DNA from: Bacteroidales bacterium
Lineage (GTDB): Bacteria; Bacteroidota; Bacteroidia; Bacteroidales; WCHB1-69
DNA: 64,000 nt
Assembly (NCBI GenBank): GCA_017615795.1
Contig: JAFZZK010000045.1
Coordinates: forward strand, 1-64,000
Reading direction: 5' to 3'
The notes beneath the pieces were generated by a model. That model did no database searches and was not told the DNA's origin. It saw only the letters and a program-made list of their open reading frames with translations. Positions 1 through 64,000 of the stretch are shown here, piece after piece (position 1 is the first letter of the stretch; the number at the start of each line of letters is the position of its first letter). A program made the position numbers and the translations under genes.

Positions 1-438
1 ATCTGCAATAACTTCGGCAACAACCCTGGCGAGCTCATCAATGTCTTACATCAAACGCAGGACTTCCTCGGTTATCTGCCGGCAGAGGTTCAGGAGTTGA
101 TTGCGGAGAGACTGCACATGCCGACCGCCAAGGTTTACGGCGTGGTTTCCTTCTACGCATTCTTCACCATGACGCCGAAGGGCAAATACCCTGTATCCGT
201 ATGCATGGGTACCGCATGTTATGTGCGTGGCGGCGAGAAGATCCTGGACGCCTTCAAGAAAGAGTTGGGCGTGGAGGTTGGCCAAACCGATGCCAACGGT
301 CTCTTCTCCCTCACCTCTTTGCGTTGCGTGGGCGCCTGCGGTCTGGCCCCTGTCGCCCTCGTTGACGGCAAGGTGTTCGGTCGTCTGGCTCCTGCCATGG
401 TCAAGGACATTGTCAAGGAGTACAGAGAAATGGAATAA
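1..438 (+). CDS. NuoE/HndA/HydC-type [2Fe-2S] subunit, 5' partial
   Basis: This is the C-terminal 145 residues of a thioredoxin-fold [2Fe-2S] protein; the frame is open to the window edge, so the true start lies upstream. The cluster ligands are visible as CMGTAC (C-x4-C) followed by CVGAC (C-x3-C), the pattern of the complex I 24 kDa subunit and of the small subunit of NAD(P)-linked [FeFe] hydrogenases. Such proteins pass electrons between a NuoF-like flavoprotein and the partner enzyme in the cytoplasm. Because hydF, a [FeFe]-hydrogenase maturase, lies in the same window, a hydrogenase role is more likely than complex I, but the partner genes are outside the window. It is the last gene of its transcript, being followed by a strong terminator. 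Confidence 0.85.
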   Translation: MCNNFGNNPGELINVLHQTQDFLGYLPAEVQELIAERLHMPTAKVYGVVSFYAFFTMTPKGKYPVSVCMGTACYVRGGEKILDAFKKELGVEVGQTDANGLFSLTSLRCVGACGLAPVALVDGKVFGRLAPAMVKDIVKEYREME

Positions 439-461
439 TTCCTCATTTTCCATACTTGAGA

Positions 462-490
462 GGGCAGCCTTCGGGTTGCCCTTTTTTTTA
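462..490 (+). terminator. Rho-independent terminator after the [2Fe-2S] subunit gene
   Basis: An 8-bp stem (GGGCAGCC with GGTTGCCC, one G-T pair) closes a TTCG tetraloop and is followed by a run of eight T. It separates the hydrogenase-type operon from the lipoprotein gene downstream. Confidence 0.9.
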
Positions 491-525
491 GAGCCAATGA
501 AGTTTAAATATTAAATACAAATACA

Positions 526-1455
526 ATGAAAAAATTACTTGTTTGCATCTTAGCCGCCCTGATGCTCGCAGCATGCCAGGATTCCGAGAAACAACTGCGC
601 CAACGCGCCACCGAACTCTGCCAATACATCCCCGATCACGAACTGCTGGAGCAGTCGAAAGAGTATCTGACTGCCGATTTTTACGCCGTTTTAGACACTC
701 TCTTCAACAAACTGCCCGAGTTTGAAGCCATGGACCACGAATGGCTCTACTATTTCGTGACAGGCAATGGCGGAACCATCGCGGACTACGAGGTGACCAG
801 CGTGGAACTAAACGACAAAACCCATGCCGTGGCTACCCTGAAAGTGCGGCAAAAATGGGAAGACGGTTCCTTCGATGAGACCTCCGACGTGGAGGAGCAT
901 AAGCTATATATGGAAAAGGTGAATGGAAAATGGCTTATGGCTGACTTCGACGGGCACAAGCAGGACTGCATCCGTCACATCGCCATCAGTCACAAAGAAC
1001 AGGCCCTGCGCGACGCCATCAGCGACTATTTGGAGAAAGAGACCGGCGCCCATTACCTGAAGGGCGAAATCTGCATTCCCCAGCTGATGATAGTGAGCAC
1101 CGAGGAGCAGGAAAACCAGACAAAAGTCTGGGGCGATTTCTGGGTGTTCTGGTATAATGTGGCCGGCGACACACTCAAGACCGTATCCGGCGGCAATCAC
1201 TCGGGCTGCATGACGCTGCAACCGCAGAACGGCACACTGACGGTGACCCATTTCGAACAAACCGTGGATGGTGCCGGCAACGATGCCAGCGCAAGACAGA
1301 TCTTCGGCGACCATTATGACATCTTCCAGAACATGCATTCCAATGATGGCGTCAGGGAGGCCGTCCGGAAGGAACAACTGCAGGAGTATGTACGCCGCCA
1401 CAAACTCAACACAAAATACTACCAAGACCACGGATGGGAGGCCGTGGCGTTATAA
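526..1455 (+). CDS. Lipoprotein of unknown function, 309 aa
   Basis: I do not recognise the family. The N-terminus is a lipoprotein signal peptide with lipobox LAAC, so Cys17 would be lipidated and the protein anchored in the envelope. The mature part is hydrophilic and rich in acidic and aromatic residues, with no transmembrane segment. Residues around 75-145 read like a small alpha+beta domain (repeated short strands ending in KWLMADFDGHK), reminiscent of the NTF2-like or DUF4878-type lipoprotein domains of Bacteroidetes, but this is only an impression. It has its own transcription unit between a terminator and the yceD promoter. The ATG follows an AT-rich leader without a Shine-Dalgarno sequence. 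Confidence 0.75.
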   Translation: MKKLLVCILAALMLAACQDSEKQLRQRATELCQYIPDHELLEQSKEYLTADFYAVLDTLFNKLPEFEAMDHEWLYYFVTGNGGTIADYEVTSVELNDKTHAVATLKVRQKWEDGSFDETSDVEEHKLYMEKVNGKWLMADFDGHKQDCIRHIAISHKEQALRDAISDYLEKETGAHYLKGEICIPQLMIVSTEEQENQTKVWGDFWVFWYNVAGDTLKTVSGGNHSGCMTLQPQNGTLTVTHFEQTVDGAGNDASARQIFGDHYDIFQNMHSNDGVREAVRKEQLQEYVRRHKLNTKYYQDHGWEAVAL

Positions 1456-1492
1456 AATAAGATCACATTAAAACTTCCCGAAAACAATCTGA

Positions 1493-1520
1493 TTGTATAA
1501 TCAAAAAAAGTGTATATTTG
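1493..1520 (+). promoter_or_regulatory. Promoter of yceD-rpmF
   Basis: TATATTTG at 1513-1520 matches the Bacteroidetes -7 element, with TTG at 1493-1495, 17 bp upstream. The yceD ATG is 19 bp beyond the -7 box. Confidence 0.75.
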
Positions 1521-1539
1521 CACCCCTAATTTTTGAGCG

Positions 1540-2088
1540 ATGGAAGAAAAGGAGATAAGAGAACAATTCAAGCTTCGTTTATCAGGAGTTGAAGATGGAA
1601 CTTATTGCTATTCTGCAAATTGCAACAAAGCGTTCTTTGAACTCGCGGAAATCTCCGATGTGCGCGACGGCAAGCTCGACTTGCGGATTGAAATGCACAA
1701 AACTGAAAAATTGGTCACTGTAGACTGCCAATTCAAGGGTTTCGTCATTGCTCCGTGCGACCGTTGCCTGCTGCCTGTCTCGCTGCCGATGGACTTCGAA
1801 CAGCGCCTTATTGTCAAGCTCGTACCCACTGTGGAAGAGGGCGAAAACGATGATGACGACGACATTTGGGTCTTGGACGAGAACACCTACGAACTCGACC
1901 TGTTCCAATTCGTCTATGAATCCATCTTCCTGGCACTGCCCATGCAAATCCTCCATCCGGACGACGAGAACGGGAAATCCACTTGCGACCCCGCTGTGCT
2001 GGCCAAGCTGCAAGAACTGTCAAAGAAGGAGAACGACCAAGAGACCGATCCCCGATGGGATGCACTGAAAAACTTGAAACTCGATTAA
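1540..2088 (+). CDS. yceD: YceD/DUF177 family protein
   Basis: This 182-residue protein belongs to the YceD (DUF177) family, linked to accumulation of 23S rRNA in bacteria and plastids. The family signature CDRC is visible (Cys73, Cys76) within a segment reading APCDRCLLPV, followed by an acidic stretch (EGENDDDDD) typical of the family. A second conserved segment begins near STCDPAVLAKL. The strongest support is context: it sits 23 bp upstream of rpmF, the classic yceD-rpmF pairing. It is cytoplasmic, with no signal peptide or membrane segment. Confidence 0.88.
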   Translation: MEEKEIREQFKLRLSGVEDGTYCYSANCNKAFFELAEISDVRDGKLDLRIEMHKTEKLVTVDCQFKGFVIAPCDRCLLPVSLPMDFEQRLIVKLVPTVEEGENDDDDDIWVLDENTYELDLFQFVYESIFLALPMQILHPDDENGKSTCDPAVLAKLQELSKKENDQETDPRWDALKNLKLD

Positions 2089-2111
2089 TATAAACATAAA
2101 AAACACATACT

Positions 2112-2300
2112 ATGCCCAATCCAAAAAGAAGACACTCAGCAATGAGAAGAGATAAGAGAAGAGCACACGATTTCATCACGGCTCCCCAGTTAACCACTTG
2201 CAGTCACTGTGGCGCCCCCATCCTCACACACCGCGTGTGCCCGGAGTGTGGTTACTATAGAGGCAAACAAGCCATTGAGGTCGGCGGAACCGCTGAATAA
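2112..2300 (+). CDS. rpmF: 50S ribosomal protein L32
   Basis: A 62-residue basic protein starting MPNPKRRHSAMRRDKRR, the canonical L32 N-terminus. Two zinc-ribbon knuckles (CSHC and CPEC) are present, so this is the zinc-binding (C+) form rather than the cysteine-free paralogue made under zinc limitation. Length is normal for the family. It is co-transcribed with yceD. Confidence 0.97.
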   Translation: MPNPKRRHSAMRRDKRRAHDFITAPQLTTCSHCGAPILTHRVCPECGYYRGKQAIEVGGTAE

Positions 2301-2312
2301 TCTCATAACTTG

Positions 2313-2320
2313 TATATTTG
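2313..2320 (+). promoter_or_regulatory. Promoter -7 element of rdgB
   Basis: TATATTTG, preceded by AT-rich sequence and 57 bp upstream of the rdgB ATG. I see no clear TTG at the expected upstream distance. Confidence 0.6.
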
Positions 2321-2376
2321 TAATATTTTAGGTTAGATGACATAAGCAATTATGCCATCTTTTTCTGTTTATAAAC

Positions 2377-2946
2377 ATGAATATCGTCTTCGCATCCCAC
2401 AATCAGCACAAGACCGAAGAGGTCCGACAAATCTTGGGCTCCAAGTGGCATCTCCGCAACCTGCACGACCTTGGCCAGACCGAGGAGATTCCCGAGACTT
2501 CCGACACTCTTCAGGGCAACGCCCTCCAGAAGGCGCAATACGTGTTCGACAAGTATCACGTCGACTGCTTCGCCGACGACACCGGCCTTGAAGTGGAAGC
2601 CTTGGGCGGCGCTCCGGGCGTCTATTCCGCCCGCTACGCCGGCGAGCACTGCACCTATGCAGACAATGTCAACAAACTCTTGCTCGAAATGAAGGGCAAG
2701 ACCAACCGCCGCGCCTGTTTCAAGACCGTCGTGACCCTCATCCTCAACGGGGAAACCCACTACTTCGAGGGACGCGTGGACGGCACCATTATCGAGACGC
2801 CACGCGGCACCGACGGGTTCGGCTACGACCCCGTGTTCATGCCTGACGGCTACACGGAAACTTTTGCGGAAATGTCAGCCGAAGAGAAAAACAAAATCAG
2901 CCACCGCGGCAGAGCAATGGCTAAATTGGTGGAATTTTTAGGGTAA
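2377..2946 (+). CDS. rdgB: RdgB/HAM1 XTP/dITP diphosphatase
   Basis: A house-cleaning pyrophosphatase that hydrolyses non-canonical purine nucleoside triphosphates (dITP, XTP) to monophosphates, keeping them out of DNA and RNA. At 189 residues it has normal length. Visible family motifs are SHNQHKTEEV at the N-terminus (nucleotide-binding S/T-x-N...K), FADDTGLEVEAL (metal-binding acidic residues) and GFGYDPVF. The chosen start places this motif directly at the N-terminus, as in homologues. It is monocistronic, ending 63 bp from the convergent MbnP-like gene. Confidence 0.95.
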   Translation: MNIVFASHNQHKTEEVRQILGSKWHLRNLHDLGQTEEIPETSDTLQGNALQKAQYVFDKYHVDCFADDTGLEVEALGGAPGVYSARYAGEHCTYADNVNKLLLEMKGKTNRRACFKTVVTLILNGETHYFEGRVDGTIIETPRGTDGFGYDPVFMPDGYTETFAEMSAEEKNKISHRGRAMAKLVEFLG

Positions 2947-3009
2947 TTTCCCGCTTTGCATATCCTCGTCGCCTGTTCCCCTTTGGCCTGCAACACCGTT
3001 TCCTGAAAA

Positions 3010-3786
3010 TCAGCGGGATATTGTTTTTTCACAAGAGAACACGCTGCGCCCGTTGTCACGCAACAGCTCCTGCGCCGCCTGGTTCTGCATGATGCTGCCA
3101 CCGTGGACATTGAAATCGAAGAGATGCGGATCTGTAAACCACTGGTTGATGTCCATCTGCAACTGCAAGGCAGCAATTTCATCTTTTTTCACAACAAAAT
3201 TGTCAAGAGGCAAGGTTACCGTGAAATTGTTATCCACAAACCCCGTAATTTGGCCTTCTGCATCGCGTTGCTGGCCTATACCCGTATGCAGGTTGTACGG
3301 CCTTTGTACGCCGTCTGAGGCTAGCCACCAGCCGTTTATTTTCATATAGTGATATCCACCACCGAGAGCGGCTGGCCAGCTCATTGCATTCTCCGGCGCA
3401 TTAGGATAGGCATTTGTCACGTTCAAGTCGGGAGCCAGTCCAAACGTGAAGGCGATTTCGCGATAAGTGCCCGTTGGAATATCATCGCCAGGACACCAAT
3501 TCAGGGTAGAAAGGATGTCGGCGTCGACATAGTGTGCCTCGTGGTCGGCGAGCAGACACACACAGGTGCCGTCAGAGCGCGTCAACACAACGCGCGATAT
3601 GAAATACTGAGCCTCTGTCACGCTGTAAAGATTGCCCGCCGCATTGGTGTACAGCACGGCATCTTGCTGCAATGGAGCCCCATCCACGACAAAAGAAAAG
3701 TCGATCTGCATCCTGCCTGTAGGCTTGTGGCAGGACGCAAAAAGGAAAAGTGCAGCAAGCATCAAAAGTTTACCACTCGTCTTCAT
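3010..3786 (-). CDS. MbnP-family lipoprotein
   Basis: A 258-residue lipoprotein (lipobox FASC, Cys19) whose mature sequence matches the MbnP-like family: an N-terminal beta strand reading QIDFSFVVDG, then AQYFISRVVL, and a later segment reading YHYMKINGWW. Founding MbnP proteins of methanotrophs work with the di-haem enzyme MbnH in copper handling; Bacteroidetes carry many relatives of unknown substrate. No MbnH-like peroxidase is nearby, so copper binding should not be assumed. Its ATG lies inside the end of the upstream DUF4468 gene (17-bp overlap), implying translational coupling. It is the last gene of the folA operon. Confidence 0.75.
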   Translation of the reverse strand: MKTSGKLLMLAALFLFASCHKPTGRMQIDFSFVVDGAPLQQDAVLYTNAAGNLYSVTEAQYFISRVVLTRSDGTCVCLLADHEAHYVDADILSTLNWCPGDDIPTGTYREIAFTFGLAPDLNVTNAYPNAPENAMSWPAALGGGYHYMKINGWWLASDGVQRPYNLHTGIGQQRDAEGQITGFVDNNFTVTLPLDNFVVKKDEIAALQLQMDINQWFTDPHLFDFNVHGGSIMQNQAAQELLRDNGRSVFSCEKTISR

Positions 3787-4324
3787 ACACTTCGGGGGGG
3801 AGCATACCCTCTGTCAATGATTCAATAAGCTCGTTGATTTGTTTGTCAATCTGATTGAGCCACTCATACTGAGACGGAGACCAATAAGGGCTGTCGGTCT
3901 TGAACCAATTCTCAATGGGTGCGGCGGATTGGGCTCGTTCATTGAAGTCGGTGATTGTATAACGATAGCGGTTTTCGCGGCATTCCAACTTGAAATTGTA
4001 ATAGACGATGTTTTTCGCCATCATCGTGCCATCCTTCTGTTTGGAGTATATACGCACGCTGGAACGCATGTTTATCACGCATTTCGTGCTGTCGGCACTC
4101 TTAACGACCTCGTTGGTATTCTTATAGAATTTTTTTACCCACGTCATTGCTCTGTCGTACAACACTTTGGGAGTTCCTTCCTGTTTAACCACATCTTGAT
4201 ACGTCACCAAGTGGGTGCGTTCATCGATGGGAAGCGCCGGCTCGGGCAATTCTGTCTTGGGCTTCTGGGCGGCTGCACAAAGCACCGTAGCCAACATAAT
4301 TAGTGACAATGTTATCTTTTTCAT
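3770..4324 (-). CDS. DUF4468 domain periplasmic protein
   Basis: A 184-residue exported protein: a signal peptide (MKKITLSLIMLATVLCAAAQ) is followed by a single DUF4468-like domain, seen in the family-typical pattern of a segment AMTWVKKFYKN, then IRIYSKQKDG-type strands and a tyrosine-rich strand (NIVYYNFKLECRENRYRYTI). The domain is common in Bacteroidetes secreted proteins and has no known biochemical role. It is 9 bp downstream of folA and overlaps the following MbnP-like gene by 17 bp, so the three are likely co-transcribed. Confidence 0.75.
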   Translation of the reverse strand: MKKITLSLIMLATVLCAAAQKPKTELPEPALPIDERTHLVTYQDVVKQEGTPKVLYDRAMTWVKKFYKNTNEVVKSADSTKCVINMRSSVRIYSKQKDGTMMAKNIVYYNFKLECRENRYRYTITDFNERAQSAAPIENWFKTDSPYWSPSQYEWLNQIDKQINELIESLTEGMLPPEVYEDEW

Positions 4325-4333
4325 AGGTTTGGT

Positions 4334-4822
4334 TTATTTTCTGATCAGAATCTGGAAAAAGAGATTGTAAACATTCTTCTCGTCCTTGCGGACATATACG
4401 TTATCCACTAACGACCACTCCTCGTCTTTTATTGTAGGGAAATAGACATCCGCCGTAAAGTCTGACATAATGCGCGTGATATACAGTTTTTGGGCGAATG
4501 GCATGAACAAACGGTACATGGTGGCACCACCCATCACGAAGACCTCATCCTCGTCCTTGACCATTTCCATGGCTCGTTCAATGGAGTGGACGGTCTCACA
4601 GTCGGGAAACTCGATATCTTCGAGGGTGACAACGATGTTGCGGCGGTTGGGCAGCGGTTTCTTGGGCAGTGACTCCCACGTGCGGTCGCCCATGATGACG
4701 GCATGACCGGAGGTGATTTCCTTGAAATGCTTGAGGTCAATGGGAAGATGGCAGAGCAGCTGGTTCTGATAGCCAAGTTCATAGTTGTTGCCAATGGCGG
4801 CAATCATGCTGAGGTTTTCCAT
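4334..4822 (-). CDS. folA: Dihydrofolate reductase
   Basis: A 162-residue DHFR that reduces dihydrofolate to tetrahydrofolate with NADPH in the cytoplasm. Visible motifs are the N-terminal [17 protein letters not shown] (active-site loop with the Trp-to-Tyr variation seen in some DHFRs), [14 protein letters not shown] (NADPH binding), and [13 protein letters not shown]. It begins the operon with DUF4468 and MbnP-like genes. The leader contains a -7 box that forms one arm of a perfect inverted repeat shared with the divergent smpB promoter. Confidence 0.95.
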
Positions 4823-4837
4823 AGGAGTGGTTTTTAT

Positions 4838-4874
4838 GGCGGCAAAAATACAAAAAAATCGTATTTTTGCCGCC
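4838..4874. promoter_or_regulatory. Mirror-image divergent promoters for folA and smpB
   Basis: A perfect 14-bp inverted repeat, GGCGGCAAAAATAC (4838-4851) and its complement (4861-4874), is separated by 9 bp. Each arm contains TATTTTTG, one reading left into folA (4843-4850) and one right into smpB (4862-4869). The two ATGs are 15 and 11 bp outside the arms, so both leaders are very short. Confidence 0.7.
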
Positions 4875-4885
4875 TTGGAACAACT

Positions 4886-5344
4886 ATGGGTAATAACAAG
4901 GAAAACACACAGATTGCCATCAAGAACCGTAAGGCGGAGTATCAGTATTTCCTGCTGACCTCCTTCACGGCGGGTATTGTGTTGACGGGCACCGAAATCA
5001 AGTCCATCCGGGCGGGGCGCGCCAACATCACGGATGCTTATTGCTCATTCATCAATGGTGAGTTGTGGGTTCACAACATGCACGTCAGCGAATATGCCGC
5101 AGGCAGCTACAACAACCATTTGCCCAAGCGCGACCGCAAGCTGCTGCTCAACAAGAAAGAGATGCGCAAATTGCTTATCAAGCTCAACGAGCGTGGTTTC
5201 ACCATCGTGCCCACCCTGCTCTGGATCAACGAAAACGGCTACGCCAAACTCGATATTTCCCTCGCACGAGGCAAGAAACTTTACGATAAACGCGAGAGTA
5301 TCAAGGAAAAAGACGAACGCCGCCGCAAAATGCAAGAAGAATGA
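4886..5344 (+). CDS. smpB: SsrA-binding protein SmpB
   Basis: The tmRNA partner that delivers SsrA RNA to stalled ribosomes. The 152-residue product has the family blocks [37 protein letters not shown] and the basic C-terminal tail [18 protein letters not shown] that becomes helical in the decoding centre. The frame is open further upstream, but the ATG at 4886 is chosen because the earlier codons overlap the divergent folA gene and its promoter. The stop codon overlaps the next gene start (ATGA). Confidence 0.96.
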
Positions 5345-5715
5345 ACCCGACCGACGACAACATGAACGAACTGCTGCCACTGCCCGACTCCTTTGACAAC
5401 AAGGAGAAGTTATACTATAGCATTGGTGAAACGGCAAAAATGTTCAACCTGCCCGTTTCCACCCTCCGTTACTGGGAGAACGAGTTCGACATGATCAAGC
5501 CGCGCAAGAACAAGAAAGGCGACCGTTTCTTCTCCAAGAACGACATCTCCATTATCCGCACCATCCATTATCTTACCAAAGTCAAAGGCTTTACCTTGAA
5601 GGGTGCAAAGGATGCCCTGAAGACCAATTTTGTGCAGGAGGCTGAGAATGCAGCCATCATCGAGTCATTGACCAGAATCAAGGAGATGCTGTTGCAAATC
5701 CGGGACAACCTGTAA
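5341..5715 (+). CDS. MerR-family transcriptional regulator
   Basis: A 124-residue DNA-binding protein. Residues about 25-95 form a MerR winged helix-turn-helix ([20 protein letters not shown], then WENEF and the wing [17 protein letters not shown]), followed by a short helix that could dimerise. There is no C-terminal effector domain and no cysteine cluster, so the inducer is unknown. Proteins of this short form are near-universal in Bacteroidetes. The start codon overlaps the smpB stop by 4 bp, indicating translational coupling with the ribosome-rescue gene. Confidence 0.88.
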
Positions 5716-5887
5716 CCACCCCACTTCCCCTGCATTAATTCGACAAGTTTCAAACAACCATCTTTTTCACCGAAGAAAAAGAGGATTTGTTCGCTTTCAA
5801 TATTCTTGTAGCATTTTTTCAGTTTTCCGCATCTATTCATTGAATAGTCATCCAAAACAGAAAAAAAACGTTTTTGCATTTTTATTA

Positions 5888-5916
5888 TTGAACATTCATG
5901 TTTTTTATTAAATTTG
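5888..5916 (+). promoter_or_regulatory. Promoter of the type B T9SS cargo gene
   Basis: TAAATTTG at 5909-5916 with TTG at 5888-5890, 18 bp apart. The upstream in-frame TTG at 5914 lies inside this box, which rules it out as a start codon. The rest of the 228-bp gap after merR is AT-rich and shows only a weak CTTTTTC/GAAAAAG hairpin near 5762-5781. Confidence 0.75.
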
Positions 5917-5943
5917 CAACGGATTTTGTCAACACATTTTACC

Positions 5944-8778
5944 ATGAAAAAAATAACTTTAATCCTGCTGCTGTTAGGGGGCCTGTTGCCCTGTCTGCTG
6001 GCGCAATCCACCATATTGATGGGCTCTCAAAGCACCGTCAGCAGCTGCGGTTTCATCATCTATGATGATGGTGGACAAAGTGGCGACTATGCCGCGAATG
6101 TGGATCAGACGCTGACCATCTATTCCAACGACCCGAGCAACGGTTGTGTGATGGTGGAGATACAGAACCTCGACATCGACCCCTCGGACACGTTGATTTT
6201 CTATGATGGTGTGGGCACTGGCGGCACGGAGCTGCACCGCATCAACAATAGCAACTACGACCCGACGGCAACATTCCGCTATGCGGCCACCATCCAAAAC
6301 AGCACGGGCGCGCTTACAGTACGCTTTATTTCCGACGCGACGGGCAGCGGTGCGGGATTCACTATTTTCGCCTCCTGCATGGCGCCTTGCCAGCGCGTGG
6401 AAATACATCTTGACACGCTCCAATCCTCTCACGTACCGCATATCGACCCCGACGACGGCTACTATTACGTTGACGTGTGCCCCTACGACACCGTCCATTT
6501 CGTGGCATACTGCGACTATCCCGACAACAACTTCAGCTACCCTCAGAGCCACGCGCTCACCACTTTCAAGTGGGACTTCGATCTGTCGGAGGTGGACTCG
6601 TTGGGACTCACTACCGTGGACCACTACTTCACGCCCGGTCGTGGCTACGATGTGGCCATCTCTGCCGTTGATTCGGCGCACTGTCCTTCCCTCATCCCTG
6701 TGACGTTCCGCGTGCGAACCTCCAAGAACCCCATACGCGACGTGGCACAGCTGCCACCCATCTGCGCCGGCCAACAACTCGACCTCAGCGTCGGCTATGA
6801 CCACCTTTCCAGCGTCCAACTCGACTCCATCGGCAGTGAGCAAATCACCTCCTTAGGCGTCACAGACACGGTGTTCCTGCCCGACGGCATCAACTGTCCG
6901 CCCTATGGCTACTACTACCGTTCATACGTCAACTTCACCTCTTTCGCACCCAACGCCACCATCGCCTCCGCCAACGATATCCTGTATGTGCGCCTTAAGA
7001 TCGAGCACTCCGCCATCGAGGACATCCGCATCAAACTATACTGTCCCAACAACAGTTCCGTGCGCATCGTGCCCGACTACCAGAACGACGGCTGGGGCGG
7101 CGTGACCCACAACTTCCGCACCAACCTCGGACTGGCCAACCGCCTGCAGGAGGTCGCCACCTGCGATGCCTCGCAGAACCCCATGGGTGTCGCTTGGAAC
7201 TACGTCTGGTCCAACAACACAACGCTCGGCTACCAATATGCAAACTCGCCATACGGCTATTGTTTCGAGCCCCAAAACGTGCATGTGACAGCCAACCCCT
7301 ACTGGGACAACAGCAATGGCCTTGGCCTGTACTCATACGTCATCGACTCCACCGACGTGGCCAACATGACGCAAGTCTATCACCCCAGCCAAAACTTCAG
7401 CAACCTCGTGGGATGCCCGCTCAACGGGTCCTGGTTTATCGAGGTGCAAGACCTGTGGACCAACGACAACGGATACATCCATGAGTGGGAGATGGCCCTT
7501 GACCCCCATCTGCTGCCCCAAAACTGGTCGTACACCGTCAACGTGGACACCACCTACCTCGTCGGACCTGGCTCCAATGGCATGTACGTGATCCCCGACA
7601 CGGCAGGCACTCTCTATTACACGGCATACGTCATTGACGAATACGGCTGCTCCTACGACACCATCGTGCCCCTCACGGTGGTTCCCTCCCCGCAACCCGA
7701 CCTTGGAGAGGATTTCAGCCTGTGCCATGGTGATATGGTCACATTGGATGTGGACTACAACGCCCCAGGCACAAGCTATTTGTGGAGCACTGGTGATGAA
7801 ACCGAGAGTATCTTAGTCCTGTCTGACGGCACCTATTATGTAAACATCGTCACCACCGATGACTCGGCCGGACTCTCATGCGCCGGCAGCGACACCATCC
7901 ACATCTCTTCGCTGCCCAATCCCAATGCGGACTTTGCCCTCTCCGACACCTCCGGCTGCGCTCCATTGGTGATACGCACCACCAACCTGACCTCGCCTGC
8001 CGACTTGGGCTGTGAATACTCCTGGATGATTTTGCGTGAAAACGGCACATTAGCGTACGCCTCGCTACTGGAATCGCCCGCTTTTGAAATCGACGAGCCA
8101 GGCACCTACTCTGTCGCACTTTGGGCCACCTCCGCCGATGGATGCCGCGACTCCATCTTCAAATGGAATTGCATTCATGTACACCCGCAACCCATCGCAG
8201 AATTCACTGCCACCCCGGAAGTTTCCCTGTTTCAGGAGTCCAATGGCACCATTGAATTTCAAAGCTATACCGACCAAAACATTCTCGAAAACGCCGGTAC
8301 CACACTTCTATGGGACTTCGGTGACGGAACCTCAGACTCCACAGAGATATCCCCCACGCACACGTACACATCGTGGGGTGACTACAACGTAACGCTCTCC
8401 ATCAACAGCGGATTCGGCTGCACCAGTGAAATCACGCACACCGTAATCATTGAAGACGACCTCGTTTTCCCGAATGTCATCACCCCGAACGGCGATAACT
8501 TGAACGATGTCTTCGCCATCGAAAACCTCAACACCAATATCAACATGGAAGACCCCGACCGATATCGTAACAACGAGTTGTTTGTCTACGACCGATGGGG
8601 GAAGTTGGTCTATAAGGCCAAGAACTATGATACGGTGTCCAAAGACGGGCAAATTATCAGAGGATCACAATGCTTCGATGCCTCCGGCTTGTCCGATGGC
8701 GTTTACTACTATTCTTTCCATTACAAAGGGAAAGCCAAGGTGGTGGAGTACAACGGATCCTTGACCGTCGTCCGTTAG
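5944..8778 (+). CDS. Secreted CUB / P-domain / PKD protein with type B T9SS signal
   Basis: A 944-residue surface protein. In order: signal peptide (1-21), CUB-like domain (about 33-145, with DTLIFYDGVG and a closing FTIFASC), a PKD-like domain (about 165-260), a proprotein-convertase P-domain-like region (about 324-522, ending in GSWFIEVQD...HEWEM), further PKD/Ig-like repeats including the hallmark LLWDFGDGTSDST, and from about 841 a gliding-motility-associated C-terminal (CHU_C) domain starting FPNVITPNGDNLNDVF. The last domain is a type B T9SS sorting signal, so the protein should cross the outer membrane through the T9SS whose components lie at 24-33 kb. There is no catalytic domain; adhesion or ligand binding is my inference. 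It ends directly against the convergent glycosyltransferase. Confidence 0.85.
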   Translation: MKKITLILLLLGGLLPCLLAQSTILMGSQSTVSSCGFIIYDDGGQSGDYAANVDQTLTIYSNDPSNGCVMVEIQNLDIDPSDTLIFYDGVGTGGTELHRINNSNYDPTATFRYAATIQNSTGALTVRFISDATGSGAGFTIFASCMAPCQRVEIHLDTLQSSHVPHIDPDDGYYYVDVCPYDTVHFVAYCDYPDNNFSYPQSHALTTFKWDFDLSEVDSLGLTTVDHYFTPGRGYDVAISAVDSAHCPSLIPVTFRVRTSKNPIRDVAQLPPICAGQQLDLSVGYDHLSSVQLDSIGSEQITSLGVTDTVFLPDGINCPPYGYYYRSYVNFTSFAPNATIASANDILYVRLKIEHSAIEDIRIKLYCPNNSSVRIVPDYQNDGWGGVTHNFRTNLGLANRLQEVATCDASQNPMGVAWNYVWSNNTTLGYQYANSPYGYCFEPQNVHVTANPYWDNSNGLGLYSYVIDSTDVANMTQVYHPSQNFSNLVGCPLNGSWFIEVQDLWTNDNGYIHEWEMALDPHLLPQNWSYTVNVDTTYLVGPGSNGMYVIPDTAGTLYYTAYVIDEYGCSYDTIVPLTVVPSPQPDLGEDFSLCHGDMVTLDVDYNAPGTSYLWSTGDETESILVLSDGTYYVNIVTTDDSAGLSCAGSDTIHISSLPNPNADFALSDTSGCAPLVIRTTNLTSPADLGCEYSWMILRENGTLAYASLLESPAFEIDEPGTYSVALWATSADGCRDSIFKWNCIHVHPQPIAEFTATPEVSLFQESNGTIEFQSYTDQNILENAGTTLLWDFGDGTSDSTEISPTHTYTSWGDYNVTLSINSGFGCTSEITHTVIIEDDLVFPNVITPNGDNLNDVFAIENLNTNINMEDPDRYRNNELFVYDRWGKLVYKAKNYDTVSKDGQIIRGSQCFDASGLSDGVYYYSFHYKGKAKVVEYNGSLTVVR

Positions 8779-9939
8779 TTAGTGGAACAATTGTTCCAAG
8801 CGGTCGGTGGCGGCATGCCATTCATAGCGCCCACGCACATAGCGATGGCCATTATCCGACAACTGCTGGTAATAGTCGCTATCGCGCAGCAGGCGGGCAA
8901 TAGTTTCAATATACTCCTCTGTAGTATGGCAAGTCACGACCGCGCCTGCAGATTCGGCGTTTTCCAACGGTTTGCCAGCCAAAGGCGAAGTGACGCAGGG
9001 CAACTGCATGCTCATCGCCTCGAGCAGCTTGTTTTGGAGACCCGTTCCCATGCGCATTGGAGCCACGAAAACGCGTGCCATGGCATACCAGTCGCACATG
9101 GAGTCCACCCAACCCGTCACGGTTACGCCATCGCGGCGCAATGCTTGCACACGTGGGGCAGGTGAGGCTCCGCAAAGCACCAGCTTCAGCCCGGGAATCA
9201 TCTCGCGCAACGGGGGAAAAATCTCTTTCGCCAAATATTCGGCGGCATCCACGTTGGGCGCATACCCCATGTTGCCGGAGAAAATGATGTCGCAACTTTT
9301 CCGCTCACCCTGATACTGGAACTGGCCAAAATCCACCCCATTGTGAACCACCACGATTTCGTCGCGTTTCGGGTGCGGAATGAGGTCCCGGTCCACCTCC
9401 GTAATGATGGTACGAGCATCGAACTTGTCGAATACCGCCGCCTCATAGCGCGCCACGCGCCGGTATTCCATCTTGAAAAAAGGTTTCATCAGGAAATTGG
9501 CATTTTCATACCGACGCCACATGCCCTTGGAAAACACATCCTGATAATCCAGCACTTTGGGAATTGGCATATCCTTCACATACTCTGCCATGCGGATAAG
9601 CTGGCAGTACACACGATCAGGCTTCTCGTCAAGCACAATACGCTCAATGGCGCGTTGGTTCTTTTTACTGTAAAAATAACCGCATTGCAACGGCAAACCT
9701 CTGAAGAAGTCACGACCCACATTCCATGCTTTTTGCAGAAAACCTTGCCGTAACAAGTGAATTTTCTTGCAAAAAAGTTGTAATTGCTGCAATTCCTCAT
9801 CGCCGACTTCCCTATCGTGCAGCGCAACAAGCACAATCTCATGCTTTTCGGCAAGGCAACGAATTTGATGGTACGCACGCAACTTATCCCCTTTTTCAAG
9901 GGGATATGGGAAGCGGGAAAGGAGTACCAGGAGTTTCAT
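8779..9939 (-). CDS. GT-B glycosyltransferase (group 1 type)
   Basis: A 386-residue retaining glycosyltransferase of the two-Rossmann GT-B fold. The N-terminus SRFPYPLEKGDKLRAYH is typical of sugar transferases associated with exopolysaccharide or exosortase loci. The C-terminal donor domain shows IIFSGNMGYAPNVDAAEYL and the E-x7-E region GTGLQNKLLEAMSMQLPCV. There is no signal peptide, so it acts at the cytoplasmic face. The acceptor is unknown; surface glycan or protein glycosylation are both possible. Stop codons of this gene and the T9SS cargo gene abut (8776-8781). Its upstream leader is filled by a 7-bp tandem repeat. Confidence 0.85.
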   Translation of the reverse strand: MKLLVLLSRFPYPLEKGDKLRAYHQIRCLAEKHEIVLVALHDREVGDEELQQLQLFCKKIHLLRQGFLQKAWNVGRDFFRGLPLQCGYFYSKKNQRAIERIVLDEKPDRVYCQLIRMAEYVKDMPIPKVLDYQDVFSKGMWRRYENANFLMKPFFKMEYRRVARYEAAVFDKFDARTIITEVDRDLIPHPKRDEIVVVHNGVDFGQFQYQGERKSCDIIFSGNMGYAPNVDAAEYLAKEIFPPLREMIPGLKLVLCGASPAPRVQALRRDGVTVTGWVDSMCDWYAMARVFVAPMRMGTGLQNKLLEAMSMQLPCVTSPLAGKPLENAESAGAVVTCHTTEEYIETIARLLRDSDYYQQLSDNGHRYVRGRYEWHAATDRLEQLFH

Positions 9940-9955
9940 AGCAGGGAGGAGGGGT

Positions 9956-10039
9956 TAGGTTGCAGGATTCAGGATTCTAGTTTCAAGTTTCAGGTTTCAG
10001 GTTTCAAGGTTCAGGATTCAAGGTTCAGGGGTTAGGGTT
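9956..10039. repeat. Degenerate 7-bp tandem repeat, 12 units
   Basis: Twelve consecutive heptamers in strict 7-bp register, consensus CAGGTTT. Starting at 9963 they read CAGGATT, CAGGATT, CTAGTTT, CAAGTTT, CAGGTTT, CAGGTTT, CAAGGTT, CAGGATT, CAAGGTT, CAGGGGT, with TAGGTTG before and TAGGGTT after. The array fills most of the 134-bp gap between ftcD and the glycosyltransferase and ends 16 bp upstream of the latter's ATG. No open frame or hairpin is associated. Confidence 0.9.
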
Positions 10040-10073
10040 TAAAAATATCCCTTGTACCCTATAATACTATATC

Positions 10074-11774
10074 CTAATCACCTATCACTTTCTCTGTCCG
10101 GCGCATCAGGGATTTCTCAAGGCGGTCGGCCTTGACCACATAGTCGTGCGCCTTGTTGATCATCATCTCGGCGTAAGCCTTGTCATCGAGAGAGGAGGCA
10201 TTGATCTTGACGTTGAGGTAAGCACCGTGGATGGCGGCACGGGCGCAGAGCACACCAACACCGGCATCGGAGACAGATGCGGGATTTCCTTTTTTGATCA
10301 TGGCGGCACAAATGTCGAACACCTCGAAAGAGGTCTCGATGGTCTTCATGGGCACTTCGGTGGCATACTTGGTACCCTCTTGGATGGCCTGCTTGCGCGC
10401 GGCTTTCTCCTCCGGCGTGCCCTTGGGCATTCCGAAGGCGGCCATGATGACATTGAACGCGTTGGTGTCCTCATCCACAAGAGCCAGCAGTTTCTCTTTC
10501 AGAGCCTGGCCTTTTTCAGCCCACTCGGAGAAGAATTTCCACTGGGCATCCCAGCCGGGCTTGTGGGAGGAAAGGTTGGCCACCATCGTGCCGAGGGCGG
10601 CGCCAAGGGCACCCATATAGGCCGAAATAGAGCCGCCGCCGGGTGCAGGACTTTCAGAAGCCGTCTCATTGGCAAAACCCGTGCAGGTCATGTCCACCAA
10701 CTTGGGAGTCGTGTCCTCCTTCTCCAACAGATATTCAATGACCTTTTCTTCAGCATTGAAGGGTTTGAGGTCATCAAGTCCCATGGACTTGACAGCAATC
10801 TTGACCATCTCTTTTTCGTCGATACCGAGGGAACGCTGTTGTTTGGTGAGGTAATACTTGGCGGCATCGATGAGCACTTTCTTGGGCACAAGTCCCACAA
10901 TCTCGGCACCTGTGACGCGTATGCCTCGCTTGGCGGCCTTCTGGGTGACCTCGTCAAAGGCCACGTGCAACGGCGTGAGATTGGTATTGGTGATATTCAT
11001 GGAGACCTGGGCGATGCCATATTCAGCGATGTACCAGCCGATAGCCTTGGTGCCTTTCAGGGTGCCTGGAATCTGGACGGGGTTGCCGTCGGCATCCTTG
11101 ACAATCTTGCCTGTGATGGGGTTTCCTTCTCTCTTGGGACGACCCTTTTCGCGCACGTCGAAGGCTATGGCATTAGCGCGGCGCGTAGAGGTGGTGTTGA
11201 GGTTGAAGTTGACAGCAATGAGGAAATCGCGGGCACCGATGGCGGTGGCACCACTTTTGGCCACGCTCTCGTCGAACTTGTTCGGGCCAAAATCGGGTTT
11301 CCATTCCTTGGTGGAGATGCGCTCCTTCAAGGCCTCGTACTCACCGTGACGGCAGTTGGCCAGATTCCGGCGTTTCTCCTCAAAAGCGGCATTCTCGTAG
11401 CAATAAACGGGAATGTGAAGTTCCTCGCCCACTCTTTTGGCAAGTTTGCGGGCATATTCGGCAGTCTCCTCCATCGTGATGTTGGAGACGGGCACGAAAG
11501 GACACACATCGGTGGCTCCGAAGCGCGGGTGGTCGCCGTGATGATGGCGCATATCAATCAGTTCCTGACATTTGGCAATCAAGGAGAACGCAGCCTCTAC
11601 AACGGCATCGGGCGTGCCGACAAAGGTCACGACCGTGCGGTTGGTGGTGGCGCCGGGATCCACGTCGAGCAACGTGACGCCTTCGGCCTGGCGTATCACA
11701 TCCGCCACTTGTTCGATGATTTCGGGATTTCTTCCCTCACTGAAGTTAGGAACGCATTCTATCAACTGTTTCAT
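10074..11774 (-). CDS. ftcD: Bifunctional glutamate formimidoyltransferase / formimidoyl-THF cyclodeaminase
   Basis: A 566-residue fusion of two folate enzymes of histidine breakdown. The N-terminal part (about 1-330; ECVPNFSEGR, DVDPGATTNRTVVTF, HHHGDHPRFGATDVCP) is the formimidoyltransferase that moves the formimino group from formiminoglutamate to tetrahydrofolate. The C-terminal part (about 350-566; ESPAPGGGSISAYMGALGAA, AMIKKGNPASVSDAGVG) is the cyclodeaminase that releases ammonia to give methenyl-THF. The fused form is found in animals and many Bacteroidetes. No other hut genes are nearby. It has its own promoter and is followed by the heptamer repeat. Confidence 0.95.
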   Translation of the reverse strand: MKQLIECVPNFSEGRNPEIIEQVADVIRQAEGVTLLDVDPGATTNRTVVTFVGTPDAVVEAAFSLIAKCQELIDMRHHHGDHPRFGATDVCPFVPVSNITMEETAEYARKLAKRVGEELHIPVYCYENAAFEEKRRNLANCRHGEYEALKERISTKEWKPDFGPNKFDESVAKSGATAIGARDFLIAVNFNLNTTSTRRANAIAFDVREKGRPKREGNPITGKIVKDADGNPVQIPGTLKGTKAIGWYIAEYGIAQVSMNITNTNLTPLHVAFDEVTQKAAKRGIRVTGAEIVGLVPKKVLIDAAKYYLTKQQRSLGIDEKEMVKIAVKSMGLDDLKPFNAEEKVIEYLLEKEDTTPKLVDMTCTGFANETASESPAPGGGSISAYMGALGAALGTMVANLSSHKPGWDAQWKFFSEWAEKGQALKEKLLALVDEDTNAFNVIMAAFGMPKGTPEEKAARKQAIQEGTKYATEVPMKTIETSFEVFDICAAMIKKGNPASVSDAGVGVLCARAAIHGAYLNVKINASSLDDKAYAEMMINKAHDYVVKADRLEKSLMRRTEKVIGD

Positions 11775-11824
11775 AATCTATTTTATTAATTATTAATATT
11801 TTACTTTTCAAGAGGAATAGTCTG

Positions 11825-11832
11825 CAAATGTA
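11825..11832 (-). promoter_or_regulatory. Promoter -7 element of ftcD
   Basis: On the minus strand the sequence reads TACATTTG, 50 bp upstream of the ftcD ATG. Confidence 0.6.
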
Positions 11833-11898
11833 ACATTTACTTTGATACAAAACACCTGCTGAAAATATTATTGTATCATCTTCTTGCCTTATGGGCAA

Positions 11899-11931
11899 GA
11901 AAAAAGGCACTATCAAAATGGAAGTGCCTTT
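11899..11931 (-). terminator. Terminator of tonB
   Basis: Read on the minus strand, AAAGGCACT (11931-11923) pairs perfectly with AGTGCCTTT (11911-11903) and is followed by further T. A second small hairpin (TCTTGCC / GGCAAGA, 11882-11900) follows immediately and has no T-tract of its own. Confidence 0.85.
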
Positions 11932-11995
11932 AGAGGATTTTACAGAATGAACTTGGGTAAAAGATTCTTTAAATTCTGAATCTTCAACACGAAGC

Positions 11996-12685
11996 TTACA
12001 TTCTGAAGGTGACAGGGACTTGATAGAAGCAACGGACGGGCTTGCCCATGTTCTTGCCGGGTTTCCACTTCGGCATAGCCATGACACCGCGCACGGCCTC
12101 TTTGTCGCAGTCAGGGAAGAGGGGTACTTTCACCTTGGCGTTGCTGACGCGTCCGTCTTTTTCGACGACGAACTCGACAAGCACAGTGCCGGTAATACCG
12201 TTGTTACGAGCGACCTCCGGGTATTGGATTTCCTTCATGAGGAAAGCACTGATGGCTTCTGGACCACCAGGGAACTCGGGCATCTCTTCCGTGAAATAGA
12301 CGGGAGGAGCACTCTCAGTCTCTTCTTCAACGATAACAATCTCTTCGTCGGCCACATCGGCGATGATCTCATCCTCGAAGAAATCCTGACCGAAATCAAT
12401 ATCATTGGTGACCTTTATATTGTCATCCACAATATTGAGCACCACTTCTTGTTGTTGCTGGGGTTGCTCTTGCGGGGGTGGGGGTGTTTGGTCTGTCGCG
12501 ACGACATCCTCATCTCTCACCTCGATGAAATCATCCTCTTCCATAACAAAAGAGGGCGCTTTGTCCTCAGTGGCAAACAGTTCAAAGCCTGCATACACCA
12601 AACCCAGCACAATTACAAGTCCTACGAGAATAAACATTCCCCGTTTATTCTCCAGATCTCCTTTGTCGGTTTTCTTCGTTAACAT
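11996..12685 (-). CDS. tonB: Energy transducer TonB
   Basis: A 229-residue inner-membrane protein that couples the proton-motive force (through ExbB/ExbD, not in this window) to outer-membrane TonB-dependent transporters. The cytoplasmic start MLTKKTDKGDLENKRG is the standard Bacteroidetes TonB N-terminus and fixes the ATG at 12685 rather than the upstream TTG. Next come one transmembrane helix (about 17-36), a periplasmic spacer rich in acidic residues and P/Q (TPPPPQEQPQQQQ), the MPEFPGGPEAISAFL segment, and the C-terminal TonB domain (YPEVARNNGITGTVLVEFVV). It is monocistronic, with its own promoter and terminator. Confidence 0.93.
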   Translation of the reverse strand: MLTKKTDKGDLENKRGMFILVGLVIVLGLVYAGFELFATEDKAPSFVMEEDDFIEVRDEDVVATDQTPPPPQEQPQQQQEVVLNIVDDNIKVTNDIDFGQDFFEDEIIADVADEEIVIVEEETESAPPVYFTEEMPEFPGGPEAISAFLMKEIQYPEVARNNGITGTVLVEFVVEKDGRVSNAKVKVPLFPDCDKEAVRGVMAMPKWKPGKNMGKPVRCFYQVPVTFRM

Positions 12686-12731
12686 AACAGAAGTATTTTT
12701 AGGGTTATGAAACAATCTATTTTTTGAACGG

Positions 12732-12759
12732 CAAAAATAACAATTTTATTGTTTCGCAA
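12732..12759 (-). promoter_or_regulatory. Promoter of tonB
   Basis: On the minus strand TATTTTTG (12739-12732) is preceded by TTG (12759-12757), 17 bp apart, and lies 46 bp upstream of the ATG. Confidence 0.75.
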
Positions 12760-12781
12760 CACATCTTTTTGAAAAAAAAGT

Positions 12782-13846
12782 TCAGGGTCTCCAAATGCAA
12801 CCACCACAACTATTTACATCGGCACCGGTCACACTGCGAAGTGTGTTCTCACGATGCTGCAGACGCAAGAGTCCCAAAAACGCGAACACTATGGCTTCTT
12901 TGAACTGGACTGTGGACATGTCTGGAACGACAAGTTTGCAGTCACAGCAGGCTTGTATCCTTTGTACCAGAAAGTTATTCAAGGCGCCGCCACCCGTCAC
13001 GAGCATAGTATGCACTGTACCGGGCACTGTGGCACCTATTTGACCCGAAATATGTTCCACAACCGTGCGCATGGCATCTGCCACTTCATGTTTCCCCGAA
13101 TGCTCTTCCAAGAGTGGTCTGAAATATTTCTCGAACCACTCTTTACCCAACGACTTGGGCGCGAGCAGCGCATAGTATTCCAATGTGTCGAGGCAATGCA
13201 GCAAACTGGGAACAATCTCCCCTGTCGAGGCAAATGCCCCATCTTTGTCGTACTCCAAGCCGACTTTGGCAGCCAACATATTCAAAGCCATATTGCAGGG
13301 CGACACATCGAAAGCAACGCGCCTGCCATCTCTCCTGTAAGAGATATTGGAAAAACCGCCGAGATTGAGACAAGCGTCATACTCGCCGAACAGCAGCTCA
13401 TCGCCAACAGGAACCAACGGCGCACCCTGACCATGGAGCGCGACATCAACCACCCGGAAATCGCAAACCGTGGGGATGCCTGTGCGCGCGGCGATAACCG
13501 CGCCGCTGCCGATTTGCGTGGTCAGTCCCAAATGCGGCTGGTGAAAGACCGTATGCCCATGCGAAGCGATAAAGGCAGGTTTTCCCCCGTCGCCGACAAA
13601 ATCATTGACGCAATCGGCTATCAAGTTGCCCAACTCAATGTCCAAGCGGCAATACTCCAATGCCGACAGCTCCGTGGCGTGTGCCAACCGTTCTCTCATG
13701 TCGGGCGCGTAAGGGAACGTGTCTGCCTTCTGCACTTCGTAGTGCCAGCGACCCTGTTCATCCTCCGAAAAGCCACACCATGCAAGGTCTATGCCATCGA
13801 GCGAGGTGCCCGACATTATGCCAATACCAGTGATACAGGGTGTCAT
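12782..13846 (-). CDS. anmK: Anhydro-N-acetylmuramic acid kinase
   Basis: A 354-residue kinase that opens and phosphorylates 1,6-anhydro-MurNAc to MurNAc-6-phosphate, recycling peptidoglycan sugar. The phosphate-binding loop MSGTSLDGIDLAWCGF is at the N-terminus, and further blocks SHGHTVFHQP, DFRVVDVALHGQGAPLVP and LVTGGGALNNFL match the family. Its ATG overlaps the murF stop (4 bp), so a wall-recycling gene is coupled to a wall-synthesis gene. It ends the five-gene minus-strand block starting at gldA. Confidence 0.95.
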   Translation of the reverse strand: MTPCITGIGIMSGTSLDGIDLAWCGFSEDEQGRWHYEVQKADTFPYAPDMRERLAHATELSALEYCRLDIELGNLIADCVNDFVGDGGKPAFIASHGHTVFHQPHLGLTTQIGSGAVIAARTGIPTVCDFRVVDVALHGQGAPLVPVGDELLFGEYDACLNLGGFSNISYRRDGRRVAFDVSPCNMALNMLAAKVGLEYDKDGAFASTGEIVPSLLHCLDTLEYYALLAPKSLGKEWFEKYFRPLLEEHSGKHEVADAMRTVVEHISGQIGATVPGTVHTMLVTGGGALNNFLVQRIQACCDCKLVVPDMSTVQFKEAIVFAFLGLLRLQHRENTLRSVTGADVNSCGGCIWRP

Positions 13847-15096
13847 GACAGCAATGCCGTGAGTTTGTCAAGATGAATGCTGTTGGAGCCTTTCACGAGC
13901 ACAAGCGAATGCTCAATGGGATGCGCTTTGATGTAGTCGTTGGCAGCCTCCACATCAGGAAAGCTGGATTGCGGGGCCACAGCACTGAACTCCTCACCCA
14001 CGAACAGGGTTTCGATGCCGAGCTCGTGGCACAGATCAACGATATGTTGATGCTCTTCACGGCTGATGGCACCCAATTCGCGCATATCACCAAGCACGGC
14101 GCGCTTGCGGTGATGATGCAGCTTGCCAAGGTTGCGCACCGCTGCCTCCATGCTGGTGGGATTGGCATTGTAGTAGTCGGAGATAATGGTGTTGGTGCCC
14201 ACCACGTTAACCTGCGAACGATGGTTCGTCGGCTCATATTCGGAAAGGGCCTTCACGATATTGTCGTCGCTCACGCCAAAGAAGTGGCCCACGGCTTCCG
14301 CCGCGAGAAAATTGTAGATATTGTAACTGCCCGTGAGGTGGGTGTTGATGTCGCGACCGCCCACACGGATGCGCAGGTAGGGCGACATGCCGAGGATATG
14401 TGCGTCCGCGTTGCCGGCATAGAAGACAATCTTATCATAGGCCAAATCATGACGCAGGTGCAGGTCGTTCTCGTTGACGAAAAGCGTGCCGCCGTCATGG
14501 ATAACAAAACGGTAGAGAGCTTTCTTGGTATGGATGATTTCCTCGAAAGAACCAAAGCCCTCGATATGAGCCTTACCCACGTTGGTGATGAGGCCGTGCG
14601 TGGGGCAAGCGATTTTGCAAAGGAACTCAATCTCGCCCGGATGGTTGGCACCCATCTCCACGATGGCGATTTCGTCGTCAGGGCGGATGGTGAGCAGCGT
14701 GAGCGGCACGCCGATGTGGTTGTTGAGATTCCCCCGCGTGCAGGCGGTGCGGAATTGCGTCTGCAGTACCGCATGGACCAATTCCTTGGTGGTGGTTTTC
14801 CCGTTGGTGCCAGTGATGCCGATAACGGGAATATGCAACTGCTGGCGATGATAGTGCGCCAATTCTTGCAGCGTCTCCAACACATCGTCCACGACGATGC
14901 AGCGGTCGTGTCCCGACAGCTCAGGATTTTCGGTCACCACGCAAGCAGCGCCCTGCTCCAATGCCTGGAGCGCGAATTGGTTGCCGTCGAAGCGCTCGCC
15001 CTTGAGGCAAAAGAAGAGGCAGTCGGGTTCAATGGCGCGGCTGTCGGTGCAGACGACGGGATGACGCAGATATTCTTCGTAAAGAGTGTTTATCAT
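13843..15096 (-). CDS. murF: UDP-MurNAc-tripeptide--D-Ala-D-Ala ligase
   Basis: The last cytoplasmic ligase of peptidoglycan precursor synthesis, adding D-Ala-D-Ala to the UDP-MurNAc-tripeptide. The 417-residue protein shows the N-terminal substrate domain (VCTDSRAIEPDCLFFCLKG), the ATP loop GITGTNGKTTTKEL, the central EMGANHPGEIEFLC and the C-terminal domain with DYYNANPTSMEAA. The ATG at 15096 (MINTLYEEYL) is preferred to an in-frame TTG 18 bp upstream because homologues start at this point. It is 31 bp downstream of the 5-alpha-reductase-like gene and coupled to anmK. Confidence 0.95.
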   Translation of the reverse strand: MINTLYEEYLRHPVVCTDSRAIEPDCLFFCLKGERFDGNQFALQALEQGAACVVTENPELSGHDRCIVVDDVLETLQELAHYHRQQLHIPVIGITGTNGKTTTKELVHAVLQTQFRTACTRGNLNNHIGVPLTLLTIRPDDEIAIVEMGANHPGEIEFLCKIACPTHGLITNVGKAHIEGFGSFEEIIHTKKALYRFVIHDGGTLFVNENDLHLRHDLAYDKIVFYAGNADAHILGMSPYLRIRVGGRDINTHLTGSYNIYNFLAAEAVGHFFGVSDDNIVKALSEYEPTNHRSQVNVVGTNTIISDYYNANPTSMEAAVRNLGKLHHHRKRAVLGDMRELGAISREEHQHIVDLCHELGIETLFVGEEFSAVAPQSSFPDVEAANDYIKAHPIEHSLVLVKGSNSIHLDKLTALLS

Positions 15097-15127
15097 CGCA
15101 GTTGTTTTAATCAATAATCACAAATGT

Positions 15128-15937
15128 TTAATAAATGAACGGGAAAACTCTCTTCAATTTCTTGGCCTCCATTTCCGGGCCAAATTCAGTCTTGTAATTC
15201 TTGTACAGGGCGTTAGCACGCGGCACGAGGTTGGCGAAGGTCCAGAGGAAGAAGACCAAGCCGGAGATGGACCATGTGAGGATGGCGAAACCAAGCCACT
15301 CCATCAGTTCGCCCAAGTAGTTGGCACTTGTGACATATTCGAAGAGGAACCCCTGCGGCAGGTAATGTTTGGTATCGTTGTCGTCCTTGCGCAAATGACG
15401 GATGATGTAATCGGAGCGCAAATTGACGTAGAAGCCCAAAAAGAAAAGGCAAACACCGATGATGAACTGCGGCGACCAAAGCCAAGCAGTGTCGGTGTAG
15501 GAAAGCCCGAGCACATGATAATTGGCCTTGTAGGATTCGAAGAAAATCCAGTATCCCTGCATCATGGCATTGAGAATGTTGAATGAAATGCCCATAAACA
15601 TCACGGCCAAGGACATTTTGCTGCTCTTGCCTTTCATCAGCCAAGGGAAGATGATGGAACGCTGGAAATAGTGTATCTCGAAGATGAGCAGAAAGACCAT
15701 GGGCACAAGATCGAAGCGATGCGGCGAGCAAAGCCAGATGATGATCATGGCTAAAAAGATGGGAAATTCCATGAGGAACCACGCCACCTTGTTGTTGATG
15801 CTCTTGCCCCATTTGCTGGACGTGAACTGTCCGTAGCCGGCATTCACAAAGTAGAGGGAGATGAAGACGACCACGGCAAGACCAACCATCACCCAAAGGT
15901 AGATGTTAAAGGCCGATGTTAAAAAGTCAGGATTCAT
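15128..15937 (-). CDS. 3-oxo-5-alpha-steroid 4-dehydrogenase (SRD5A) family membrane protein
   Basis: A 269-residue integral membrane protein with about six to seven hydrophobic helices. The C-terminal third carries the signature of steroid 5-alpha-reductases: NLRSDYIIRHLRKDDND, then LPQGFLFEYVTSANYLGE and MEWLGFAILTWS, very close to the EYVTAANYFGE region I recall in mammalian SRD5A1. These enzymes reduce the 4,5 double bond of 3-oxo-delta-4 steroids with NADPH. Homologues in gut Bacteroidales have been linked to bile acid and steroid conversion, so host or dietary sterols are plausible substrates; a native isoprenoid or lipid substrate is the alternative. It sits between a molybdopterin-family gene and murF, 38 bp and 31 bp away. 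Confidence 0.85.
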   Translation of the reverse strand: MNPDFLTSAFNIYLWVMVGLAVVVFISLYFVNAGYGQFTSSKWGKSINNKVAWFLMEFPIFLAMIIIWLCSPHRFDLVPMVFLLIFEIHYFQRSIIFPWLMKGKSSKMSLAVMFMGISFNILNAMMQGYWIFFESYKANYHVLGLSYTDTAWLWSPQFIIGVCLFFLGFYVNLRSDYIIRHLRKDDNDTKHYLPQGFLFEYVTSANYLGELMEWLGFAILTWSISGLVFFLWTFANLVPRANALYKNYKTEFGPEMEAKKLKRVFPFIY

Positions 15938-15975
15938 AGTTGATGTTTTTTTTAGTAAAAAGAGTGAATAGTGTG

Positions 15976-17253
15976 TTATCTGAAAAAATGTCTGAGTCCG
16001 CTGCGACAGCCGCCCTGAAAGAAGGACACATATTCCAAGAAAACCTCGGAGGGTGTGTCTATGGGCGACAGACCAAGCAGCTGACCCATGCGTGACAGTT
16101 GCTGCAGGTTATCAAGCGGCAACGGGTTATCGTTGGAGGGCTCGCAGGTATGCGCCGCCCTCGTAGAGTCAGTAAAGGTGCCGTGCACCTCGTCGGGCAA
16201 CGCGGCTGGCAAGAGCAGGTCGAAATCCGCGGACTCGCCGTCCCAACGGGCGGTATGCAACACCGAGAAGGCACTGTTCCTAACCTGTTCAAGCACATCG
16301 GCAGGCATTGCCGCACCCGTGCTGTTGAAGACAAGACAGCCCTGGAAATCGTGTTTGTCGAGGCGGGCCGGGATGTCCACTGGACTTGTCGTCACCTCCT
16401 TCCGGCAAATGTCGATCAACAGTTGCCGGCTGTTCTCATCCATGGGCCGCCCCCCCACACAAACGTTGGGAAAGATGCCCATGTCGTGCAGTCCCTGGGA
16501 GTTAAGCTCAGCCTTCAAGCACAAGAATCCGGAGGCAGGCTTGGCCTGAATGTCGAGCAGCATGCAAAGGTTTTCGAGTTCAATGACTCCGCGCGCGTCC
16601 AACAAGCGTTCCCAAACTATGAAGACAGGCGCTTGCGTTTCCGACAGCATTGTGGTGAACGAAGCAATGTCGCCGTCTGTCAACTGATTGGCAGCCAGGA
16701 GCGCGTCATAGTTCTCTTCAAGGATGCGTTTCTTATATTCAGCATAATTTTTTCCCAATCCGTTCACATAAATGCCTTTCGCGAGGTCGTGACGAATGAG
16801 GTAGCTGTTGATGCTTCTGAAGAAAGCGGCATAATCAACAATGTTCAGCGTCTCCGGCGTATTGAAATAATAGTGCGGTGTCTCTGTCATGGTCTCCACG
16901 ACATTTCGGGCAAAATCCTGCGAAGCTGCATGCGCTTGTTCATCGAACATACAGAAAAAATAACTGGAACTAAAGAGCTCCACAAAAGGAACGATGTCGT
17001 TCTTGTCGATAAAAAAAGAGGTGCCGCGACGGTAGTAGTCGAAGGAGCCAAGGGCGTTGGTATGCAGGCCGGCGCGCGAGAGCCGTTGCATCAAATAAAG
17101 CTCTTCATTGGAGTAATCGCCGGATGTCATCACCAAGCAATCATTCTCGGGCATTGAACCAAGCCGTTCCGCAACGAGGTGGAAAGCCTCATCAAAAGTC
17201 ACGGACACATAGCGGCCATTTTGCCGTACCATCGGTCGTAAAATTCGATTCAT
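15976..17253 (-). CDS. Molybdopterin-oxidoreductase-like protein lacking the Fe-S and cofactor-closing domains
   Basis: A 425-residue protein that resembles the middle of formate dehydrogenase alpha or NuoG-type subunits. It starts RPMVRQNGRYVSVTFDEAF, the point where the N-terminal [4Fe-4S] domain normally ends, and contains HDMGIFPNVCVGG, a conserved segment of this superfamily. The usual C-x2-C-x3-C cluster domain is missing upstream (gldA is only 5 bp away) and there is no C-terminal dinucleotide-binding barrel; the last residues are GGCRSGLRHFFR. The frame is intact, so it looks like a domain-reduced but maintained protein. Its function is unknown; a structural or electron-transfer-complex subunit is a guess. 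Confidence 0.65.
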   Translation of the reverse strand: MNRILRPMVRQNGRYVSVTFDEAFHLVAERLGSMPENDCLVMTSGDYSNEELYLMQRLSRAGLHTNALGSFDYYRRGTSFFIDKNDIVPFVELFSSSYFFCMFDEQAHAASQDFARNVVETMTETPHYYFNTPETLNIVDYAAFFRSINSYLIRHDLAKGIYVNGLGKNYAEYKKRILEENYDALLAANQLTDGDIASFTTMLSETQAPVFIVWERLLDARGVIELENLCMLLDIQAKPASGFLCLKAELNSQGLHDMGIFPNVCVGGRPMDENSRQLLIDICRKEVTTSPVDIPARLDKHDFQGCLVFNSTGAAMPADVLEQVRNSAFSVLHTARWDGESADFDLLLPAALPDEVHGTFTDSTRAAHTCEPSNDNPLPLDNLQQLSRMGQLLGLSPIDTPSEVFLEYVSFFQGGCRSGLRHFFR

Positions 17254-17258
17254 AGGCT

Positions 17259-18002
17259 TTATTTGTTGGTGAGTGCATGGAAGATTTCCTCCATGCCGAG
17301 GGCGTTGAGTTCGTCGGCATGTTTGATGCCAAGCTTCACGGCAATGTCAGGCAGGTCGGCAACGGGTGTGTCGACGACAAGTTTGCCGTGGTTGATGATG
17401 ACAACGTGGTCACACATGGCCTGAACCTCCTGCATAATGTGCGTGGAGAGGAGGACGGTGCGGTCTTTGCCGTATTCGCGGATGAGACTACGGATTTCGA
17501 TGAGCTGGTTGGGGTCAAGGCCTGTGGTCGGTTCGTCGAGAATGAGCACTTCCGGTTTGTGGATGAGGGCTTGGGCAATGCCCACGCGCTGCTTGTAGCC
17601 ACGAGAAAGTGCGCCAATTTTCTTATGCTGTTCGGGACCAAGGCCGGTATTCTCGATGACTTCGGCCACGCTGCCCTTGACATCTTTGAGGTGATGAACG
17701 CCGGCGATGAACTGGAGAAACTCCCGCACGTACATGTCATAATAGAGCGGGTTAGCTTCGGAAAGATAGCCTATCCGCTTCCGCAACTCCAAGGAGTCGT
17801 TCCAAATGTCCAGTCCGCAGACAGTGACGTCGCCTGAGGTGGGCGGGATGAGGCAGGTGATAATCTTCATCATGGTGGTCTTGCCTGCGCCGTTGGGGCC
17901 CAAGAAGCCGACGATCTCGCCCTTCTTGGCCTCAAAGCTCACATCATCCAGCGCACGCTGCGTGTCAAAAACTTTGGTGACGTTCTTTACGACAATTGAC
18001 AT
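17259..18002 (-). CDS. gldA: ABC transporter ATPase, GldA type
   Basis: A 247-residue ATPase with Walker A GPNGAGKTT, signature LSRGYKQRVGIAQAL, Walker B VLILDEPTTGLDP and the H-loop STHIMQE. It is closest to GldA, the ATPase that works with the membrane proteins GldF and GldG, which are encoded here at 43.5-46.0 kb. This split arrangement (gldA away from gldFG) is also seen in Flavobacterium. GldA/F/G are needed for gliding in some species, yet they also occur in non-gliding Bacteroidetes, so motility should not be assumed. It leads the block running to anmK. Confidence 0.85.
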   Translation of the reverse strand: MSIVVKNVTKVFDTQRALDDVSFEAKKGEIVGFLGPNGAGKTTMMKIITCLIPPTSGDVTVCGLDIWNDSLELRKRIGYLSEANPLYYDMYVREFLQFIAGVHHLKDVKGSVAEVIENTGLGPEQHKKIGALSRGYKQRVGIAQALIHKPEVLILDEPTTGLDPNQLIEIRSLIREYGKDRTVLLSTHIMQEVQAMCDHVVIINHGKLVVDTPVADLPDIAVKLGIKHADELNALGMEEIFHALTNK

Positions 18003-18026
18003 ACTATAGCCATTTTAATGAGGCCG

Positions 18027-18056
18027 CAAAGATACAAAAAATACCATTAGAGCCAA
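18027..18056 (-). promoter_or_regulatory. Promoter of the gldA-anmK block
   Basis: On the minus strand TATCTTTG (18034-18027) with TTG (18056-18054), 19 bp apart, and 24 bp upstream of the gldA ATG. Confidence 0.7.
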
Positions 18057-18115
18057 TGCGGGCCTTGGCCCATGCGCGAATGAACGACTTGGCCCGTGAC
18101 GGCATGAAACAAGCG

Positions 18116-18144
18116 TTGTCCTACAACATTTTTTTGTATTTTTG
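18116..18144 (+). promoter_or_regulatory. Promoter of the flippase-rfaE2-M23 operon
   Basis: TATTTTTG at 18137-18144 with TTG at 18116-18118, 18 bp apart, and 20 bp upstream of the first ATG. Confidence 0.75.
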
Positions 18145-18164
18145 CACGCTTTTTAACAATCTAT

Positions 18165-19268
18165 ATGGATAACGTGAAAAACACGGGGAACATGGAAGCC
18201 ACGAGGCATGCCGGCAATACGGTAAAATCCGTCTTGCAAGTAGTGCTCTTCGTGGGATTGGGTATTCTGTTCATCTGGCTCTCTGTGCGCTCGCTCACCA
18301 AGGAGGATGTGCAAATGATTTTCGATGCCATCAAGCTGGTAAACAATCCATTGGGTTGGAGCATGTTGGGGGTTTCCGCCTTGTTCGCTATTTTGGCGGA
18401 CGTGGCGCGCGCTGTGCGCAGCAAAATCCTGTTAGTGCCCATCGGGTACAATGTGAGGTTCCCCATGGCCTTCTATTCCGTGATGGTCTGCTATCTGGCC
18501 AATCTGGCCGTACCCCGCTTGGGTGAGATTTTGCGCTGTTCATTCTTGCAACGGTTCGAAAATGTGCCCTTTCAGAAGACCTTGGGCACTGTGCTCACGG
18601 AACGTGCCGTAGACCTGCTTTGCTGGCTCTTCATGCTGCTCATCGCCATCGGCATGAACATGGAGCTCCTCAACAATCTTGTCGTGGACCATGCCAACAA
18701 CCTGACACTTCGCGCCTTGTTGGAGCAAAAGGGGCTGTCCCTTCTCGGCAACTATTTCATCTACATTCTGATTGCCGTCATCATTGCATCATATATTGTC
18801 TTTCGCCTGACCCGCAAATGGTGGATGCGCGTGCCCTTCTTCGTAAAGGTGCGCGAGTTCCTTGTCGGCATCTGGCGCGGCTTCATCTCCATCAAGGATC
18901 TGCCCCACCCGTGGCGATACATATTCTGGACTCTCCTCATGTGGGTGTTCTATTTCTTAGGCACCTATTCCTGCTTCCTCGCCTTCCCATTCTTGCAGCA
19001 CATCGGCCCGGGCGCTGCCTACTCCGTGCTCATCTTCAGCACGATCGCCTTCATGGTCTCCCAGGGCGGTCTCGGCTCCTATCCGCTGATTGTCGCGGGT
19101 ATTGTCTTCATGTACGGCGTACCTTACACACAAGGCTTGGCCGGCGGTTGGGTTGGCTGGGTACTCCAAACCGCCATCGCCCTTGTGCTCGGCTTGGCAT
19201 CCCTCGTCCTGGCTTCCTTCCACAAAAAGAAAAGAGACAAAACCATCCCTGACACTGCCGAAAGATGA
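18165..19268 (+). CDS. Flippase-like (LPG synthase TM region / YbhN) membrane protein
   Basis: A 367-residue polytopic membrane protein with about eight hydrophobic helices, of the UPF0104/YbhN family (lysylphosphatidylglycerol synthase membrane domain). Family blocks include [36 protein letters not shown] and [13 protein letters not shown]. The catalytic aminoacyl-transferase half of true LPG synthases is absent. Family members are thought to move lipid-linked substrates across the inner membrane, but the cargo here is unknown. Its stop overlaps the start of rfaE2 by 4 bp, which hints at a role in glycan or lipid A supply. Confidence 0.8.
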
Positions 19269-19753
19269 TCGATTTCCTGACACATATCACCAAAAAAATA
19301 GTACCGCAAGACTATTTCGTTCAAAACGAAGCGGTCTTGCACCAAAAGAAGATTGTCTTCACCAACGGTTGTTTCGACATTCTGCACGCCGGCCATGTCA
19401 CCTATTTGGCCAAGGCCCGGCAAATGGGCGACCTGCTTGTGGTCGGGCTCAACAGCGATGCATCCGTGCGGCGGCTCAAAGGCCCCGAAAGGCCTGTCAA
19501 CGACCAAAATGCACGGGCATTGCTACTCGCCGCCCTAGAAATGGTGGACTACGTAACCCTGTTTGAGGAAGACACACCCTACAACCTCATCTGCCAAGTA
19601 AAACCCGACTTGTTAGTCAAAGGAGGTGATTACAACGTGGACAACATCGTCGGGGCCGATTTCGTGCGGCAACATGGCGGACAGACCTGCACCATCCCTT
19701 TAGTGGAAGGTTTTTCCACCACCTCCATCATCGACCATTTAAAACACCAATAA
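19265..19753 (+). CDS. rfaE2: D-glycero-beta-D-manno-heptose 1-phosphate adenylyltransferase
   Basis: A 162-residue nucleotidyltransferase equal to the C-terminal half of E. coli HldE. It makes ADP-heptose for LPS core. Motifs are [17 protein letters not shown] (HxGH active site), [19 protein letters not shown] and [10 protein letters not shown]. The kinase half (RfaE1/HldA) is not in the window. It is coupled to the flippase-like gene upstream and lies 4 bp before the M23-LysM gene. Confidence 0.93.
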
Positions 19754-19757
19754 AGCC

Positions 19758-20783
19758 ATGAGACGAATCTTCACGCTACTTGCGCTCTGCTCCATCTGTT
19801 CGCTGCTGGCGGCCCAAACGGTCGACGTAACCTCGCGATCACAGAATGCTGCCTTGCAGGACACGGCGCGTCCGGTCTTCAACCCCGACCAAGTGCGATT
19901 AGCCTCCTACCCTTCCATTTCCGAGACCTACCAAATCCCCTCATACGAACTTTACGACCAGTATTGGGACGTCAACCACTTGCGCAGCCGAATCCTCGAC
20001 ATTCCTTTTGTCAACGACAGACTGATGCTCATCCTCATACAAGCTGGCAACAACCCCTTTGTACTGCCTTGCGTGTTCGATGATATCACCCTGTCCTACG
20101 GTCCCGACAAAAAAGGTGTTTTCCACCCGGGTGTGGATCTCAAAGTGGAACCGCAAACGCTTGTGAAAAGCTGCTTTGACGGCGTAGTCCGCATGGCTCG
20201 TCCCTACGGCGACTACGGGCTGCTGGTCACCATTCGCCACTACAACGGCATAGAGACAGTCTATGCCCATTTGGACAAGTTGTGCGTCAAACCCGGCCAG
20301 ATCGTCAACGCCGGCGATGTCATTGGACAGACGGGCAACAGCGGGAATGTCAAGGACTACACGCTCCACTTCGAAACACGATTCATGAACGAGTGCTTCG
20401 ACCCCCAGGCTATCATCGACTTTGACAACGAAACACTTTCCCACAACACTTTGGTGCTCTCACCCTCCGACTTCAACATCACACCATTAGACGATACGGG
20501 GGCCAGCACTGCAATTCCTGCCAAGCCACAGACGACCACACCCGCGACACAAGCCACATCGACTCCTCCGGAACAACCTGCTGCAACCCAGGAGGAGACA
20601 TACGAGACCCCGTCGTTGCAACGTGCCTTTGATGGCGAGGAAGAGTACCATATCGTACAAAAAGGCGAGACACTATATCGCATCGCTTCCAAATACCAAA
20701 CCACCACGCAAGCCATCCTGAAGCTGAATAACATCCAAAACGCCGACCATATCGTGGAGGGGCAACGGCTACGGGTACGGTAG
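19758..20783 (+). CDS. Periplasmic M23-family protein with C-terminal LysM
   Basis: A 341-residue exported protein: signal peptide (about 1-21), a LytM/M23 domain (about 115-220), a P/T-rich linker, and a C-terminal LysM peptidoglycan-binding module (YHIVQKGETLYRIASKY to EGQRLRVR). Zinc ligands seem kept (His123 and Asp127 in HPGVDL, His204 in TLHFE), as does the YAHL segment, but the first His of the usual HxH catalytic pair is Thr202. It may therefore be a weak or inactive endopeptidase, or a wall-binding regulator. It is last in the operon with rfaE2. Confidence 0.85.
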   Translation: MRRIFTLLALCSICSLLAAQTVDVTSRSQNAALQDTARPVFNPDQVRLASYPSISETYQIPSYELYDQYWDVNHLRSRILDIPFVNDRLMLILIQAGNNPFVLPCVFDDITLSYGPDKKGVFHPGVDLKVEPQTLVKSCFDGVVRMARPYGDYGLLVTIRHYNGIETVYAHLDKLCVKPGQIVNAGDVIGQTGNSGNVKDYTLHFETRFMNECFDPQAIIDFDNETLSHNTLVLSPSDFNITPLDDTGASTAIPAKPQTTTPATQATSTPPEQPAATQEETYETPSLQRAFDGEEEYHIVQKGETLYRIASKYQTTTQAILKLNNIQNADHIVEGQRLRVR

Positions 20784-20824
20784 ATTTTGCCAAGTGCCCA
20801 TACACACAAGCTCGCACGCGCACA

Positions 20825-20853
20825 TTGGCCCTACGAATATTTTTGTATTTTTG
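20825..20853 (+). promoter_or_regulatory. Promoter of azlCD with doubled -7 box
   Basis: Two head-to-tail copies of TATTTTTG occupy 20838-20845 and 20846-20853. The second has TTG at 20825-20827, 18 bp upstream, so it is the better match. The ATG is 29 bp beyond. Confidence 0.7.
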
Positions 20854-20882
20854 TCGCCGCTTTCAGAAAACAGCAACGGTTT

Positions 20883-21620
20883 ATGAATGAGTTTGTTAGA
20901 GGTTTAAAAAAGGGCTTTCCCATCTGTTTGGGTTACATCCCCGTTTCCTTCACCTTCGGATTAATCGCGGTGAAGATGGGATTCAACCCTGTGGAAGCCA
21001 CCATCATATCAATGACAAACATGGCCTCTGCGGGACAGTTCGCGGGCATCCGCCTCATCGAGGGCGGAGCACCCTACATCGAATTGGTGATCACCACGCT
21101 CGTCATCAACCTGCGCTACATGCTGATGTCGCTTTCGCTGTCACAGAAGGTGGCATCCGATTTGCCCTTCTACAAACGTGCGATCATGGCGTTCTGCATC
21201 ACCGACGAAGTGTTCGCCTTGGCCGCCATGGAAAAGGAGGATGTCGGTTTCCCGTTTTTCGGGGGACTGATGACCACTCCGATCATCGGCTGGACCACGG
21301 GCACATTGCTGGGTGCCGTGGCGTCGAGCCTGCTCAGTCCGATGTTGCAGGGTTGTTTTGGCATCGCGCTTTACTGCATGTTCATCGCCATCATCATCCC
21401 GCCAGCGCGCAAAGGCCGCAAGGTGGCTGTCGCCGTGATTGTTTCGGCACTGCTCTCCTGCCTCTTCAAATATATGCCGGGACTCAATGTGCTCTCCAAA
21501 AGCGGGGGCGGCGGCTGGGCCATCATCGTGGCTGCCATCATAGGTGCCGCACTCTGCGCCTCCATCAAGGAAATCAAGCGTTTCCGTCGGCGCGTGCTGA
21601 AAGGAGGTGCTCATGTGTAG
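20883..21620 (+). CDS. azlC: AzlC-family branched-chain amino acid exporter, large subunit
   Basis: A 245-residue inner-membrane protein with about seven hydrophobic helices, of the AzlC/YgaZ family, which with AzlD exports branched-chain amino acids or analogues. Recognisable segments are KKGFPICLGYIPVSFTFGLI, MTNMASAGQFAG, VINLRYMLMSLSLSQK and CITDEVFALA. The ATG at 20883 is chosen over an upstream in-frame start at 20787 because the latter lies ahead of the promoter. It overlaps azlD by 8 bp. Confidence 0.92.
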   Translation: MNEFVRGLKKGFPICLGYIPVSFTFGLIAVKMGFNPVEATIISMTNMASAGQFAGIRLIEGGAPYIELVITTLVINLRYMLMSLSLSQKVASDLPFYKRAIMAFCITDEVFALAAMEKEDVGFPFFGGLMTTPIIGWTTGTLLGAVASSLLSPMLQGCFGIALYCMFIAIIIPPARKGRKVAVAVIVSALLSCLFKYMPGLNVLSKSGGGGWAIIVAAIIGAALCASIKEIKRFRRRVLKGGAHV

Positions 21621-21957
21621 CCTCGAAAACGTCGGTATCGCCATGCTCATCATGGCCCTGACCACCTACCTCATACGCGTTGTCCCCATCGGGTTCGTGC
21701 GCCGCAAATTGGAAAACGAGTGGGTGCAGGATTTCCTCTACTACATTCCTTTTTGCGTACTGTCGGCCATGACGTTCCCTGACGTGTTGTACTCGACCAC
21801 GCCCACGGGAGCCAGCTCGCCCCACTTTGTCTCCGCCGCCATCGCCACCATGGTCGCCATCGTGTTAGCCTGGAAAGACCGCGGACTGGTGCGCGTCGCC
21901 CTCGTCGCCGTGCTTACCGCCCTCATCGTGGAGCTACTGTTACCAATTATCTTTTAA
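21613..21957 (+). CDS. azlD: AzlD-family branched-chain amino acid exporter, small subunit
   Basis: A 114-residue protein with three to four hydrophobic helices (MLIMALTTYLIRVVPIGF, DFLYYIPFCVLSAMTFP, VAIVLAWKDRGLVRV), the partner of AzlC. The start at 21613 is set by an exact Shine-Dalgarno sequence, AAAGGAGGT (21600-21608), unusual here where genes rarely carry one; it may serve re-initiation at the 8-bp overlap with azlC. Confidence 0.9.
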   Translation: MCSLENVGIAMLIMALTTYLIRVVPIGFVRRKLENEWVQDFLYYIPFCVLSAMTFPDVLYSTTPTGASSPHFVSAAIATMVAIVLAWKDRGLVRVALVAVLTALIVELLLPIIF

Positions 21958-22049
21958 ATACGATTGGGATTGGGTGGAACTGCAATATCCTGCATTTTCA
22001 TCCAATAAAATCAACAAATATTCGTTGATAAAATGTGAATTTTATTCTA

Positions 22050-22077
22050 TTGAATAGGATAAAATAACCTATTTTTG
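22050..22077 (+). promoter_or_regulatory. Promoter of the EnvC-like gene
   Basis: TATTTTTG at 22070-22077 with TTG at 22050-22052, 17 bp apart, and 20 bp upstream of the ATG. Confidence 0.75.
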
Positions 22078-22097
22078 CAAGTTAAAAAAGGTGTGTT

Positions 22098-23411
22098 ATG
22101 AAATTTTCCCAAGCAAACATTAGGAAGTTCTTTCTCCTGACATTTTTATTCTGGGGAATATGGGTCGTGCCTGATGCTCAAGCGCAAAAAAGCAGCAAAC
22201 AGTTAAAGCAGGACAAGCAGAAGATTGAGAAGGAAATTGCCGAAACACAGAACCTGATCAAGAAGAACCAGAAGAACCAGAAGGCGTCGTTGCAGCAAAT
22301 CGCGATGTTGCGCCAACAAATCAACAACCGCGAGAAGCTGATAACAACCCTTTCCCAAGAGATCATGCTGATGGAAGAGGAGCAAGAGCAAAACCAGCAG
22401 CAAATCCTCAACTTGCAGAAGAAGCTGGAGTACATGAAATCCGACTACGCGCAAGTGGTTTACATGGCTTACCGCAACCGCAACCTGATGGACCGCGTCA
22501 CCTTCATCCTGGCATCCGACGACTTTTCGCAGATGTTCCGCAGGATGCGTTTCTACACTGTTTTTTCCGACAATGTGCGCAGCCAGGCCGAGAAAATCAA
22601 AAAGACACAAGCTGAGTTAAAGGAGAAAAACGAACAGATCATCGCTCTGAAAAACGAGAAGCTGACGCTTTTATCCGGCAAGGAAAACGAAATCAAGAAG
22701 TTGGAACTTGACCGCAAGGAGAAGACCCGCAGTTCGGAGCAACTCAAGAAACAATCGCAGCAGTTGACGGCCCAGTTGCAGGAAAAGCAGCGCCAGCGTC
22801 GCAACCTCGATGCCGCCATTCAGAAGGCCATCAAGGCTGAGATCGCGGCAGCCAATGCCAAGCGCGCCGCCGAAGCTGCTGCTAAGAACAAGGGCAAGTC
22901 GGGCAGCACGTCCACGGCGGCCAAGTCCGAATCTTCCACCTCGACTAACACCCGTGCCAATGCCACCATCCTCCTCACTCCGGAGGAGCAGACCCTCAAC
23001 AACTCCTTCGTCAGCAACAAGGGCAAATTGCCGTGGCCCGTGGCCAAAGGCGCCAAGGTGGCTGACTTCGGCAGCTACGCCCATCCCGACGTTCCCTCCG
23101 TGCTCATCGAAAACCATGGCATCAACATCCTGACCGACGCAGGCACGTCCGTCCGAGCCGTCTACGACGGCGAGGTGATCACCGTAATGGACGTGGACGG
23201 CTCCAAGGTGGTCATCGTGCGACACGGCGAGTATTGCACCATCTATCAGAATTTCACGACCATCAACGTGCGCAAAGGCAACAAGGTGACCACCAAGCAA
23301 ACCCTTGGCACCATAGGCAAAAACCCCACCACCAACACCTACGAGCTGCACTTCGAGATCTGGAAGGGCGACGCTTACCTCAACCCTAACTCCTGGTTGG
23401 CCAAACGATAG
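22098..23411 (+). CDS. EnvC-like murein hydrolase activator
   Basis: A 437-residue periplasmic protein: signal peptide (about 1-33), a long coiled coil (about 34-250, heptads rich in Q, K and E), an Ala/Lys/Ser linker, and a C-terminal LytM/M23 domain (about 310-437). The LytM domain is degenerate: the HxxxD zinc motif reads NHGIN (both ligands Asn) and HxH reads ELH. This is the state of E. coli EnvC, which activates amidases at the septum rather than cutting wall itself, so a division-amidase activator is the best inference. engB starts 2 bp after its stop. Confidence 0.88.
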   Translation: MKFSQANIRKFFLLTFLFWGIWVVPDAQAQKSSKQLKQDKQKIEKEIAETQNLIKKNQKNQKASLQQIAMLRQQINNREKLITTLSQEIMLMEEEQEQNQQQILNLQKKLEYMKSDYAQVVYMAYRNRNLMDRVTFILASDDFSQMFRRMRFYTVFSDNVRSQAEKIKKTQAELKEKNEQIIALKNEKLTLLSGKENEIKKLELDRKEKTRSSEQLKKQSQQLTAQLQEKQRQRRNLDAAIQKAIKAEIAAANAKRAAEAAAKNKGKSGSTSTAAKSESSTSTNTRANATILLTPEEQTLNNSFVSNKGKLPWPVAKGAKVADFGSYAHPDVPSVLIENHGINILTDAGTSVRAVYDGEVITVMDVDGSKVVIVRHGEYCTIYQNFTTINVRKGNKVTTKQTLGTIGKNPTTNTYELHFEIWKGDAYLNPNSWLAKR

Positions 23412-23413
23412 AC

Positions 23414-24028
23414 ATGATCATCAAGAGTGCAACTTTCCTGCAAAGCGTGGTGGACTGGCGCAAATGTCCCGCCCCCGACCTGCCCGAATATGCGTTCATC
23501 GGACGCTCCAACGTCGGCAAGTCGTCACTCATCAACATGCTGGTAAACAACCACAAATTGGCGAAAACATCTTCAAAACCCGGCAAAACCCAAACCATCA
23601 ACCATTTCCTCATCAACAAGGACTGGTATTTGGTTGACCTGCCCGGCTACGGCTACGCGTCCATTTCCAAAGCCATGCGCGAAAAATGGCAGAAAATGAT
23701 TGACGACTACCTGACAAAACGCGAGAACCTGCAACTTGTCTTCGTTCTCATCGACTCCCGGCTGGAGCCTCAGAAAATAGACTTGGCCTTCATTTCCAAC
23801 CTCGGCGAACGCGGCATACCCTTCTCTATCATCTTCACCAAAACCGACAAAGTGTCGCAGGCAAAGGTACAAAGCAACGTGCAGAAATTCTACAACAAGT
23901 TAGCCGAAGAGTGGGAGGAGATGCCGTTCCGGTTGCTTTCTTCAGCCGAGACAGGCAAAGGCAAAGAGGATATCCTCAACTATATTGAACAAATTAATCT
24001 TCAGTTCCACCATAATCCCGAATCATGA
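23414..24028 (+). CDS. engB: Ribosome biogenesis GTPase EngB/YsxC
   Basis: A 204-residue TRAFAC GTPase needed for 50S subunit assembly. G1 is GRSNVGKSS, G3 DLPGYG, G4 TKTD and G5 SSAETGKG. The N-terminal FLQSVVDWRKCPAPDLPEYA is typical of the family. It follows the EnvC-like gene after 2 bp and overlaps the META-domain gene by 4 bp. Confidence 0.96.
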   Translation: MIIKSATFLQSVVDWRKCPAPDLPEYAFIGRSNVGKSSLINMLVNNHKLAKTSSKPGKTQTINHFLINKDWYLVDLPGYGYASISKAMREKWQKMIDDYLTKRENLQLVFVLIDSRLEPQKIDLAFISNLGERGIPFSIIFTKTDKVSQAKVQSNVQKFYNKLAEEWEEMPFRLLSSAETGKGKEDILNYIEQINLQFHHNPES

Positions 24029-24474
24029 CAAAAAAACTACTTCTTCTGGCCATCACGGCCATTATCGTACTGGCACTTGCAGGTTGCAAAACTTCCAAAA
24101 AAGCAACCGAAGGGAAACAAAGTCCCCTGGTTCAAACTGAATGGCAATTAGAGGCCCTATACCAAAAGCCAATAGACCCTGCGACCTGTATGTCGCAACC
24201 TTACATAGTATTTACCGGCGAAGGACAATACAACGGGTCTTTGGGATGCAACAGCTTTTTCGGCAAGTATTACCAAAAGAAAAAGAAACTCCAGATGGAA
24301 TTCGCAGGTGCCACAAAGAAGCTCTGCCCACAAATGGAGACCGAACGCCTTTTCCTCAAAGGATTAAAAGAAAACATAACCTCGTTCAGCATCAAGGACA
24401 ACATCTTGATCATCTATGCTGACAAAGAGGAGATTTTCAGATTCAAAGCCCGGGAAGAGTCCACCGACAAATAA
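24025..24474 (+). CDS. META/HslJ-domain lipoprotein
   Basis: A 149-residue lipoprotein (lipobox LAGC, Cys20). The mature part is one META domain: TEWQLEALY, then a strand ending LGCNSFFGKYY and FAGATKKLCPQMETERLFLKGL. HslJ-like proteins in other bacteria are tied to heat or novobiocin resistance, but the Bacteroidetes lipoproteins have no established role. Coupled to engB by a 4-bp overlap and closed by a bidirectional terminator. Confidence 0.85.
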   Translation: MTKKLLLLAITAIIVLALAGCKTSKKATEGKQSPLVQTEWQLEALYQKPIDPATCMSQPYIVFTGEGQYNGSLGCNSFFGKYYQKKKKLQMEFAGATKKLCPQMETERLFLKGLKENITSFSIKDNILIIYADKEEIFRFKAREESTDK

Positions 24475-24505
24475 ATCCGATTGAACAATAATCCAGTATA
24501 CAAAC

Positions 24506-24540
24506 AAGGCCGCCTCGTGAGAAGCGGCCTTATTCTTTAT
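24506..24540. terminator. Bidirectional terminator between META gene and gldJ
   Basis: AAGGCCGC (24506-24513) pairs perfectly with GCGGCCTT (24524-24531), with A/T-rich sequence on both sides, serving the convergent transcription units. Confidence 0.8.
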
Positions 24541-24558
24541 ACTATAATATTATAAGGG

Positions 24559-26061
24559 TTATCTTCCTTGGGTTTGGGATCCGACGCGCGCCATAGCGCA
24601 ACGGAATCCGATATAGTCCGTGGCTTCGTCTTCGTCAAGATAACGACGGGAGGCCGGAGCGGAGAAATAGGAGATATCGCGCCAGGAACCGCCTTTATAG
24701 ACGCGGGCGTGGTCACCTACGAGGGAATAGCTGTAGGCAGCGTTGAGTTCCTTGCGGTACATGATGTCAGTTGCATCGGAAGCATCAGAGGACTTGACGG
24801 CGTTTTTCCAATCGTCCATATTCTGCAGAGACTGCCAGTCACCATCGGCGTAGTTGCGGTTGTCAGCAGCACGATAGTTACGACGTCTGTCGTTCTTGAA
24901 GTCGGAGACGGGGACCATGGGGATTCTACCCACGCTGTCACGTTCTGCAACCGTTCCATCTTCCAACAATTTCTTTGTTTCAAAGTAGTTACCACGGAAC
25001 GGGTTGTACTCTGTCACATCATCGTGGGATGCCTGACGATAGACGTCCATAACCCACTCGGAGACGTTACCAGCCATTTGATAAAGGCCGTAGTCGTTGG
25101 GCCAGTCGGAGCGGACTTCCTTGGTCTTGAAGCCGGCGTCGTTGAGGGCGCTTGCGACACCCATGAGGTCGCCACGGCCACGACGGTTGTTCGTCATAAT
25201 GTCGCCGTAGTATTTTTTCTCTTCAGTACGGATTTGCTGACCGTTCCAAGGATAGATTTTACGTTCGAGGACACGTTCATTGAGGGTGTTGCCGATAAGG
25301 CCGTATGCGGCGTATTCCCATTCAGCCTCGGTCGGCAGGCGGTACTTGGGCAGCAGGATACCGTCTTCCATTTTGACATTACGATATTCGCCGGAGGAGA
25401 TGTATTTGAGACGTTTCTCACCTTCAGCCTCGTAAGTCTCATAAGTCAGATAGGCATCGGTGTTGAAGTAACCCTCAGCTGTCGGGGTCTCGGCAAACTC
25501 GATATAGCCACGGTCCACGAGGATTTGCTCGTTGACGCGGTCAGTACGCCATGCGGCATAGTTGGTGGCCTGCAGCCAGTTGACGCCCACGACGGGATAG
25601 TGCCTGTAAGCGGGGTGACGGAAGTAGTACTCCACATCCGGTTCATTATAGCTGAGGCGGTCGCGCCACACGTTCTCATCAGGGAGGGCGTTGTCATAGA
25701 CCACTTTCAGGTCTTGGGGCACGAAGACTCTTTCCAGCCAATAGAGATATTCAAGATAGTCGACATTTGCCACCTCGCATTCGTCCATATAGAAAGAGGC
25801 CACAGACACGCGACGGGGTATGTTGTTCCAATCTTTCATCACATCTTCTTCCATGGCGCCCATCACGAAAGTACCACCTTCGATGAAGACCAATCCTGGA
25901 CCTGTGGCTTGTTCCTCGAAAGGAGCCACTTCAAAGCCGCCATTCTTGGCGTCATTGTATTTCCATCCCGTGGTGGGGGATGTTTCTTTTTTGCACGATG
26001 ACATCATGGCCATGAGACCGATGATAAGCAAAAGGTTTGTGAATCTTGTTATCTTATTCAT
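24559..26061 (-). CDS. gldJ: T9SS/gliding lipoprotein GldJ
   Basis: A 500-residue outer-membrane-associated lipoprotein (lipobox MSSC, Cys23) with a formylglycine-enzyme-like (SUMF1) fold. Segments TGWKYNDAKNGGFEV, GPGLVFIEGGTFVMGA, FYMDECEVANVDYLEYLYWL, YRLPTEAEWEYAAYGLIG and RVYKGGSWRDISYFSAPASR match GldJ as I know it from Flavobacterium rather than GldK. GldJ stabilises GldK, part of the T9SS ring; the family is not an enzyme. It is downstream of porP in the same operon and divergent from porU-porV, echoing the gldJ-porU-porV clustering of Flavobacterium. Confidence 0.88.
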   Translation of the reverse strand: MNKITRFTNLLLIIGLMAMMSSCKKETSPTTGWKYNDAKNGGFEVAPFEEQATGPGLVFIEGGTFVMGAMEEDVMKDWNNIPRRVSVASFYMDECEVANVDYLEYLYWLERVFVPQDLKVVYDNALPDENVWRDRLSYNEPDVEYYFRHPAYRHYPVVGVNWLQATNYAAWRTDRVNEQILVDRGYIEFAETPTAEGYFNTDAYLTYETYEAEGEKRLKYISSGEYRNVKMEDGILLPKYRLPTEAEWEYAAYGLIGNTLNERVLERKIYPWNGQQIRTEEKKYYGDIMTNNRRGRGDLMGVASALNDAGFKTKEVRSDWPNDYGLYQMAGNVSEWVMDVYRQASHDDVTEYNPFRGNYFETKKLLEDGTVAERDSVGRIPMVPVSDFKNDRRRNYRAADNRNYADGDWQSLQNMDDWKNAVKSSDASDATDIMYRKELNAAYSYSLVGDHARVYKGGSWRDISYFSAPASRRYLDEDEATDYIGFRCAMARVGSQTQGR

Positions 26062-26109
26062 TATGAAAGTTGTTTAATATCGTTTGAAAAGAGTTGTTTG
26101 ATTTTACGA

Positions 26110-27231
26110 TTAGAATGACGGGCACTTGAGATCCTTGATGGCCTTACGTTTCTTGGGGCAAGGCAGGAGCAGTTGGAGGGAGACCTCGTGGCTGCCACCG
26201 GTAGTGGCGCTGGCCAGCCTGCTGACAGTCAAATCATAGGAATACGCAATCTTGAACATGTTGTATTCAAGTCCGAACATGAAGATAATAGCATCGGTGT
26301 TAAACGCTTTGGAGATCTGCATTTGCGGGATACCGAGGGTGTCTCTCACGATGGTGCCATTTTCGTCACGCACAAAATCGTTGTACTTGTATATAAGTCC
26401 ATGACGGAACCACACACCGAGGGTGAAGGGATAGAATTTCATATAGAGACCCTCGTTGAAATAATTGAAGCCCAATTGGTGTTCGAAGATGAAGTTGGGG
26501 CTGATGGAGATATCGCCGAAGGAGGTCTCTTTCTTGCTCTTGCGCTTGAGGTCGAAGTTTGCACCCACGTGGGCGGTGAATTTCAACATGTCATAGAACT
26601 TGCCGTCGGCGTTGCCGGTGAGGAAGCTGTAGGGGGTTTTTGAAGATGAAAGGCTAAGGGTTGCGATGTGCTTGGCGGCGAAGCCAAAATACACATGCGG
26701 GGTATAGCCCAAGAATCCAAAAGAAAAGTCAAGCGTGTTAATCTGGTTGATATAGTTCCCGATATTCTCGTTGGTCGTATACACGAAACCGTATCTTGGG
26801 TCGATCATGTCGCCGAAAGTGAGCTTGGTCCAGTCGAGCGATTTGTTTTGGAATGCGGCTTGCAGGGCGAAACGCATGTTGAATTTCTTGGACACTTTGA
26901 CCTTGAAGGAATACATTACGCTTGCATTATAGGTGTTGAGAATGCCGCCTTCGCCTGCACGGTCACCCCAGAATTGCACACCAATACCGCCATAGATTTT
27001 ATCAAAATGCTCATCGTAGGAAGCGGCGTAAGTCAGAAATGTGCCCGGCATTGACGGCCATTGGTCGCGGAAATTGAAAGCGAGACGGGGACATATATTC
27101 GTGCCGGCCATGGCTGGGTTGAGGAAGAGCGGATTGGCGTAGAACTGCGAAAACATGGGGTCTTGCGCCTGAACCCGCGCTGTGGACAATCCCAGCAGGG
27201 CAACCAATAGTATGAGGATTCTTTTCTGCAT
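26110..27231 (-). CDS. porP: Type IX secretion protein PorP/SprF family
   Basis: A 373-residue outer-membrane protein with signal peptide (about 1-22) and the family opening DPMFSQFYANPLFLNPAMAG, followed by alternating strands of a predicted beta barrel. PorP/SprF proteins anchor or guide T9SS cargo at the cell surface, and type B cargo genes often have a dedicated SprF partner. This copy is not beside a cargo gene but beside gldJ and opposite porU, so it may be the core PorP. It leads a two-gene operon, with gldJ 48 bp downstream. Confidence 0.9.
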   Translation of the reverse strand: MQKRILILLVALLGLSTARVQAQDPMFSQFYANPLFLNPAMAGTNICPRLAFNFRDQWPSMPGTFLTYAASYDEHFDKIYGGIGVQFWGDRAGEGGILNTYNASVMYSFKVKVSKKFNMRFALQAAFQNKSLDWTKLTFGDMIDPRYGFVYTTNENIGNYINQINTLDFSFGFLGYTPHVYFGFAAKHIATLSLSSSKTPYSFLTGNADGKFYDMLKFTAHVGANFDLKRKSKKETSFGDISISPNFIFEHQLGFNYFNEGLYMKFYPFTLGVWFRHGLIYKYNDFVRDENGTIVRDTLGIPQMQISKAFNTDAIIFMFGLEYNMFKIAYSYDLTVSRLASATTGGSHEVSLQLLLPCPKKRKAIKDLKCPSF

Positions 27232-27254
27232 AGCGTACTGTGTTTTATAGCGGG

Positions 27255-27286
27255 CAAAAATACAAAAATATTTATTATGTTTGCAA
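27255..27286. promoter_or_regulatory. Divergent promoter region porP / porU
   Basis: For porP (minus) two adjacent TATTTTTG boxes lie at 27262-27255 and 27270-27263; the first has TTG at 27286-27284, 21 bp upstream. For porU (plus) the best candidate is TATGTTTG at 27276-27283, about 94 bp before the ATG, so the two promoters interlock. Confidence 0.6.
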
Positions 27287-27376
27287 CCCTAATTTTTATA
27301 ATTACGAGCACGGCAATAATCACAACGGAAAAACGTTTGGAAAATTGCACACGTGCATTTTTTAAAACAACGACAA

Positions 27377-30300
27377 ATGATGAATAAATCTTGGGCATAC
27401 TGCTGCATTTTTTTTGCACTCATTCTACAAGTATCTCATATTCAAGGACAAAGAATTGAAAAAAAAGTGGTTCTTTCTTGGAGCGACAATATTGTCAGAA
27501 CCATTTCCGAAGACGAGACACGCGAATTCCTCCATTTTGACGGGGCTGTCTATCCACTCTCCTTCCCCACTTTGCCCTCCTATTACGAACAGATTCCGAT
27601 CGCACAATTTTACGACAAGTATGCCATCACGGTCTCCAACGTCGAGTATGCGACAATGAGCGCGAGCGACGCGGCGCTCGTGCCCGCCAACTATCACAAC
27701 CGCACCCTTGACGTGCAGGCCCACTCCGCACACGCGCGCACATCCACATACCTGATGCTGTCGTTTATCCCTATTGTGGAGGTCGGCGACGGCCAATACC
27801 GGAGGGTCGTTTCGGCGACCATAACGTTGGAAGGCAAAACAGCCGCAAGCGGAATATCCTCTCACCCCGCCAGCAAAAACCACGCCACGCAGTCAGTGCT
27901 CGCATCCGGGCAATGGTACAATTTTTCCGTAGAGAAAACAGGCATCTACAAAGTCACTTACGAAGACCTTGTCGCGATGGGCATGCCCACGCCCATCTCA
28001 TCGTCGCAGATAGCGTTGTTCGGCAACGGCGGCAAGATGCTGCCGGAGGCTAACGCCGCCCCGCGCGCTGACGACCTGTTGGAACTGCCCATCACCATCG
28101 TGGACGGCAACGACGGCACGATGAACGCAGGCGACTACTTCATCTTTTACGGTCAGTCGCCGCACTCCTGGACCTATCAACCCGACTTGCACCAGTTTTC
28201 CCACACCACCAACCTATACTCTGATGTCTCATGGTATTTTGTCACTTCCACGCCGGGCGTAGGAACAAAAAAACGAGTGGAAAACAGCAACGATGGGGCC
28301 TTGACCCCCACAGTCACTGTGAACGGATACACGCACTACGATTTTTACGAGACAGACAGTCACAATTTCGGCGAATCGGGCAAAGAGTGGTTTGGAGATG
28401 TTTTCGATGCCACCACGGAGCGCAGCTACACATTTTCCGTGCCGGGGTATGATGCCGTGCCGTCACGGATTTCCGTGGCCGGAGCCTGTGCCTCGGGTGC
28501 ACATTCCTACATGAGCATAACCGTCAACGGCACCAACGTGGGGAGTCTGAACTTCCCCTCCATCAGCGGCAACTTCATTGCCACCATGAGCCGTAATGAC
28601 TTCACCTTCACGCCAAGCTCCTCAACCCTGAACGTAACCTTGAGCTACAGCAAGCCGACCACCTCCTCCGCAGCCTACCTCGACTGGATTGAGATTGAGG
28701 TCCCCTGCCGGCTGACGATGCATTCGGCACAGTTCCCATTCTGCAACACCAGCACCGTGGGTGCCGGCAGTGTCACGCGATTCAACATCTCCAATGCGAA
28801 CGGAAACACTGTGGTTTGGGATGTTACGGACCCTTCGCACACCACGCGCCAGGTGCTTACGCAAGACAACGGCCAGTACGGCTTCACCGTCCGCACAGAC
28901 TCCCTTCGCCACTTCTATGCCTTCAACGGCACATCCTACCTCAGCGTGACACGCGGCGGTGCCGTCGAGAACCAGAACCTGCATGCCACTGGCAATGTAG
29001 ACATGGTGATTGTCACCCATTCCAGATTTCTCGCACAAGCCAACGAATTAGCCAAGTTCCGCCGCGAAAACGACGGCCTGTCCGTCCAGGTGGCCACTAT
29101 CCAGCAGGTATACAACGAATTTTCCAGCGGCTCGCAGGACCCCATCGCCATCCGCGACTATATGAAGATGATCTACGACCGCAGCAACAAACAATACCCC
29201 AAGTACTTACTGTTGGTAGGGCGGCCATGTTACGACTATCGGGGCAGAATCAGCGGTACTGAGATTCTCGTGCCCAACTATCAAGGACACACCGACGGAA
29301 GCACCATTGCCGAGATCAATTTCTATGCCAATGACGACACTTTCGGACTGCTCGACGATGAGGAGGGAGGCGCCGCCCACGGACTTTACGACATCTCCAT
29401 AGGCCGCTTCCCGTGCACCACGGTCTCACAAGCCCGAACCGCCGTGGAAAAGAGCATCAACTACACACAGCACAAGAGTCTGGTGAGTGAAAACTCCACG
29501 CAGATTTCCAATTTCGGGGACTGGCGCAACATGATGGCTTTCGTGGCCGATGACGAGGAATACAACGACTTTATTTCCAATGCGGACAACTTCACGAATA
29601 TTGTGAAAAACGCCAACCCCAACATCAACTTCGACAAGATCTATCTGGATGCCTTCCAGCAAATTTCCAATGCGGGCGGGCAACGTTACCCCGACGTCAC
29701 GGCAGCCATCAACAACCGCATGAACCGCGGTTCGTTGTTTTTCACCTACATCGGGCACAGCGGCAAAGACGGCTGGGCTGCCGAGCGCATTATCGAGAAC
29801 TCCGACATCAACCGCTGGAACAACAAATACAACTTGCCGATGATGTTGACGTTGTCGTGTACATTCGGTTTCTACGACCGGCCTGTGCTTTCGCCGGCAG
29901 ACTTGGTGCTGTTCAGCGGGATCGGTGGCGTGAGCGCCATCATCACGGCCACACGCGATGCCTGGTCGTCGGCCAACAACGCCTACGGACGCCACGTCTT
30001 CAACACGATGTTCTCCACCACGGACGGACACTACCCAACCATCGGCGACATCGAGCGGCGCGCCAAAAACACATACGGCGGCAACTCCACCTCGTTGGCC
30101 ATGTTCGTGCTTCTGGGCGACCCCTCCATGCCACTGGCCATTCCCAAATATCGCATCGTCACCGACTCCATCAACCACAAAGCGGTCGGAGAGCGACAAG
30201 ACACCATACGCGCGCTCTCCCTGATGAGCGTCAGCGGACGTGTCGTCGACGAGAACGACCAGACCCTCACAAATTTCAACGGCTCGGTGTACCCTTCCGT

Positions 30301-31225
30301 CTACGACAAGGCCGTCACCGTGACGACACTCTCCAACGACCCCAGCAGTGCGCCATTCGAGTTCCTGCAACAAAAAAACATCCTCTTCAAGGGCAACAAC
30401 AGTGTGAAAGACGGTCATTTCAGCTTCTCCTTTTACGTGCCCAAAGACATTGACTACGACTACGGCACGGGCAAGATCAGCTACTATGCCTGCAGCCAGA
30501 ACCAAGATGGTGCGGGCGCATTCACGGAATTCATCATCGGCGGCACCGACACCAACGGCGTGGACGACAAGGAGGGACCCACCATCGATCTCTATCTCAA
30601 CGACGAACAGTTTGTCAACGGCGGCATCGTAAACCCCGACCCCACCCTCATTGTCAAGGTGCATGACAACTTCGGCATCAACACCACAGGCAACGGCATC
30701 GGGCACGACCTCACGGCCATCCTCGACAACGCCTCCGAATCGCAAATCGTGCTCAACGACTATTTCCAGAACGACAAAGACAGCTCCAATTCCGGCACGG
30801 CACGCTATAGTCTCAACGACCTTGCTGTCGGCAAGCACTCCCTGCTGGTCCGCGCCTGGGACATCAACAACAACCCCTCGGAAAGCACCCTCGAGTTCGA
30901 GGTTGTTTCTGACACCAAGCTGACACTCAGCCATGTGCTCAACTACCCCAACCCCTTCACCACGCACACCGACTTCTTCTTCGAGCACAACCAAAATGGA
31001 GGGCTCTTCGACATCCAGGTCCAGATTTACACCATCTCGGGCAAGCTCGTCAAAACCATCACGACTTCACAGTACCTGGAGGGCAACCGCAGCATGGCCA
31101 TCCCATGGGACGGTCTCGACGATTATGGCGACAAGATCGGCAAGGGCGTCTACATGTATAAATTGCGTGTCCGCAACAGCGAAAATGCGACAGCCGAAGT
31201 CGTGGAAAAACTGGTGATATTGTAA
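27377..31225 (+). CDS. porU: T9SS sortase PorU
   Basis: A 1282-residue gingipain-like cysteine peptidase (family C25) that removes the C-terminal signal from T9SS cargo at the cell surface and attaches it to A-LPS. A signal peptide is followed by a beta-rich N-terminal region, the C25 domain from about 541 (DMVIVTHSRFLAQANELAKF), and a C-terminal FlgD-like Ig domain (YPNPFTTHTDFFFEH). The catalytic pair is visible: about His794 in YIGHSGKDGW and about Cys828 in LSCTFGFYDRP. Two ATGs (27377, 27380) are possible. porV follows after 126 bp. Confidence 0.95.
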   Translation: MMNKSWAYCCIFFALILQVSHIQGQRIEKKVVLSWSDNIVRTISEDETREFLHFDGAVYPLSFPTLPSYYEQIPIAQFYDKYAITVSNVEYATMSASDAALVPANYHNRTLDVQAHSAHARTSTYLMLSFIPIVEVGDGQYRRVVSATITLEGKTAASGISSHPASKNHATQSVLASGQWYNFSVEKTGIYKVTYEDLVAMGMPTPISSSQIALFGNGGKMLPEANAAPRADDLLELPITIVDGNDGTMNAGDYFIFYGQSPHSWTYQPDLHQFSHTTNLYSDVSWYFVTSTPGVGTKKRVENSNDGALTPTVTVNGYTHYDFYETDSHNFGESGKEWFGDVFDATTERSYTFSVPGYDAVPSRISVAGACASGAHSYMSITVNGTNVGSLNFPSISGNFIATMSRNDFTFTPSSSTLNVTLSYSKPTTSSAAYLDWIEIEVPCRLTMHSAQFPFCNTSTVGAGSVTRFNISNANGNTVVWDVTDPSHTTRQVLTQDNGQYGFTVRTDSLRHFYAFNGTSYLSVTRGGAVENQNLHATGNVDMVIVTHSRFLAQANELAKFRRENDGLSVQVATIQQVYNEFSSGSQDPIAIRDYMKMIYDRSNKQYPKYLLLVGRPCYDYRGRISGTEILVPNYQGHTDGSTIAEINFYANDDTFGLLDDEEGGAAHGLYDISIGRFPCTTVSQARTAVEKSINYTQHKSLVSENSTQISNFGDWRNMMAFVADDEEYNDFISNADNFTNIVKNANPNINFDKIYLDAFQQISNAGGQRYPDVTAAINNRMNRGSLFFTYIGHSGKDGWAAERIIENSDINRWNNKYNLPMMLTLSCTFGFYDRPVLSPADLVLFSGIGGVSAIITATRDAWSSANNAYGRHVFNTMFSTTDGHYPTIGDIERRAKNTYGGNSTSLAMFVLLGDPSMPLAIPKYRIVTDSINHKAVGERQDTIRALSLMSVSGRVVDENDQTLTNFNGSVYPSVYDKAVTVTTLSNDPSSAPFEFLQQKNILFKGNNSVKDGHFSFSFYVPKDIDYDYGTGKISYYACSQNQDGAGAFTEFIIGGTDTNGVDDKEGPTIDLYLNDEQFVNGGIVNPDPTLIVKVHDNFGINTTGNGIGHDLTAILDNASESQIVLNDYFQNDKDSSNSGTARYSLNDLAVGKHSLLVRAWDINNNPSESTLEFEVVSDTKLTLSHVLNYPNPFTTHTDFFFEHNQNGGLFDIQVQIYTISGKLVKTITTSQYLEGNRSMAIPWDGLDDYGDKIGKGVYMYKLRVRNSENATAEVVEKLVIL

Positions 31226-31351
31226 AAAACGACGCAGTGTTCGCCTATCAACAGATTTTTCTCGAAAAAATTTTTTCTTCACAAAAATAAAGTTAGAAAT
31301 CACACGTTATCATCTTCTGTGTTAAAGAAAAGAGAAACGTACATCATCGAC

Positions 31352-32626
31352 ATGAAAAAGAAAGTTTTCCTCCCAGCACTGATCGTGCTATTCACTATCT
31401 CACAACAACTTAGTGCACAATCCATCAACCCGAACCAGCTTGGCGGAAAGGAATTGAACACCATCACCACCGCAGTGCCGTTCCTCAATATTGCGCCCGA
31501 CTCACGCGCCGGCGGCATGGGCGACATGGGCTGCGCCACTTCCGCCGACATCAACTCGCAGGCGTACAACCCCTCCAAATACGTCTTCAACAAGAACACC
31601 TTCGGTGTCAGCGTCTCCTACAGCCCCTGGCTGCGCAATCTGGTCAACGACATCAACTTAGCCTATCTCAGCTCCTACTGGCGCATTACAGAGATGGATG
31701 CCATCGCCTTTTCGCTGCGCTATTTCTCGTTAGGTGACATCCAGTTCACCGACGACCAAGGGAACATGATTTCCGAGCAGAATCCCAACGAATTCGCTCT
31801 CGACTTCACCTACTCCCGCAAGCTGGTGGATCATTTTTCGATTGCATTGACGCCCCGTTTCATATATTCCAACCTCACTGCCGGCCAATACGTAGCGGGT
31901 GAGGAGACCAATGCAGGTCTTGCCGGCGCCGCCGACCTTTCCTTCTTCTACGAACAGGATTTTAAAGCGAAAAATTTGGAAAACAGCACATTGCGTGCAG
32001 GTTTATGTATTTCCAACATGGGCAATAAGATGTCCTACTCCTCGGGAACGCTGCGCCGTGACTTCCTGCCCACAAACTTGCGTCTCGGCTTAGGCTATGA
32101 AATGGCTTTCGACAGCTACAACAAGCTGGCCATCACGGGCGAAGTCAACAAGCTGTTAGTGCCGACGAACCCCGTGTACGCCACCGACTCCATTACGGGT
32201 CGCATCTTATACGACGAATATAACAACCCGATCATTCTGTCGGGCAAAGATCCTGACGTCTCCGTGCCTCAAGGCATGATCCAATCCTTTTACGACGCCC
32301 CGGGCATCGGACAGAACGGTGCCACTGGCAGCGTCTTCCGCGAAGAAATGGCTGAAATAGCATGGGCCTTGGGAGCGGAATACAGCTATCGCGACCTCTT
32401 CTTCGTGAGACTCGGATATTTCCACGAGAGCAAGTACAAAGGCAACCGCCAGTTCCTCACCATTGGCGCAGGCATCAAATACAATGTCTTCAATATCGAC
32501 GTGGCCTATTTGTTCACCACCAACGGACAGAAGCACCCGTTATCCAACACGCTGCGCTTCACCCTCTCCTTCGATTTCACATCCTTCAACAAGGACGAAA
32601 TCAAACAACAAGGCCGTCTCCGCTAA
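31352..32626 (+). CDS. porV: T9SS outer-membrane shuttle PorV
   Basis: A 424-residue outer-membrane protein of the FadL-like family that carries cargo from the T9SS pore to PorU. After the signal peptide (to LSAQ) the diagnostic segment FLNIAPDSRAGGMGDMGCAT appears, followed by barrel strands and a C-terminal aromatic-alternating strand (LRFTLSFDFTSF). The ATG at 31352 is preferred to an upstream in-frame ATG because it begins the signal peptide directly. The porU-porV-ispF order matches what I recall from Porphyromonas. ispF begins 1 bp after the stop. Confidence 0.95.
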   Translation: MKKKVFLPALIVLFTISQQLSAQSINPNQLGGKELNTITTAVPFLNIAPDSRAGGMGDMGCATSADINSQAYNPSKYVFNKNTFGVSVSYSPWLRNLVNDINLAYLSSYWRITEMDAIAFSLRYFSLGDIQFTDDQGNMISEQNPNEFALDFTYSRKLVDHFSIALTPRFIYSNLTAGQYVAGEETNAGLAGAADLSFFYEQDFKAKNLENSTLRAGLCISNMGNKMSYSSGTLRRDFLPTNLRLGLGYEMAFDSYNKLAITGEVNKLLVPTNPVYATDSITGRILYDEYNNPIILSGKDPDVSVPQGMIQSFYDAPGIGQNGATGSVFREEMAEIAWALGAEYSYRDLFFVRLGYFHESKYKGNRQFLTIGAGIKYNVFNIDVAYLFTTNGQKHPLSNTLRFTLSFDFTSFNKDEIKQQGRLR

Positions 32627-32627
32627 T

Positions 32628-33110
32628 ATGGACAAGGACTTCCGGGTTGGCATAGGATACGACTCCCATCGTTTCACGGCAGGCAGACCGCTTGTCTTGG
32701 GTGGAATACACATTCCCTACGAATTAGGTTTGCATGCCCATTCCGACGGTGACGTGCTGATTCACGCGCTTTGCGACGCTCTTCTTGGGGCCGCCGCCCT
32801 CAAGGACATCGGCACCCACTTCCCCGACAACGATGGGGCGTATGCCAATATTGACAGCACACGTTTGCTCACCAAAGTGGTGGATCTGCTTTACCAGCAA
32901 GGCTGGAACGTCCATAATGTGGACTGCACCCTCGTTCTGGAGAGACCCAAGATGAAACCATACATCGACGAGATGACGACCACCCTGTCAAAACTCCTTC
33001 ACATAGATCCCTCCAATCTCTCCATCAAGGCTAAGACCAACGAGGGCATGGGGTTTACCGGACAGGGGGAAGGCATTGCCGCCATGGTCGTCGCCACGAT
33101 TAAACAATAA
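32628..33110 (+). CDS. ispF: 2-C-methyl-D-erythritol 2,4-cyclodiphosphate synthase
   Basis: A 160-residue MEP-pathway enzyme that cyclises CDP-ME-2-phosphate, feeding isoprenoid (quinone, undecaprenyl) synthesis. Motifs: GYDSHRF (metal-binding Asp and His), HSDGDVLIHALCDALLGAAA and KTNEGMGFTGQGEGIAA. The frame is open upstream inside porV, but the ATG at 32628 gives the standard N-terminus. It is translated directly after porV. Confidence 0.96.
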   Translation: MDKDFRVGIGYDSHRFTAGRPLVLGGIHIPYELGLHAHSDGDVLIHALCDALLGAAALKDIGTHFPDNDGAYANIDSTRLLTKVVDLLYQQGWNVHNVDCTLVLERPKMKPYIDEMTTTLSKLLHIDPSNLSIKAKTNEGMGFTGQGEGIAAMVVATIKQ

Positions 33111-33120
33111 CATTTTCCTC

Positions 33121-35166
33121 ATGACCACACAAGATCAAAACTTGTCAAACCCCCTTTTACAGGTGTGGGGCACACCCTACGCAACCCCTCCTTTCGACCT
33201 CATACGTCCGGAACATTACGTGCCGGCCTTCACCGCCGCCCTTGAGATGGCACGTGAAGAGGTGGGGCGCATCAAGAACAATCCTGAGGCTGCAACTTTC
33301 GGAAACACCATTGCAGCCCTCGACCGTGCAGGGGAAACGCTAAGCCGAGCCACCGGCCTGTTCTTCAATCTCATTGAGTGCGATGCCACACCTGAGATGC
33401 AGGAGATGGCCAACACTATCCAGCCGATGGTCACCCAATATTATAACGAACTATATCTCGACGACACGCTTTTCGAGCGGGTGCGCCAAGTGTACGAACA
33501 TGAGTTGGACACACTTTCGGGCGAAGAGCGCATGTTGCTGAAACTGACGTACGACGCCTTTGAAAGCAATGGCGCCACGCTGCCCGCCGACAAGAAGCCC
33601 CTCTTCCAGGAACTTTCCATCAGGCTCTCCAACCTTACCCTGCAGTTTGGGCAAAATGCCTTGGCCGCCACCAACGACTGGCAGTTGCATGTCACCGATG
33701 CAACACGCCTGCAAGGAATTCCCGAAGGGGACTTGGAAATTGCGGCCCAAAAGGCTCGTGACAAAAAACTCAAAGGCTATCTTTTCGACCTTTCCCACCC
33801 CAGCCGCCGCGCCGTGCTCACCTACGCCGACGACCGAACCCTGCGCAAAGAGATGTACGACCATTCCTGTTGCATCGCCCATGGCGGCCCCTACGACAAC
33901 AGCGACAACATCCGGCAGATCCTTTCCTGCCGCCAGGAAATCGCGCATTTGCTCGGCTACGAAAACTATGCACAGTATGTGCTGCACAATCGCATGGCGC
34001 AAAATGCCGAGGAGGTCTACAAACTGCTCGACGAGCTTAAAAGATACTCCTTGCCCGCCGCCCGCCGTGAGGTGTCAGCACTGACAGAATACGCGCACAC
34101 CCTCGGCTTTGAGGGCGAGCTTCAACCATGGGATTTCTCCTATTATTCCGAGAAACAAAAAGACGCACTTTTCCAGCTCAGTGCCGAGACCCTCAAGCCC
34201 TATTTCAAACTCGAGAATGTCATTGACGGCGTTTTTTCGTTGGCCACCCATCTCTATGGCCTGCGTTTCGTGGAGACATCAAACATCGCGGTCTACCACA
34301 AGGACGTGAAGGTCTACGAAGTGTACCGCGGTGACCGCTTCATGGCGGTGCTTTACCTGGACTTCCACCCGCGCGCCACCAAGCGCAGCGGTGCCTGGAT
34401 GACCACATTCCGCGAGCAGTGGGTAAACGCAGAGGGGCACGATGTGCGCCCGCTCGTGAGCCTTGTGATGAACTTCACCCCCTCCACGGCCAAGCGTCCT
34501 TCGCTGCTCAACTTTGACGAGGTCACCACCTTCCTACACGAGTTCGGGCACGCCCTGAACGGCATGCTTTCCGATGTGCATTACGCTTCCTTGTCCTGCA
34601 CCAATTCGCAGCACGATTTCGTGGAACTGCCCTCGCAGCTGAATGAGAACTGGGCAGTGGAGATGGAGTTCCTCAAGACATTCGCGCGCCACTATCAGTC
34701 GGGCGACCTCATCCCAGAAGCATACGTTAAGCAACTCAAGAAAATGCGCCAATACATGGCGGGCTACGCCTCGGCACGCCAGCTCTGCTTCGGTTACCTC
34801 GACATGAACTGGCACACCACCGATTTCGGCAACGACATGGATGTGCGTGCCGAAGAGCAACGTGTTTTCGCGCCGCTATCCACACTGCCCGCGCACCCCG
34901 ACGCATGCATGTGTACCAGCTTCAACCACATCTTCTCGGGCGGATACGCTGCCGGATACTATGGTTACAAATGGGCCGAGATGTTAGAAGCCGACGCCTT
35001 CTCACTCTTCAAAGAGAAGGGTGTGATGAACCAGGAGGTGGCACTGCACTATTTGAAAACAATCCTCTCAAAGGGCGGCTCCAAGCCTGCGATGGGGATG
35101 TTTACCGATTTCCGGGGACGCGCGCCCAAACTCGACGCCCTCCTCGAAAGGGATGGACTGAAATAA
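33121..35166 (+). CDS. dcp: M3-family peptidyl-dipeptidase
   Basis: A 681-residue zinc oligopeptidase of the thimet/Dcp family. The zinc site is FLHEFGHALNG (His473, Glu474, His477), followed by the downstream Glu in FVELPSQLNENW. The N-terminus NPLLQVWGTPYATPPFDLI and the C-terminal block FNHIFSGGYAAGYYGYKWAE are characteristic of Dcp. There is no signal peptide, so it should degrade peptides in the cytoplasm. It lies 10 bp downstream of ispF and probably ends that transcript. Confidence 0.93.
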   Translation: MTTQDQNLSNPLLQVWGTPYATPPFDLIRPEHYVPAFTAALEMAREEVGRIKNNPEAATFGNTIAALDRAGETLSRATGLFFNLIECDATPEMQEMANTIQPMVTQYYNELYLDDTLFERVRQVYEHELDTLSGEERMLLKLTYDAFESNGATLPADKKPLFQELSIRLSNLTLQFGQNALAATNDWQLHVTDATRLQGIPEGDLEIAAQKARDKKLKGYLFDLSHPSRRAVLTYADDRTLRKEMYDHSCCIAHGGPYDNSDNIRQILSCRQEIAHLLGYENYAQYVLHNRMAQNAEEVYKLLDELKRYSLPAARREVSALTEYAHTLGFEGELQPWDFSYYSEKQKDALFQLSAETLKPYFKLENVIDGVFSLATHLYGLRFVETSNIAVYHKDVKVYEVYRGDRFMAVLYLDFHPRATKRSGAWMTTFREQWVNAEGHDVRPLVSLVMNFTPSTAKRPSLLNFDEVTTFLHEFGHALNGMLSDVHYASLSCTNSQHDFVELPSQLNENWAVEMEFLKTFARHYQSGDLIPEAYVKQLKKMRQYMAGYASARQLCFGYLDMNWHTTDFGNDMDVRAEEQRVFAPLSTLPAHPDACMCTSFNHIFSGGYAAGYYGYKWAEMLEADAFSLFKEKGVMNQEVALHYLKTILSKGGSKPAMGMFTDFRGRAPKLDALLERDGLK

Positions 35167-35222
35167 AAAGGGAATCATATACCTGATGCACAAATCAGGA
35201 CCTTTTGCTTCTTTTTTTTATT
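35166..35222 (+). terminator. Probable terminator of dcp
   Basis: CCTGAT (35182-35187) pairs with ATCAGG (35194-35199), and AAAAGG (35166-35171) with CCTTTT (35201-35206), followed by a run of T at 35212-35219. Confidence 0.65.
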
Positions 35223-35231
35223 TGGGCGTGC

Positions 35232-35504
35232 CGGCGCGGCGATAGAAATCGCACATGCAACCAAATGCCGCCGCGCCGTCGGGCTTTCCGTTCCAATGGC
35301 TGTCAAGCCAGCCATTTCCACTGCAATCCCTCACGCATGCTCGTCTGACGACACACCCGTTTCGCGGCGAACATCGTGCTTCCTCGTCTCAATGCTCTTC
35401 CGCGCCGCGATTTTTTCCCGCACGCCGTCCATCCCAGGGGTTGCGGCGCTCGTTCCTCGCACCTTAACCCCTGGCTACCGGGACATGCAGCCCTACGGGG
35501 CTGC
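35232..35504. repeat. GC-rich hairpin-dense non-coding block
   Basis: The 477-bp gap between dcp and the T9SS cargo gene holds no credible gene. It contains a GC-rich block unlike other gaps here, with four perfect inverted repeats: CGGCGCGGC/GCCGCGCCG (35232-35240, 35270-35278), AATGGCTG/CAGCCATT (35295-35302, 35309-35316), CCAGGGGTT/AACCCCTGG (35434-35442, 35466-35474) and GCAGCCC/GGGCTGC around a TACG loop (35487-35504). Short frames in it (for example 35296-35508) lack coding character. It looks like an interspersed palindromic repeat or a structured RNA; only one copy is in the window. Confidence 0.65.
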
Positions 35505-35585
35505 TTAAGGGAAACCAAATATTTTCAAAAGCCTTATGACACGACCCTATTGCAGGCATCGTGCCATCACATATATAACCATCAT

Positions 35586-35617
35586 AAAAAAAGGGCTCCG
35601 TTTGGAGTCCTTTTTTT
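35586..35617. terminator. Terminator of the type A T9SS cargo gene
   Basis: AGGGCTCC pairs with GGAGTCCT around GTTT (one G-T pair), with A-runs on the left and T-runs on the right, so it can act in both directions. The cargo gene ends 27 bp away. Confidence 0.8.
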
Positions 35618-35643
35618 CCATATAAGTTGGTAATCGATGATCC

Positions 35644-37407
35644 TTATTTCACAACAATTTTCTTCGTAACACTGTTGTTCACACGCACCATGTAGGTGCC
35701 GACAGACCAGTTGCGGACATCCACATCATATTCGCTTTCCGCTCCTTTTGCAGACCACACCATCTTGCCATTCATGTCGAAAATCTCGACGCAATTGATG
35801 GCATCGCCGGTGACTTTCAGATAATCAGAGGCAGGATTAGGATAGAGGGAAATGTGCATGATCTGGTTTTCATCAATGCCGACAGTGTGGAATGAGACAG
35901 ATACATCAAGGACATTTTCCTGATTGGCGATGTCGTTGGAATATAGCGCAATATGAGCTGTCTTGGTACACTCTGCAGGATGATCCGGATTGACAAAGGT
36001 TATGGTTTCCGTGACTTGTCCACCCGCATTGATGGTACCGGAGGGCGAGGAAACTGTTATCCATGGCTCAATGGGGGTGCCGTCAACAACGGCGGAAAGC
36101 ATCCAGTTGCCCGTAAGGTCGGGATTGCCATTGAGAAGATTCCAAGCCACGCCCGTCTTGTACCAGTTGCCATACGGATGCGGAGTGACGGCGTCGTCAA
36201 GTCCGATGGAGGGAAGGGTCGTTTGCGTCGGATCCTGCTCATAATAGATACCGAACCAGAAATCACGACCTCTAAGCACGTACGGTGTGGTAAGATAAAC
36301 GGTATTCACTCCTTCCACGGGAATGAAAGTCTGTTCATAAACCATATCACCGGGACCGTCGACCAAGATGCCACCCATGTCGAAAATGCGGATTTTGGCG
36401 ACATTTACATAGTCGCTATTATTGATGGACACATTAATGGCATTGATTTGCTTGCCCACCAAGTCCATGGACACGACCTCCTCAGCCGTGTAGCCGGCGG
36501 CCACTTGGATAGCCTCTGTGTTGTTGAAGAGCACACCCGTGTACTCCGTTCCGGCGCGGGTAAGCTCTTGCGACCCCGTCGATGTGGTGTTGGGGGTGAA
36601 CTCGTAATATGGCACCAGGCGATAGTTGATGGGAGCGCCGCCAGGATTGCTCAGCGTCAAGGCATAGGTACCTGTCGCGGCATTGTCCACCGTCACGTTG
36701 ATGTCGCTGGTCGGAGAGAAAGTGAACTGCCCGTCGTTGGCCGAGGTGATCTCCGTGAAGACGAAATTGTCCACATAATAGGTTCCCGTGGCGTTGTTGG
36801 GGGCTCCCGCATAGAAATTGATGGAACCCAACTGGTTGATGCCGTTTGCGCTGTTGGATTCGTTGGAGAATGGCCATGACTGCACCACCACATTGTTAAC
36901 AGTCATCGTGATGAGGTCCTGGTCAAGATCAATGTGAGCCTTGACGTGGAACCAGGCATTGTTGGGCATTGTGAAGTTGTAGGTGGTGTTGGCCACATCA
37001 AAATAACCCGTTCCGTTGTTGGTAAAAAAGCATTCGAATGCCCATTGCACACCTGGATTGTAGTAGTGCTGGATATTGAAATAGGCACCGTTGCCGGTGG
37101 ACGGGACGTAGTAGTCGAAATCCACGTCGAACACGCCCGTGGTCTGATTGGAGAACCGGTAGATAATGTCGTTAGTGCCGGTCACTTTCAAGGAGTTGGA
37201 GCCGCTGGCGGCCTGCTCTGCGGAGATATAAGCATCCTCGGATGTGCCGGGAGCATTGCTCCATGTTGTCCAGTCGGTGTTGTTCTGCTGGCAAAGCTGC
37301 TGCCCGGCCGTGTAGGAGTCAAAGTTGTCGCTAAAGACAACGGTCTGCGCCTGCAATGCAGCCATCATGCCGCACATCAGACATACAAAAAGTACAAATT
37401 TCTTCAT
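35644..37407 (-). CDS. Secreted protein with type A T9SS sorting domain
   Basis: A 587-residue exported protein. After the signal peptide (1-20) comes a jelly-roll or concanavalin-like domain (about 22-215; FSDNFDSYTAGQQL, YYVDNFVFTEI), then Ig-like regions, and a type A T9SS C-terminal domain: ISLYPNPASDYLKVTG, VEIFDMNGKMVWS and GTYMVRVNNSVTKKIVVK. The last part directs export through PorU/PorV and surface attachment. No catalytic residues are recognised, so binding of a carbohydrate or protein is inferred. The ATG at 37407 is chosen over one 9 bp upstream because it starts the signal peptide directly. It has its own promoter and terminator. Confidence 0.85.
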   Translation of the reverse strand: MKKFVLFVCLMCGMMAALQAQTVVFSDNFDSYTAGQQLCQQNNTDWTTWSNAPGTSEDAYISAEQAASGSNSLKVTGTNDIIYRFSNQTTGVFDVDFDYYVPSTGNGAYFNIQHYYNPGVQWAFECFFTNNGTGYFDVANTTYNFTMPNNAWFHVKAHIDLDQDLITMTVNNVVVQSWPFSNESNSANGINQLGSINFYAGAPNNATGTYYVDNFVFTEITSANDGQFTFSPTSDINVTVDNAATGTYALTLSNPGGAPINYRLVPYYEFTPNTTSTGSQELTRAGTEYTGVLFNNTEAIQVAAGYTAEEVVSMDLVGKQINAINVSINNSDYVNVAKIRIFDMGGILVDGPGDMVYEQTFIPVEGVNTVYLTTPYVLRGRDFWFGIYYEQDPTQTTLPSIGLDDAVTPHPYGNWYKTGVAWNLLNGNPDLTGNWMLSAVVDGTPIEPWITVSSPSGTINAGGQVTETITFVNPDHPAECTKTAHIALYSNDIANQENVLDVSVSFHTVGIDENQIMHISLYPNPASDYLKVTGDAINCVEIFDMNGKMVWSAKGAESEYDVDVRNWSVGTYMVRVNNSVTKKIVVK

Positions 37408-37481
37408 AACATACATTTTTAGTTTGACATTAGTTTTGCTTGCTTTTTCTTACTTTATCTTCTTTTATTGAAAAGATGCTG

Positions 37482-37512
37482 CAAACATAAACATTTTTAT
37501 CCATTTGCGCAA
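37482..37512 (-). promoter_or_regulatory. Promoter of the type A T9SS cargo gene
   Basis: On the minus strand TATGTTTG (37489-37482) with TTG (37512-37510), 20 bp apart; the leader to the ATG is 74 bp. Confidence 0.7.
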
Positions 37513-37631
37513 GGATGCTTTCTAAAAAAAAGTTAAAAAAAATCACCGGTTTTTTCCAAACCCGTGTAATACAAAGGAAAATGCACTTTTAAAAAAAATT
37601 TCCCATCTATCTGTCACTAATAAAAAAAATG

Positions 37632-37639
37632 TATTTTTG
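37632..37639 (+). promoter_or_regulatory. Promoter -7 element of the small lipoprotein gene
   Basis: TATTTTTG followed by GCCGC, 35 bp before the ATG. No TTG is present at the expected upstream distance. Confidence 0.6.
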
Positions 37640-37674
37640 CCGCGAATTTAGTACTAACTTAAAAACTTTAAAAA

Positions 37675-37914
37675 ATGAAAAAATTAATGGCAATTTGCGC
37701 TGCTACTTTGATGCTGGCAGCTGTTGCAAGCTCTTGCAGCAAGATTTGTACCTGCACTGTTGAGTATGGTTTTGGAGATAGCACTTTTTCCTCCACTATC
37801 AATGACATTGACCTGAAAGGCACCAGCTACAAGAACTGCAAAGCTTACGGTGATGCTTTGCAATCCACCTACAACATGTACAGCGATGTCAAAATTGACT
37901 GCAAGAAACAATAA
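37675..37914 (+). CDS. Small cysteine-containing lipoprotein, 79 aa
   Basis: I do not recognise this family. A lipoprotein signal peptide ends ASSC (Cys21). The mature 59 residues have four further cysteines: Cys25 and Cys27 in SKICTCTVEYG, then one in KNCKAYG and one in KIDCKKQ at the C-terminus, enough for two disulfides in the periplasm or on the surface. A lysine- and tyrosine-rich composition and a stand-alone transcription unit with a strong terminator suggest a genuine, possibly highly expressed gene. Confidence 0.8.
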   Translation: MKKLMAICAATLMLAAVASSCSKICTCTVEYGFGDSTFSSTINDIDLKGTSYKNCKAYGDALQSTYNMYSDVKIDCKKQ

Positions 37915-37934
37915 TTTTTTTGCATTCTGAAAAC

Positions 37935-37963
37935 AAAAGCCCCTTCTTCAGGGGCTTTTTTTA
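37935..37963 (+). terminator. Terminator of the small lipoprotein gene
   Basis: AAAGCCCC pairs with GGGGCTTT around a 7-nt loop and is followed by T-rich sequence. The T-tract runs straight into the rimO -7 box. Confidence 0.9.
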
Positions 37964-37969
37964 TTTTTG
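37962..37969 (+). promoter_or_regulatory. Promoter -7 element of rimO
   Basis: TATTTTTG sits on the end of the preceding terminator, 23 bp before the rimO ATG. Confidence 0.6.
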
Positions 37970-37992
37970 CACCCTCTTACAAAACATCGGCT

Positions 37993-39270
37993 ATGACCAT
38001 CAACATCATCACCTTGGGATGCTCCAAGAACATCGTCGACTCGGAAGTGCTGGCCGCCCAACTGCAGAAGCAGGGGCACCAACTCCTCTTCGAAAGCGCC
38101 ATGCGCAGCGACATCGTGATTCTCAACACCTGCAGCTTCATTGGAGACGCACGCGAGGAGTCCGTGGACGAGATTCTGCAGCAACTGGAACGCAAGCACC
38201 ACGGCCAGGTCAAGAAAGTCTACGTGGTGGGCTGCCTTGCCCAACGCTGCAAGGACGAACTCGTGGAGGTTCTTCCCGACATCGACGGCGTCTACACCTT
38301 CGCTGAACTGAGCAACCTCGTACAGAAGAACGACTTCCAGCTGTTGGAAACCTCTGAACGCCTGCTCTCCACCCCGAGACACTACGCCTACCTCAAAGTT
38401 TCAGAGGGTTGCGACCACCAATGCTCCTACTGCGCCATCCCGCTCATTCGTGACCGTCAGGTCTCCAAGCCGATCCCGCTATTGGTGGAAGAGGCCCGCA
38501 AGCTCGCCGACGAAGGCGTCAAGGAACTGATGCTCATCGCACAGGACCTCACCTACTACGGCATCGACCTCACCGGCAAGCGCGAACTTGCCCCGCTAAT
38601 GGAGGCTCTGTCGGAGGTTGACGGCATCGAGTGGATACGGCTGCACTACGCTTATCCGCTCAACTTCCCCTTCGAGATTCTCGACGTGATGAACCGCCAC
38701 CCACAATACTGTCATTATCTCGACATCCCCATCCAGCATATCAGCGACGACATTCTCAAGAGCATGCGACGCGGCGGCAGCGCGGCCTACATCTACGACA
38801 TGGTGGCTCGCATCCGCGAGACCGTGCCCGACATCGCCTTGCGCACCACCCTCATCTCCGGCTATCCGACCGAAACCCGTGAACAGCACCAAGAGCTGGT
38901 CGAGTTCGTGCGCAAGACGCGGTTCGACCGCCTTGGGGTCTTCACCTACTCGCAAGAGGAGGACACGCCCGCCTTCCCGCTCGGCGACCCTGTCAAGAAT
39001 TCCGAGAAAAACCGCCGTCAACGCGAGATCATGCGCCTGCAGGAAAAAATCTCCCAGGAACTTAACCAAGCCAAGGTGGGCAAGACTTTCAAAGTCATCA
39101 TCGACAACGAGGAGCTGGATGCCTACGTGGGCCGCACCGAATACGATTCCCCCGATGTTGACAACTGCGTGCTCATCACCAAAGCAAAAGCCCTCACCAT
39201 CGGCGATTTCTATCAAGTGCGCATCACCGAAGCCGGTCCATACGATCTTTTCGGCGAGGTGGTTTCGTAA
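37993..39270 (+). CDS. rimO: Ribosomal protein S12 methylthiotransferase RimO
   Basis: A 425-residue radical-SAM enzyme that adds a methylthio group to an aspartate of ribosomal protein S12. The N-terminal UPF0004 domain (ITLGCSKNIVDSE, NTCSFIGDAREES, VGCLAQRCKDEL) supplies the auxiliary cluster cysteines; the radical-SAM core has CDHQCSYC; the C-terminal TRAM-like domain ends DLFGEVVS. It is 21 bp upstream of hydF. Confidence 0.96.
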   Translation: MTINIITLGCSKNIVDSEVLAAQLQKQGHQLLFESAMRSDIVILNTCSFIGDAREESVDEILQQLERKHHGQVKKVYVVGCLAQRCKDELVEVLPDIDGVYTFAELSNLVQKNDFQLLETSERLLSTPRHYAYLKVSEGCDHQCSYCAIPLIRDRQVSKPIPLLVEEARKLADEGVKELMLIAQDLTYYGIDLTGKRELAPLMEALSEVDGIEWIRLHYAYPLNFPFEILDVMNRHPQYCHYLDIPIQHISDDILKSMRRGGSAAYIYDMVARIRETVPDIALRTTLISGYPTETREQHQELVEFVRKTRFDRLGVFTYSQEEDTPAFPLGDPVKNSEKNRRQREIMRLQEKISQELNQAKVGKTFKVIIDNEELDAYVGRTEYDSPDVDNCVLITKAKALTIGDFYQVRITEAGPYDLFGEVVS

Positions 39271-39291
39271 TCGTCCATAAATCAGATCATC

Positions 39292-40464
39292 ATGAAAGGG
39301 AAAGAGAACAAGCCGCACATCGGCATCTTTGGACGGCGCAACAACGGCAAAAGTTCGCTCATCAACGCCATCACGGGACAGGAGACAGCCATCGTGGATG
39401 CCACGGCCGGCACCACCACCGACCCTGTGCGCAAGTCCATCGAGATTTTCGGCATCGGCCCTGTGGTGCTCATCGACACCGCCGGCATTGACGACGAAGG
39501 CCCCGTCGGACAAAAGCGCGTGCAGAAGTCGATGAGCGTGCTCCCGACCATAGACTTTGCCCTGATAGTCATCACCAACCGCGAGTTCGGCGCGCCCGAA
39601 CAGATGTTGACGGAAAAGTTCCGGCAGTATGACATCCCCTTCCTGGTGGTGAACAACAAGGCCGACTTGCAACAAGCCCCCACAGGCACTGCCCCATCCG
39701 TTCCGTTCATCGACGCGAGTGCCAAGACAGGCGAAGGCATCGAGGAGATGCTCGCTGAAATGGTGCGCCTCATGCCGCCGTCGGCTTATATCTCGCACTC
39801 GCTGCTCGGCGACATCATCGGCGAAGGCGACACCGTGGTGCTGGTCACGCCCATCGACTCAGAAGCGCCCGAGGGGCGACTCATCCTGCCGCAGGTGCAA
39901 CTCATCCGCGACGTGCTCGACAACGACGCCGTGGCGGTGGTGCTCAAGGAGGACAAGGTGGGCGACTGGCTCCAAAAGAATCCCGCACCGCGCCTTGTGG
40001 TCACCGACAGCCAGATGTTTGCGCGCGTAGCCCGGGACGTGCCCGAGGAGGTGCCGCTCACGGGCTTCAGCATCGTGCTGGCCCACCACAAAGGCGCGTT
40101 CGAGCAATACCTGCAAGGCACGCCCCACCTCGACAAACTCCAAGACGGGGACCGAATCCTGATGTTGGAGTCATGCACCCACCTTACCTCGTGCGAAGAT
40201 ATCGGACGCGGCAAGCTGCCCCGCTGGATACAGCAACACACCGGCAAAGAGCTCCACTTCGACTTCGTGTCGGGCCTCGACGAGCTACCCGATATTGGCC
40301 AGTACGCGATGGTCATCCAATGCGGAGGCTGCATGGTGACGCGACGCCAACTCCTCAACCGCCTCAAACCCGCCATCGACCGCGGCATCCCCGTCAGCAA
40401 CTACGGAATAACGATTGCCTACTTGAACGGTATCTTCGACAGAGCGGTGAAGGTTTGGAGATAA
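39292..40464 (+). CDS. hydF: [FeFe]-hydrogenase maturation GTPase HydF
   Basis: A 390-residue scaffold protein that carries the 2Fe subcluster before transfer to the [FeFe] hydrogenase. The GTPase part has G1 GRRNNGKSS, G3 DTAG and G4 NNKAD. The C-terminal Fe-S region has CTH and, about 50 residues on, QCGGC; in most HydF proteins the latter reads HCxxC, so the His is Gln here. hydE and hydG are not in the window. Together with the subunit at the left edge this indicates hydrogen metabolism. Confidence 0.94.
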   Translation: MKGKENKPHIGIFGRRNNGKSSLINAITGQETAIVDATAGTTTDPVRKSIEIFGIGPVVLIDTAGIDDEGPVGQKRVQKSMSVLPTIDFALIVITNREFGAPEQMLTEKFRQYDIPFLVVNNKADLQQAPTGTAPSVPFIDASAKTGEGIEEMLAEMVRLMPPSAYISHSLLGDIIGEGDTVVLVTPIDSEAPEGRLILPQVQLIRDVLDNDAVAVVLKEDKVGDWLQKNPAPRLVVTDSQMFARVARDVPEEVPLTGFSIVLAHHKGAFEQYLQGTPHLDKLQDGDRILMLESCTHLTSCEDIGRGKLPRWIQQHTGKELHFDFVSGLDELPDIGQYAMVIQCGGCMVTRRQLLNRLKPAIDRGIPVSNYGITIAYLNGIFDRAVKVWR

Positions 40465-40490
40465 CCAGCTAAACTGTATCTATTTTTTTT

Positions 40491-40498
40491 TATCTTTG
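40491..40498 (+). promoter_or_regulatory. Promoter -7 element of gcvP
   Basis: TATCTTTG, 50 bp upstream of the ATG. The 84-bp gap is too short and shows no fold for a glycine riboswitch. Confidence 0.6.
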
Positions 40499-40548
40499 CA
40501 GCCATCTGCAAAGAAAGATATTTTTTTTATAACTAATTTATAACCACT

Positions 40549-43404
40549 ATGATAATCAAAGACGACTTTGTCAATAGACACAATGGCCCGAGCAATGAGG
40601 AACGCCAGCACATGCTGGACGTTATCGGTGTCAAAACGATGGATGAACTGATCGAGAAGACTGTGCCGGCGGCCATCCGCCTGCCCAAACCTTTAGACCT
40701 TCCCGCTGGACTGACCGAGGGCGAGTACCTCAACACAGTTCATGCTGTGATGGCTAAGAACAAGGTTTACCGCTCCTTCATCGGTATGGGTTACTACAAC
40801 ACCTTCACCCCCGCCGTGATCCTGCGCAACATCTTTGAGAATCCGGGTTGGTACACCTCCTACACCCCGTACCAGGCCGAGATTTCCCAAGGCCGCATCG
40901 AAGCACTGCTCAACTACCAGACCATGATCAGCTCCCTGACCGCCATGCCGTTGGCCAATGCCTCCATGCTGGACGACGCCACCGCTGCCGGCGAGATGAT
41001 GCTCATGTTCTTCCGCAGCCGCACCCGCGACCAGCAGAAGAACAACGTCTGCAAGTACTTCGTTGCCGACGACGTGTTCGCACACAGCATCGGTGTGATG
41101 AAGACCAACGCAGCCCCGCAAGGCATCGAACTGGTGATTGGCAAGGTCGGCGAAGTGCAACTTGACGAGACCTTCTTCGGCGCCATGGTGCAATATCCCA
41201 ACCAATATGGCGGCATCGGTGACTTCCGCAAGTTTGTGGAAGATGCCCATGCCAAGAACATCTTCGTGGGCGTGGCCACCGACCTGCTGGCCCTGACGCT
41301 GCTCACCCCTCCGGGCGAGTGGGGTGCCGACTGTGTGGTCGGTTCCACCCAGCGCTTCGGTCTGCCTCTTGGCTACGGCAGCCCCGCAGCTGGCTTCTAC
41401 GCCTGCCGCGACACGTTCCTTCGCCAGATGCCCGGCCGTATCATCGGCGTCACCGTGGATGCCCAAGGCAACCGCGCCGTCCGCATGGCCCTGCAAACCC
41501 GCGAGCAGCACATCAAACGTGACCGCGCCACTTCCAACATCTGCACCGCCAGCGCCCTCACCGCCATCATGGCCGGCTTCTACGGCATGTGGCACGGCGC
41601 AGAAGGACTGAAGAACAAGGCCGTCAAAATCAACGTGCTCACCGGCGTCCTCGCCCAAGAGTCCAAGAAATACGGCTACGATCCCACCGACACCTTCTTC
41701 GACACGGTCTGCATGTCTGTGCCAGCCGGCATCACCACCAAGGACGTGGAAAAAGTCGCCCTGGCCAAGAAAGTCAATCTCCGCTACTGGTGCGAGAGCT
41801 GCCTGAGCATCTCCCTCGACGAGACGGTCACCCACGACGACGTGAACATGATTCTCGAAATTCTGGCCACCGCCGCCGGCAAGCCTTTCACACCGCACGT
41901 GTGCGACGGCAAATGCGGCATCCCCGACCTGCACATTCCCGCCGAATTGGCCCGTAAGAGTCCCTTCATGCAACAATCCATCTTCCAGAAATATCACTCT
42001 GAGACGGAGATGATGCGCTACATGAAGATGCTGGAGGTAAAGGATCTCTCGCTGAACCGTGCCATGATTCCGCTGGGATCCTGCACGATGAAGTTGAACG
42101 CCGCCGCCGAAATGCTGCCGCTGAGCTGGCCCGAGGCGTGCAACATCCACCCCTACGCCCCTGCTGACCAAGCCGAGGGTTATCGCCAAATCATCGAAGA
42201 GGTGAGCCAATGGCTCTGCACCATCACGGGCTTCAAAGCCGTGTCGCTGCAACCCAACTCCGGTGCCGCAGGCGAGTATGCCGGCATGACCGTCATCCGC
42301 AACTATCACCTCAGCCGCGGCGAGGGACACCGCAACATCTGCCTCATCCCCGCCTCCGCACACGGCACCAACCCCGCCTCTTCTGCCAAGGCCGGCAACA
42401 AGATCGTGGTCATCAAATCCACCGAGAATGGTGAGGTCGATGTTGAAGACCTGCGCGCCAAGGCCGAGCAGTACCGCGACAACCTCTCCTGCCTGATGAT
42501 CACCTATCCTTCCACGCACGGTGCCTTCGAGGAGAGAATTCTCGACATCATCAAGATCGTCCACGACAACGGCGGTCTCGTCTATATGGACGGCGCGAAC
42601 ATGAATGCCCAAGTGGGTCTCACCTCACCAGGCAGCATGGGTGCCGACGTCTGCCACCTTAACCTGCACAAGACCTTCGCCATGCCCCACGGCGGCGGCG
42701 GTCCCGGTGTCGGCCCGATTGCAGTCTGCGAAAAACTGGTCGATTTCCTGCCCAACCACGCCTTCGTCACCACGGGTGGCAGCAAGGGCAGCCAAGTGGC
42801 CTCCACGCCGTTCGGCAGCGCCTACCTCCTGCCCATCACCTACGGCTACCTCAAGATGCTCGGCGGTGCCGGTCTGACCGAGGTCACCAAGAATGCCATC
42901 CTGAACGCCAACTACCTGCGCGCCCGTTTGCAGGATCACTACAAGATCCTCTACACCGGAGCTCAAGGCATGTGTGCACACGAGATGATCCTCGACTGCA
43001 ACGCATTCGACCGCAGCGCCGGCGTACAAGTCGGCGACATTGCCAAGCGTCTCATGGACTACGGTTTCCACGCTCCCACCGTGGCCTTCCCGGTTCACGG
43101 CACGCTGATGGTGGAGCCCACCGAGAGCGAACCACTCAGCGAGCTTGACCGTTTCTGCGACGCTATGATCGCCATCCGCCAAGAGATCCGCGACATCGAG
43201 GAGGGACGCGCCGACCGCGACAACAACCTCATCAAAAACGCACCGCACACGATGAACGTGGTCTGCGCCGACGAATGGACTCGCCCGTACACCCGTCAGC
43301 AAGCCGCCTTCCCGTTGGAACACACCGAGAAGTACTGGCCTACTGTCGGCAAGATCGACGACGCCTACGGCGACCGTAATCTGGTGTGCGTAGTGAATGA
43401 ATAA
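40549..43404 (+). CDS. gcvP: Glycine dehydrogenase (decarboxylating), P-protein
   Basis: A 951-residue full-length P-protein of the glycine cleavage system, which decarboxylates glycine and loads the aminomethyl group on the H-protein. It begins FVNRHNGPSNEERQHMLDVI; the PLP lysine is in HLNLHKTFAMPHGGGGPG, near two-thirds of the length. It is the fused form, not the split gcvPA/gcvPB. The genes for H- and T-proteins are elsewhere. It is monocistronic with a very strong terminator. Confidence 0.97.
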   Translation: MIIKDDFVNRHNGPSNEERQHMLDVIGVKTMDELIEKTVPAAIRLPKPLDLPAGLTEGEYLNTVHAVMAKNKVYRSFIGMGYYNTFTPAVILRNIFENPGWYTSYTPYQAEISQGRIEALLNYQTMISSLTAMPLANASMLDDATAAGEMMLMFFRSRTRDQQKNNVCKYFVADDVFAHSIGVMKTNAAPQGIELVIGKVGEVQLDETFFGAMVQYPNQYGGIGDFRKFVEDAHAKNIFVGVATDLLALTLLTPPGEWGADCVVGSTQRFGLPLGYGSPAAGFYACRDTFLRQMPGRIIGVTVDAQGNRAVRMALQTREQHIKRDRATSNICTASALTAIMAGFYGMWHGAEGLKNKAVKINVLTGVLAQESKKYGYDPTDTFFDTVCMSVPAGITTKDVEKVALAKKVNLRYWCESCLSISLDETVTHDDVNMILEILATAAGKPFTPHVCDGKCGIPDLHIPAELARKSPFMQQSIFQKYHSETEMMRYMKMLEVKDLSLNRAMIPLGSCTMKLNAAAEMLPLSWPEACNIHPYAPADQAEGYRQIIEEVSQWLCTITGFKAVSLQPNSGAAGEYAGMTVIRNYHLSRGEGHRNICLIPASAHGTNPASSAKAGNKIVVIKSTENGEVDVEDLRAKAEQYRDNLSCLMITYPSTHGAFEERILDIIKIVHDNGGLVYMDGANMNAQVGLTSPGSMGADVCHLNLHKTFAMPHGGGGPGVGPIAVCEKLVDFLPNHAFVTTGGSKGSQVASTPFGSAYLLPITYGYLKMLGGAGLTEVTKNAILNANYLRARLQDHYKILYTGAQGMCAHEMILDCNAFDRSAGVQVGDIAKRLMDYGFHAPTVAFPVHGTLMVEPTESEPLSELDRFCDAMIAIRQEIRDIEEGRADRDNNLIKNAPHTMNVVCADEWTRPYTRQQAAFPLEHTEKYWPTVGKIDDAYGDRNLVCVVNE

Positions 43405-43458
43405 CATCCCGCATCGAGCAAGCGGGTTTCCTCCCACTTTGCAACTTTGCAACAATTT

Positions 43459-43500
43459 ATGTAGGAGCATCTTCGAAAGGTGCTCCTACATTGTTTTTTT
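43459..43500 (+). terminator. Terminator of gcvP
   Basis: A perfect 11-bp stem, ATGTAGGAGCA (43459-43469) with TGCTCCTACAT (43481-43491), then a T-tract. Confidence 0.92.
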
Positions 43501-43503
43501 TCG

Positions 43504-43511
43504 TACCTTTG
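43504..43511 (+). promoter_or_regulatory. Promoter -7 element of gldFG
   Basis: TACCTTTG, immediately after the gcvP terminator and 19 bp before the gldF ATG. Confidence 0.6.
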
Positions 43512-43530
43512 CGCCCTAAATATAGATTGC

Positions 43531-44262
43531 ATGTACAGCTTGTATATCAAAGAGATAAAATCATTTCTAAGCTCCATTATCGGCTATATCTTCGTAGGGG
43601 TGTTCCTAATCATCTCCGGATTGTTCCTGTGGGTGTTCCCCAACGTGGACAACGTGATGGATGCCGGGCTTGCCGACCTGCACGGGCTTTTCAACCTGTC
43701 GCAGTTCCTTTTCCTCTTCTTGGTGCCCGCCATCACCATGCGTTCCTTTGCTGAAGAACGCCGCACCGGCACCATGGACCTTCTGCTCACAAAGCCCCTG
43801 ACAGACATGCAGATCATCTGGGCCAAGTTCCTGTCCTGCCTTACCCTGCTCGTCATCGCCCTGATCCCCACCCTGGTCTATGTCGTCTCCATTGTGCTGT
43901 TGGGCAACCCCGTGGGCAACATGGACATGGGCAGTACTTGGGGATCTTATCTCGGTCTCATCCTCCTTGGGGCCACCTACATCTCCATCGGCATCTTCTC
44001 CTCGGCGTTGACCAACAACCAGATTATCGCCTTCATCATCGCCGCGCCGCTCTGCTTCATCCTCTCCTTTGGATTCGCTTTCATATACTCATTCGAATCG
44101 CTTGGAGCGTTCGGCTATTACATCAAGTCCATCGGCATCGAACATCACTACGCCTCCATCAGCAAAGGCGTGATTGACAGTCGGGACATCGTCTATTTCT
44201 GTAGTGTCATCTTCATCTTCCTCTTCGGCACGCGCATCGTACTTCTCAAACGCAAATGGTAA
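43531..44262 (+). CDS. gldF: ABC transporter permease GldF
   Basis: A 243-residue inner-membrane protein with six hydrophobic helices, of the ABC-2 permease type. The start MYSLYIKEIKSFLSSIIGYI and the AEERRTGTMDLLLTKPLTD loop are typical of GldF. It should form a complex with GldG and with the ATPase encoded at 17.3 kb. The ATG at 43531 lies after the promoter, unlike upstream in-frame starts. gldG follows after 19 bp. Confidence 0.9.
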   Translation: MYSLYIKEIKSFLSSIIGYIFVGVFLIISGLFLWVFPNVDNVMDAGLADLHGLFNLSQFLFLFLVPAITMRSFAEERRTGTMDLLLTKPLTDMQIIWAKFLSCLTLLVIALIPTLVYVVSIVLLGNPVGNMDMGSTWGSYLGLILLGATYISIGIFSSALTNNQIIAFIIAAPLCFILSFGFAFIYSFESLGAFGYYIKSIGIEHHYASISKGVIDSRDIVYFCSVIFIFLFGTRIVLLKRKW

Positions 44263-44281
44263 ATTGGAAAGGAACGGCACT

Positions 44282-46051
44282 ATGAAAAAGAACACTGGCA
44301 GCAAAAGCAGCATACAATTCAAAAGAAGCACCCTCCTCGGACTTCTTGTGGCGGTGGCGATCCTTGTCGTCGTCAACATACTCTCCTCGTTTCTTTTCTT
44401 CCGCATCGACCTGACGAAGGACAAACGGCACTCGCTGTCGCCCTCGACCATCGAGATGCTGAAGAACCTGGACGACCGCGTTTATTTCCGGGTTTACCTC
44501 AAAGGAAAAAACCAGCCCGCAGATTATCAACTGTTTGCAAAACAGGTGGAACAGATGCTGCAAGATTTCCGCAGCTATTCCAAGAATGTCTATTTCGAGT
44601 TCATCGACCCCATGGAGGGCAAGAGCGGCGAAGAGGTCAACTCCATATTGGCCGAGTTCGTCCGGAAAGGGCTGGAGCCCATTCCCATCAGCCGCGAGGA
44701 TGTGTCGGGCTACTCCACGCACATGGTGATTCCCGGTGCCATCGTCTCCTATCGCGGCAAGGAGTACCCCGCCCAGGTGGTCGTCGCCGACCCGTCGGGA
44801 GCCGACTGGCTTCAATACTCCATACAAGAGCTGGAGTACAACCTTGTCTCCCCCATCCGTCGTCTCATGAAAACAGAAAAACCGGTTGTGGCTTACCTTG
44901 AGGGCCATGGAGAGCTGGATTTCTACAACACCTGCTGGACCGCCATGCAGCTGCAGCGTTTCTACAACGTTACCCGCATCGTGCTCGACGGGAAGATCAA
45001 CGCCCTGCGCAACATCAGCATAGCCGACTCCGCGACACAAACCCTCAAGTTGGGCGACAACAAGTACGACGTGCTCATCATCGCGCAACCCACCCAGCCG
45101 TTCAAGGAGTTCGACAAGTACATCCTCGACCAGTTCGTGATGCGCGGCGGCAAGATCCTCTGGCTCATCGACAACACCACAGCCGCATTGGACAGTCTGC
45201 AAAGCACGCCCGAATTTTTCGCAACCCCGCGCTCCCTTTACATCAACGATCTTTTCTTCACCTACGGGGTACGCATCAACCCCAACCTCATCCAAGACCT
45301 CAGCTGCCTGCCCATTCCGCAGCAGGTTGGCATGCTGGGCGACCAACCGCAATACAAGTTCATGGCCTTTCCGTACAGCCTGGACATTGTCAACTTCAGC
45401 GACCATCCTATAGTACGCAATATCAAGGAGATCAAGTCCGACTTTGCCGGTTCCATCGACATGGTGGGCAAGTCTGAGAATCTCACCAAGACCCCGTTGA
45501 TGTTCAGCTCCGAGCGTTCCAAGTTGGTGCCCGCGCCCTCCATCGTTTCGCTGCGCGTGGCACTCACCAAGCCCAACATGCAGGAGTACGCCTTCCACAA
45601 CCTGCCCGTCGCGGTGCTGGTGGAAGGCACCTTCGAGTCCGCCTTCAAAGGCATCCTTCCCATCGAGTTCGACACCATCAAGGAACTCGACTACCGCGAC
45701 CATAGTGTGCCCACCCGCCAGATCTTCGTGGCGGACGGCGACATCATCCGCAACCCCTTCGACCGCAAACGTAACCAGCCCTATCCTGCCGGCTACGACA
45801 TCTATACCCGCACCATGTACGATAACACCCAATTTATCGTTAATTGTGTCAACTATCTTTGCGACGACGATGACCTGCTGCAACTGCGCGCCAAGAACTT
45901 CAAAATCGGTTCCCTCAACCAGGAGAAAATCAGAGGCAAGAAAGTCAAACTCGCCCTCCTCAACATCGGCATACCGCTCCTGTTGATTTCCCTGCTCGGC
46001 ATCGTGCTCATCGTGACTCGCAAGGTGCGTTTTTCCAAAAAGGACAAATAA
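44282..46051 (+). CDS. gldG: Gliding-type ABC transporter component GldG
   Basis: A 589-residue membrane protein: an N-terminal transmembrane helix (about 15-40), a large periplasmic domain (RIDLTKDKRHSLSPSTIEML, VAYLEGHGELDF, FVMRGGKILWLIDNTTAALD) and a C-terminal helix (about 560-580) before a basic tail. This is the GldG/DUF4350-like architecture. The transported molecule of GldAFG is unknown. The frame extends upstream into gldF, but 44282 is the start that gives the usual short cytoplasmic N-terminus. Confidence 0.9.
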   Translation: MKKNTGSKSSIQFKRSTLLGLLVAVAILVVVNILSSFLFFRIDLTKDKRHSLSPSTIEMLKNLDDRVYFRVYLKGKNQPADYQLFAKQVEQMLQDFRSYSKNVYFEFIDPMEGKSGEEVNSILAEFVRKGLEPIPISREDVSGYSTHMVIPGAIVSYRGKEYPAQVVVADPSGADWLQYSIQELEYNLVSPIRRLMKTEKPVVAYLEGHGELDFYNTCWTAMQLQRFYNVTRIVLDGKINALRNISIADSATQTLKLGDNKYDVLIIAQPTQPFKEFDKYILDQFVMRGGKILWLIDNTTAALDSLQSTPEFFATPRSLYINDLFFTYGVRINPNLIQDLSCLPIPQQVGMLGDQPQYKFMAFPYSLDIVNFSDHPIVRNIKEIKSDFAGSIDMVGKSENLTKTPLMFSSERSKLVPAPSIVSLRVALTKPNMQEYAFHNLPVAVLVEGTFESAFKGILPIEFDTIKELDYRDHSVPTRQIFVADGDIIRNPFDRKRNQPYPAGYDIYTRTMYDNTQFIVNCVNYLCDDDDLLQLRAKNFKIGSLNQEKIRGKKVKLALLNIGIPLLLISLLGIVLIVTRKVRFSKKDK

Positions 46052-46083
46052 TTCTATTATTCATTAAAAATATCATCACTCAA

Positions 46084-48891
46084 ATGAAAAAACTCTTTCT
46101 TATCCTCAGTATCGTCCTCACGGCAGTCTTTGCTTTCGGCCAGGACGTAAAACTGAACGAAAACATCAAGAACGACCCGCGTGTCCGCATCGGCAAGTTG
46201 GACAATGGCCTGACTTACTACATCCGCCAAAACGCCCAACCCAAGAAGGTTGTGGAATTCCGCTTGGCCGTGAACGCCGGATCCAACCAGGAGAACGACA
46301 ACCAGCGCGGCCTGGCCCACTTCACAGAGCACATGGCCTTCAACGGCATTGAAGGAATGCCCGGCAACACGATGATCGACAAGTTGCAAAGCCTCGGTGT
46401 GGTCTTCGGTGCCGACCTCAACGCCTACACCTCCTTCGACGAGACGGTCTATATGATTCCCATGCCGCTCGACGACCCCAAGAACCTTGACCTTGGACTT
46501 CAAATTTTGCGTGGCTGGGCGCATGGTCTGCTCTACGACCATAATGAAATCGACGCTGAAAGAGGCGTCATTACCGAAGAGTACCGTCTCGGACTCGGCG
46601 CCGATGACCGCATGCGCAAAGAGTATTGGCCTATTCTCATGAAAGACTCCCGCTATGCTGACCGCATGCCCATCGGCCAACTTGACATTATACAACATTT
46701 CGACTACCAAGTCATCAAAGATTTTTACCACGACTGGTATCGTCCTGACTTGCAAGCTGTTATTGTGGTTGGTGACATCAATGTCGATGAAGTTGAGGGC
46801 AAAATCAAGAAACTCTTCAGCGATATTCCCGCCGTACAGAACCCACGCGTCAAGGAGAGATATCAAATCGCGGGCAACAAGGAGCCGCTCGTGGCCGTCT
46901 GCACCGACAAGGAGGCTGCCGGCAACAGCGTGATGCTCATCCGCAAATTCCCCCATTTCGCCATCCAGTCCAACGGCGACTTCCGCAAACAACTCATCAT
47001 CGACCTTTACAATGAAATGTTCGAAGCCCGATATGACGAGATGACCCAAGACACCAAATGTCCGTTCATCGGCGCCAATGCTGGTTATTCCCAATTCATC
47101 GGCCTCACCGACATGTACGGTTCCCAAGCCGCCAGCAAGGAGAACAAAATCCTCGAATCCATCGAGATTCTGATGCGCGAAGACTACCGCGTGCTGAAAC
47201 ATGGTTTCCTACAGACAGAACTTGACCGCGCCAAGGTCACCCTGCTCGAACGCTACGAACGTGCCTCCAACGAGGTCGACAAGACCGAATCTTCCCGCTA
47301 CGCATCCGAATACGTGAGCAACTTCCTTTATGGCGATCCCATTCCTGGCGCAAAGCGTGAATACACCCTCGCCAAGAAACTCCTCGACGGCATCAAACTT
47401 ACCGAAGTCAACGGCATGGCACAAAGATGGATTACGCCCGAAAACCTTGTCGTGATTGTCACTGCCCCTGAAAAAGAAGGCGTGAATGTGCCCACCAAGG
47501 ATGAGATTCTCAAGGTTATCACCAACGAAAACCTGAAAAATGTACAACCATACGTTGACACGTACAAAGAGCAGGAGATTGTGGAAAAAAGCTCCCTCAA
47601 ACCCGGATCCATTCTCAGAACCGAAGAGATTCCGGCTATTAATGCCAAGAAGGTGATTCTCTCCAACGGTATCGAAGTCATCCTCAAAAAGACCGACTAC
47701 AAAAATGACGAGATTCTCTTTACCGCCACCAGCAAGGGTGGACTCAGCCTCTACAAGGAGGAAGATATCCCCTCTGCTTACTTCTCCGCAGACATCATTG
47801 ACCGCAGCGGTATCGCCGACATCGACTACAACTCCCTGACCAAGAAACTCAAGACCAAACAAGCGGGTGTCACCCCCGACATCGGATCCATGACCGAGAG
47901 CCTCGAAGGCTCCTCCACCCCCAAGGACCTTGAATTCTTCTTCCAGTACCTCAACGCCTTCTTCACCAACCCGCGTGCCGACAAAAACGCCTGTGAGTTG
48001 GTAATCAACGAGACAAAGGAACAACTCAAAATGCTCCAAGCCAACGTCATGTACCACTTCATCGGAGCTCTCCTCGAAAAGGCCACCCAGAATGACCCCT
48101 ACTTGGTGAACCCGATTTCCATGACTCCCGAATATCTTGACAAGGTTGACTTCGAGAAGGCCGTCAAAATATACAAGGAACGTTTCGCCAACCCTGCCGA
48201 CTTTACTTACATCTTTGTCGGCAACTTCGACGAAAAAATGATGAACGAACTTCTGTGCATATACCTGGGCTCCATGAACACCAGCAAAGAAAAAGAAAAC
48301 TTTAAAGATGTTTTCAAAAAGCCCGCCGATGCTATCCAAAAGGCTGAAGTCAGATACGGACAAGAAGAACAAGGCTGGATGGGACTCTATTTCAACCATC
48401 CTTACGACTACAATGCAAAGAATAATATGATAGTCAATGTGCTGGGTGAGGTAGTAAACCAATATCTGCTTGAGATTGTCCGCGAGAAGATGGGTGACGT
48501 CTACTCCCCGATGTCACAGATGGGCGGCCAGAAACTGCCGGATCCCACCTACACGCTGATGATCATGCTGAGCTGCAGTCCCCAAAAAACCGACAAGCTC
48601 GCCGACGTTTGCATCGACATCCTCAAGAACATCGGCAAGAAGGGTGCAAACAAGCAAATGCTCTCCAAGATCAAGAAGCAACTGATTGCCACTCGTGAGA
48701 AGAACATCCAGACCAATCGTTTTTGGCTCAATTACATCAACAACAAAGTACTGTACAACGACGACATGAACGCAGTCAACGAATATACCGACATGGTGAA
48801 CTCCGTGACGAGCAAGGACATTGTCAACTTCATGAAAAAGTACTTCAAGTACGACAATTACGTGCGTGTTGACCTGAAGCCTGAGAAATAA
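46084..48891 (+). CDS. M16-family zinc peptidase (PqqL-like), two-domain
   Basis: A 935-residue exported metallopeptidase. A signal peptide (about 1-20) precedes an active M16 half with the inverted zinc motif HFTEH (His79, Glu82, His83) and the downstream acidic segment ERGVITEEYR; the C-terminal half is a second, inactive M16 domain, as in PqqL and pitrilysin-like enzymes. In the periplasm it would degrade or process peptides. It lies 32 bp after gldG and 39 bp before ahcY, without terminators between, so partial co-transcription is possible. Confidence 0.92.
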   Translation: MKKLFLILSIVLTAVFAFGQDVKLNENIKNDPRVRIGKLDNGLTYYIRQNAQPKKVVEFRLAVNAGSNQENDNQRGLAHFTEHMAFNGIEGMPGNTMIDKLQSLGVVFGADLNAYTSFDETVYMIPMPLDDPKNLDLGLQILRGWAHGLLYDHNEIDAERGVITEEYRLGLGADDRMRKEYWPILMKDSRYADRMPIGQLDIIQHFDYQVIKDFYHDWYRPDLQAVIVVGDINVDEVEGKIKKLFSDIPAVQNPRVKERYQIAGNKEPLVAVCTDKEAAGNSVMLIRKFPHFAIQSNGDFRKQLIIDLYNEMFEARYDEMTQDTKCPFIGANAGYSQFIGLTDMYGSQAASKENKILESIEILMREDYRVLKHGFLQTELDRAKVTLLERYERASNEVDKTESSRYASEYVSNFLYGDPIPGAKREYTLAKKLLDGIKLTEVNGMAQRWITPENLVVIVTAPEKEGVNVPTKDEILKVITNENLKNVQPYVDTYKEQEIVEKSSLKPGSILRTEEIPAINAKKVILSNGIEVILKKTDYKNDEILFTATSKGGLSLYKEEDIPSAYFSADIIDRSGIADIDYNSLTKKLKTKQAGVTPDIGSMTESLEGSSTPKDLEFFFQYLNAFFTNPRADKNACELVINETKEQLKMLQANVMYHFIGALLEKATQNDPYLVNPISMTPEYLDKVDFEKAVKIYKERFANPADFTYIFVGNFDEKMMNELLCIYLGSMNTSKEKENFKDVFKKPADAIQKAEVRYGQEEQGWMGLYFNHPYDYNAKNNMIVNVLGEVVNQYLLEIVREKMGDVYSPMSQMGGQKLPDPTYTLMIMLSCSPQKTDKLADVCIDILKNIGKKGANKQMLSKIKKQLIATREKNIQTNRFWLNYINNKVLYNDDMNAVNEYTDMVNSVTSKDIVNFMKKYFKYDNYVRVDLKPEK

Positions 48892-48930
48892 ACATAATCC
48901 AACATTTGTTACACGAAAACTCATACAGAA

Positions 48931-50340
48931 ATGACTGATTACGAATTGAAAAACAAAGTGGCCGACATGTCGTTGGCCGACTGGGGCCGCAAAGACATTG
49001 ACGTTTCCCAAAAGGAGATGCCCGGCCTGCTGGCGCTGAGAGAAAAGTATGGCGACTCCAAGCCCCTGAATGGTGTGCGCATCATGGGTTCGCTGCACAT
49101 GACCATCCAAACTGCCGTCCTGATTGAGACGTTAGTTCACTTGGGTGCAGAGGTACGCTGGTGCAGCTGCAACATCTTTTCCACGCAGGATCACGCAGCC
49201 GCGGCCATCGCCGCCACGGGCGTGTCCGTGTTCGCCTGGAAAGGCGAGACTCTTGAAGATTACTGGTGGTGTACCAACCAGGCCCTTTCGTTCCCCGGCG
49301 GCAAAGGCCCGCAACTCATCGTGGACGACGGCGGCGTCGCCACCCTGCTCATCCATCTCGGCTACAAGGCGGAAGAGGATCCCACCATCCTCGACAAGAC
49401 CCCAGAGAACCACGAGCAGGCAGTCATCTTCCACACCCTCAAGGAGATTTTGAAAGAAGACCCGCACAAGTGGCACAACATGGTCAAGGAAATCAAGGGT
49501 GTCTCCGAGGAGACCACCACGGGCGTACACCGTCTTTATCAAATGATGGAGCGCGGCGAGCTGCTCTTCCCCGCCATCAATGTCAACGACTCCGTCACGA
49601 AGTCCAAGTTCGACAACAAATACGGATGCCGCGAGTCCTTGGCCGACGGCATCAAGCGTGCCACCGACATCATGCTCGCCGGCAAAGTGGTGTGCGTGTG
49701 TGGCTACGGCGACGTGGGCAAGGGCTGTGCCCAGTCCATGAAGTCCTACGGCGCGCGCGTCATCGTCACTGAAGTCGACCCCATCTGCGCATTGCAGGCC
49801 GCCATGGAGGGCTTTGAGGTCAAGACCGTGGAGGACGCCCTCCCCGAAGCCAACCTCTATGTCACCACCACTGGCAACTGCGATGTCATCACCGTGGAGC
49901 ATCTCAACAAGATGAAGGACCAGGCGATCGTCTGCAACATCGGGCACTTCGACAACGAAATCCAGGTCAGCGCCTTTGAGGCACAGCCCGGCATCACCAA
50001 GCGCAACATCAAGCCTCAGGTTGATGAGTACATCTTCCCCGACGGGCACTCCATCTTCATCCTGGCGGAAGGCCGTCTGGTGAACCTCGGATGCGCCACG
50101 GGACACCCCTCTTTCGTCATGAGCAACTCCTTCACCAACCAGACCATGGCGCAACTCGACCTGTGGCAACACGACTACAAGGTCGGCGTCTACAACCTGC
50201 CCAAGGAACTGGACGAGGAAGTTGCCCGCCTGCACCTCGGCAAGATTGGAGCCAAGCTCACCAAGCTTACCCAGAAGCAGGCCGACTACATCGGCGTTCC
50301 CATCGAAGGGCCGTTCAAATCAGATTTCTATCGATACTAA
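48931..50340 (+). CDS. ahcY: Adenosylhomocysteinase
   Basis: A 469-residue cytoplasmic enzyme that splits S-adenosylhomocysteine to adenosine and homocysteine, regenerating the methyl cycle. Motifs: [20 protein letters not shown] at the start, [20 protein letters not shown], and the NAD-binding [15 protein letters not shown]. The C-terminus ends FKSDFYRY as usual. The 39-bp leader has no room for an SAH riboswitch. Confidence 0.97.
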
Positions 50341-50344
50341 CCAA

Positions 50345-50373
50345 AAATCCCGCGGAAACGCGGGATTTTTTTT
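50345..50373 (+). terminator. Terminator of ahcY
   Basis: AAATCCCGCG pairs with CGCGGGATTT around a GAAA tetraloop, followed by T. Confidence 0.92.
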
Positions 50374-50482
50374 GAAAGTTATATACGTGATCGCACAAAG
50401 TCGGCTTCACAAGGAGGCGTCATAACGCTTTCCCGATTTTATGGTCTGGGGGAATGCGGCAGGTATTACGAGGGAACAAGGC

Positions 50483-51034
50483 TTAAAAATCCGAGAACTT
50501 TTCCGCAGCCTCCGTCTTGGAATTCTTACCATCCAAATAAGAAATGACATACGAGGAGGTGCTTCTATAACTGCATTTCGACAGCACCACCCTGTTACAG
50601 TCACCCGTAACCGTATCGGTGGCATTTTTCCATTCGGCATAATCAGTCACATACTTGACGTAGCCGCCCTCCTCCTTTAAACCTGTATATTCCTGATAAT
50701 CGGAACCATATTTTTCGGAAAGCATTTTCTTCAAGCTCTCGTAAGTGTAACTTGTACTTCTGTTGAAACAGACAAAGACACTACTCACCATGTGGGTTTT
50801 GGCGGCACAAGTCACCTCAAGTCTCACCTTCTCGCCAGCAAAGAGGCCCTTCATCACCATGAAATTATCGCGGCTGCCATTGGCTTCGGGCACAAAACCC
50901 TTACCTTTCAGCTTGGACGTAAAGGTGGACATCGTGCAATTCAGGCTGATGCCCATAAATTTCATCGGCTGTGTTTGGGCGAAGCCCACACAAAACATCA
51001 GCAAAAGCACTGTGGATAGTATCAGTTTTTTCAT
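50483..51034 (-). CDS. Exported protein of unknown function, 183 aa
   Basis: Family not recognised. A signal peptide (1-19, ending GFAQ) is followed by a compact domain beginning PMKFMGISLNCTMSTFTSKL, a pattern seen in small Bacteroidales periplasmic proteins. Five cysteines occur in the mature part. On the minus strand TATTTTTG (51070-51063) upstream of the ATG is a likely promoter, placed within the 41-bp gap after the phosphodiester-glycosidase gene. Convergent with ahcY. Confidence 0.75.
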   Translation of the reverse strand: MKKLILSTVLLLMFCVGFAQTQPMKFMGISLNCTMSTFTSKLKGKGFVPEANGSRDNFMVMKGLFAGEKVRLEVTCAAKTHMVSSVFVCFNRSTSYTYESLKKMLSEKYGSDYQEYTGLKEEGGYVKYVTDYAEWKNATDTVTGDCNRVVLSKCSYRSTSSYVISYLDGKNSKTEAAEKFSDF

Positions 51035-51075
51035 CGCAGTTCAAAATAATCTAAACAGGCAGCAAAAATAATCAT

Positions 51076-51957
51076 TTATCTCACACGCCCGACACGAGTG
51101 TCGACGACAAACAAAATATTGGAAACCGTGCGTTCCCCGTCATGGTCGAACCGTCCGTTGTCGGAGGGGTGATTGACAATGCCGCCGTGGGGGTAGTCGC
51201 GAAGGTAGAGCGTGGTGGAGCCGCCGCCGTCGAGGTTGAGCGCATCACAACATCCCAGCCAGTGCAGGGTGGAGGAAAGCTCGTCCAGTGTCATGCCCTC
51301 CGATTGTTTGGTGCGGCCATCCACAACGAGCAGCAGCACCGTTCCGTCGGGCTTGACCCCCACGGCCGTACGGTTGTGCCGTTTGTTGACGAAAGAGAGG
51401 TCATTGCGCATGGGCTGCAGCGTGTCACCATAGATAAGCAGGGGACCGGCAGTCATGATGTTGCTGTCAGGCAGCATACGTTCCCACAGCCGAGCGCTGT
51501 CCGTGCGCAGAATGACGGGCCTGCCATGACGCAGCACCAACGTGCCGTATTGGTAATACTTCCGGTTGACGGTGTCCTTGCCCGGCGTGTTGATGCCGTA
51601 CTCCTCCCCGTCAATGCGCAGATGACAGATGGGGTTGTGCCGGTCCATGTCGAAAAAAGAGCCGTTCACGGCAGCTACTGCATCATGCGCTTTAGCAATG
51701 GCCGACGTGCGCGTGCGCTTCGGGGCATAGCCCAAACGAAATTCCAAGCCGGGAGTTGCGGGAATTTCCAACACGGCAATATACTGGTTGCTAGCAAAAT
51801 ACTCCTGCTGCTCAAACTGCACGGTATGCAGCACCATGCCACCCAAGGTGTCGCGCGACCAAGCAGCATGCACCAACACCAGCGAATCCCGCTGTCCGAA
51901 AAGGCTTCCGCCAACCAATAAAAACAAGAGTATGGATGTCCGTATTAGCCAACGCAT
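51076..51957 (-). CDS. Phosphodiester glycosidase (NAGPA) domain protein
   Basis: A 293-residue exported protein. After a signal peptide (about 1-21) comes a NAGPA domain (named for the mammalian GlcNAc-1-phosphodiester uncovering enzyme), with AVNGSFFDM, FVNKRHNRTAVGVKPDGTVL, VVDGRTKQSEGMTLDEL and the strongly conserved ALNLDGGGSTTLYL. Bacterial members cleave GlcNAc phosphodiesters, for instance in teichoic or capsular polymers; the substrate here is unknown. It probably acts in the periplasm. Confidence 0.88.
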   Translation of the reverse strand: MRWLIRTSILLFLLVGGSLFGQRDSLVLVHAAWSRDTLGGMVLHTVQFEQQEYFASNQYIAVLEIPATPGLEFRLGYAPKRTRTSAIAKAHDAVAAVNGSFFDMDRHNPICHLRIDGEEYGINTPGKDTVNRKYYQYGTLVLRHGRPVILRTDSARLWERMLPDSNIMTAGPLLIYGDTLQPMRNDLSFVNKRHNRTAVGVKPDGTVLLLVVDGRTKQSEGMTLDELSSTLHWLGCCDALNLDGGGSTTLYLRDYPHGGIVNHPSDNGRFDHDGERTVSNILFVVDTRVGRVR

Positions 51958-51978
51958 TTTTTTAAAAATTTATCGGGG

Positions 51979-51986
51979 CAAAAATA
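51979..51986 (-). promoter_or_regulatory. Promoter -7 element of the NAGPA gene
   Basis: Minus-strand TATTTTTG, 21 bp upstream of the ATG. Confidence 0.6.
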
Positions 51987-52008
51987 CGAAATCTTGCCAT
52001 TTTTTTGT

Positions 52009-52016
52009 TATCTTTG
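52009..52016 (+). promoter_or_regulatory. Promoter -7 element of the FISUMP gene
   Basis: TATCTTTG, 15 bp before the ATG, giving a very short leader. Confidence 0.6.
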
Positions 52017-52031
52017 CACCTCATTTTTCGA

Positions 52032-52763
52032 ATGAAAAAAATCGGCTTAATATTATTATTAATCATTGCAACACAGGTTGTTACTGCGCAGACTTTCCTA
52101 ACAGGGAAGTCTTGTCCTGACATGCCGACCGTCTCAGACCACCAAGGCAACGTCTACCAGACCGTGCAGTTCGGCAACCAGTGCTGGATGGCCGAGAATA
52201 TGCGATGCACAACTTCGCCTTCCGGGAAAAGCTGGGCGCACAATCCCGTTTTCACCATCACGAACCCCATTTTCAGATCCTATTACATTACCGTACGCAA
52301 CGCCTATTACGGGAATCTCTACAATTGGTCAGCCGCCATGGATTTGGACATCAACGAATACAGTTTCTTTTCGACAGACAAGTACCATCGCGGCATTTGT
52401 CCCGAAGGGTGGCATCTCCCGAGCAATGACGAGTGGATGTTGCTGCTTGAAATGTTAGGGGGATCCAAATACGCAGGCGCCGTGATGAAAAGCCATGCCT
52501 CCAACTGGATTCAACCCGTCATTGCCAAACAGGTGAGTGGCTTTGCCGCCCTGCCCGCCGGCATCTACACCGAAGACGGGCTTCGCCACACAGGCAACTA
52601 CGCCTATTTCTGGAGTTCCACTACCTACGACCGCCAAAACGCCTGGGGTTGCGGCCTGTTCAGCTACAACAGCGACTGCTACAATATCCTCGACTACAAG
52701 TGCTATGGCCGATCTGTAAGGTGTCTGCGCGACGAGCCGACCGAAGTCATCGTTAAACTATAA
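52032..52763 (+). CDS. FISUMP-domain exported protein
   Basis: A 243-residue protein with signal peptide (about 1-19) and a single Fibrobacter succinogenes major paralogous domain: GNVYQTVQFGNQCWMAENM, LYNWSAAMD, ICPEGWHLPSNDEWMLL, FAALPAGIY, FWSSTTYD and the closing GRSVRCLRD. The domain has a C-type-lectin-like fold and is common on surface proteins of Bacteroidetes and Fibrobacteres, with no enzyme activity known. The 3' 61 bp overlap the end of dprA on the other strand. Confidence 0.88.
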   Translation: MKKIGLILLLIIATQVVTAQTFLTGKSCPDMPTVSDHQGNVYQTVQFGNQCWMAENMRCTTSPSGKSWAHNPVFTITNPIFRSYYITVRNAYYGNLYNWSAAMDLDINEYSFFSTDKYHRGICPEGWHLPSNDEWMLLLEMLGGSKYAGAVMKSHASNWIQPVIAKQVSGFAALPAGIYTEDGLRHTGNYAYFWSSTTYDRQNAWGCGLFSYNSDCYNILDYKCYGRSVRCLRDEPTEVIVKL

Positions 52764-53845
52764 ATCTTCCCTGGCCTGCATTCAATCACGTCCTTGAGTT
52801 CCAAGCCCAACAGTAATCCTGCGAGTTTGGAAGGTGAAAAATCCGGCAACGCCTCAGACAATGCATCAATAGGGGTACTCCCCGAAGCACGAATGAGGTC
52901 AATCACCTGCTGTTCCTCATCCGTAAGTTCCACAAACAATGATGTTTGCACACCCATGGCATGGGGTTCCCAGTTCATCATCTCCAGCAAGTCCGCGCCG
53001 GAAGTGACCATCGCGGCTATATTCTTGCGGATAAGCGCGTGACACCCCTCAAAATGGGAGTCGAAGATGGAGCCGGGAATGGCGAACACGTCACGGTTGT
53101 ATGATTGCGCGATATGTGCTGTGATGATGCTGCCGCCCTTTTCGGCAGTCTCGGCCACCAATACGGCATCGACCATACCCGCCACAATGCGGTTGCGGCG
53201 GGGGAAGTTGAGCCTGTCGGGTTGCGTTTGATAGCTATATTCGCTGACCAACGAGCCGCCCTGCTCCACAATCTGGGCGGCTAACCGGCGGTTTTGGCTG
53301 GGATAAACCGTACCGAGACCGCAGCCCATCACGGCCAGAGTGCGCAGGCCATACTCCAAGGAACGACTGTGCGCTTCCGTGTCAATGCCGTAAGCCAGGC
53401 CGCTCACAGTAGCCACATCGGCATCACCCAACTCCGAGAGCACCTTGCGAACGGCGGAACGCCCATACTCTGTAGCCTCGCGCGTGCCCACCACCGCCAA
53501 CATACGCGGCGCATTGAAATCGCGCGCCCCCTGATAATAGAACGCAAGCGGGCCATCCGCACAACTCTTCAGCCGATAAGGATAATCGCCATCCAAATAG
53601 AAGCACTGCCGCACCCCGTTGCGGTCCATCAGCCGCAACTCCTCGTCCACCCTGCGCCGCAATGCGTCACTGATACTCAGGACAAGCGCAGCCTTGCCCC
53701 GCTTCCTCACCTGACTCATCCATAAATCTTTCTTGACGAACACATTCGCCGCAGAACCAGCCAGACGAAGCATCTTTTTCATGGTGGCCGGTCCAAAACC
53801 CTCCATCAGGGTCAATGCAACTCTATAAAACTCTTCCGAATACAT
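52703..53845 (-). CDS. dprA: DNA processing protein DprA
   Basis: A 380-residue single-stranded-DNA-binding RecA loader of natural transformation. It has an N-terminal SAM-like helix-hairpin region (GFGPATMKKMLRLAGSAANV), the Rossmann-like core (LAVVGTREATEYGRSAV, VSGLAYGIDTEAH, MGCGLGTVYPSQNRRLA, FPRRNRIVAGM) and a C-terminal winged helix (about 300-362). The last residues, about SVGSSRRHLTDRP, are read through the FISUMP gene antisense and look like a lineage-specific tail. Confidence 0.93.
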   Translation of the reverse strand: MYSEEFYRVALTLMEGFGPATMKKMLRLAGSAANVFVKKDLWMSQVRKRGKAALVLSISDALRRRVDEELRLMDRNGVRQCFYLDGDYPYRLKSCADGPLAFYYQGARDFNAPRMLAVVGTREATEYGRSAVRKVLSELGDADVATVSGLAYGIDTEAHSRSLEYGLRTLAVMGCGLGTVYPSQNRRLAAQIVEQGGSLVSEYSYQTQPDRLNFPRRNRIVAGMVDAVLVAETAEKGGSIITAHIAQSYNRDVFAIPGSIFDSHFEGCHALIRKNIAAMVTSGADLLEMMNWEPHAMGVQTSLFVELTDEEQQVIDLIRASGSTPIDALSEALPDFSPSKLAGLLLGLELKDVIECRPGKIYSLTMTSVGSSRRHLTDRP

Positions 53846-53905
53846 CTTGTTTTTTTATTCATAATAATACGAATATGCCGTTTTTCACGTTATTCATAAT
53901 GGTTG

Positions 53906-53936
53906 CAAAAATAGCATATTTTTCAATTATAAACAA
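53906..53936 (-). promoter_or_regulatory. Promoter of dprA
   Basis: Minus-strand TATTTTTG (53913-53906) with TTG (53936-53934), 20 bp apart; 60 bp upstream of the ATG. The rest of the 123-bp divergent gap is strongly AT-rich. Confidence 0.7.
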
Positions 53937-53968
53937 GGATTTAATAATTTTAACAAATAATAGTAAAA

Positions 53969-54949
53969 ATGAAGAAATATATTTATCTTTTTTTGGTATT
54001 TGCCATGGTCCTTATGGGCGCCTGCAAGCAAAAATCCGTACCCGCATTCAAGGCGGACAATTTCTCTACTGGCAAGGCGGGCGAGATGATTTTGGCCATT
54101 GACACGAGCTATTGGACTCCGGCGGCGCGCACACGCATCTATCAGGTGCTGCAGCAACCACAACCGGCCATCAACCAGGTGGAACCGATGTTCGACATCA
54201 TCCAATGCAGCAACAAGGACTTTTTGGCCTCCTTCACGCGCCACCGCAACATCGTGCAATTCGACTACAATCCCAATTATTCCCAGAATTTCCTCGACTT
54301 GAAACGCGATCCGTACACCAAGCCCCAAATTCAAGCGGTGATTCGCGGCAACAACCAAGACTCCCTGCTTGCCATCTTCCTGGAACATCAAGACGAGATT
54401 GTGGAGGCCATGTATGAAAACGACATCGCGCGGCTGCAAAATGCGCATCGCAAACTCAACAACCCCAACGTGGAGAAGAAAATCAAGGAAAAATTCGGGC
54501 TTACCATGACTATCCCTGACGGTTACTTCGTGGGCCGTGAAGAGGAGGATTTCCTCTGGCTCTGTTTCCGCACCCCGAAAAACGATCGTTTCATCATGAT
54601 ATACAAGTCACCCGCCTACGAGCTGACCACCGAGAACATCGTCTACGAGCGCAATCGCATCACCAAGGCCTATATCCAGGGCGCGGTGCAGGGCGCTTAC
54701 CCCATTGTGGCCGACCTTGAGGGATTCCCCCTGATGCGCGAATACAAGCTGCATTATCACAACGGCATTGAGCTCCGAGGATTGTGGGCGTCCGTGCGCG
54801 ACAAGATGGGCGGCCCCTTCTACAGCTATACCATGCTCTCCCCCGACCAATCCTCCTGCATCACAGTGGACGGCTTCGTCTATGCCCCACAGGAGAAAAA
54901 ACGCGACTACCTGCGCGAGGTGGAATCCATCGTAAAATCCATCAACTAA
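53969..54949 (+). CDS. DUF4837 lipoprotein
   Basis: A 326-residue lipoprotein (lipobox MGAC, Cys19) of the DUF4837 family, restricted mostly to Bacteroidetes. Visible family segments are GKAGEMILAIDTSYW at the mature start, EPMFDIIQC, FGLTMTIPDGYFVGREEEDF, FLWLCFRTPKNDRFIMIY and LRGLWASVRDKMGGPF. The function is unknown. It lies 54 bp upstream of the ECF sigma gene, but a separate promoter-like palindrome in that gap suggests separate control. Confidence 0.85.
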   Translation: MKKYIYLFLVFAMVLMGACKQKSVPAFKADNFSTGKAGEMILAIDTSYWTPAARTRIYQVLQQPQPAINQVEPMFDIIQCSNKDFLASFTRHRNIVQFDYNPNYSQNFLDLKRDPYTKPQIQAVIRGNNQDSLLAIFLEHQDEIVEAMYENDIARLQNAHRKLNNPNVEKKIKEKFGLTMTIPDGYFVGREEEDFLWLCFRTPKNDRFIMIYKSPAYELTTENIVYERNRITKAYIQGAVQGAYPIVADLEGFPLMREYKLHYHNGIELRGLWASVRDKMGGPFYSYTMLSPDQSSCITVDGFVYAPQEKKRDYLREVESIVKSIN

Positions 54950-54965
54950 TTTTTTTTCTTCTCCT

Positions 54966-54988
54966 TGTAACACTTTTTGGAAAAAGTG
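54966..54988 (+). promoter_or_regulatory. Palindrome and possible ECF-type promoter before the sigma gene
   Basis: TGTAAC (54966-54971), an ECF-like -35 with the AAC core, leads into the perfect palindrome CACTTTTTGGAAAAAGTG (54971-54988), 15 bp before the sigma-factor ATG. No TAnnTTTG box is present, unlike at most other leaders. Self-activation by the sigma factor is my inference. Confidence 0.45.
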
Positions 54989-55003
54989 CATCTATAGGTT
55001 ACC

Positions 55004-55558
55004 ATGCACGGTGACAATGAAACGAAAAAGCTCATCGAGGGATGCCTGAACAATGACAGGCAGTCGCAGCGCGCGCTATACGACAAATATGCGCCGCAGA
55101 TGTACCCCGTATGCATCCGCTATGCGGGCAACGAGACCGAAGCAGAGGACATCCTCGTGGAAGCTTTTCTCAACGTTTTCACCCACCTGCAGGAGCTGAA
55201 GAAGCACAGTTCATTGAAGAGTTGGATCTATGCCACTGTCGTGCGGACATCACTCATGCATCTCCGCGCGAAACGACAGCATCCCTTTACGGAGTCTTTC
55301 GACGATATAGGAGAGAGCTACTACTGCCCCGAACCCGACGGGGAAGCGGCAATCGTCGCGAAGATGGAAGCCCAGCAAGCGATGAAAATCATCGCCCGAT
55401 TGCCGGAAACGCAACGCACCATCTTCAACATGTACGCTATCGACGGCTTCAGCTATAAGGAGATCGCGGAGACTCTGGAACTGAACGAAAGCTCCGTCAG
55501 GGTGTATTATCAACGCGCAAGGCACTGGATTCTATCTGTAATGAACAAACAGAAATAA
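55004..55558 (+). CDS. ECF-family RNA polymerase sigma-70 factor
   Basis: A 184-residue sigma factor with only regions 2 and 4. Region 2 (about 18-90) includes LYDKYAPQMYPVCIRYAGN and EAEDILVEAFLNVF; region 4 (about 125-180) has LPETQRTIFNMYAIDGFSYK and EIAETLELNESSVRVYYQRA. The length and layout are those of Bacteroidetes ECF factors controlled by membrane anti-sigma proteins. The gene downstream, after 7 bp, encodes a membrane protein that looks like such a regulator but ends in a T9SS type B domain. The regulon is unknown; the pairing suggests surface or secretion genes. Confidence 0.92.
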   Translation: MHGDNETKKLIEGCLNNDRQSQRALYDKYAPQMYPVCIRYAGNETEAEDILVEAFLNVFTHLQELKKHSSLKSWIYATVVRTSLMHLRAKRQHPFTESFDDIGESYYCPEPDGEAAIVAKMEAQQAMKIIARLPETQRTIFNMYAIDGFSYKEIAETLELNESSVRVYYQRARHWILSVMNKQK

Positions 55559-55565
55559 CTGGGAA

Positions 55566-56513
55566 ATGAAAGAGATCAAGGACATATTGGAAAACTATAC
55601 GCAACAGCCGCCCGCCAGCGGCTGGGAACGGCTCAGCAGCCAGTTGGACGCGCTCGCCCCCATGGGTGGCGAGTCTGCAGCGACGTCTTCCACAGGTGCA
55701 TCGGCAGCCGGCACAGCAGCCAAGGGAGCGGCTTTCTCCGTCTCCAAGGCACTGCTCGTCGCAGCCGCAGGCCTGCTGACCACCGCCGCTGTAGTCACTG
55801 CCGTAATAGTCCATAATGAAAAATCCAATATCCAAAGCACGGAATTGCCCAATGGACAAGCCGCAGACAACTCCATGATCGTTTTGACGGACAGCACCAT
55901 CACAGCCACACCTGAGGAGGAAAAAACCATGGTCGCCAAAGATGTTGCCCCAACCGAAAACCCCACATCCAATCTTCCATCCGACAACACGCCTGTTGCT
56001 GCCCCAGCCACGACACCGCTTGTTGACAACACTCCTTCAACACCCGCTGCCATCCCGACCACCAGCTCGCCCAAGGTGTCCGCATCGCCGGCCAAAACGC
56101 CCACCCCCACCCCTTCGCTCCAGCGTCCGAATGTCACCCCCACCCTCTCACACGTCGCCCTTCCCCAACAATCCACCATACTCCACCAACAACAGGAAGA
56201 CCCTGTGGTCCAGAGCATGGATCCTGACGAGATGGACTGGAGTGCACCCGTGAAAATCGAGATTCCAAACGTCTTCACCCCCAACGGTGACGGATTCAAC
56301 GACCAATTTGTCATCCAAGGCATCGAAAATTGTGACAAGCACGAACTTATTGTCCGCAACCGCGGCGGCAACGTCGTCTACCGAAGCAATTCGTACGAAA
56401 ACAACTGGAACGGCGACAACTGTCCCGACGGGACCTACACCTACCAGTTCCTGTACAGCAGCCATGGCATCTCACAGGAGATGAAAGGCAATGTGATGAT
56501 AATTCGGAAATAG
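55566..56513 (+). CDS. Membrane protein: anti-sigma-like N-terminus, type B T9SS (CHU_C) C-terminus
   Basis: A 315-residue protein with no signal peptide. Residues 1-60 (ILENYTQQPPASGWERLSSQ) resemble the cytoplasmic part of Bacteroidetes anti-sigma proteins. One transmembrane helix follows (about 60-82, ALLVAAAGLLTTAAVVTAVI), then a P/T/S-rich spacer (about 90-225), and from about 229 a gliding-motility-associated C-terminal domain (EIPNVFTPNGDGFNDQFVI to SHGISQEMKGNVMIIRK). Topology would put the T9SS-type domain in the periplasm. Coupled to the ECF gene by a 7-bp gap, it is probably its regulator, with the C-terminal domain as sensor or T9SS contact. Direct T9SS export is unlikely unless it is cleaved from the membrane. 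Confidence 0.75.
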   Translation: MKEIKDILENYTQQPPASGWERLSSQLDALAPMGGESAATSSTGASAAGTAAKGAAFSVSKALLVAAAGLLTTAAVVTAVIVHNEKSNIQSTELPNGQAADNSMIVLTDSTITATPEEEKTMVAKDVAPTENPTSNLPSDNTPVAAPATTPLVDNTPSTPAAIPTTSSPKVSASPAKTPTPTPSLQRPNVTPTLSHVALPQQSTILHQQQEDPVVQSMDPDEMDWSAPVKIEIPNVFTPNGDGFNDQFVIQGIENCDKHELIVRNRGGNVVYRSNSYENNWNGDNCPDGTYTYQFLYSSHGISQEMKGNVMIIRK

Positions 56514-56518
56514 GGTCC

Positions 56519-59125
56519 TTATTTCTTCCCCTTCGTCAGCAGTTGCTGAATCTCATTGAGTTTCATGAGAGCCTCCACCGGCGTGAGCCCGTTGATGTTG
56601 AGTCCTACAATCAGATCTTTCACTTCCAGAAGCAAAGGATCATCCAAGTTGATGAAGCTCAGCTGATAGCCGGGCGACGACTTCTCGATGGTCATTTTGT
56701 TGCCATTGGCATCGGAACGTGATTTCTCAAGCTGCTTCAGTATCTCCTCGGCACGACGCAACACCTGCTGGGGCATGCCTGCCATGCGGGCCACGTGAAT
56801 GCCGAAGCTGTGTTCGCTGCCACCCTTTTCCAACTTACGGAGGAAGAAGACCTTGTTGTCGATTTCCTTCACGGAAACGTGGTAGTTCTTGATGCGGGAA
56901 AACTGGCCTGCCATATCGTTAAGTTCGTGATAGTGAGTGGCAAAAAGCACTTTGGCACGATAGTAAGCGTTTTCGTGGAGATATTCCGCGATGGACCACG
57001 CGATGGAAACACCATCGTATGTACTGGTGCCGCGCCCGATTTCATCGAGCAGAATCAGGCTGCGGTCGGAGATGTTGTTGAGGATGCTGGCCGTTTCGTT
57101 CATCTCGACCATGAAGGTGGACTCACCCGTGGAGATGTTGTCGGAAGCCCCCACGCGGGTGAAAACCTTGTCGACAATGCCGATGTCGGCACAACGTGCG
57201 GACACGAAGCAGCCCATCTGGGCCATCAGAACGATAAGTGCCGTTTGCCGCAACAAGGCAGATTTACCCGACATATTGGGGCCAGTAATGATGATGATCT
57301 GCTGCTTGTTGTTGTCAAGATGGACATCATTGGCGATATAAGGCTCGCCCGGCGGCAGCTGCCGCTCAATGACGGGGTGACGCCCCCCTTTGATATCGAG
57401 CGCCGTGCCCTCGTTGATGGTCGGCTTGACGTAATTGTTTTCCGCCGAGACTGCGGCGAAGCAGAGCAGCACATCAAGCCGCGCTGCCAGACGGGCATCG
57501 AGCTGAATCATCGGTATATAATCCAACAAGCTCACCAACAACTTATTAAAGAGACGCGTCTCGATTTCGAGCATCTTATCCTGTGCACCCAAAATTTTCG
57601 ACTCAAGCTCTTTGAGTTCTTCTGTAATGTAGCGTTCCCCATTGGTGAGCGTCTGCTTGCGTGTCCACTCGGGCGGCACTTTGGACTTGTGGGTGTTGGT
57701 AACCTCGATATAATAGCCGAAGACATTGTTGAATCCGATTTTGAGGGAGGGGATGCCAGTGCGTTCCGACTCGCGGCGCTGGATATCAACGAGGATATCA
57801 CGACTGTTGGTGGCAAGGGTGAACAGCTCGTCAAGTTCGGGATCCACACCGCGGTTAAAGATGCCGCCTTTGCTAACCACAACGGGTGCTTCTTCCTGGA
57901 TCTCTTTCTCGATGCGGGTGCAGATGGTGAGGCAGGGGTTCAGTTGTTCGGCAATTTTGGCCAAGGCGGGATGTTCGGCTTGCATGCAGAGTCCTTTCAT
58001 GCGTTCCACAGCGCGCAGAGCGCGGGCAAGCTGCAGCACCTCGCGCGGGTTGATCTTGCCCGTGGCAATCTTGGACACCATCCTTTCGAGGTCACCGATG
58101 CGCTTGAGCGAACTGCCCAACTCGTCAGCCAACTCCTCGTGAGCCATAAAGAATTCCACCATAGAGAGACGCTCGTCGATCAAAACCTTCTCCTTGAGGG
58201 GCATGAGCATCCACTTGCGCAGCATGCGCGAGCCCATCGGTGTCTGGGTCTGGTCGAGGACTTGAAGAAGTGTAACGGCGTTCTCATTGGCACTGCTCAC
58301 CAATTCAAGATTGCGGATGGTGAAGCGGTCAAGCCAGACGTAGTGCTCCTCTTCGATGCGATTGATCTTGTTGATATGCTGAATCTTGTGATTCTGTGTT
58401 TCATAGACATAATGCAGGGCGGCGCCGGCGGCGATGATGCCCTGTGTCAGATTGTCCACCCCGAAACCCTTGAGCGAAGCAGTCTGAAAATGTTTGAGCA
58501 GAAGGTCGTGGGCAAAATCGGTGGTGAACACCCAATCTTCGAGGGGTGTAAGCAGCATCTTTTCGCCGAAATGCTCCTTGAAGGCACTGGTCTTGCCCTT
58601 CTGGATAACCAATTCGGAAGGTTTGAAGTTCTGGAAAAGCTTGTCCACGTAGTCATAGTCACCTTCCGCCACGTAAAACTCGCCCGTAGAGATGTCAAGG
58701 AAAGCGATGCCGCAGATTTTCTCATTGAATTGGATGGCGGCGAGGAAGTTGTTCTCCTTTTGTTCGAGGACCTTGTCGTTGATGGAGACACCGGGCGTAA
58801 CCATCTCGGTGATGCCGCGTTTGACAAGTTTTTTGGCAAATTTTGGATCCTCCAGTTGCTCACAGATGGCGACACGCATGCCGGCACGCACCAGTTTGGG
58901 CAGATAGACATCGAGCGCATGGTGGGGAAAACCAGCCAGCTGTGTCTGGGTCAGCCCCTTGCCATGCTTGGTCAAAGTAATGCCCAAAATCTTGGAGGAG
59001 GTGACGGCATCCTCTCCGTACGTCTCGTAAAAATCACCCACCCTGAACAAGAGAATGGCATCGGGGTGCTGCGCCTTGAAGCGATTATATTGCTGCATCA
59101 GAGGGGTCTCTTTCGTCTTTTCCAT
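56519..59125 (-). CDS. mutS: DNA mismatch repair protein MutS
   Basis: An 868-residue mismatch-recognition ATPase. The N-terminal domain has [14 protein letters not shown], containing the Phe-x-Glu mismatch wedge; the ATPase has Walker [12 protein letters not shown], Walker B region [16 protein letters not shown] and [10 protein letters not shown]. Length is normal for MutS1. It is convergent with the ECF operon, only 5 bp from its end. A minus-strand TACCTTTG (59152-59145) 19 bp upstream of the ATG is its likely promoter. Confidence 0.97.
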
Positions 59126-59263
59126 AGTGTCTCCAAATAGTTGGCAAAGGTATGATTTTTATTCGAAACAAAGCTCGTTTTTTTTCAAACAATCTTTTAA
59201 CTTTATTGGTTTTTTCTTGTCAATAAAAATTTTGAAGACGGACAGGTACATATAAAAAAAGTG

Positions 59264-59271
59264 TATTTTTG
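59264..59271 (+). promoter_or_regulatory. Promoter -7 element of the ferredoxin gene
   Basis: TATTTTTG followed by GCCGCC, 34 bp before the ATG. Confidence 0.6.
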
Positions 59272-59305
59272 CCGCCAGATAAAACAACAACTAAAACTTA
59301 AAAAA

Positions 59306-59476
59306 ATGGCTTACAAAATCAATCCGGATCTCTGCGCCGCTTGTGGCACTTGCATTGGCGAATGCCCTCAAGAAGCTATCTCTGAAGGCGCCGCTTACTC
59401 TATCAACCCCGATCTCTGCATCGAATGCGGAGCTTGCGCGGATGTTTGTCCTTGCGAAGCTATCAGCTTGGAGTAG
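59306..59476 (+). CDS. 2[4Fe-4S] ferredoxin
   Basis: A 56-residue bacterial-type ferredoxin with two cluster motifs, CAACGTCIGECP and CIECGACADVCP, in the internally duplicated arrangement of clostridial ferredoxins. It is a low-potential electron carrier in the cytoplasm, likely for pyruvate:ferredoxin oxidoreductase and the [FeFe] hydrogenase implied elsewhere in the window. The start MAYKINPDLC is chosen because upstream codons overlap the promoter. It is monocistronic with strong signals at both ends. Confidence 0.96.
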   Translation: MAYKINPDLCAACGTCIGECPQEAISEGAAYSINPDLCIECGACADVCPCEAISLE

Positions 59477-59499
59477 TAAGTGAAAATCTGAAAAAAATT

Positions 59500-59529
59500 A
59501 CGGGTGCGAAAATCGCACCCGTTTTTTTT
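59500..59529 (+). terminator. Terminator of the ferredoxin gene
   Basis: ACGGGTGCGA pairs perfectly with TCGCACCCGT around a 3-nt loop, followed by eight T. Confidence 0.93.
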
Positions 59530-59578
59530 GCCTGAGCAGGAGAATAGTCAGGATGAACCAACTCATCACTGGAGAGAA

Positions 59579-60076
59579 CTACTTCCCGATCTCCTTCTTC
59601 ACTTCCGCTGTCAAGTCATCGGCACTGCCGTGGAAAGCGAGTGTCGAGATATCGAACACATAGGTATAGTTGCCGGCGGCGGCGACTTTTTTGATAGCAG
59701 CGAGCAATTTGTCTTGGAACGGCTGCAGCAACTCAAGCTGTTTTCTCTGCAAATCCTGCTCGCTCATCGTGGCGAAATCCTGGATGCGCGTGTAGAGCTT
59801 GGTCATTTCGTCTTCCTTCACCTTCAGGATGGCGGAAGAGGCCCCCGAGTTGGCCAACTGCATATAAGCAGATTGTTTCTCCTTGAACTCGTTCACCATC
59901 TGCTGGCCGGTCGCTTCCAGCTCCTGCTGGTATTCCATCAATCTGGCCTGTGCCGTGTCGATGCCGGGCATCTCCTTCATCAAGGCACCGTAGTCCACAT
60001 GCCCGAACTTGGCTTTTTGCGAAAAGCCAGACAGCGTGGCAAGAAGACACATTATGATAAGAATCAATTTTTTCAT
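59579..60076 (-). CDS. OmpH/Skp-family periplasmic chaperone, copy 3
   Basis: A 165-residue exported protein: signal peptide (to GFSQ), a short beta segment KFGHVDYGALMKEMPG, a long helical coiled-coil arm (about 40-125) and a closing beta segment YTYVFDISTLAFHG. This is the Skp architecture of trimeric holdases that keep outer-membrane proteins soluble on their way to BamA. It is the last gene of the bamA-ompH cluster, 12 bp after the next paralogue, from which it differs clearly in sequence. Confidence 0.9.
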   Translation of the reverse strand: MKKLILIIMCLLATLSGFSQKAKFGHVDYGALMKEMPGIDTAQARLMEYQQELEATGQQMVNEFKEKQSAYMQLANSGASSAILKVKEDEMTKLYTRIQDFATMSEQDLQRKQLELLQPFQDKLLAAIKKVAAAGNYTYVFDISTLAFHGSADDLTAEVKKEIGK

Positions 60077-60088
60077 CGTCGCGTCCTC

Positions 60089-60586
60089 CTATTTGATGCC
60101 TAATTCTTTCTTCACTAACGGAGTGATATCATCGCCGTTATCGTAAAAAAGCAATATTTTGGTATCGAAAATATAGGCATAGCCATTGGCTTTGGCGACC
60201 TTGTCGATGGCATTTTGGATGGCATCCTGGAACGGTTTGGCCAGCTCGTACTGTTTTTCCTCGAGATCGTCCTGGGCATTGGCCTGGAACTCCTGAATAC
60301 GGAGACCGAGGTCCTCGAGTTCCTTCTCACGCACCTGGCGCACGGCAGAGGACATTGTGCCCACCTCGCGATCGAACTTGTCCTTTTTGGTCTGATATTC
60401 CGTCATCATGCTTTCATACATGGACTGCAGGTCTTTTTGGAAAGCTTGAAGTTTAATTTGAAGGGAATCCACGCCAGGCATCACTTCCAGAATCGAGCTG
60501 GAATTGACATGGCCGTACTTTTGGGCTTTTGCCGGTACCACAGCTGCGAAAATGGCCACGGCAACAATTAACAAAATCTTTTTCAT
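60089..60586 (-). CDS. OmpH/Skp-family periplasmic chaperone, copy 2
   Basis: A 165-residue Skp-like protein with signal peptide (to KAQ), the motif KYGHVNSSSILEVMPGVDSL, a helical arm (about 40-125) and YAYIFDTKILLFYDNGDDIT. It shares the layout and length of the downstream copy, suggesting tandem duplication, with divergence of the arm. It lies 39 bp after copy 1. Confidence 0.9.
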   Translation of the reverse strand: MKKILLIVAVAIFAAVVPAKAQKYGHVNSSSILEVMPGVDSLQIKLQAFQKDLQSMYESMMTEYQTKKDKFDREVGTMSSAVRQVREKELEDLGLRIQEFQANAQDDLEEKQYELAKPFQDAIQNAIDKVAKANGYAYIFDTKILLFYDNGDDITPLVKKELGIK

Positions 60587-60625
60587 CTTTATCTTTACTA
60601 TATTATATTATTGTACAATCGAAAA

Positions 60626-61156
60626 CTAATCGTCCAACTCATTGTTGACGGAGATGCCGAGTTTTTGAAGGATGGCATTGTTGATATCCCATTTGGGGTC
60701 GGCATAGATGATGGTCATCTCGCCAGCCGTGTCGAAGACAAAAGCATAGCCTTTTTCCCTTGCATAGTCATTTACCGTGGAGATCACGCGGTCTTGGATA
60801 GGTTTCACCAATTCTTCCCTTTTCTTGAAGAGGTCACCATCTTGTCCGAAACGTTTCTTCTGAAGATCCTTGGCCGCTTTCTCTTGGGCGATGATGGCAT
60901 CTTCGCGGTTTTTCTTCATCTGTTCGGGCATGGTAACAGCCTCAACTTGATATTTACGGTACATGGAGTCTATGGAAGCGAATTTGGCTTCAATTTCTTT
61001 TTGCCACAGCACTGCCACGCGATTCAGTTCGGCCTGTGCCTCCTTGTACTCAGACATGTTAGAGAGGATGTACTCGGAGTTAATGTATGCGTACTTCTGT
61101 GCAAAACCGGCGAAAGACAGAAGAACGATCATTGTGGATAAGATTATTTTCTTCAT
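60626..61156 (-). CDS. OmpH/Skp-family periplasmic chaperone, copy 1
   Basis: A 176-residue Skp-like protein: signal peptide (to GFAQ), KYAYINSEYILSNMSEYKEA, a lysine- and glutamate-rich helical arm, and YAFVFDTAGEMTIIYADPKW. It is the copy next to bamA and the most like the standard Bacteroidetes OmpH. The 74-bp gap to bamA has no terminator. Confidence 0.92.
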   Translation of the reverse strand: MKKIILSTMIVLLSFAGFAQKYAYINSEYILSNMSEYKEAQAELNRVAVLWQKEIEAKFASIDSMYRKYQVEAVTMPEQMKKNREDAIIAQEKAAKDLQKKRFGQDGDLFKKREELVKPIQDRVISTVNDYAREKGYAFVFDTAGEMTIIYADPKWDINNAILQKLGISVNNELDD

Positions 61157-61230
61157 AGCTTTAAATATTAAAACGAGTGATTAACGTGACAATATGGTTT
61201 TTATTATTGAAAAAACAGATGCATAGACTA

Positions 61231-63858
61231 TTAATCTATCGATTGGTTTATTGAGATGTGGAAATGGCTGCCCCATGCGCTCTTGGCGCGTCCGGGCACC
61301 TCGTCGAAGCCGTAACCCCAGTCGAAGCCCAGCAAGCCGAACATCGGCAAGTAGACGCGCACGCCAAGTCCTGCGGACTTATACATGCTGAAGGGGTTGT
61401 ATTCCTGGATGTTGAGCCAGCCCTTGCCCGCCTCAAGGAAGGCAAGCACATAGATGGTGGCCGATGGATTGAGCGTGATGGGATAGCGCAATTCGGCGGT
61501 AAACTTCTGATAGATGCTGGCACCCGTGGAACTGCCGTCAAGATAGGGCGACAGCACCTCATCGTCGTAGCCGCGCATACCGATGATCTCGCGACCGTCG
61601 TAACTAAAGTTCGACAAGCCGTCGCCACCAAGATAGAAACGACCGAAGGGCGGAATGCCGATATTCTTGTTATAACAACCCATGAATCCCATTTTGAGGC
61701 GTACGTTCAACACCAAGTTCTGCACAATGCGCGTAAACCAGGAAGCATTGACTTTCCACTTGTGGAACTCCAACCAACGGTACTTCTCCTGGTCGGTCAT
61801 AGAAGCATAGTCCTTATGGCCAAAGAGCGAGTAAGGCGGCGTGACCTGCACACTGAAACTGATGCTGGAGCCTTCGCGCGGGTAAATGGGGGCATTGACT
61901 GAATTACGCGCCAAGGTGAAGATATAGCTGAGACTGTTGGCGTTACCGTTGTTGAAGAAATAGTAGCCCGACCAGTTTGTCACCGTGTAGTACTCGTATG
62001 AGAGAGTGTGTGACATCTGGAAGTAGTCGTCCGGCCATTTGAGTTTGTTGACCAAAGAAATGGATGCACCCGCGATACTGGAGGCCCGGAAGCCTGTGGT
62101 GTCCGACTTCTTCATGCCGTTGGTCTGGCGTTGATAATAGACACCAACCGTGAGTGCGTTGGGTTTCTTGCCACCGAGCCAAGGCTCCGTGAAAGAGACA
62201 TTGTAGTATTGATAGAGGGAACCCGTCGTTGAAACATTGAAAGACAGGCGTTGGCCGTCGCCGCCAGGAATAGGCGACCAGGCATCCTTCTTGAAGAAAT
62301 TGCGTGTGGAGAAATTATTGAAGGCGACACCCGCCGTGATGACAAAGCCCATGGCACCATAACCCGCACTCAAGGAGAGCTGGTCGGAGCTGGTTTCCTC
62401 CACCACGTAGTTGATATCCACCGTGCCGTTGGCTTCATTGGGCTTGGGCTGCACGTCCATCTTCTCCTGGTTGAAATAACCGAGCGACATCAGCATCTGC
62501 TGCGTACGGATAATGTCGGCGCGGTTGAAAAGCTGTCCCGGGATGGTCGTCACCTCGCGCAAAATCACGTTGTCGTTGGTCTTGGTGTTACCCGACACGG
62601 TGATCTTGTTGTAGCGGGCCTGCTTGCCCTCGCGGATACGGATTTCGAGGTCGATGGAGTCGTTTTCCACCGCCACCTCCACCGGATTGGCGGAGAAGAA
62701 AAGGTAACCGTTGTTCATATAGAGGGATGCCAAGTCTTCACCGTCCTCCTTCATGGTCAGATTCTTGTTCAGGAGCGTTTGGTTGTAGACATCGCCCTTG
62801 TTGATGCCCAGCAGTCGCGACAACAATGTGGTAGGATAGATGGTGTTGCCCACAAAAGTGATGTTGCGGAAATAATAGCGATGCCCTTCGTCCACATCAA
62901 TGTCTATGTACATGTCACGTCCATCGAGGTAGAAGGTGTCACGGGTGATGACCGCGTCGCGGAAGCCAAGTTCGTTGTACTTGTTGATGAGATTGACCTT
63001 GTCGTTCTCATAATTTTCCTTGATAAACTTGGATTTCTTGAAGATGCGCAACTTGACACGGTCGGCGAAATAGTCATCAAGATGCTCCTTGATATCTTTG
63101 GATTCGTAGTAGCCCTTATGTTTGATGCAGTAGGCAATGGCAGTGTCCAACTTGTAGAAGGGCCTGAAGAGGAGTTTTTCCTTAGTCTCCTTCATGGAGC
63201 GCAACAACACGGCATCAGTCACACCCTTGTTGCCATTGATAGCAATCTTGGATATGCGCACGCGCTTGGATTTCTGGATATCAAAAAGGATGTTCTTGGC
63301 GTTCTTGACCTTCTCGTCGGGAATTTCCTGCACGTTCACGGTGCAACTGTAGAAGCCTTTGTCCACATAATACTTGCGTATGATGTTGGCACAGGTGGTC
63401 TTCATGTTGTCGTTGATGATGTTGCCTTGGGAGATGCCGAGTTTTTCCCGCAAGTCGTTCTCCTCGGATTTGGTAGTGCCCTTAAAGCCGAAGGAGACGA
63501 GGCGCGCGCGGTCTTCAAGGCGTACATCGAGGAAAGCAACGTTGCCACTGACGCGCGTAACCGTGATTTCCACATCGTCGTATAATCCCGTTTTCCATAA
63601 CGACTTAATGGTTTTGGTAATCTCGTCGCCGGGGATCATGATACGATCACCCACGTGGAAAGAGAGTTGTCGTTGGTCAAGAGGAGCTGTTCCTGAAGAA
63701 GTAATACCGCCGATTTCGTACTCCACAGGATTGGCATAGTCGATTGTCACCGGTTTGTCCGGGCCGTCACCGCCCACCACAATCTGTCCATAACTTGCTG
63801 TATAGCAAATCACTAACAACATTACAAGGAAGAATGCTAACTGTTTTGATATTTTCAT
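61231..63858 (-). CDS. bamA: Outer-membrane protein assembly factor BamA
   Basis: An 875-residue Omp85 protein. After the signal peptide (to SYGQ) come POTRA domains (about 40-440) and a C-terminal 16-strand barrel; a conserved segment near the barrel's sixth loop reads GREIIGMRGYDDEVLSP (the V/IRG-type motif appears as MRGY), and the last residues include WGSHFHISINQSID. It inserts beta-barrel proteins, including PorV and PorP. The ATG at 63858 is chosen over an upstream in-frame start that would overlap uppS. uppS-bamA-ompH order is typical of Bacteroidetes. Confidence 0.95.
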   Translation of the reverse strand: MKISKQLAFFLVMLLVICYTASYGQIVVGGDGPDKPVTIDYANPVEYEIGGITSSGTAPLDQRQLSFHVGDRIMIPGDEITKTIKSLWKTGLYDDVEITVTRVSGNVAFLDVRLEDRARLVSFGFKGTTKSEENDLREKLGISQGNIINDNMKTTCANIIRKYYVDKGFYSCTVNVQEIPDEKVKNAKNILFDIQKSKRVRISKIAINGNKGVTDAVLLRSMKETKEKLLFRPFYKLDTAIAYCIKHKGYYESKDIKEHLDDYFADRVKLRIFKKSKFIKENYENDKVNLINKYNELGFRDAVITRDTFYLDGRDMYIDIDVDEGHRYYFRNITFVGNTIYPTTLLSRLLGINKGDVYNQTLLNKNLTMKEDGEDLASLYMNNGYLFFSANPVEVAVENDSIDLEIRIREGKQARYNKITVSGNTKTNDNVILREVTTIPGQLFNRADIIRTQQMLMSLGYFNQEKMDVQPKPNEANGTVDINYVVEETSSDQLSLSAGYGAMGFVITAGVAFNNFSTRNFFKKDAWSPIPGGDGQRLSFNVSTTGSLYQYYNVSFTEPWLGGKKPNALTVGVYYQRQTNGMKKSDTTGFRASSIAGASISLVNKLKWPDDYFQMSHTLSYEYYTVTNWSGYYFFNNGNANSLSYIFTLARNSVNAPIYPREGSSISFSVQVTPPYSLFGHKDYASMTDQEKYRWLEFHKWKVNASWFTRIVQNLVLNVRLKMGFMGCYNKNIGIPPFGRFYLGGDGLSNFSYDGREIIGMRGYDDEVLSPYLDGSSTGASIYQKFTAELRYPITLNPSATIYVLAFLEAGKGWLNIQEYNPFSMYKSAGLGVRVYLPMFGLLGFDWGYGFDEVPGRAKSAWGSHFHISINQSID

Positions 63859-63881
63859 TGGCGGTTTTCGGAAATTGGCGG

Positions 63882-63889
63882 CAAAGATA
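63882..63889 (-). promoter_or_regulatory. Possible internal promoter of bamA
   Basis: Minus-strand TATCTTTG in the 40-bp gap between uppS and bamA, 23 bp upstream of the bamA ATG. Confidence 0.5.
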
Positions 63890-63898
63890 GTGAAAATA

Positions 63899-64000
63899 TC
63901 ATTGTTCCAGAACTTGCTCGCCTGTTTTTCCGTAGCGGCGTTCGCGGTGCTGGAAATCAAGCACGATGTCGCGGAGGTCTTCCTTCCTGAAATCAGGCCA
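63899..64000 (-). CDS. uppS: Isoprenyl transferase UppS, C-terminal fragment
   Basis: The last 33 codons of a gene that continues beyond the right edge. The translation starts WPDFRKEDLRDIVLDFQ and continues HRERRYGKTGEQ, ending in EQ and TGA; WPDF and the R-E-R-R-(F/Y)-G-K segment are the conserved C-terminus of undecaprenyl diphosphate synthase, which makes the lipid carrier for peptidoglycan and surface glycans. It is too short to appear as a long open frame but is supported by motif and by synteny with bamA. Confidence 0.88.
   Translation of the reverse strand, partial: WPDFRKEDLRDIVLDFQHRERRYGKTGEQVLEQ

Follow-up and report, generated by a model that had tools for sequence, protein, structure and literature searches.

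A predicted membrane anti-σ factor ending in a type IX secretion domain is paired with an ECF σ factor whose promoter-like motif precedes cargo operons in Bacteroidales

In a stretch of 64,000 nucleotides of Bacteroidales DNA (hereafter the window), an ECF σ factor gene is followed by a gene encoding a predicted membrane anti-σ factor whose C-terminus is a type B C-terminal domain (CTD) of the type IX secretion system (T9SS). The promoter-like motif located upstream of the σ gene is also found before operons encoding T9SS cargo, and the predicted regulon defined by these sites is the new result reported here. Because the same motif precedes both the pair and tagged cargo genes, the pair probably serves to adjust how much cargo is made to how the secretion machine is faring. 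We propose, with a probability of about 0.5, that it is a feedback switch reporting free secretion capacity to the cargo-making σ factor, and thus a T9SS counterpart of FlgM/σ28.

A preliminary description of this DNA, made from its letters alone, had recognized an ECF σ factor adjoining a membrane protein with a T9SS type B domain, and had described the latter as carrying one helix, a P/T/S linker and a CHU_C domain but no signal peptide. Open reading frames, domain searches, hydropathy and composition agreed with this anatomy, whose elements are as follows.

55004..55558, + strand: ECF σ factor gene, 184 aa (PF04542 and PF08281 above cut-offs)
55566..56513, + strand: partner gene, predicted membrane anti-σ factor with a type B T9SS CTD, 315 aa (open reading frame, domains, recurrence)
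55566..55661, + strand: predicted σ-binding segment of the partner, aa 1–32, two helices (conservation, fold)
55755..55811, + strand: predicted transmembrane helix, aa 64–82 (hydropathy)
55812..56255, + strand: P/T/S-rich linker, about 150 aa (composition, length comparison)
56256..56501, + strand: CHU_C, the type B T9SS CTD, aa 231–312 (PF13585, TIGR04131)

The σ protein scored 44 bits against PF04542 (cut-off 24) and 62.8 bits against PF08281 (cut-off 25.7), and, being about 180 aa long with σ70 regions 2 and 4, it has the composition of an ECF σ factor. Among the NCBIfam matches listed, no named equivalog was reached, the closest being of the PG0214 type (103.6, cut-off 130). Seven bases separate the σ reading frame from that of the partner, both on the + strand. 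The topology of the partner was read from hydropathy, which revealed a single hydrophobic segment (aa 64–82, Kyte–Doolittle mean 2.38). Judging from sequence and hydropathy, this is also the first such stretch of the protein, there being none resembling a signal peptide at the extreme N-terminus, and the partner therefore lacks the Sec signal peptide of ordinary T9SS cargo. The linker contains 15% P, 14% T and 11% S, and in 80 relatives its length was 144 ± 12 aa while its sequence was weakly conserved. The CTD is complete, matching PF13585 (CHU_C) over profile positions 1–86 of 86 with 72.3 bits (cut-off 27) and TIGR04131 with 45.5 bits (cut-off 35), and it ranks top among the 17 CHU_C matches of its own genome, a draft of 2.04 Mb that is 87% complete. 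CHU_C was the sole Pfam match of the partner at E ≤ 1; neither a known anti-σ domain (class I) nor FecR was found at that threshold.

The mean identity of relatives to the window protein was 0.67 in the CTD, 0.51 in the N-terminus and 0.23 in the linker, making the CTD the best conserved part. In the structural model of the partner, aa 31–201 had pLDDT values below 50, and the CTD had values of 80–94. No other folded part is predicted beyond the membrane, which makes the CTD the natural sensor. A PDB sequence search with the anti-σ factor returned no credible relative (three matches, E of 0.29–0.39), and Foldseek with its model (mean pLDDT 53.8) returned no match at E ≤ 0.001; among the top rows, all short of that threshold, PorZ ranked first and the CTD of a T9SS substrate, 8glk_D, fourth.

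The segment ahead of the helix has the properties expected of a σ-binding region. P15, W20 and L27 are invariant across 54 partner sequences, and modelled helices span aa 2–10 and 17–30. The pattern W..[ILMVF]...L occurred within the first 70 residues of 68 of 76 σ-adjacent proteins, compared to 9 of 336 background proteins, whereas a stricter profile of the N-terminus (E < 0.01) matched 47 of the 48 CHU_C partners but only 7 of the 28 partners lacking CHU_C. Since the pattern is kept beside the σ factor whatever the C-terminus, the N-terminus appears to travel with the σ factor while diverging in sequence, and the CTD seems to have been added in some members of the family. In a paired fold of the σ and anti-σ factors of a relative (L251), modelled without a σ-alone control, the anti-σ segment packed on the σ factor (pLDDT 82–97, pTM 0.82), and the σ domains were closed as in SigW–RsiW and CnrH–CnrY. 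The two-helix segment is thus predicted to clamp the σ factor. CnrY, a class II anti-σ factor, likewise uses two helices to bind σ4 and σ2 (PMC7406223). The two helices, the confident paired fold and the CnrH-like closed σ factor suggest a possible likeness to this class, with no sequence relation shown, and the sensor side of CnrY is unrelated. The retention of the pattern regardless of the C-terminus, together with the confident docking in the model, argues for the anti-σ role that had been attributed to this N-terminus, and the docking predicted for the L251 pair goes against the lack of contact with the σ factor that had been named as grounds for rejecting it.

The preliminary description had also made its proposal depend on recurrence of the pair in related genomes, and this was borne out. 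Searches with the partner yielded 72 homologues at a threshold of E ≤ 0.001, and 54 remained when this was tightened to E ≤ 1e-22. When the σ factor was searched in 60 related genomes and the best 30 loci, including the window's own, were read, the same arrangement of σ factor and CHU_C partner was present in 28. One of the two exceptions (L044) is truncated by a contig end, and the other (L045), from another family, encodes a comparable N-terminus and helix with an unlike C-terminus. A second scan used the σ alignment over named genomes and retained the best 80 of 220 relatives, of which 4 had no readable open reading frame; among the 76 loci with a downstream frame, 48 encoded a CHU_C partner, a count that may be low as the start-codon rule can hide partners, and the other 28 encoded different C-termini, so that this part varies beside more distant σ relatives. 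The nearest named records among the matches listed were Bacteroidales metagenome-assembled genomes, UBA1176 being first (95% σ identity), and, going by their titles, many of the listed Bacteroidales draft genomes with relatives come from herbivore guts. In one genome, G020, the anti-σ factor (L043 / L257) lacks the N-terminal TPNGDG part of CHU_C but keeps the rest and still matches the domain, which may reflect either a true deletion or an assembly error. Seven loci (L045, L265, L267, L272, L273, L283 and L287) encode a similar N-terminus beside relatives of the σ factor, followed by longer C-termini that read as ending like outer-membrane β-barrels. This may be read as a modular anti-σ family with exchangeable outer domains.

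We analyzed the region upstream of the σ gene, which contains a promoter-like motif.

54966..54993, + strand: promoter-like motif TGTAAC-N17-CATCT, ending 10 bases before the σ start

A relaxed ECF-type motif, TGT[AG][AG][CT]-N16-18-C[GA][AT]C, was present upstream in 25 of 29 σ loci (0.21 in shuffles), 22 of the 29 having the TGTAAC form. In 22 of the 25 loci the motif ended 8–11 bases before the longest-frame σ start; provided that it acts as the promoter and that the start codon is correctly assigned, the σ mRNA would have almost no leader. Relatives have the form TGTAAC-N17-CGAC and this species has TGTARC-N17-CATCT, the −10 part of the σ motif being CATC in the own genome (G000), G015 and G027. 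In the second set (best 80 of 220 relatives), the motif preceded 37 of 48 σ genes with a CHU_C partner and 0 of 28 without, a distribution that also tracks phylogeny. We predict that the σ factor regulates its own gene through the site at 54966..54993. A reading as pure autoregulation was dropped: a strict search of the own genome (TGTAAC-N16-18-C[AG][AT]CTA) had returned the σ factor's own site alone, until a −35 variant, TGTAGC, surfaced when the promoters of CHU_C genes were read directly. The pattern TGTAAC-N15-18-C[AG][AT]C gave 37 sites, compared to 119 for its control. The spacer of the σ promoter (54972–54989) is a perfect inverted repeat, CACTTTTT-GG-AAAAAGTG, which is present in G015 and absent in G027.

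The motif form of the relatives, TGTAAC-N16-GCGAC, occurred 104 times in 25 of 40 congeneric genomes. We fetched 88 of these sites, leaving out 15 that precede σ genes and G027:C31, which lies at the edge of its contig; one of the 88 (L155) proved to precede another σ operon, hence 87 non-σ sites. Six of the 88 had no readable open reading frame and several operons were cut by contig ends, all of which were scored as misses. Controls were the 58 reversed-pattern sites listed, from 13 genomes. A type A or B CTD was encoded by the first downstream gene at 41 of 88 real and 3 of 58 reversed sites (Fisher, 1e-8), and within the operon (up to 4 genes) at 58 of 88 and 4 of 58 sites, respectively (Fisher, 2e-13), although these p-values are overstated because sites of relatives are not independent. 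With L155 excluded, 57 of the 87 non-σ sites preceded CTD operons. Same-strand coding frames of at least 150 aa contained 33 of the 58 control sites, including all four control matches, but only 9 of the 88 real sites; outside such frames, CTD operons followed 53 of 79 real and 0 of 25 reversed sites. The baseline among other genes of the same regions was 28 of 336. The type A model used in these counts was built from the YPNP C-termini of targets and background and is not independent of them for that reason; the official CTD models were applied to the own-genome targets and to genome counts.

The 82 first downstream genes fell into 25 clusters, the largest with 15, 13 and 9 members. In the 15-member cluster the first gene encodes a secreted product some 150 aa long, and in most cases the next gene encodes a type B protein. 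This secreted family (L319:245-703; first genes of L117, L129, L161 and others) leads many motif operons and had no match in Pfam or NCBIfam. At 30 of the 87 sites no recognized CTD was encoded downstream; these included six occurrences of a 157-aa family that reads as a lipoprotein. As the motif resembles ECF promoters in general, another σ factor could read some of the sites, and the CTD of the anti-σ factor was no closer to the CTDs of the targets than to other type B CTDs. By their location, the sites outline a predicted regulon that includes T9SS cargo operons.

A second copy of the motif, with a predicted target, lies within the window itself.

5807..5834, + strand: second motif copy, TGTAGC-N17-CATCT (pattern search)
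5914..8778, + strand: predicted target, 954-aa cargo with PKD, P_proprotein and a type B CTD (CHU_C, 64 bits; domain searches)

This cargo likely starts at the ATG at 5944, ahead of a signal-peptide-like stretch. In the own genome, TGTARC-N17-CATCT occurred six times, compared to five for the reversed control, so the weight lies in where the sites are and not in their number. One site precedes the σ gene, and four non-σ sites lead to operons encoding type A or B domains: besides the window cargo, the site on contig C28 is followed by a 153-aa secreted protein and then two type B proteins, that on C35 by a Fib_succ protein of 492 aa whose type A domain is internal (in a region with long open frames on both strands), and that on C50 by an fn3 protein of 1831 aa that bears a type A CTD. 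The C42 site lies within a long same-strand coding frame, as do the C36 site of G015 and the C57 site of G027. The three own type B targets scored 29–33 against TIGR04131, below its cut-off of 35, and well above the cut-off of PF13585; the internal type A match of L318 scored 22.8 with Pfam (below the cut-off of 27) and 28.1 with NCBIfam (above the cut-off of 23). The search for the CATCT form yielded 20 sites, 3 of them σ promoters, and 15 sites were read over longer stretches, 5 of those being truncated where the stretch or contig stopped; the sites on contigs C57 and C59 of G027 were read in short loci only. A CATCT-type −10 element is common to the σ and cargo promoters of G000, G015 and G027, which are this species and two close relatives, and the GCGAC form was found there 0, 0 and 1 times, respectively. 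This shared change of the −10 element would be best explained by a regulator co-evolving with its sites.

The own genome encodes SprA and three PorP/SprF proteins, and contains 54 type A and 17 type B CTD matches at E ≤ 0.001. Some T9SS genes are located in the window.

24559-31225: GldJ-like (− strand), PorP/SprF family (− strand) and PorU sortase (+ strand) genes (family searches)

The GldJ-like protein scored just below its cut-off (454, cut-off 458). The motif was absent at PorU, PorP and GldJ of the window, and the predicted control therefore appears to concern a small subset of cargo and not the machine. The preliminary description had suggested that transcription is coupled to T9SS activity; that link gains support from the motif before cargo operons but did not extend to the machinery genes of the window. 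The predicted targets seen were cargo genes, other exported proteins and the σ factor itself. In Porphyromonas gingivalis, a CTD protein, PorA, also acts on a T9SS-linked ECF σ factor, SigP; PorA, which is located at the surface and has both a signal sequence and a FimH-like domain, acts via the two-component system PorXY, and SigP drives T9SS components (PMC7712824), which was not the pattern found within the window. Unlike in that circuit, a single protein here combines the tag with the predicted inhibitor, and cargo genes are the predicted targets. The same source reports porA homologues in Porphyromonas only. An ECF/anti-σ pair of Flavobacterium psychrophilum (SM6) is likewise tied to T9SS genes, but the targets that its report lists belong to the T9SS components, for example GldN and PorU (PMC9723704).

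How could a tagged anti-σ factor respond to secretion? T9SS substrates leave SprA on a carrier protein, pulled with energy from a proton-driven motor (PMC10994853); type B CTDs exit on PorP/SprF-type shuttles, and secretion by the SprB CTD requires each of five conserved motifs (PMC12618676). The predicted helix (aa 64–82) would anchor the partner in the inner membrane, and a flexible tether of about 145 residues would present the tag to the periplasm, from where the CTD might reach the T9SS translocon, or a PorP/SprF-type shuttle, as a pseudo-cargo unable to leave. When cargo is scarce, the tag would be engaged and pulled, the membrane-bound part would be destabilized or cut, and the freed σ factor would transcribe its own gene, that of its inhibitor and cargo genes. 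When the translocon is full of cargo, the tag would be left alone and the σ factor held again, competition with cargo limiting the engagement of the tag. We infer in which direction the signal runs, how the σ factor is released and whether a protease takes part. In its most specific form, this proposal gives the T9SS its own FlgM, a CTD threaded into the proton-driven translocon on which the pull of an idle machine would release the σ factor, apparently in two parallel copies per genome; we regard this form as tentative and somewhat doubtful. In the flagellar type III system, the anti-σ factor FlgM also carries the signal of the system that exports the late products of its σ factor, whose activity is set by the state of secretion, but FlgM is itself secreted and σ28 is not an ECF σ factor (PMC13344023). 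Here, by contrast, an ECF σ factor, a predicted membrane anchor and the T9SS are involved, with a putative engagement of the tag. One feature of a FlgM-type circuit, an anti-σ factor bearing the signal of a system whose substrates share the promoter of the σ factor, is found here by prediction, from the CTD and the motif.

Other readings of the tag were weighed. In FecR-type relays, the anti-σ factor sits in the inner membrane, and its C-terminus extends into the periplasm, where it may touch a partner in the outer membrane. By analogy, the CTD could be a static ligand on an outer-membrane barrel of the PorP/SprF type, passing on a surface signal with no transport and no sensing of load. Type B CTDs do bind PorP/SprF proteins (PMC9143113), three of which are encoded in the own genome, and a linker of 144 ± 12 aa could span the periplasm; however, no dedicated shuttle gene adjoins the pair, the partner differs from FecR in having no match to it at E ≤ 1, and such a relay by itself leaves the T9SS cargo targets unexplained, so we consider it unlikely. 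It is less probable still that the CTD is a borrowed periplasmic Ig-like domain sensing something unrelated, with cargo targeted merely because surface proteins are abundant. The presence of a domain is no proof of its use and CTD genes are common in this genome, yet the CTD is complete and is the best conserved part of the partner, and both the baseline of other genes and the reversed-pattern sites (28/336 and 4/58) fall far below the real sites.

A sensor of opposite sign would fit the anatomy equally well. ECF/anti-σ pairs often serve envelope stress, and unassembled porins trigger the cutting of RseA; unsecreted cargo CTDs could similarly trigger cutting of the anti-σ factor, raising σ activity when secretion fails. 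The targets seen were cargo, though, and not T9SS machinery or chaperones, and extra cargo would worsen a jam, which makes this reading improbable. Finally, the partner has an intact CTD and might be ordinary T9SS cargo with an unusually long signal peptide, placed beside a σ gene by accident, but 63 residues precede its hydrophobic stretch and its N-terminus docks on the σ factor in the paired fold, and we dropped this very remote explanation because that N-terminus is conserved beside the σ factor (68/76, compared to 9/336 in the background).

The proposed feedback switch also resembles the RsgI/SigI systems of Clostridium thermocellum, in which a membrane anti-σ factor with an N-terminal σ-binding part, one helix and an outer sensor controls secreted proteins. 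RsgI reads extracellular carbohydrates in a Gram-positive bacterium (PMC12203970), whereas a secretion tag forms the outer domain in the present case, and the partner showed no ligand-binding domain. We found no description of an anti-σ factor with a T9SS CTD in the openly licensed literature of PubMed Central. We know of no established answer to how Bacteroidota match T9SS cargo supply to the capacity of the machine. The published link through PorA, PorXY and SigP is indirect, whereas here the sensor, the predicted inhibitor and the switch share one operon. If our reading is right, no earlier transcription switch would have been gated by engagement of the T9SS itself, and Bacteroidota would be metering secretion by force or occupancy. 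The pair would then also be of use as a reporter of such engagement and as an analogue of FlgM that can be put to the test in a secretion system unrelated to the flagellar one.

Other σ and anti-σ genes were seen in the same genome. On contig C7 (L054), a second ECF σ gene (18732-19226, − strand) is followed after 15 bp by a gene for a 299-aa partner with a predicted helix, a linker and a type B CTD (CHU_C at 17814-18029, − strand). By coordinates, similar neighbours occurred in six of the seven other genomes scanned (G012, G014, G015, G020, G021 and G027). One CHU_C gene (L213) is preceded by a site similar to the putative promoter of this second σ gene, TGCAAC...CGTCT; this was the one plausible cargo site for its motif in the own genome, too few for a regulon to be claimed. 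In two further loci, L050 (contig C50) and L053 (contig C28), the ECF σ reading frame continues into an anti-σ-like segment, a hydrophobic helix and a P/T-rich stretch, and both may be read as natural σ/anti-σ fusions. Each overlaps by 4 bases a gene whose product starts with a signal-peptide-like sequence.
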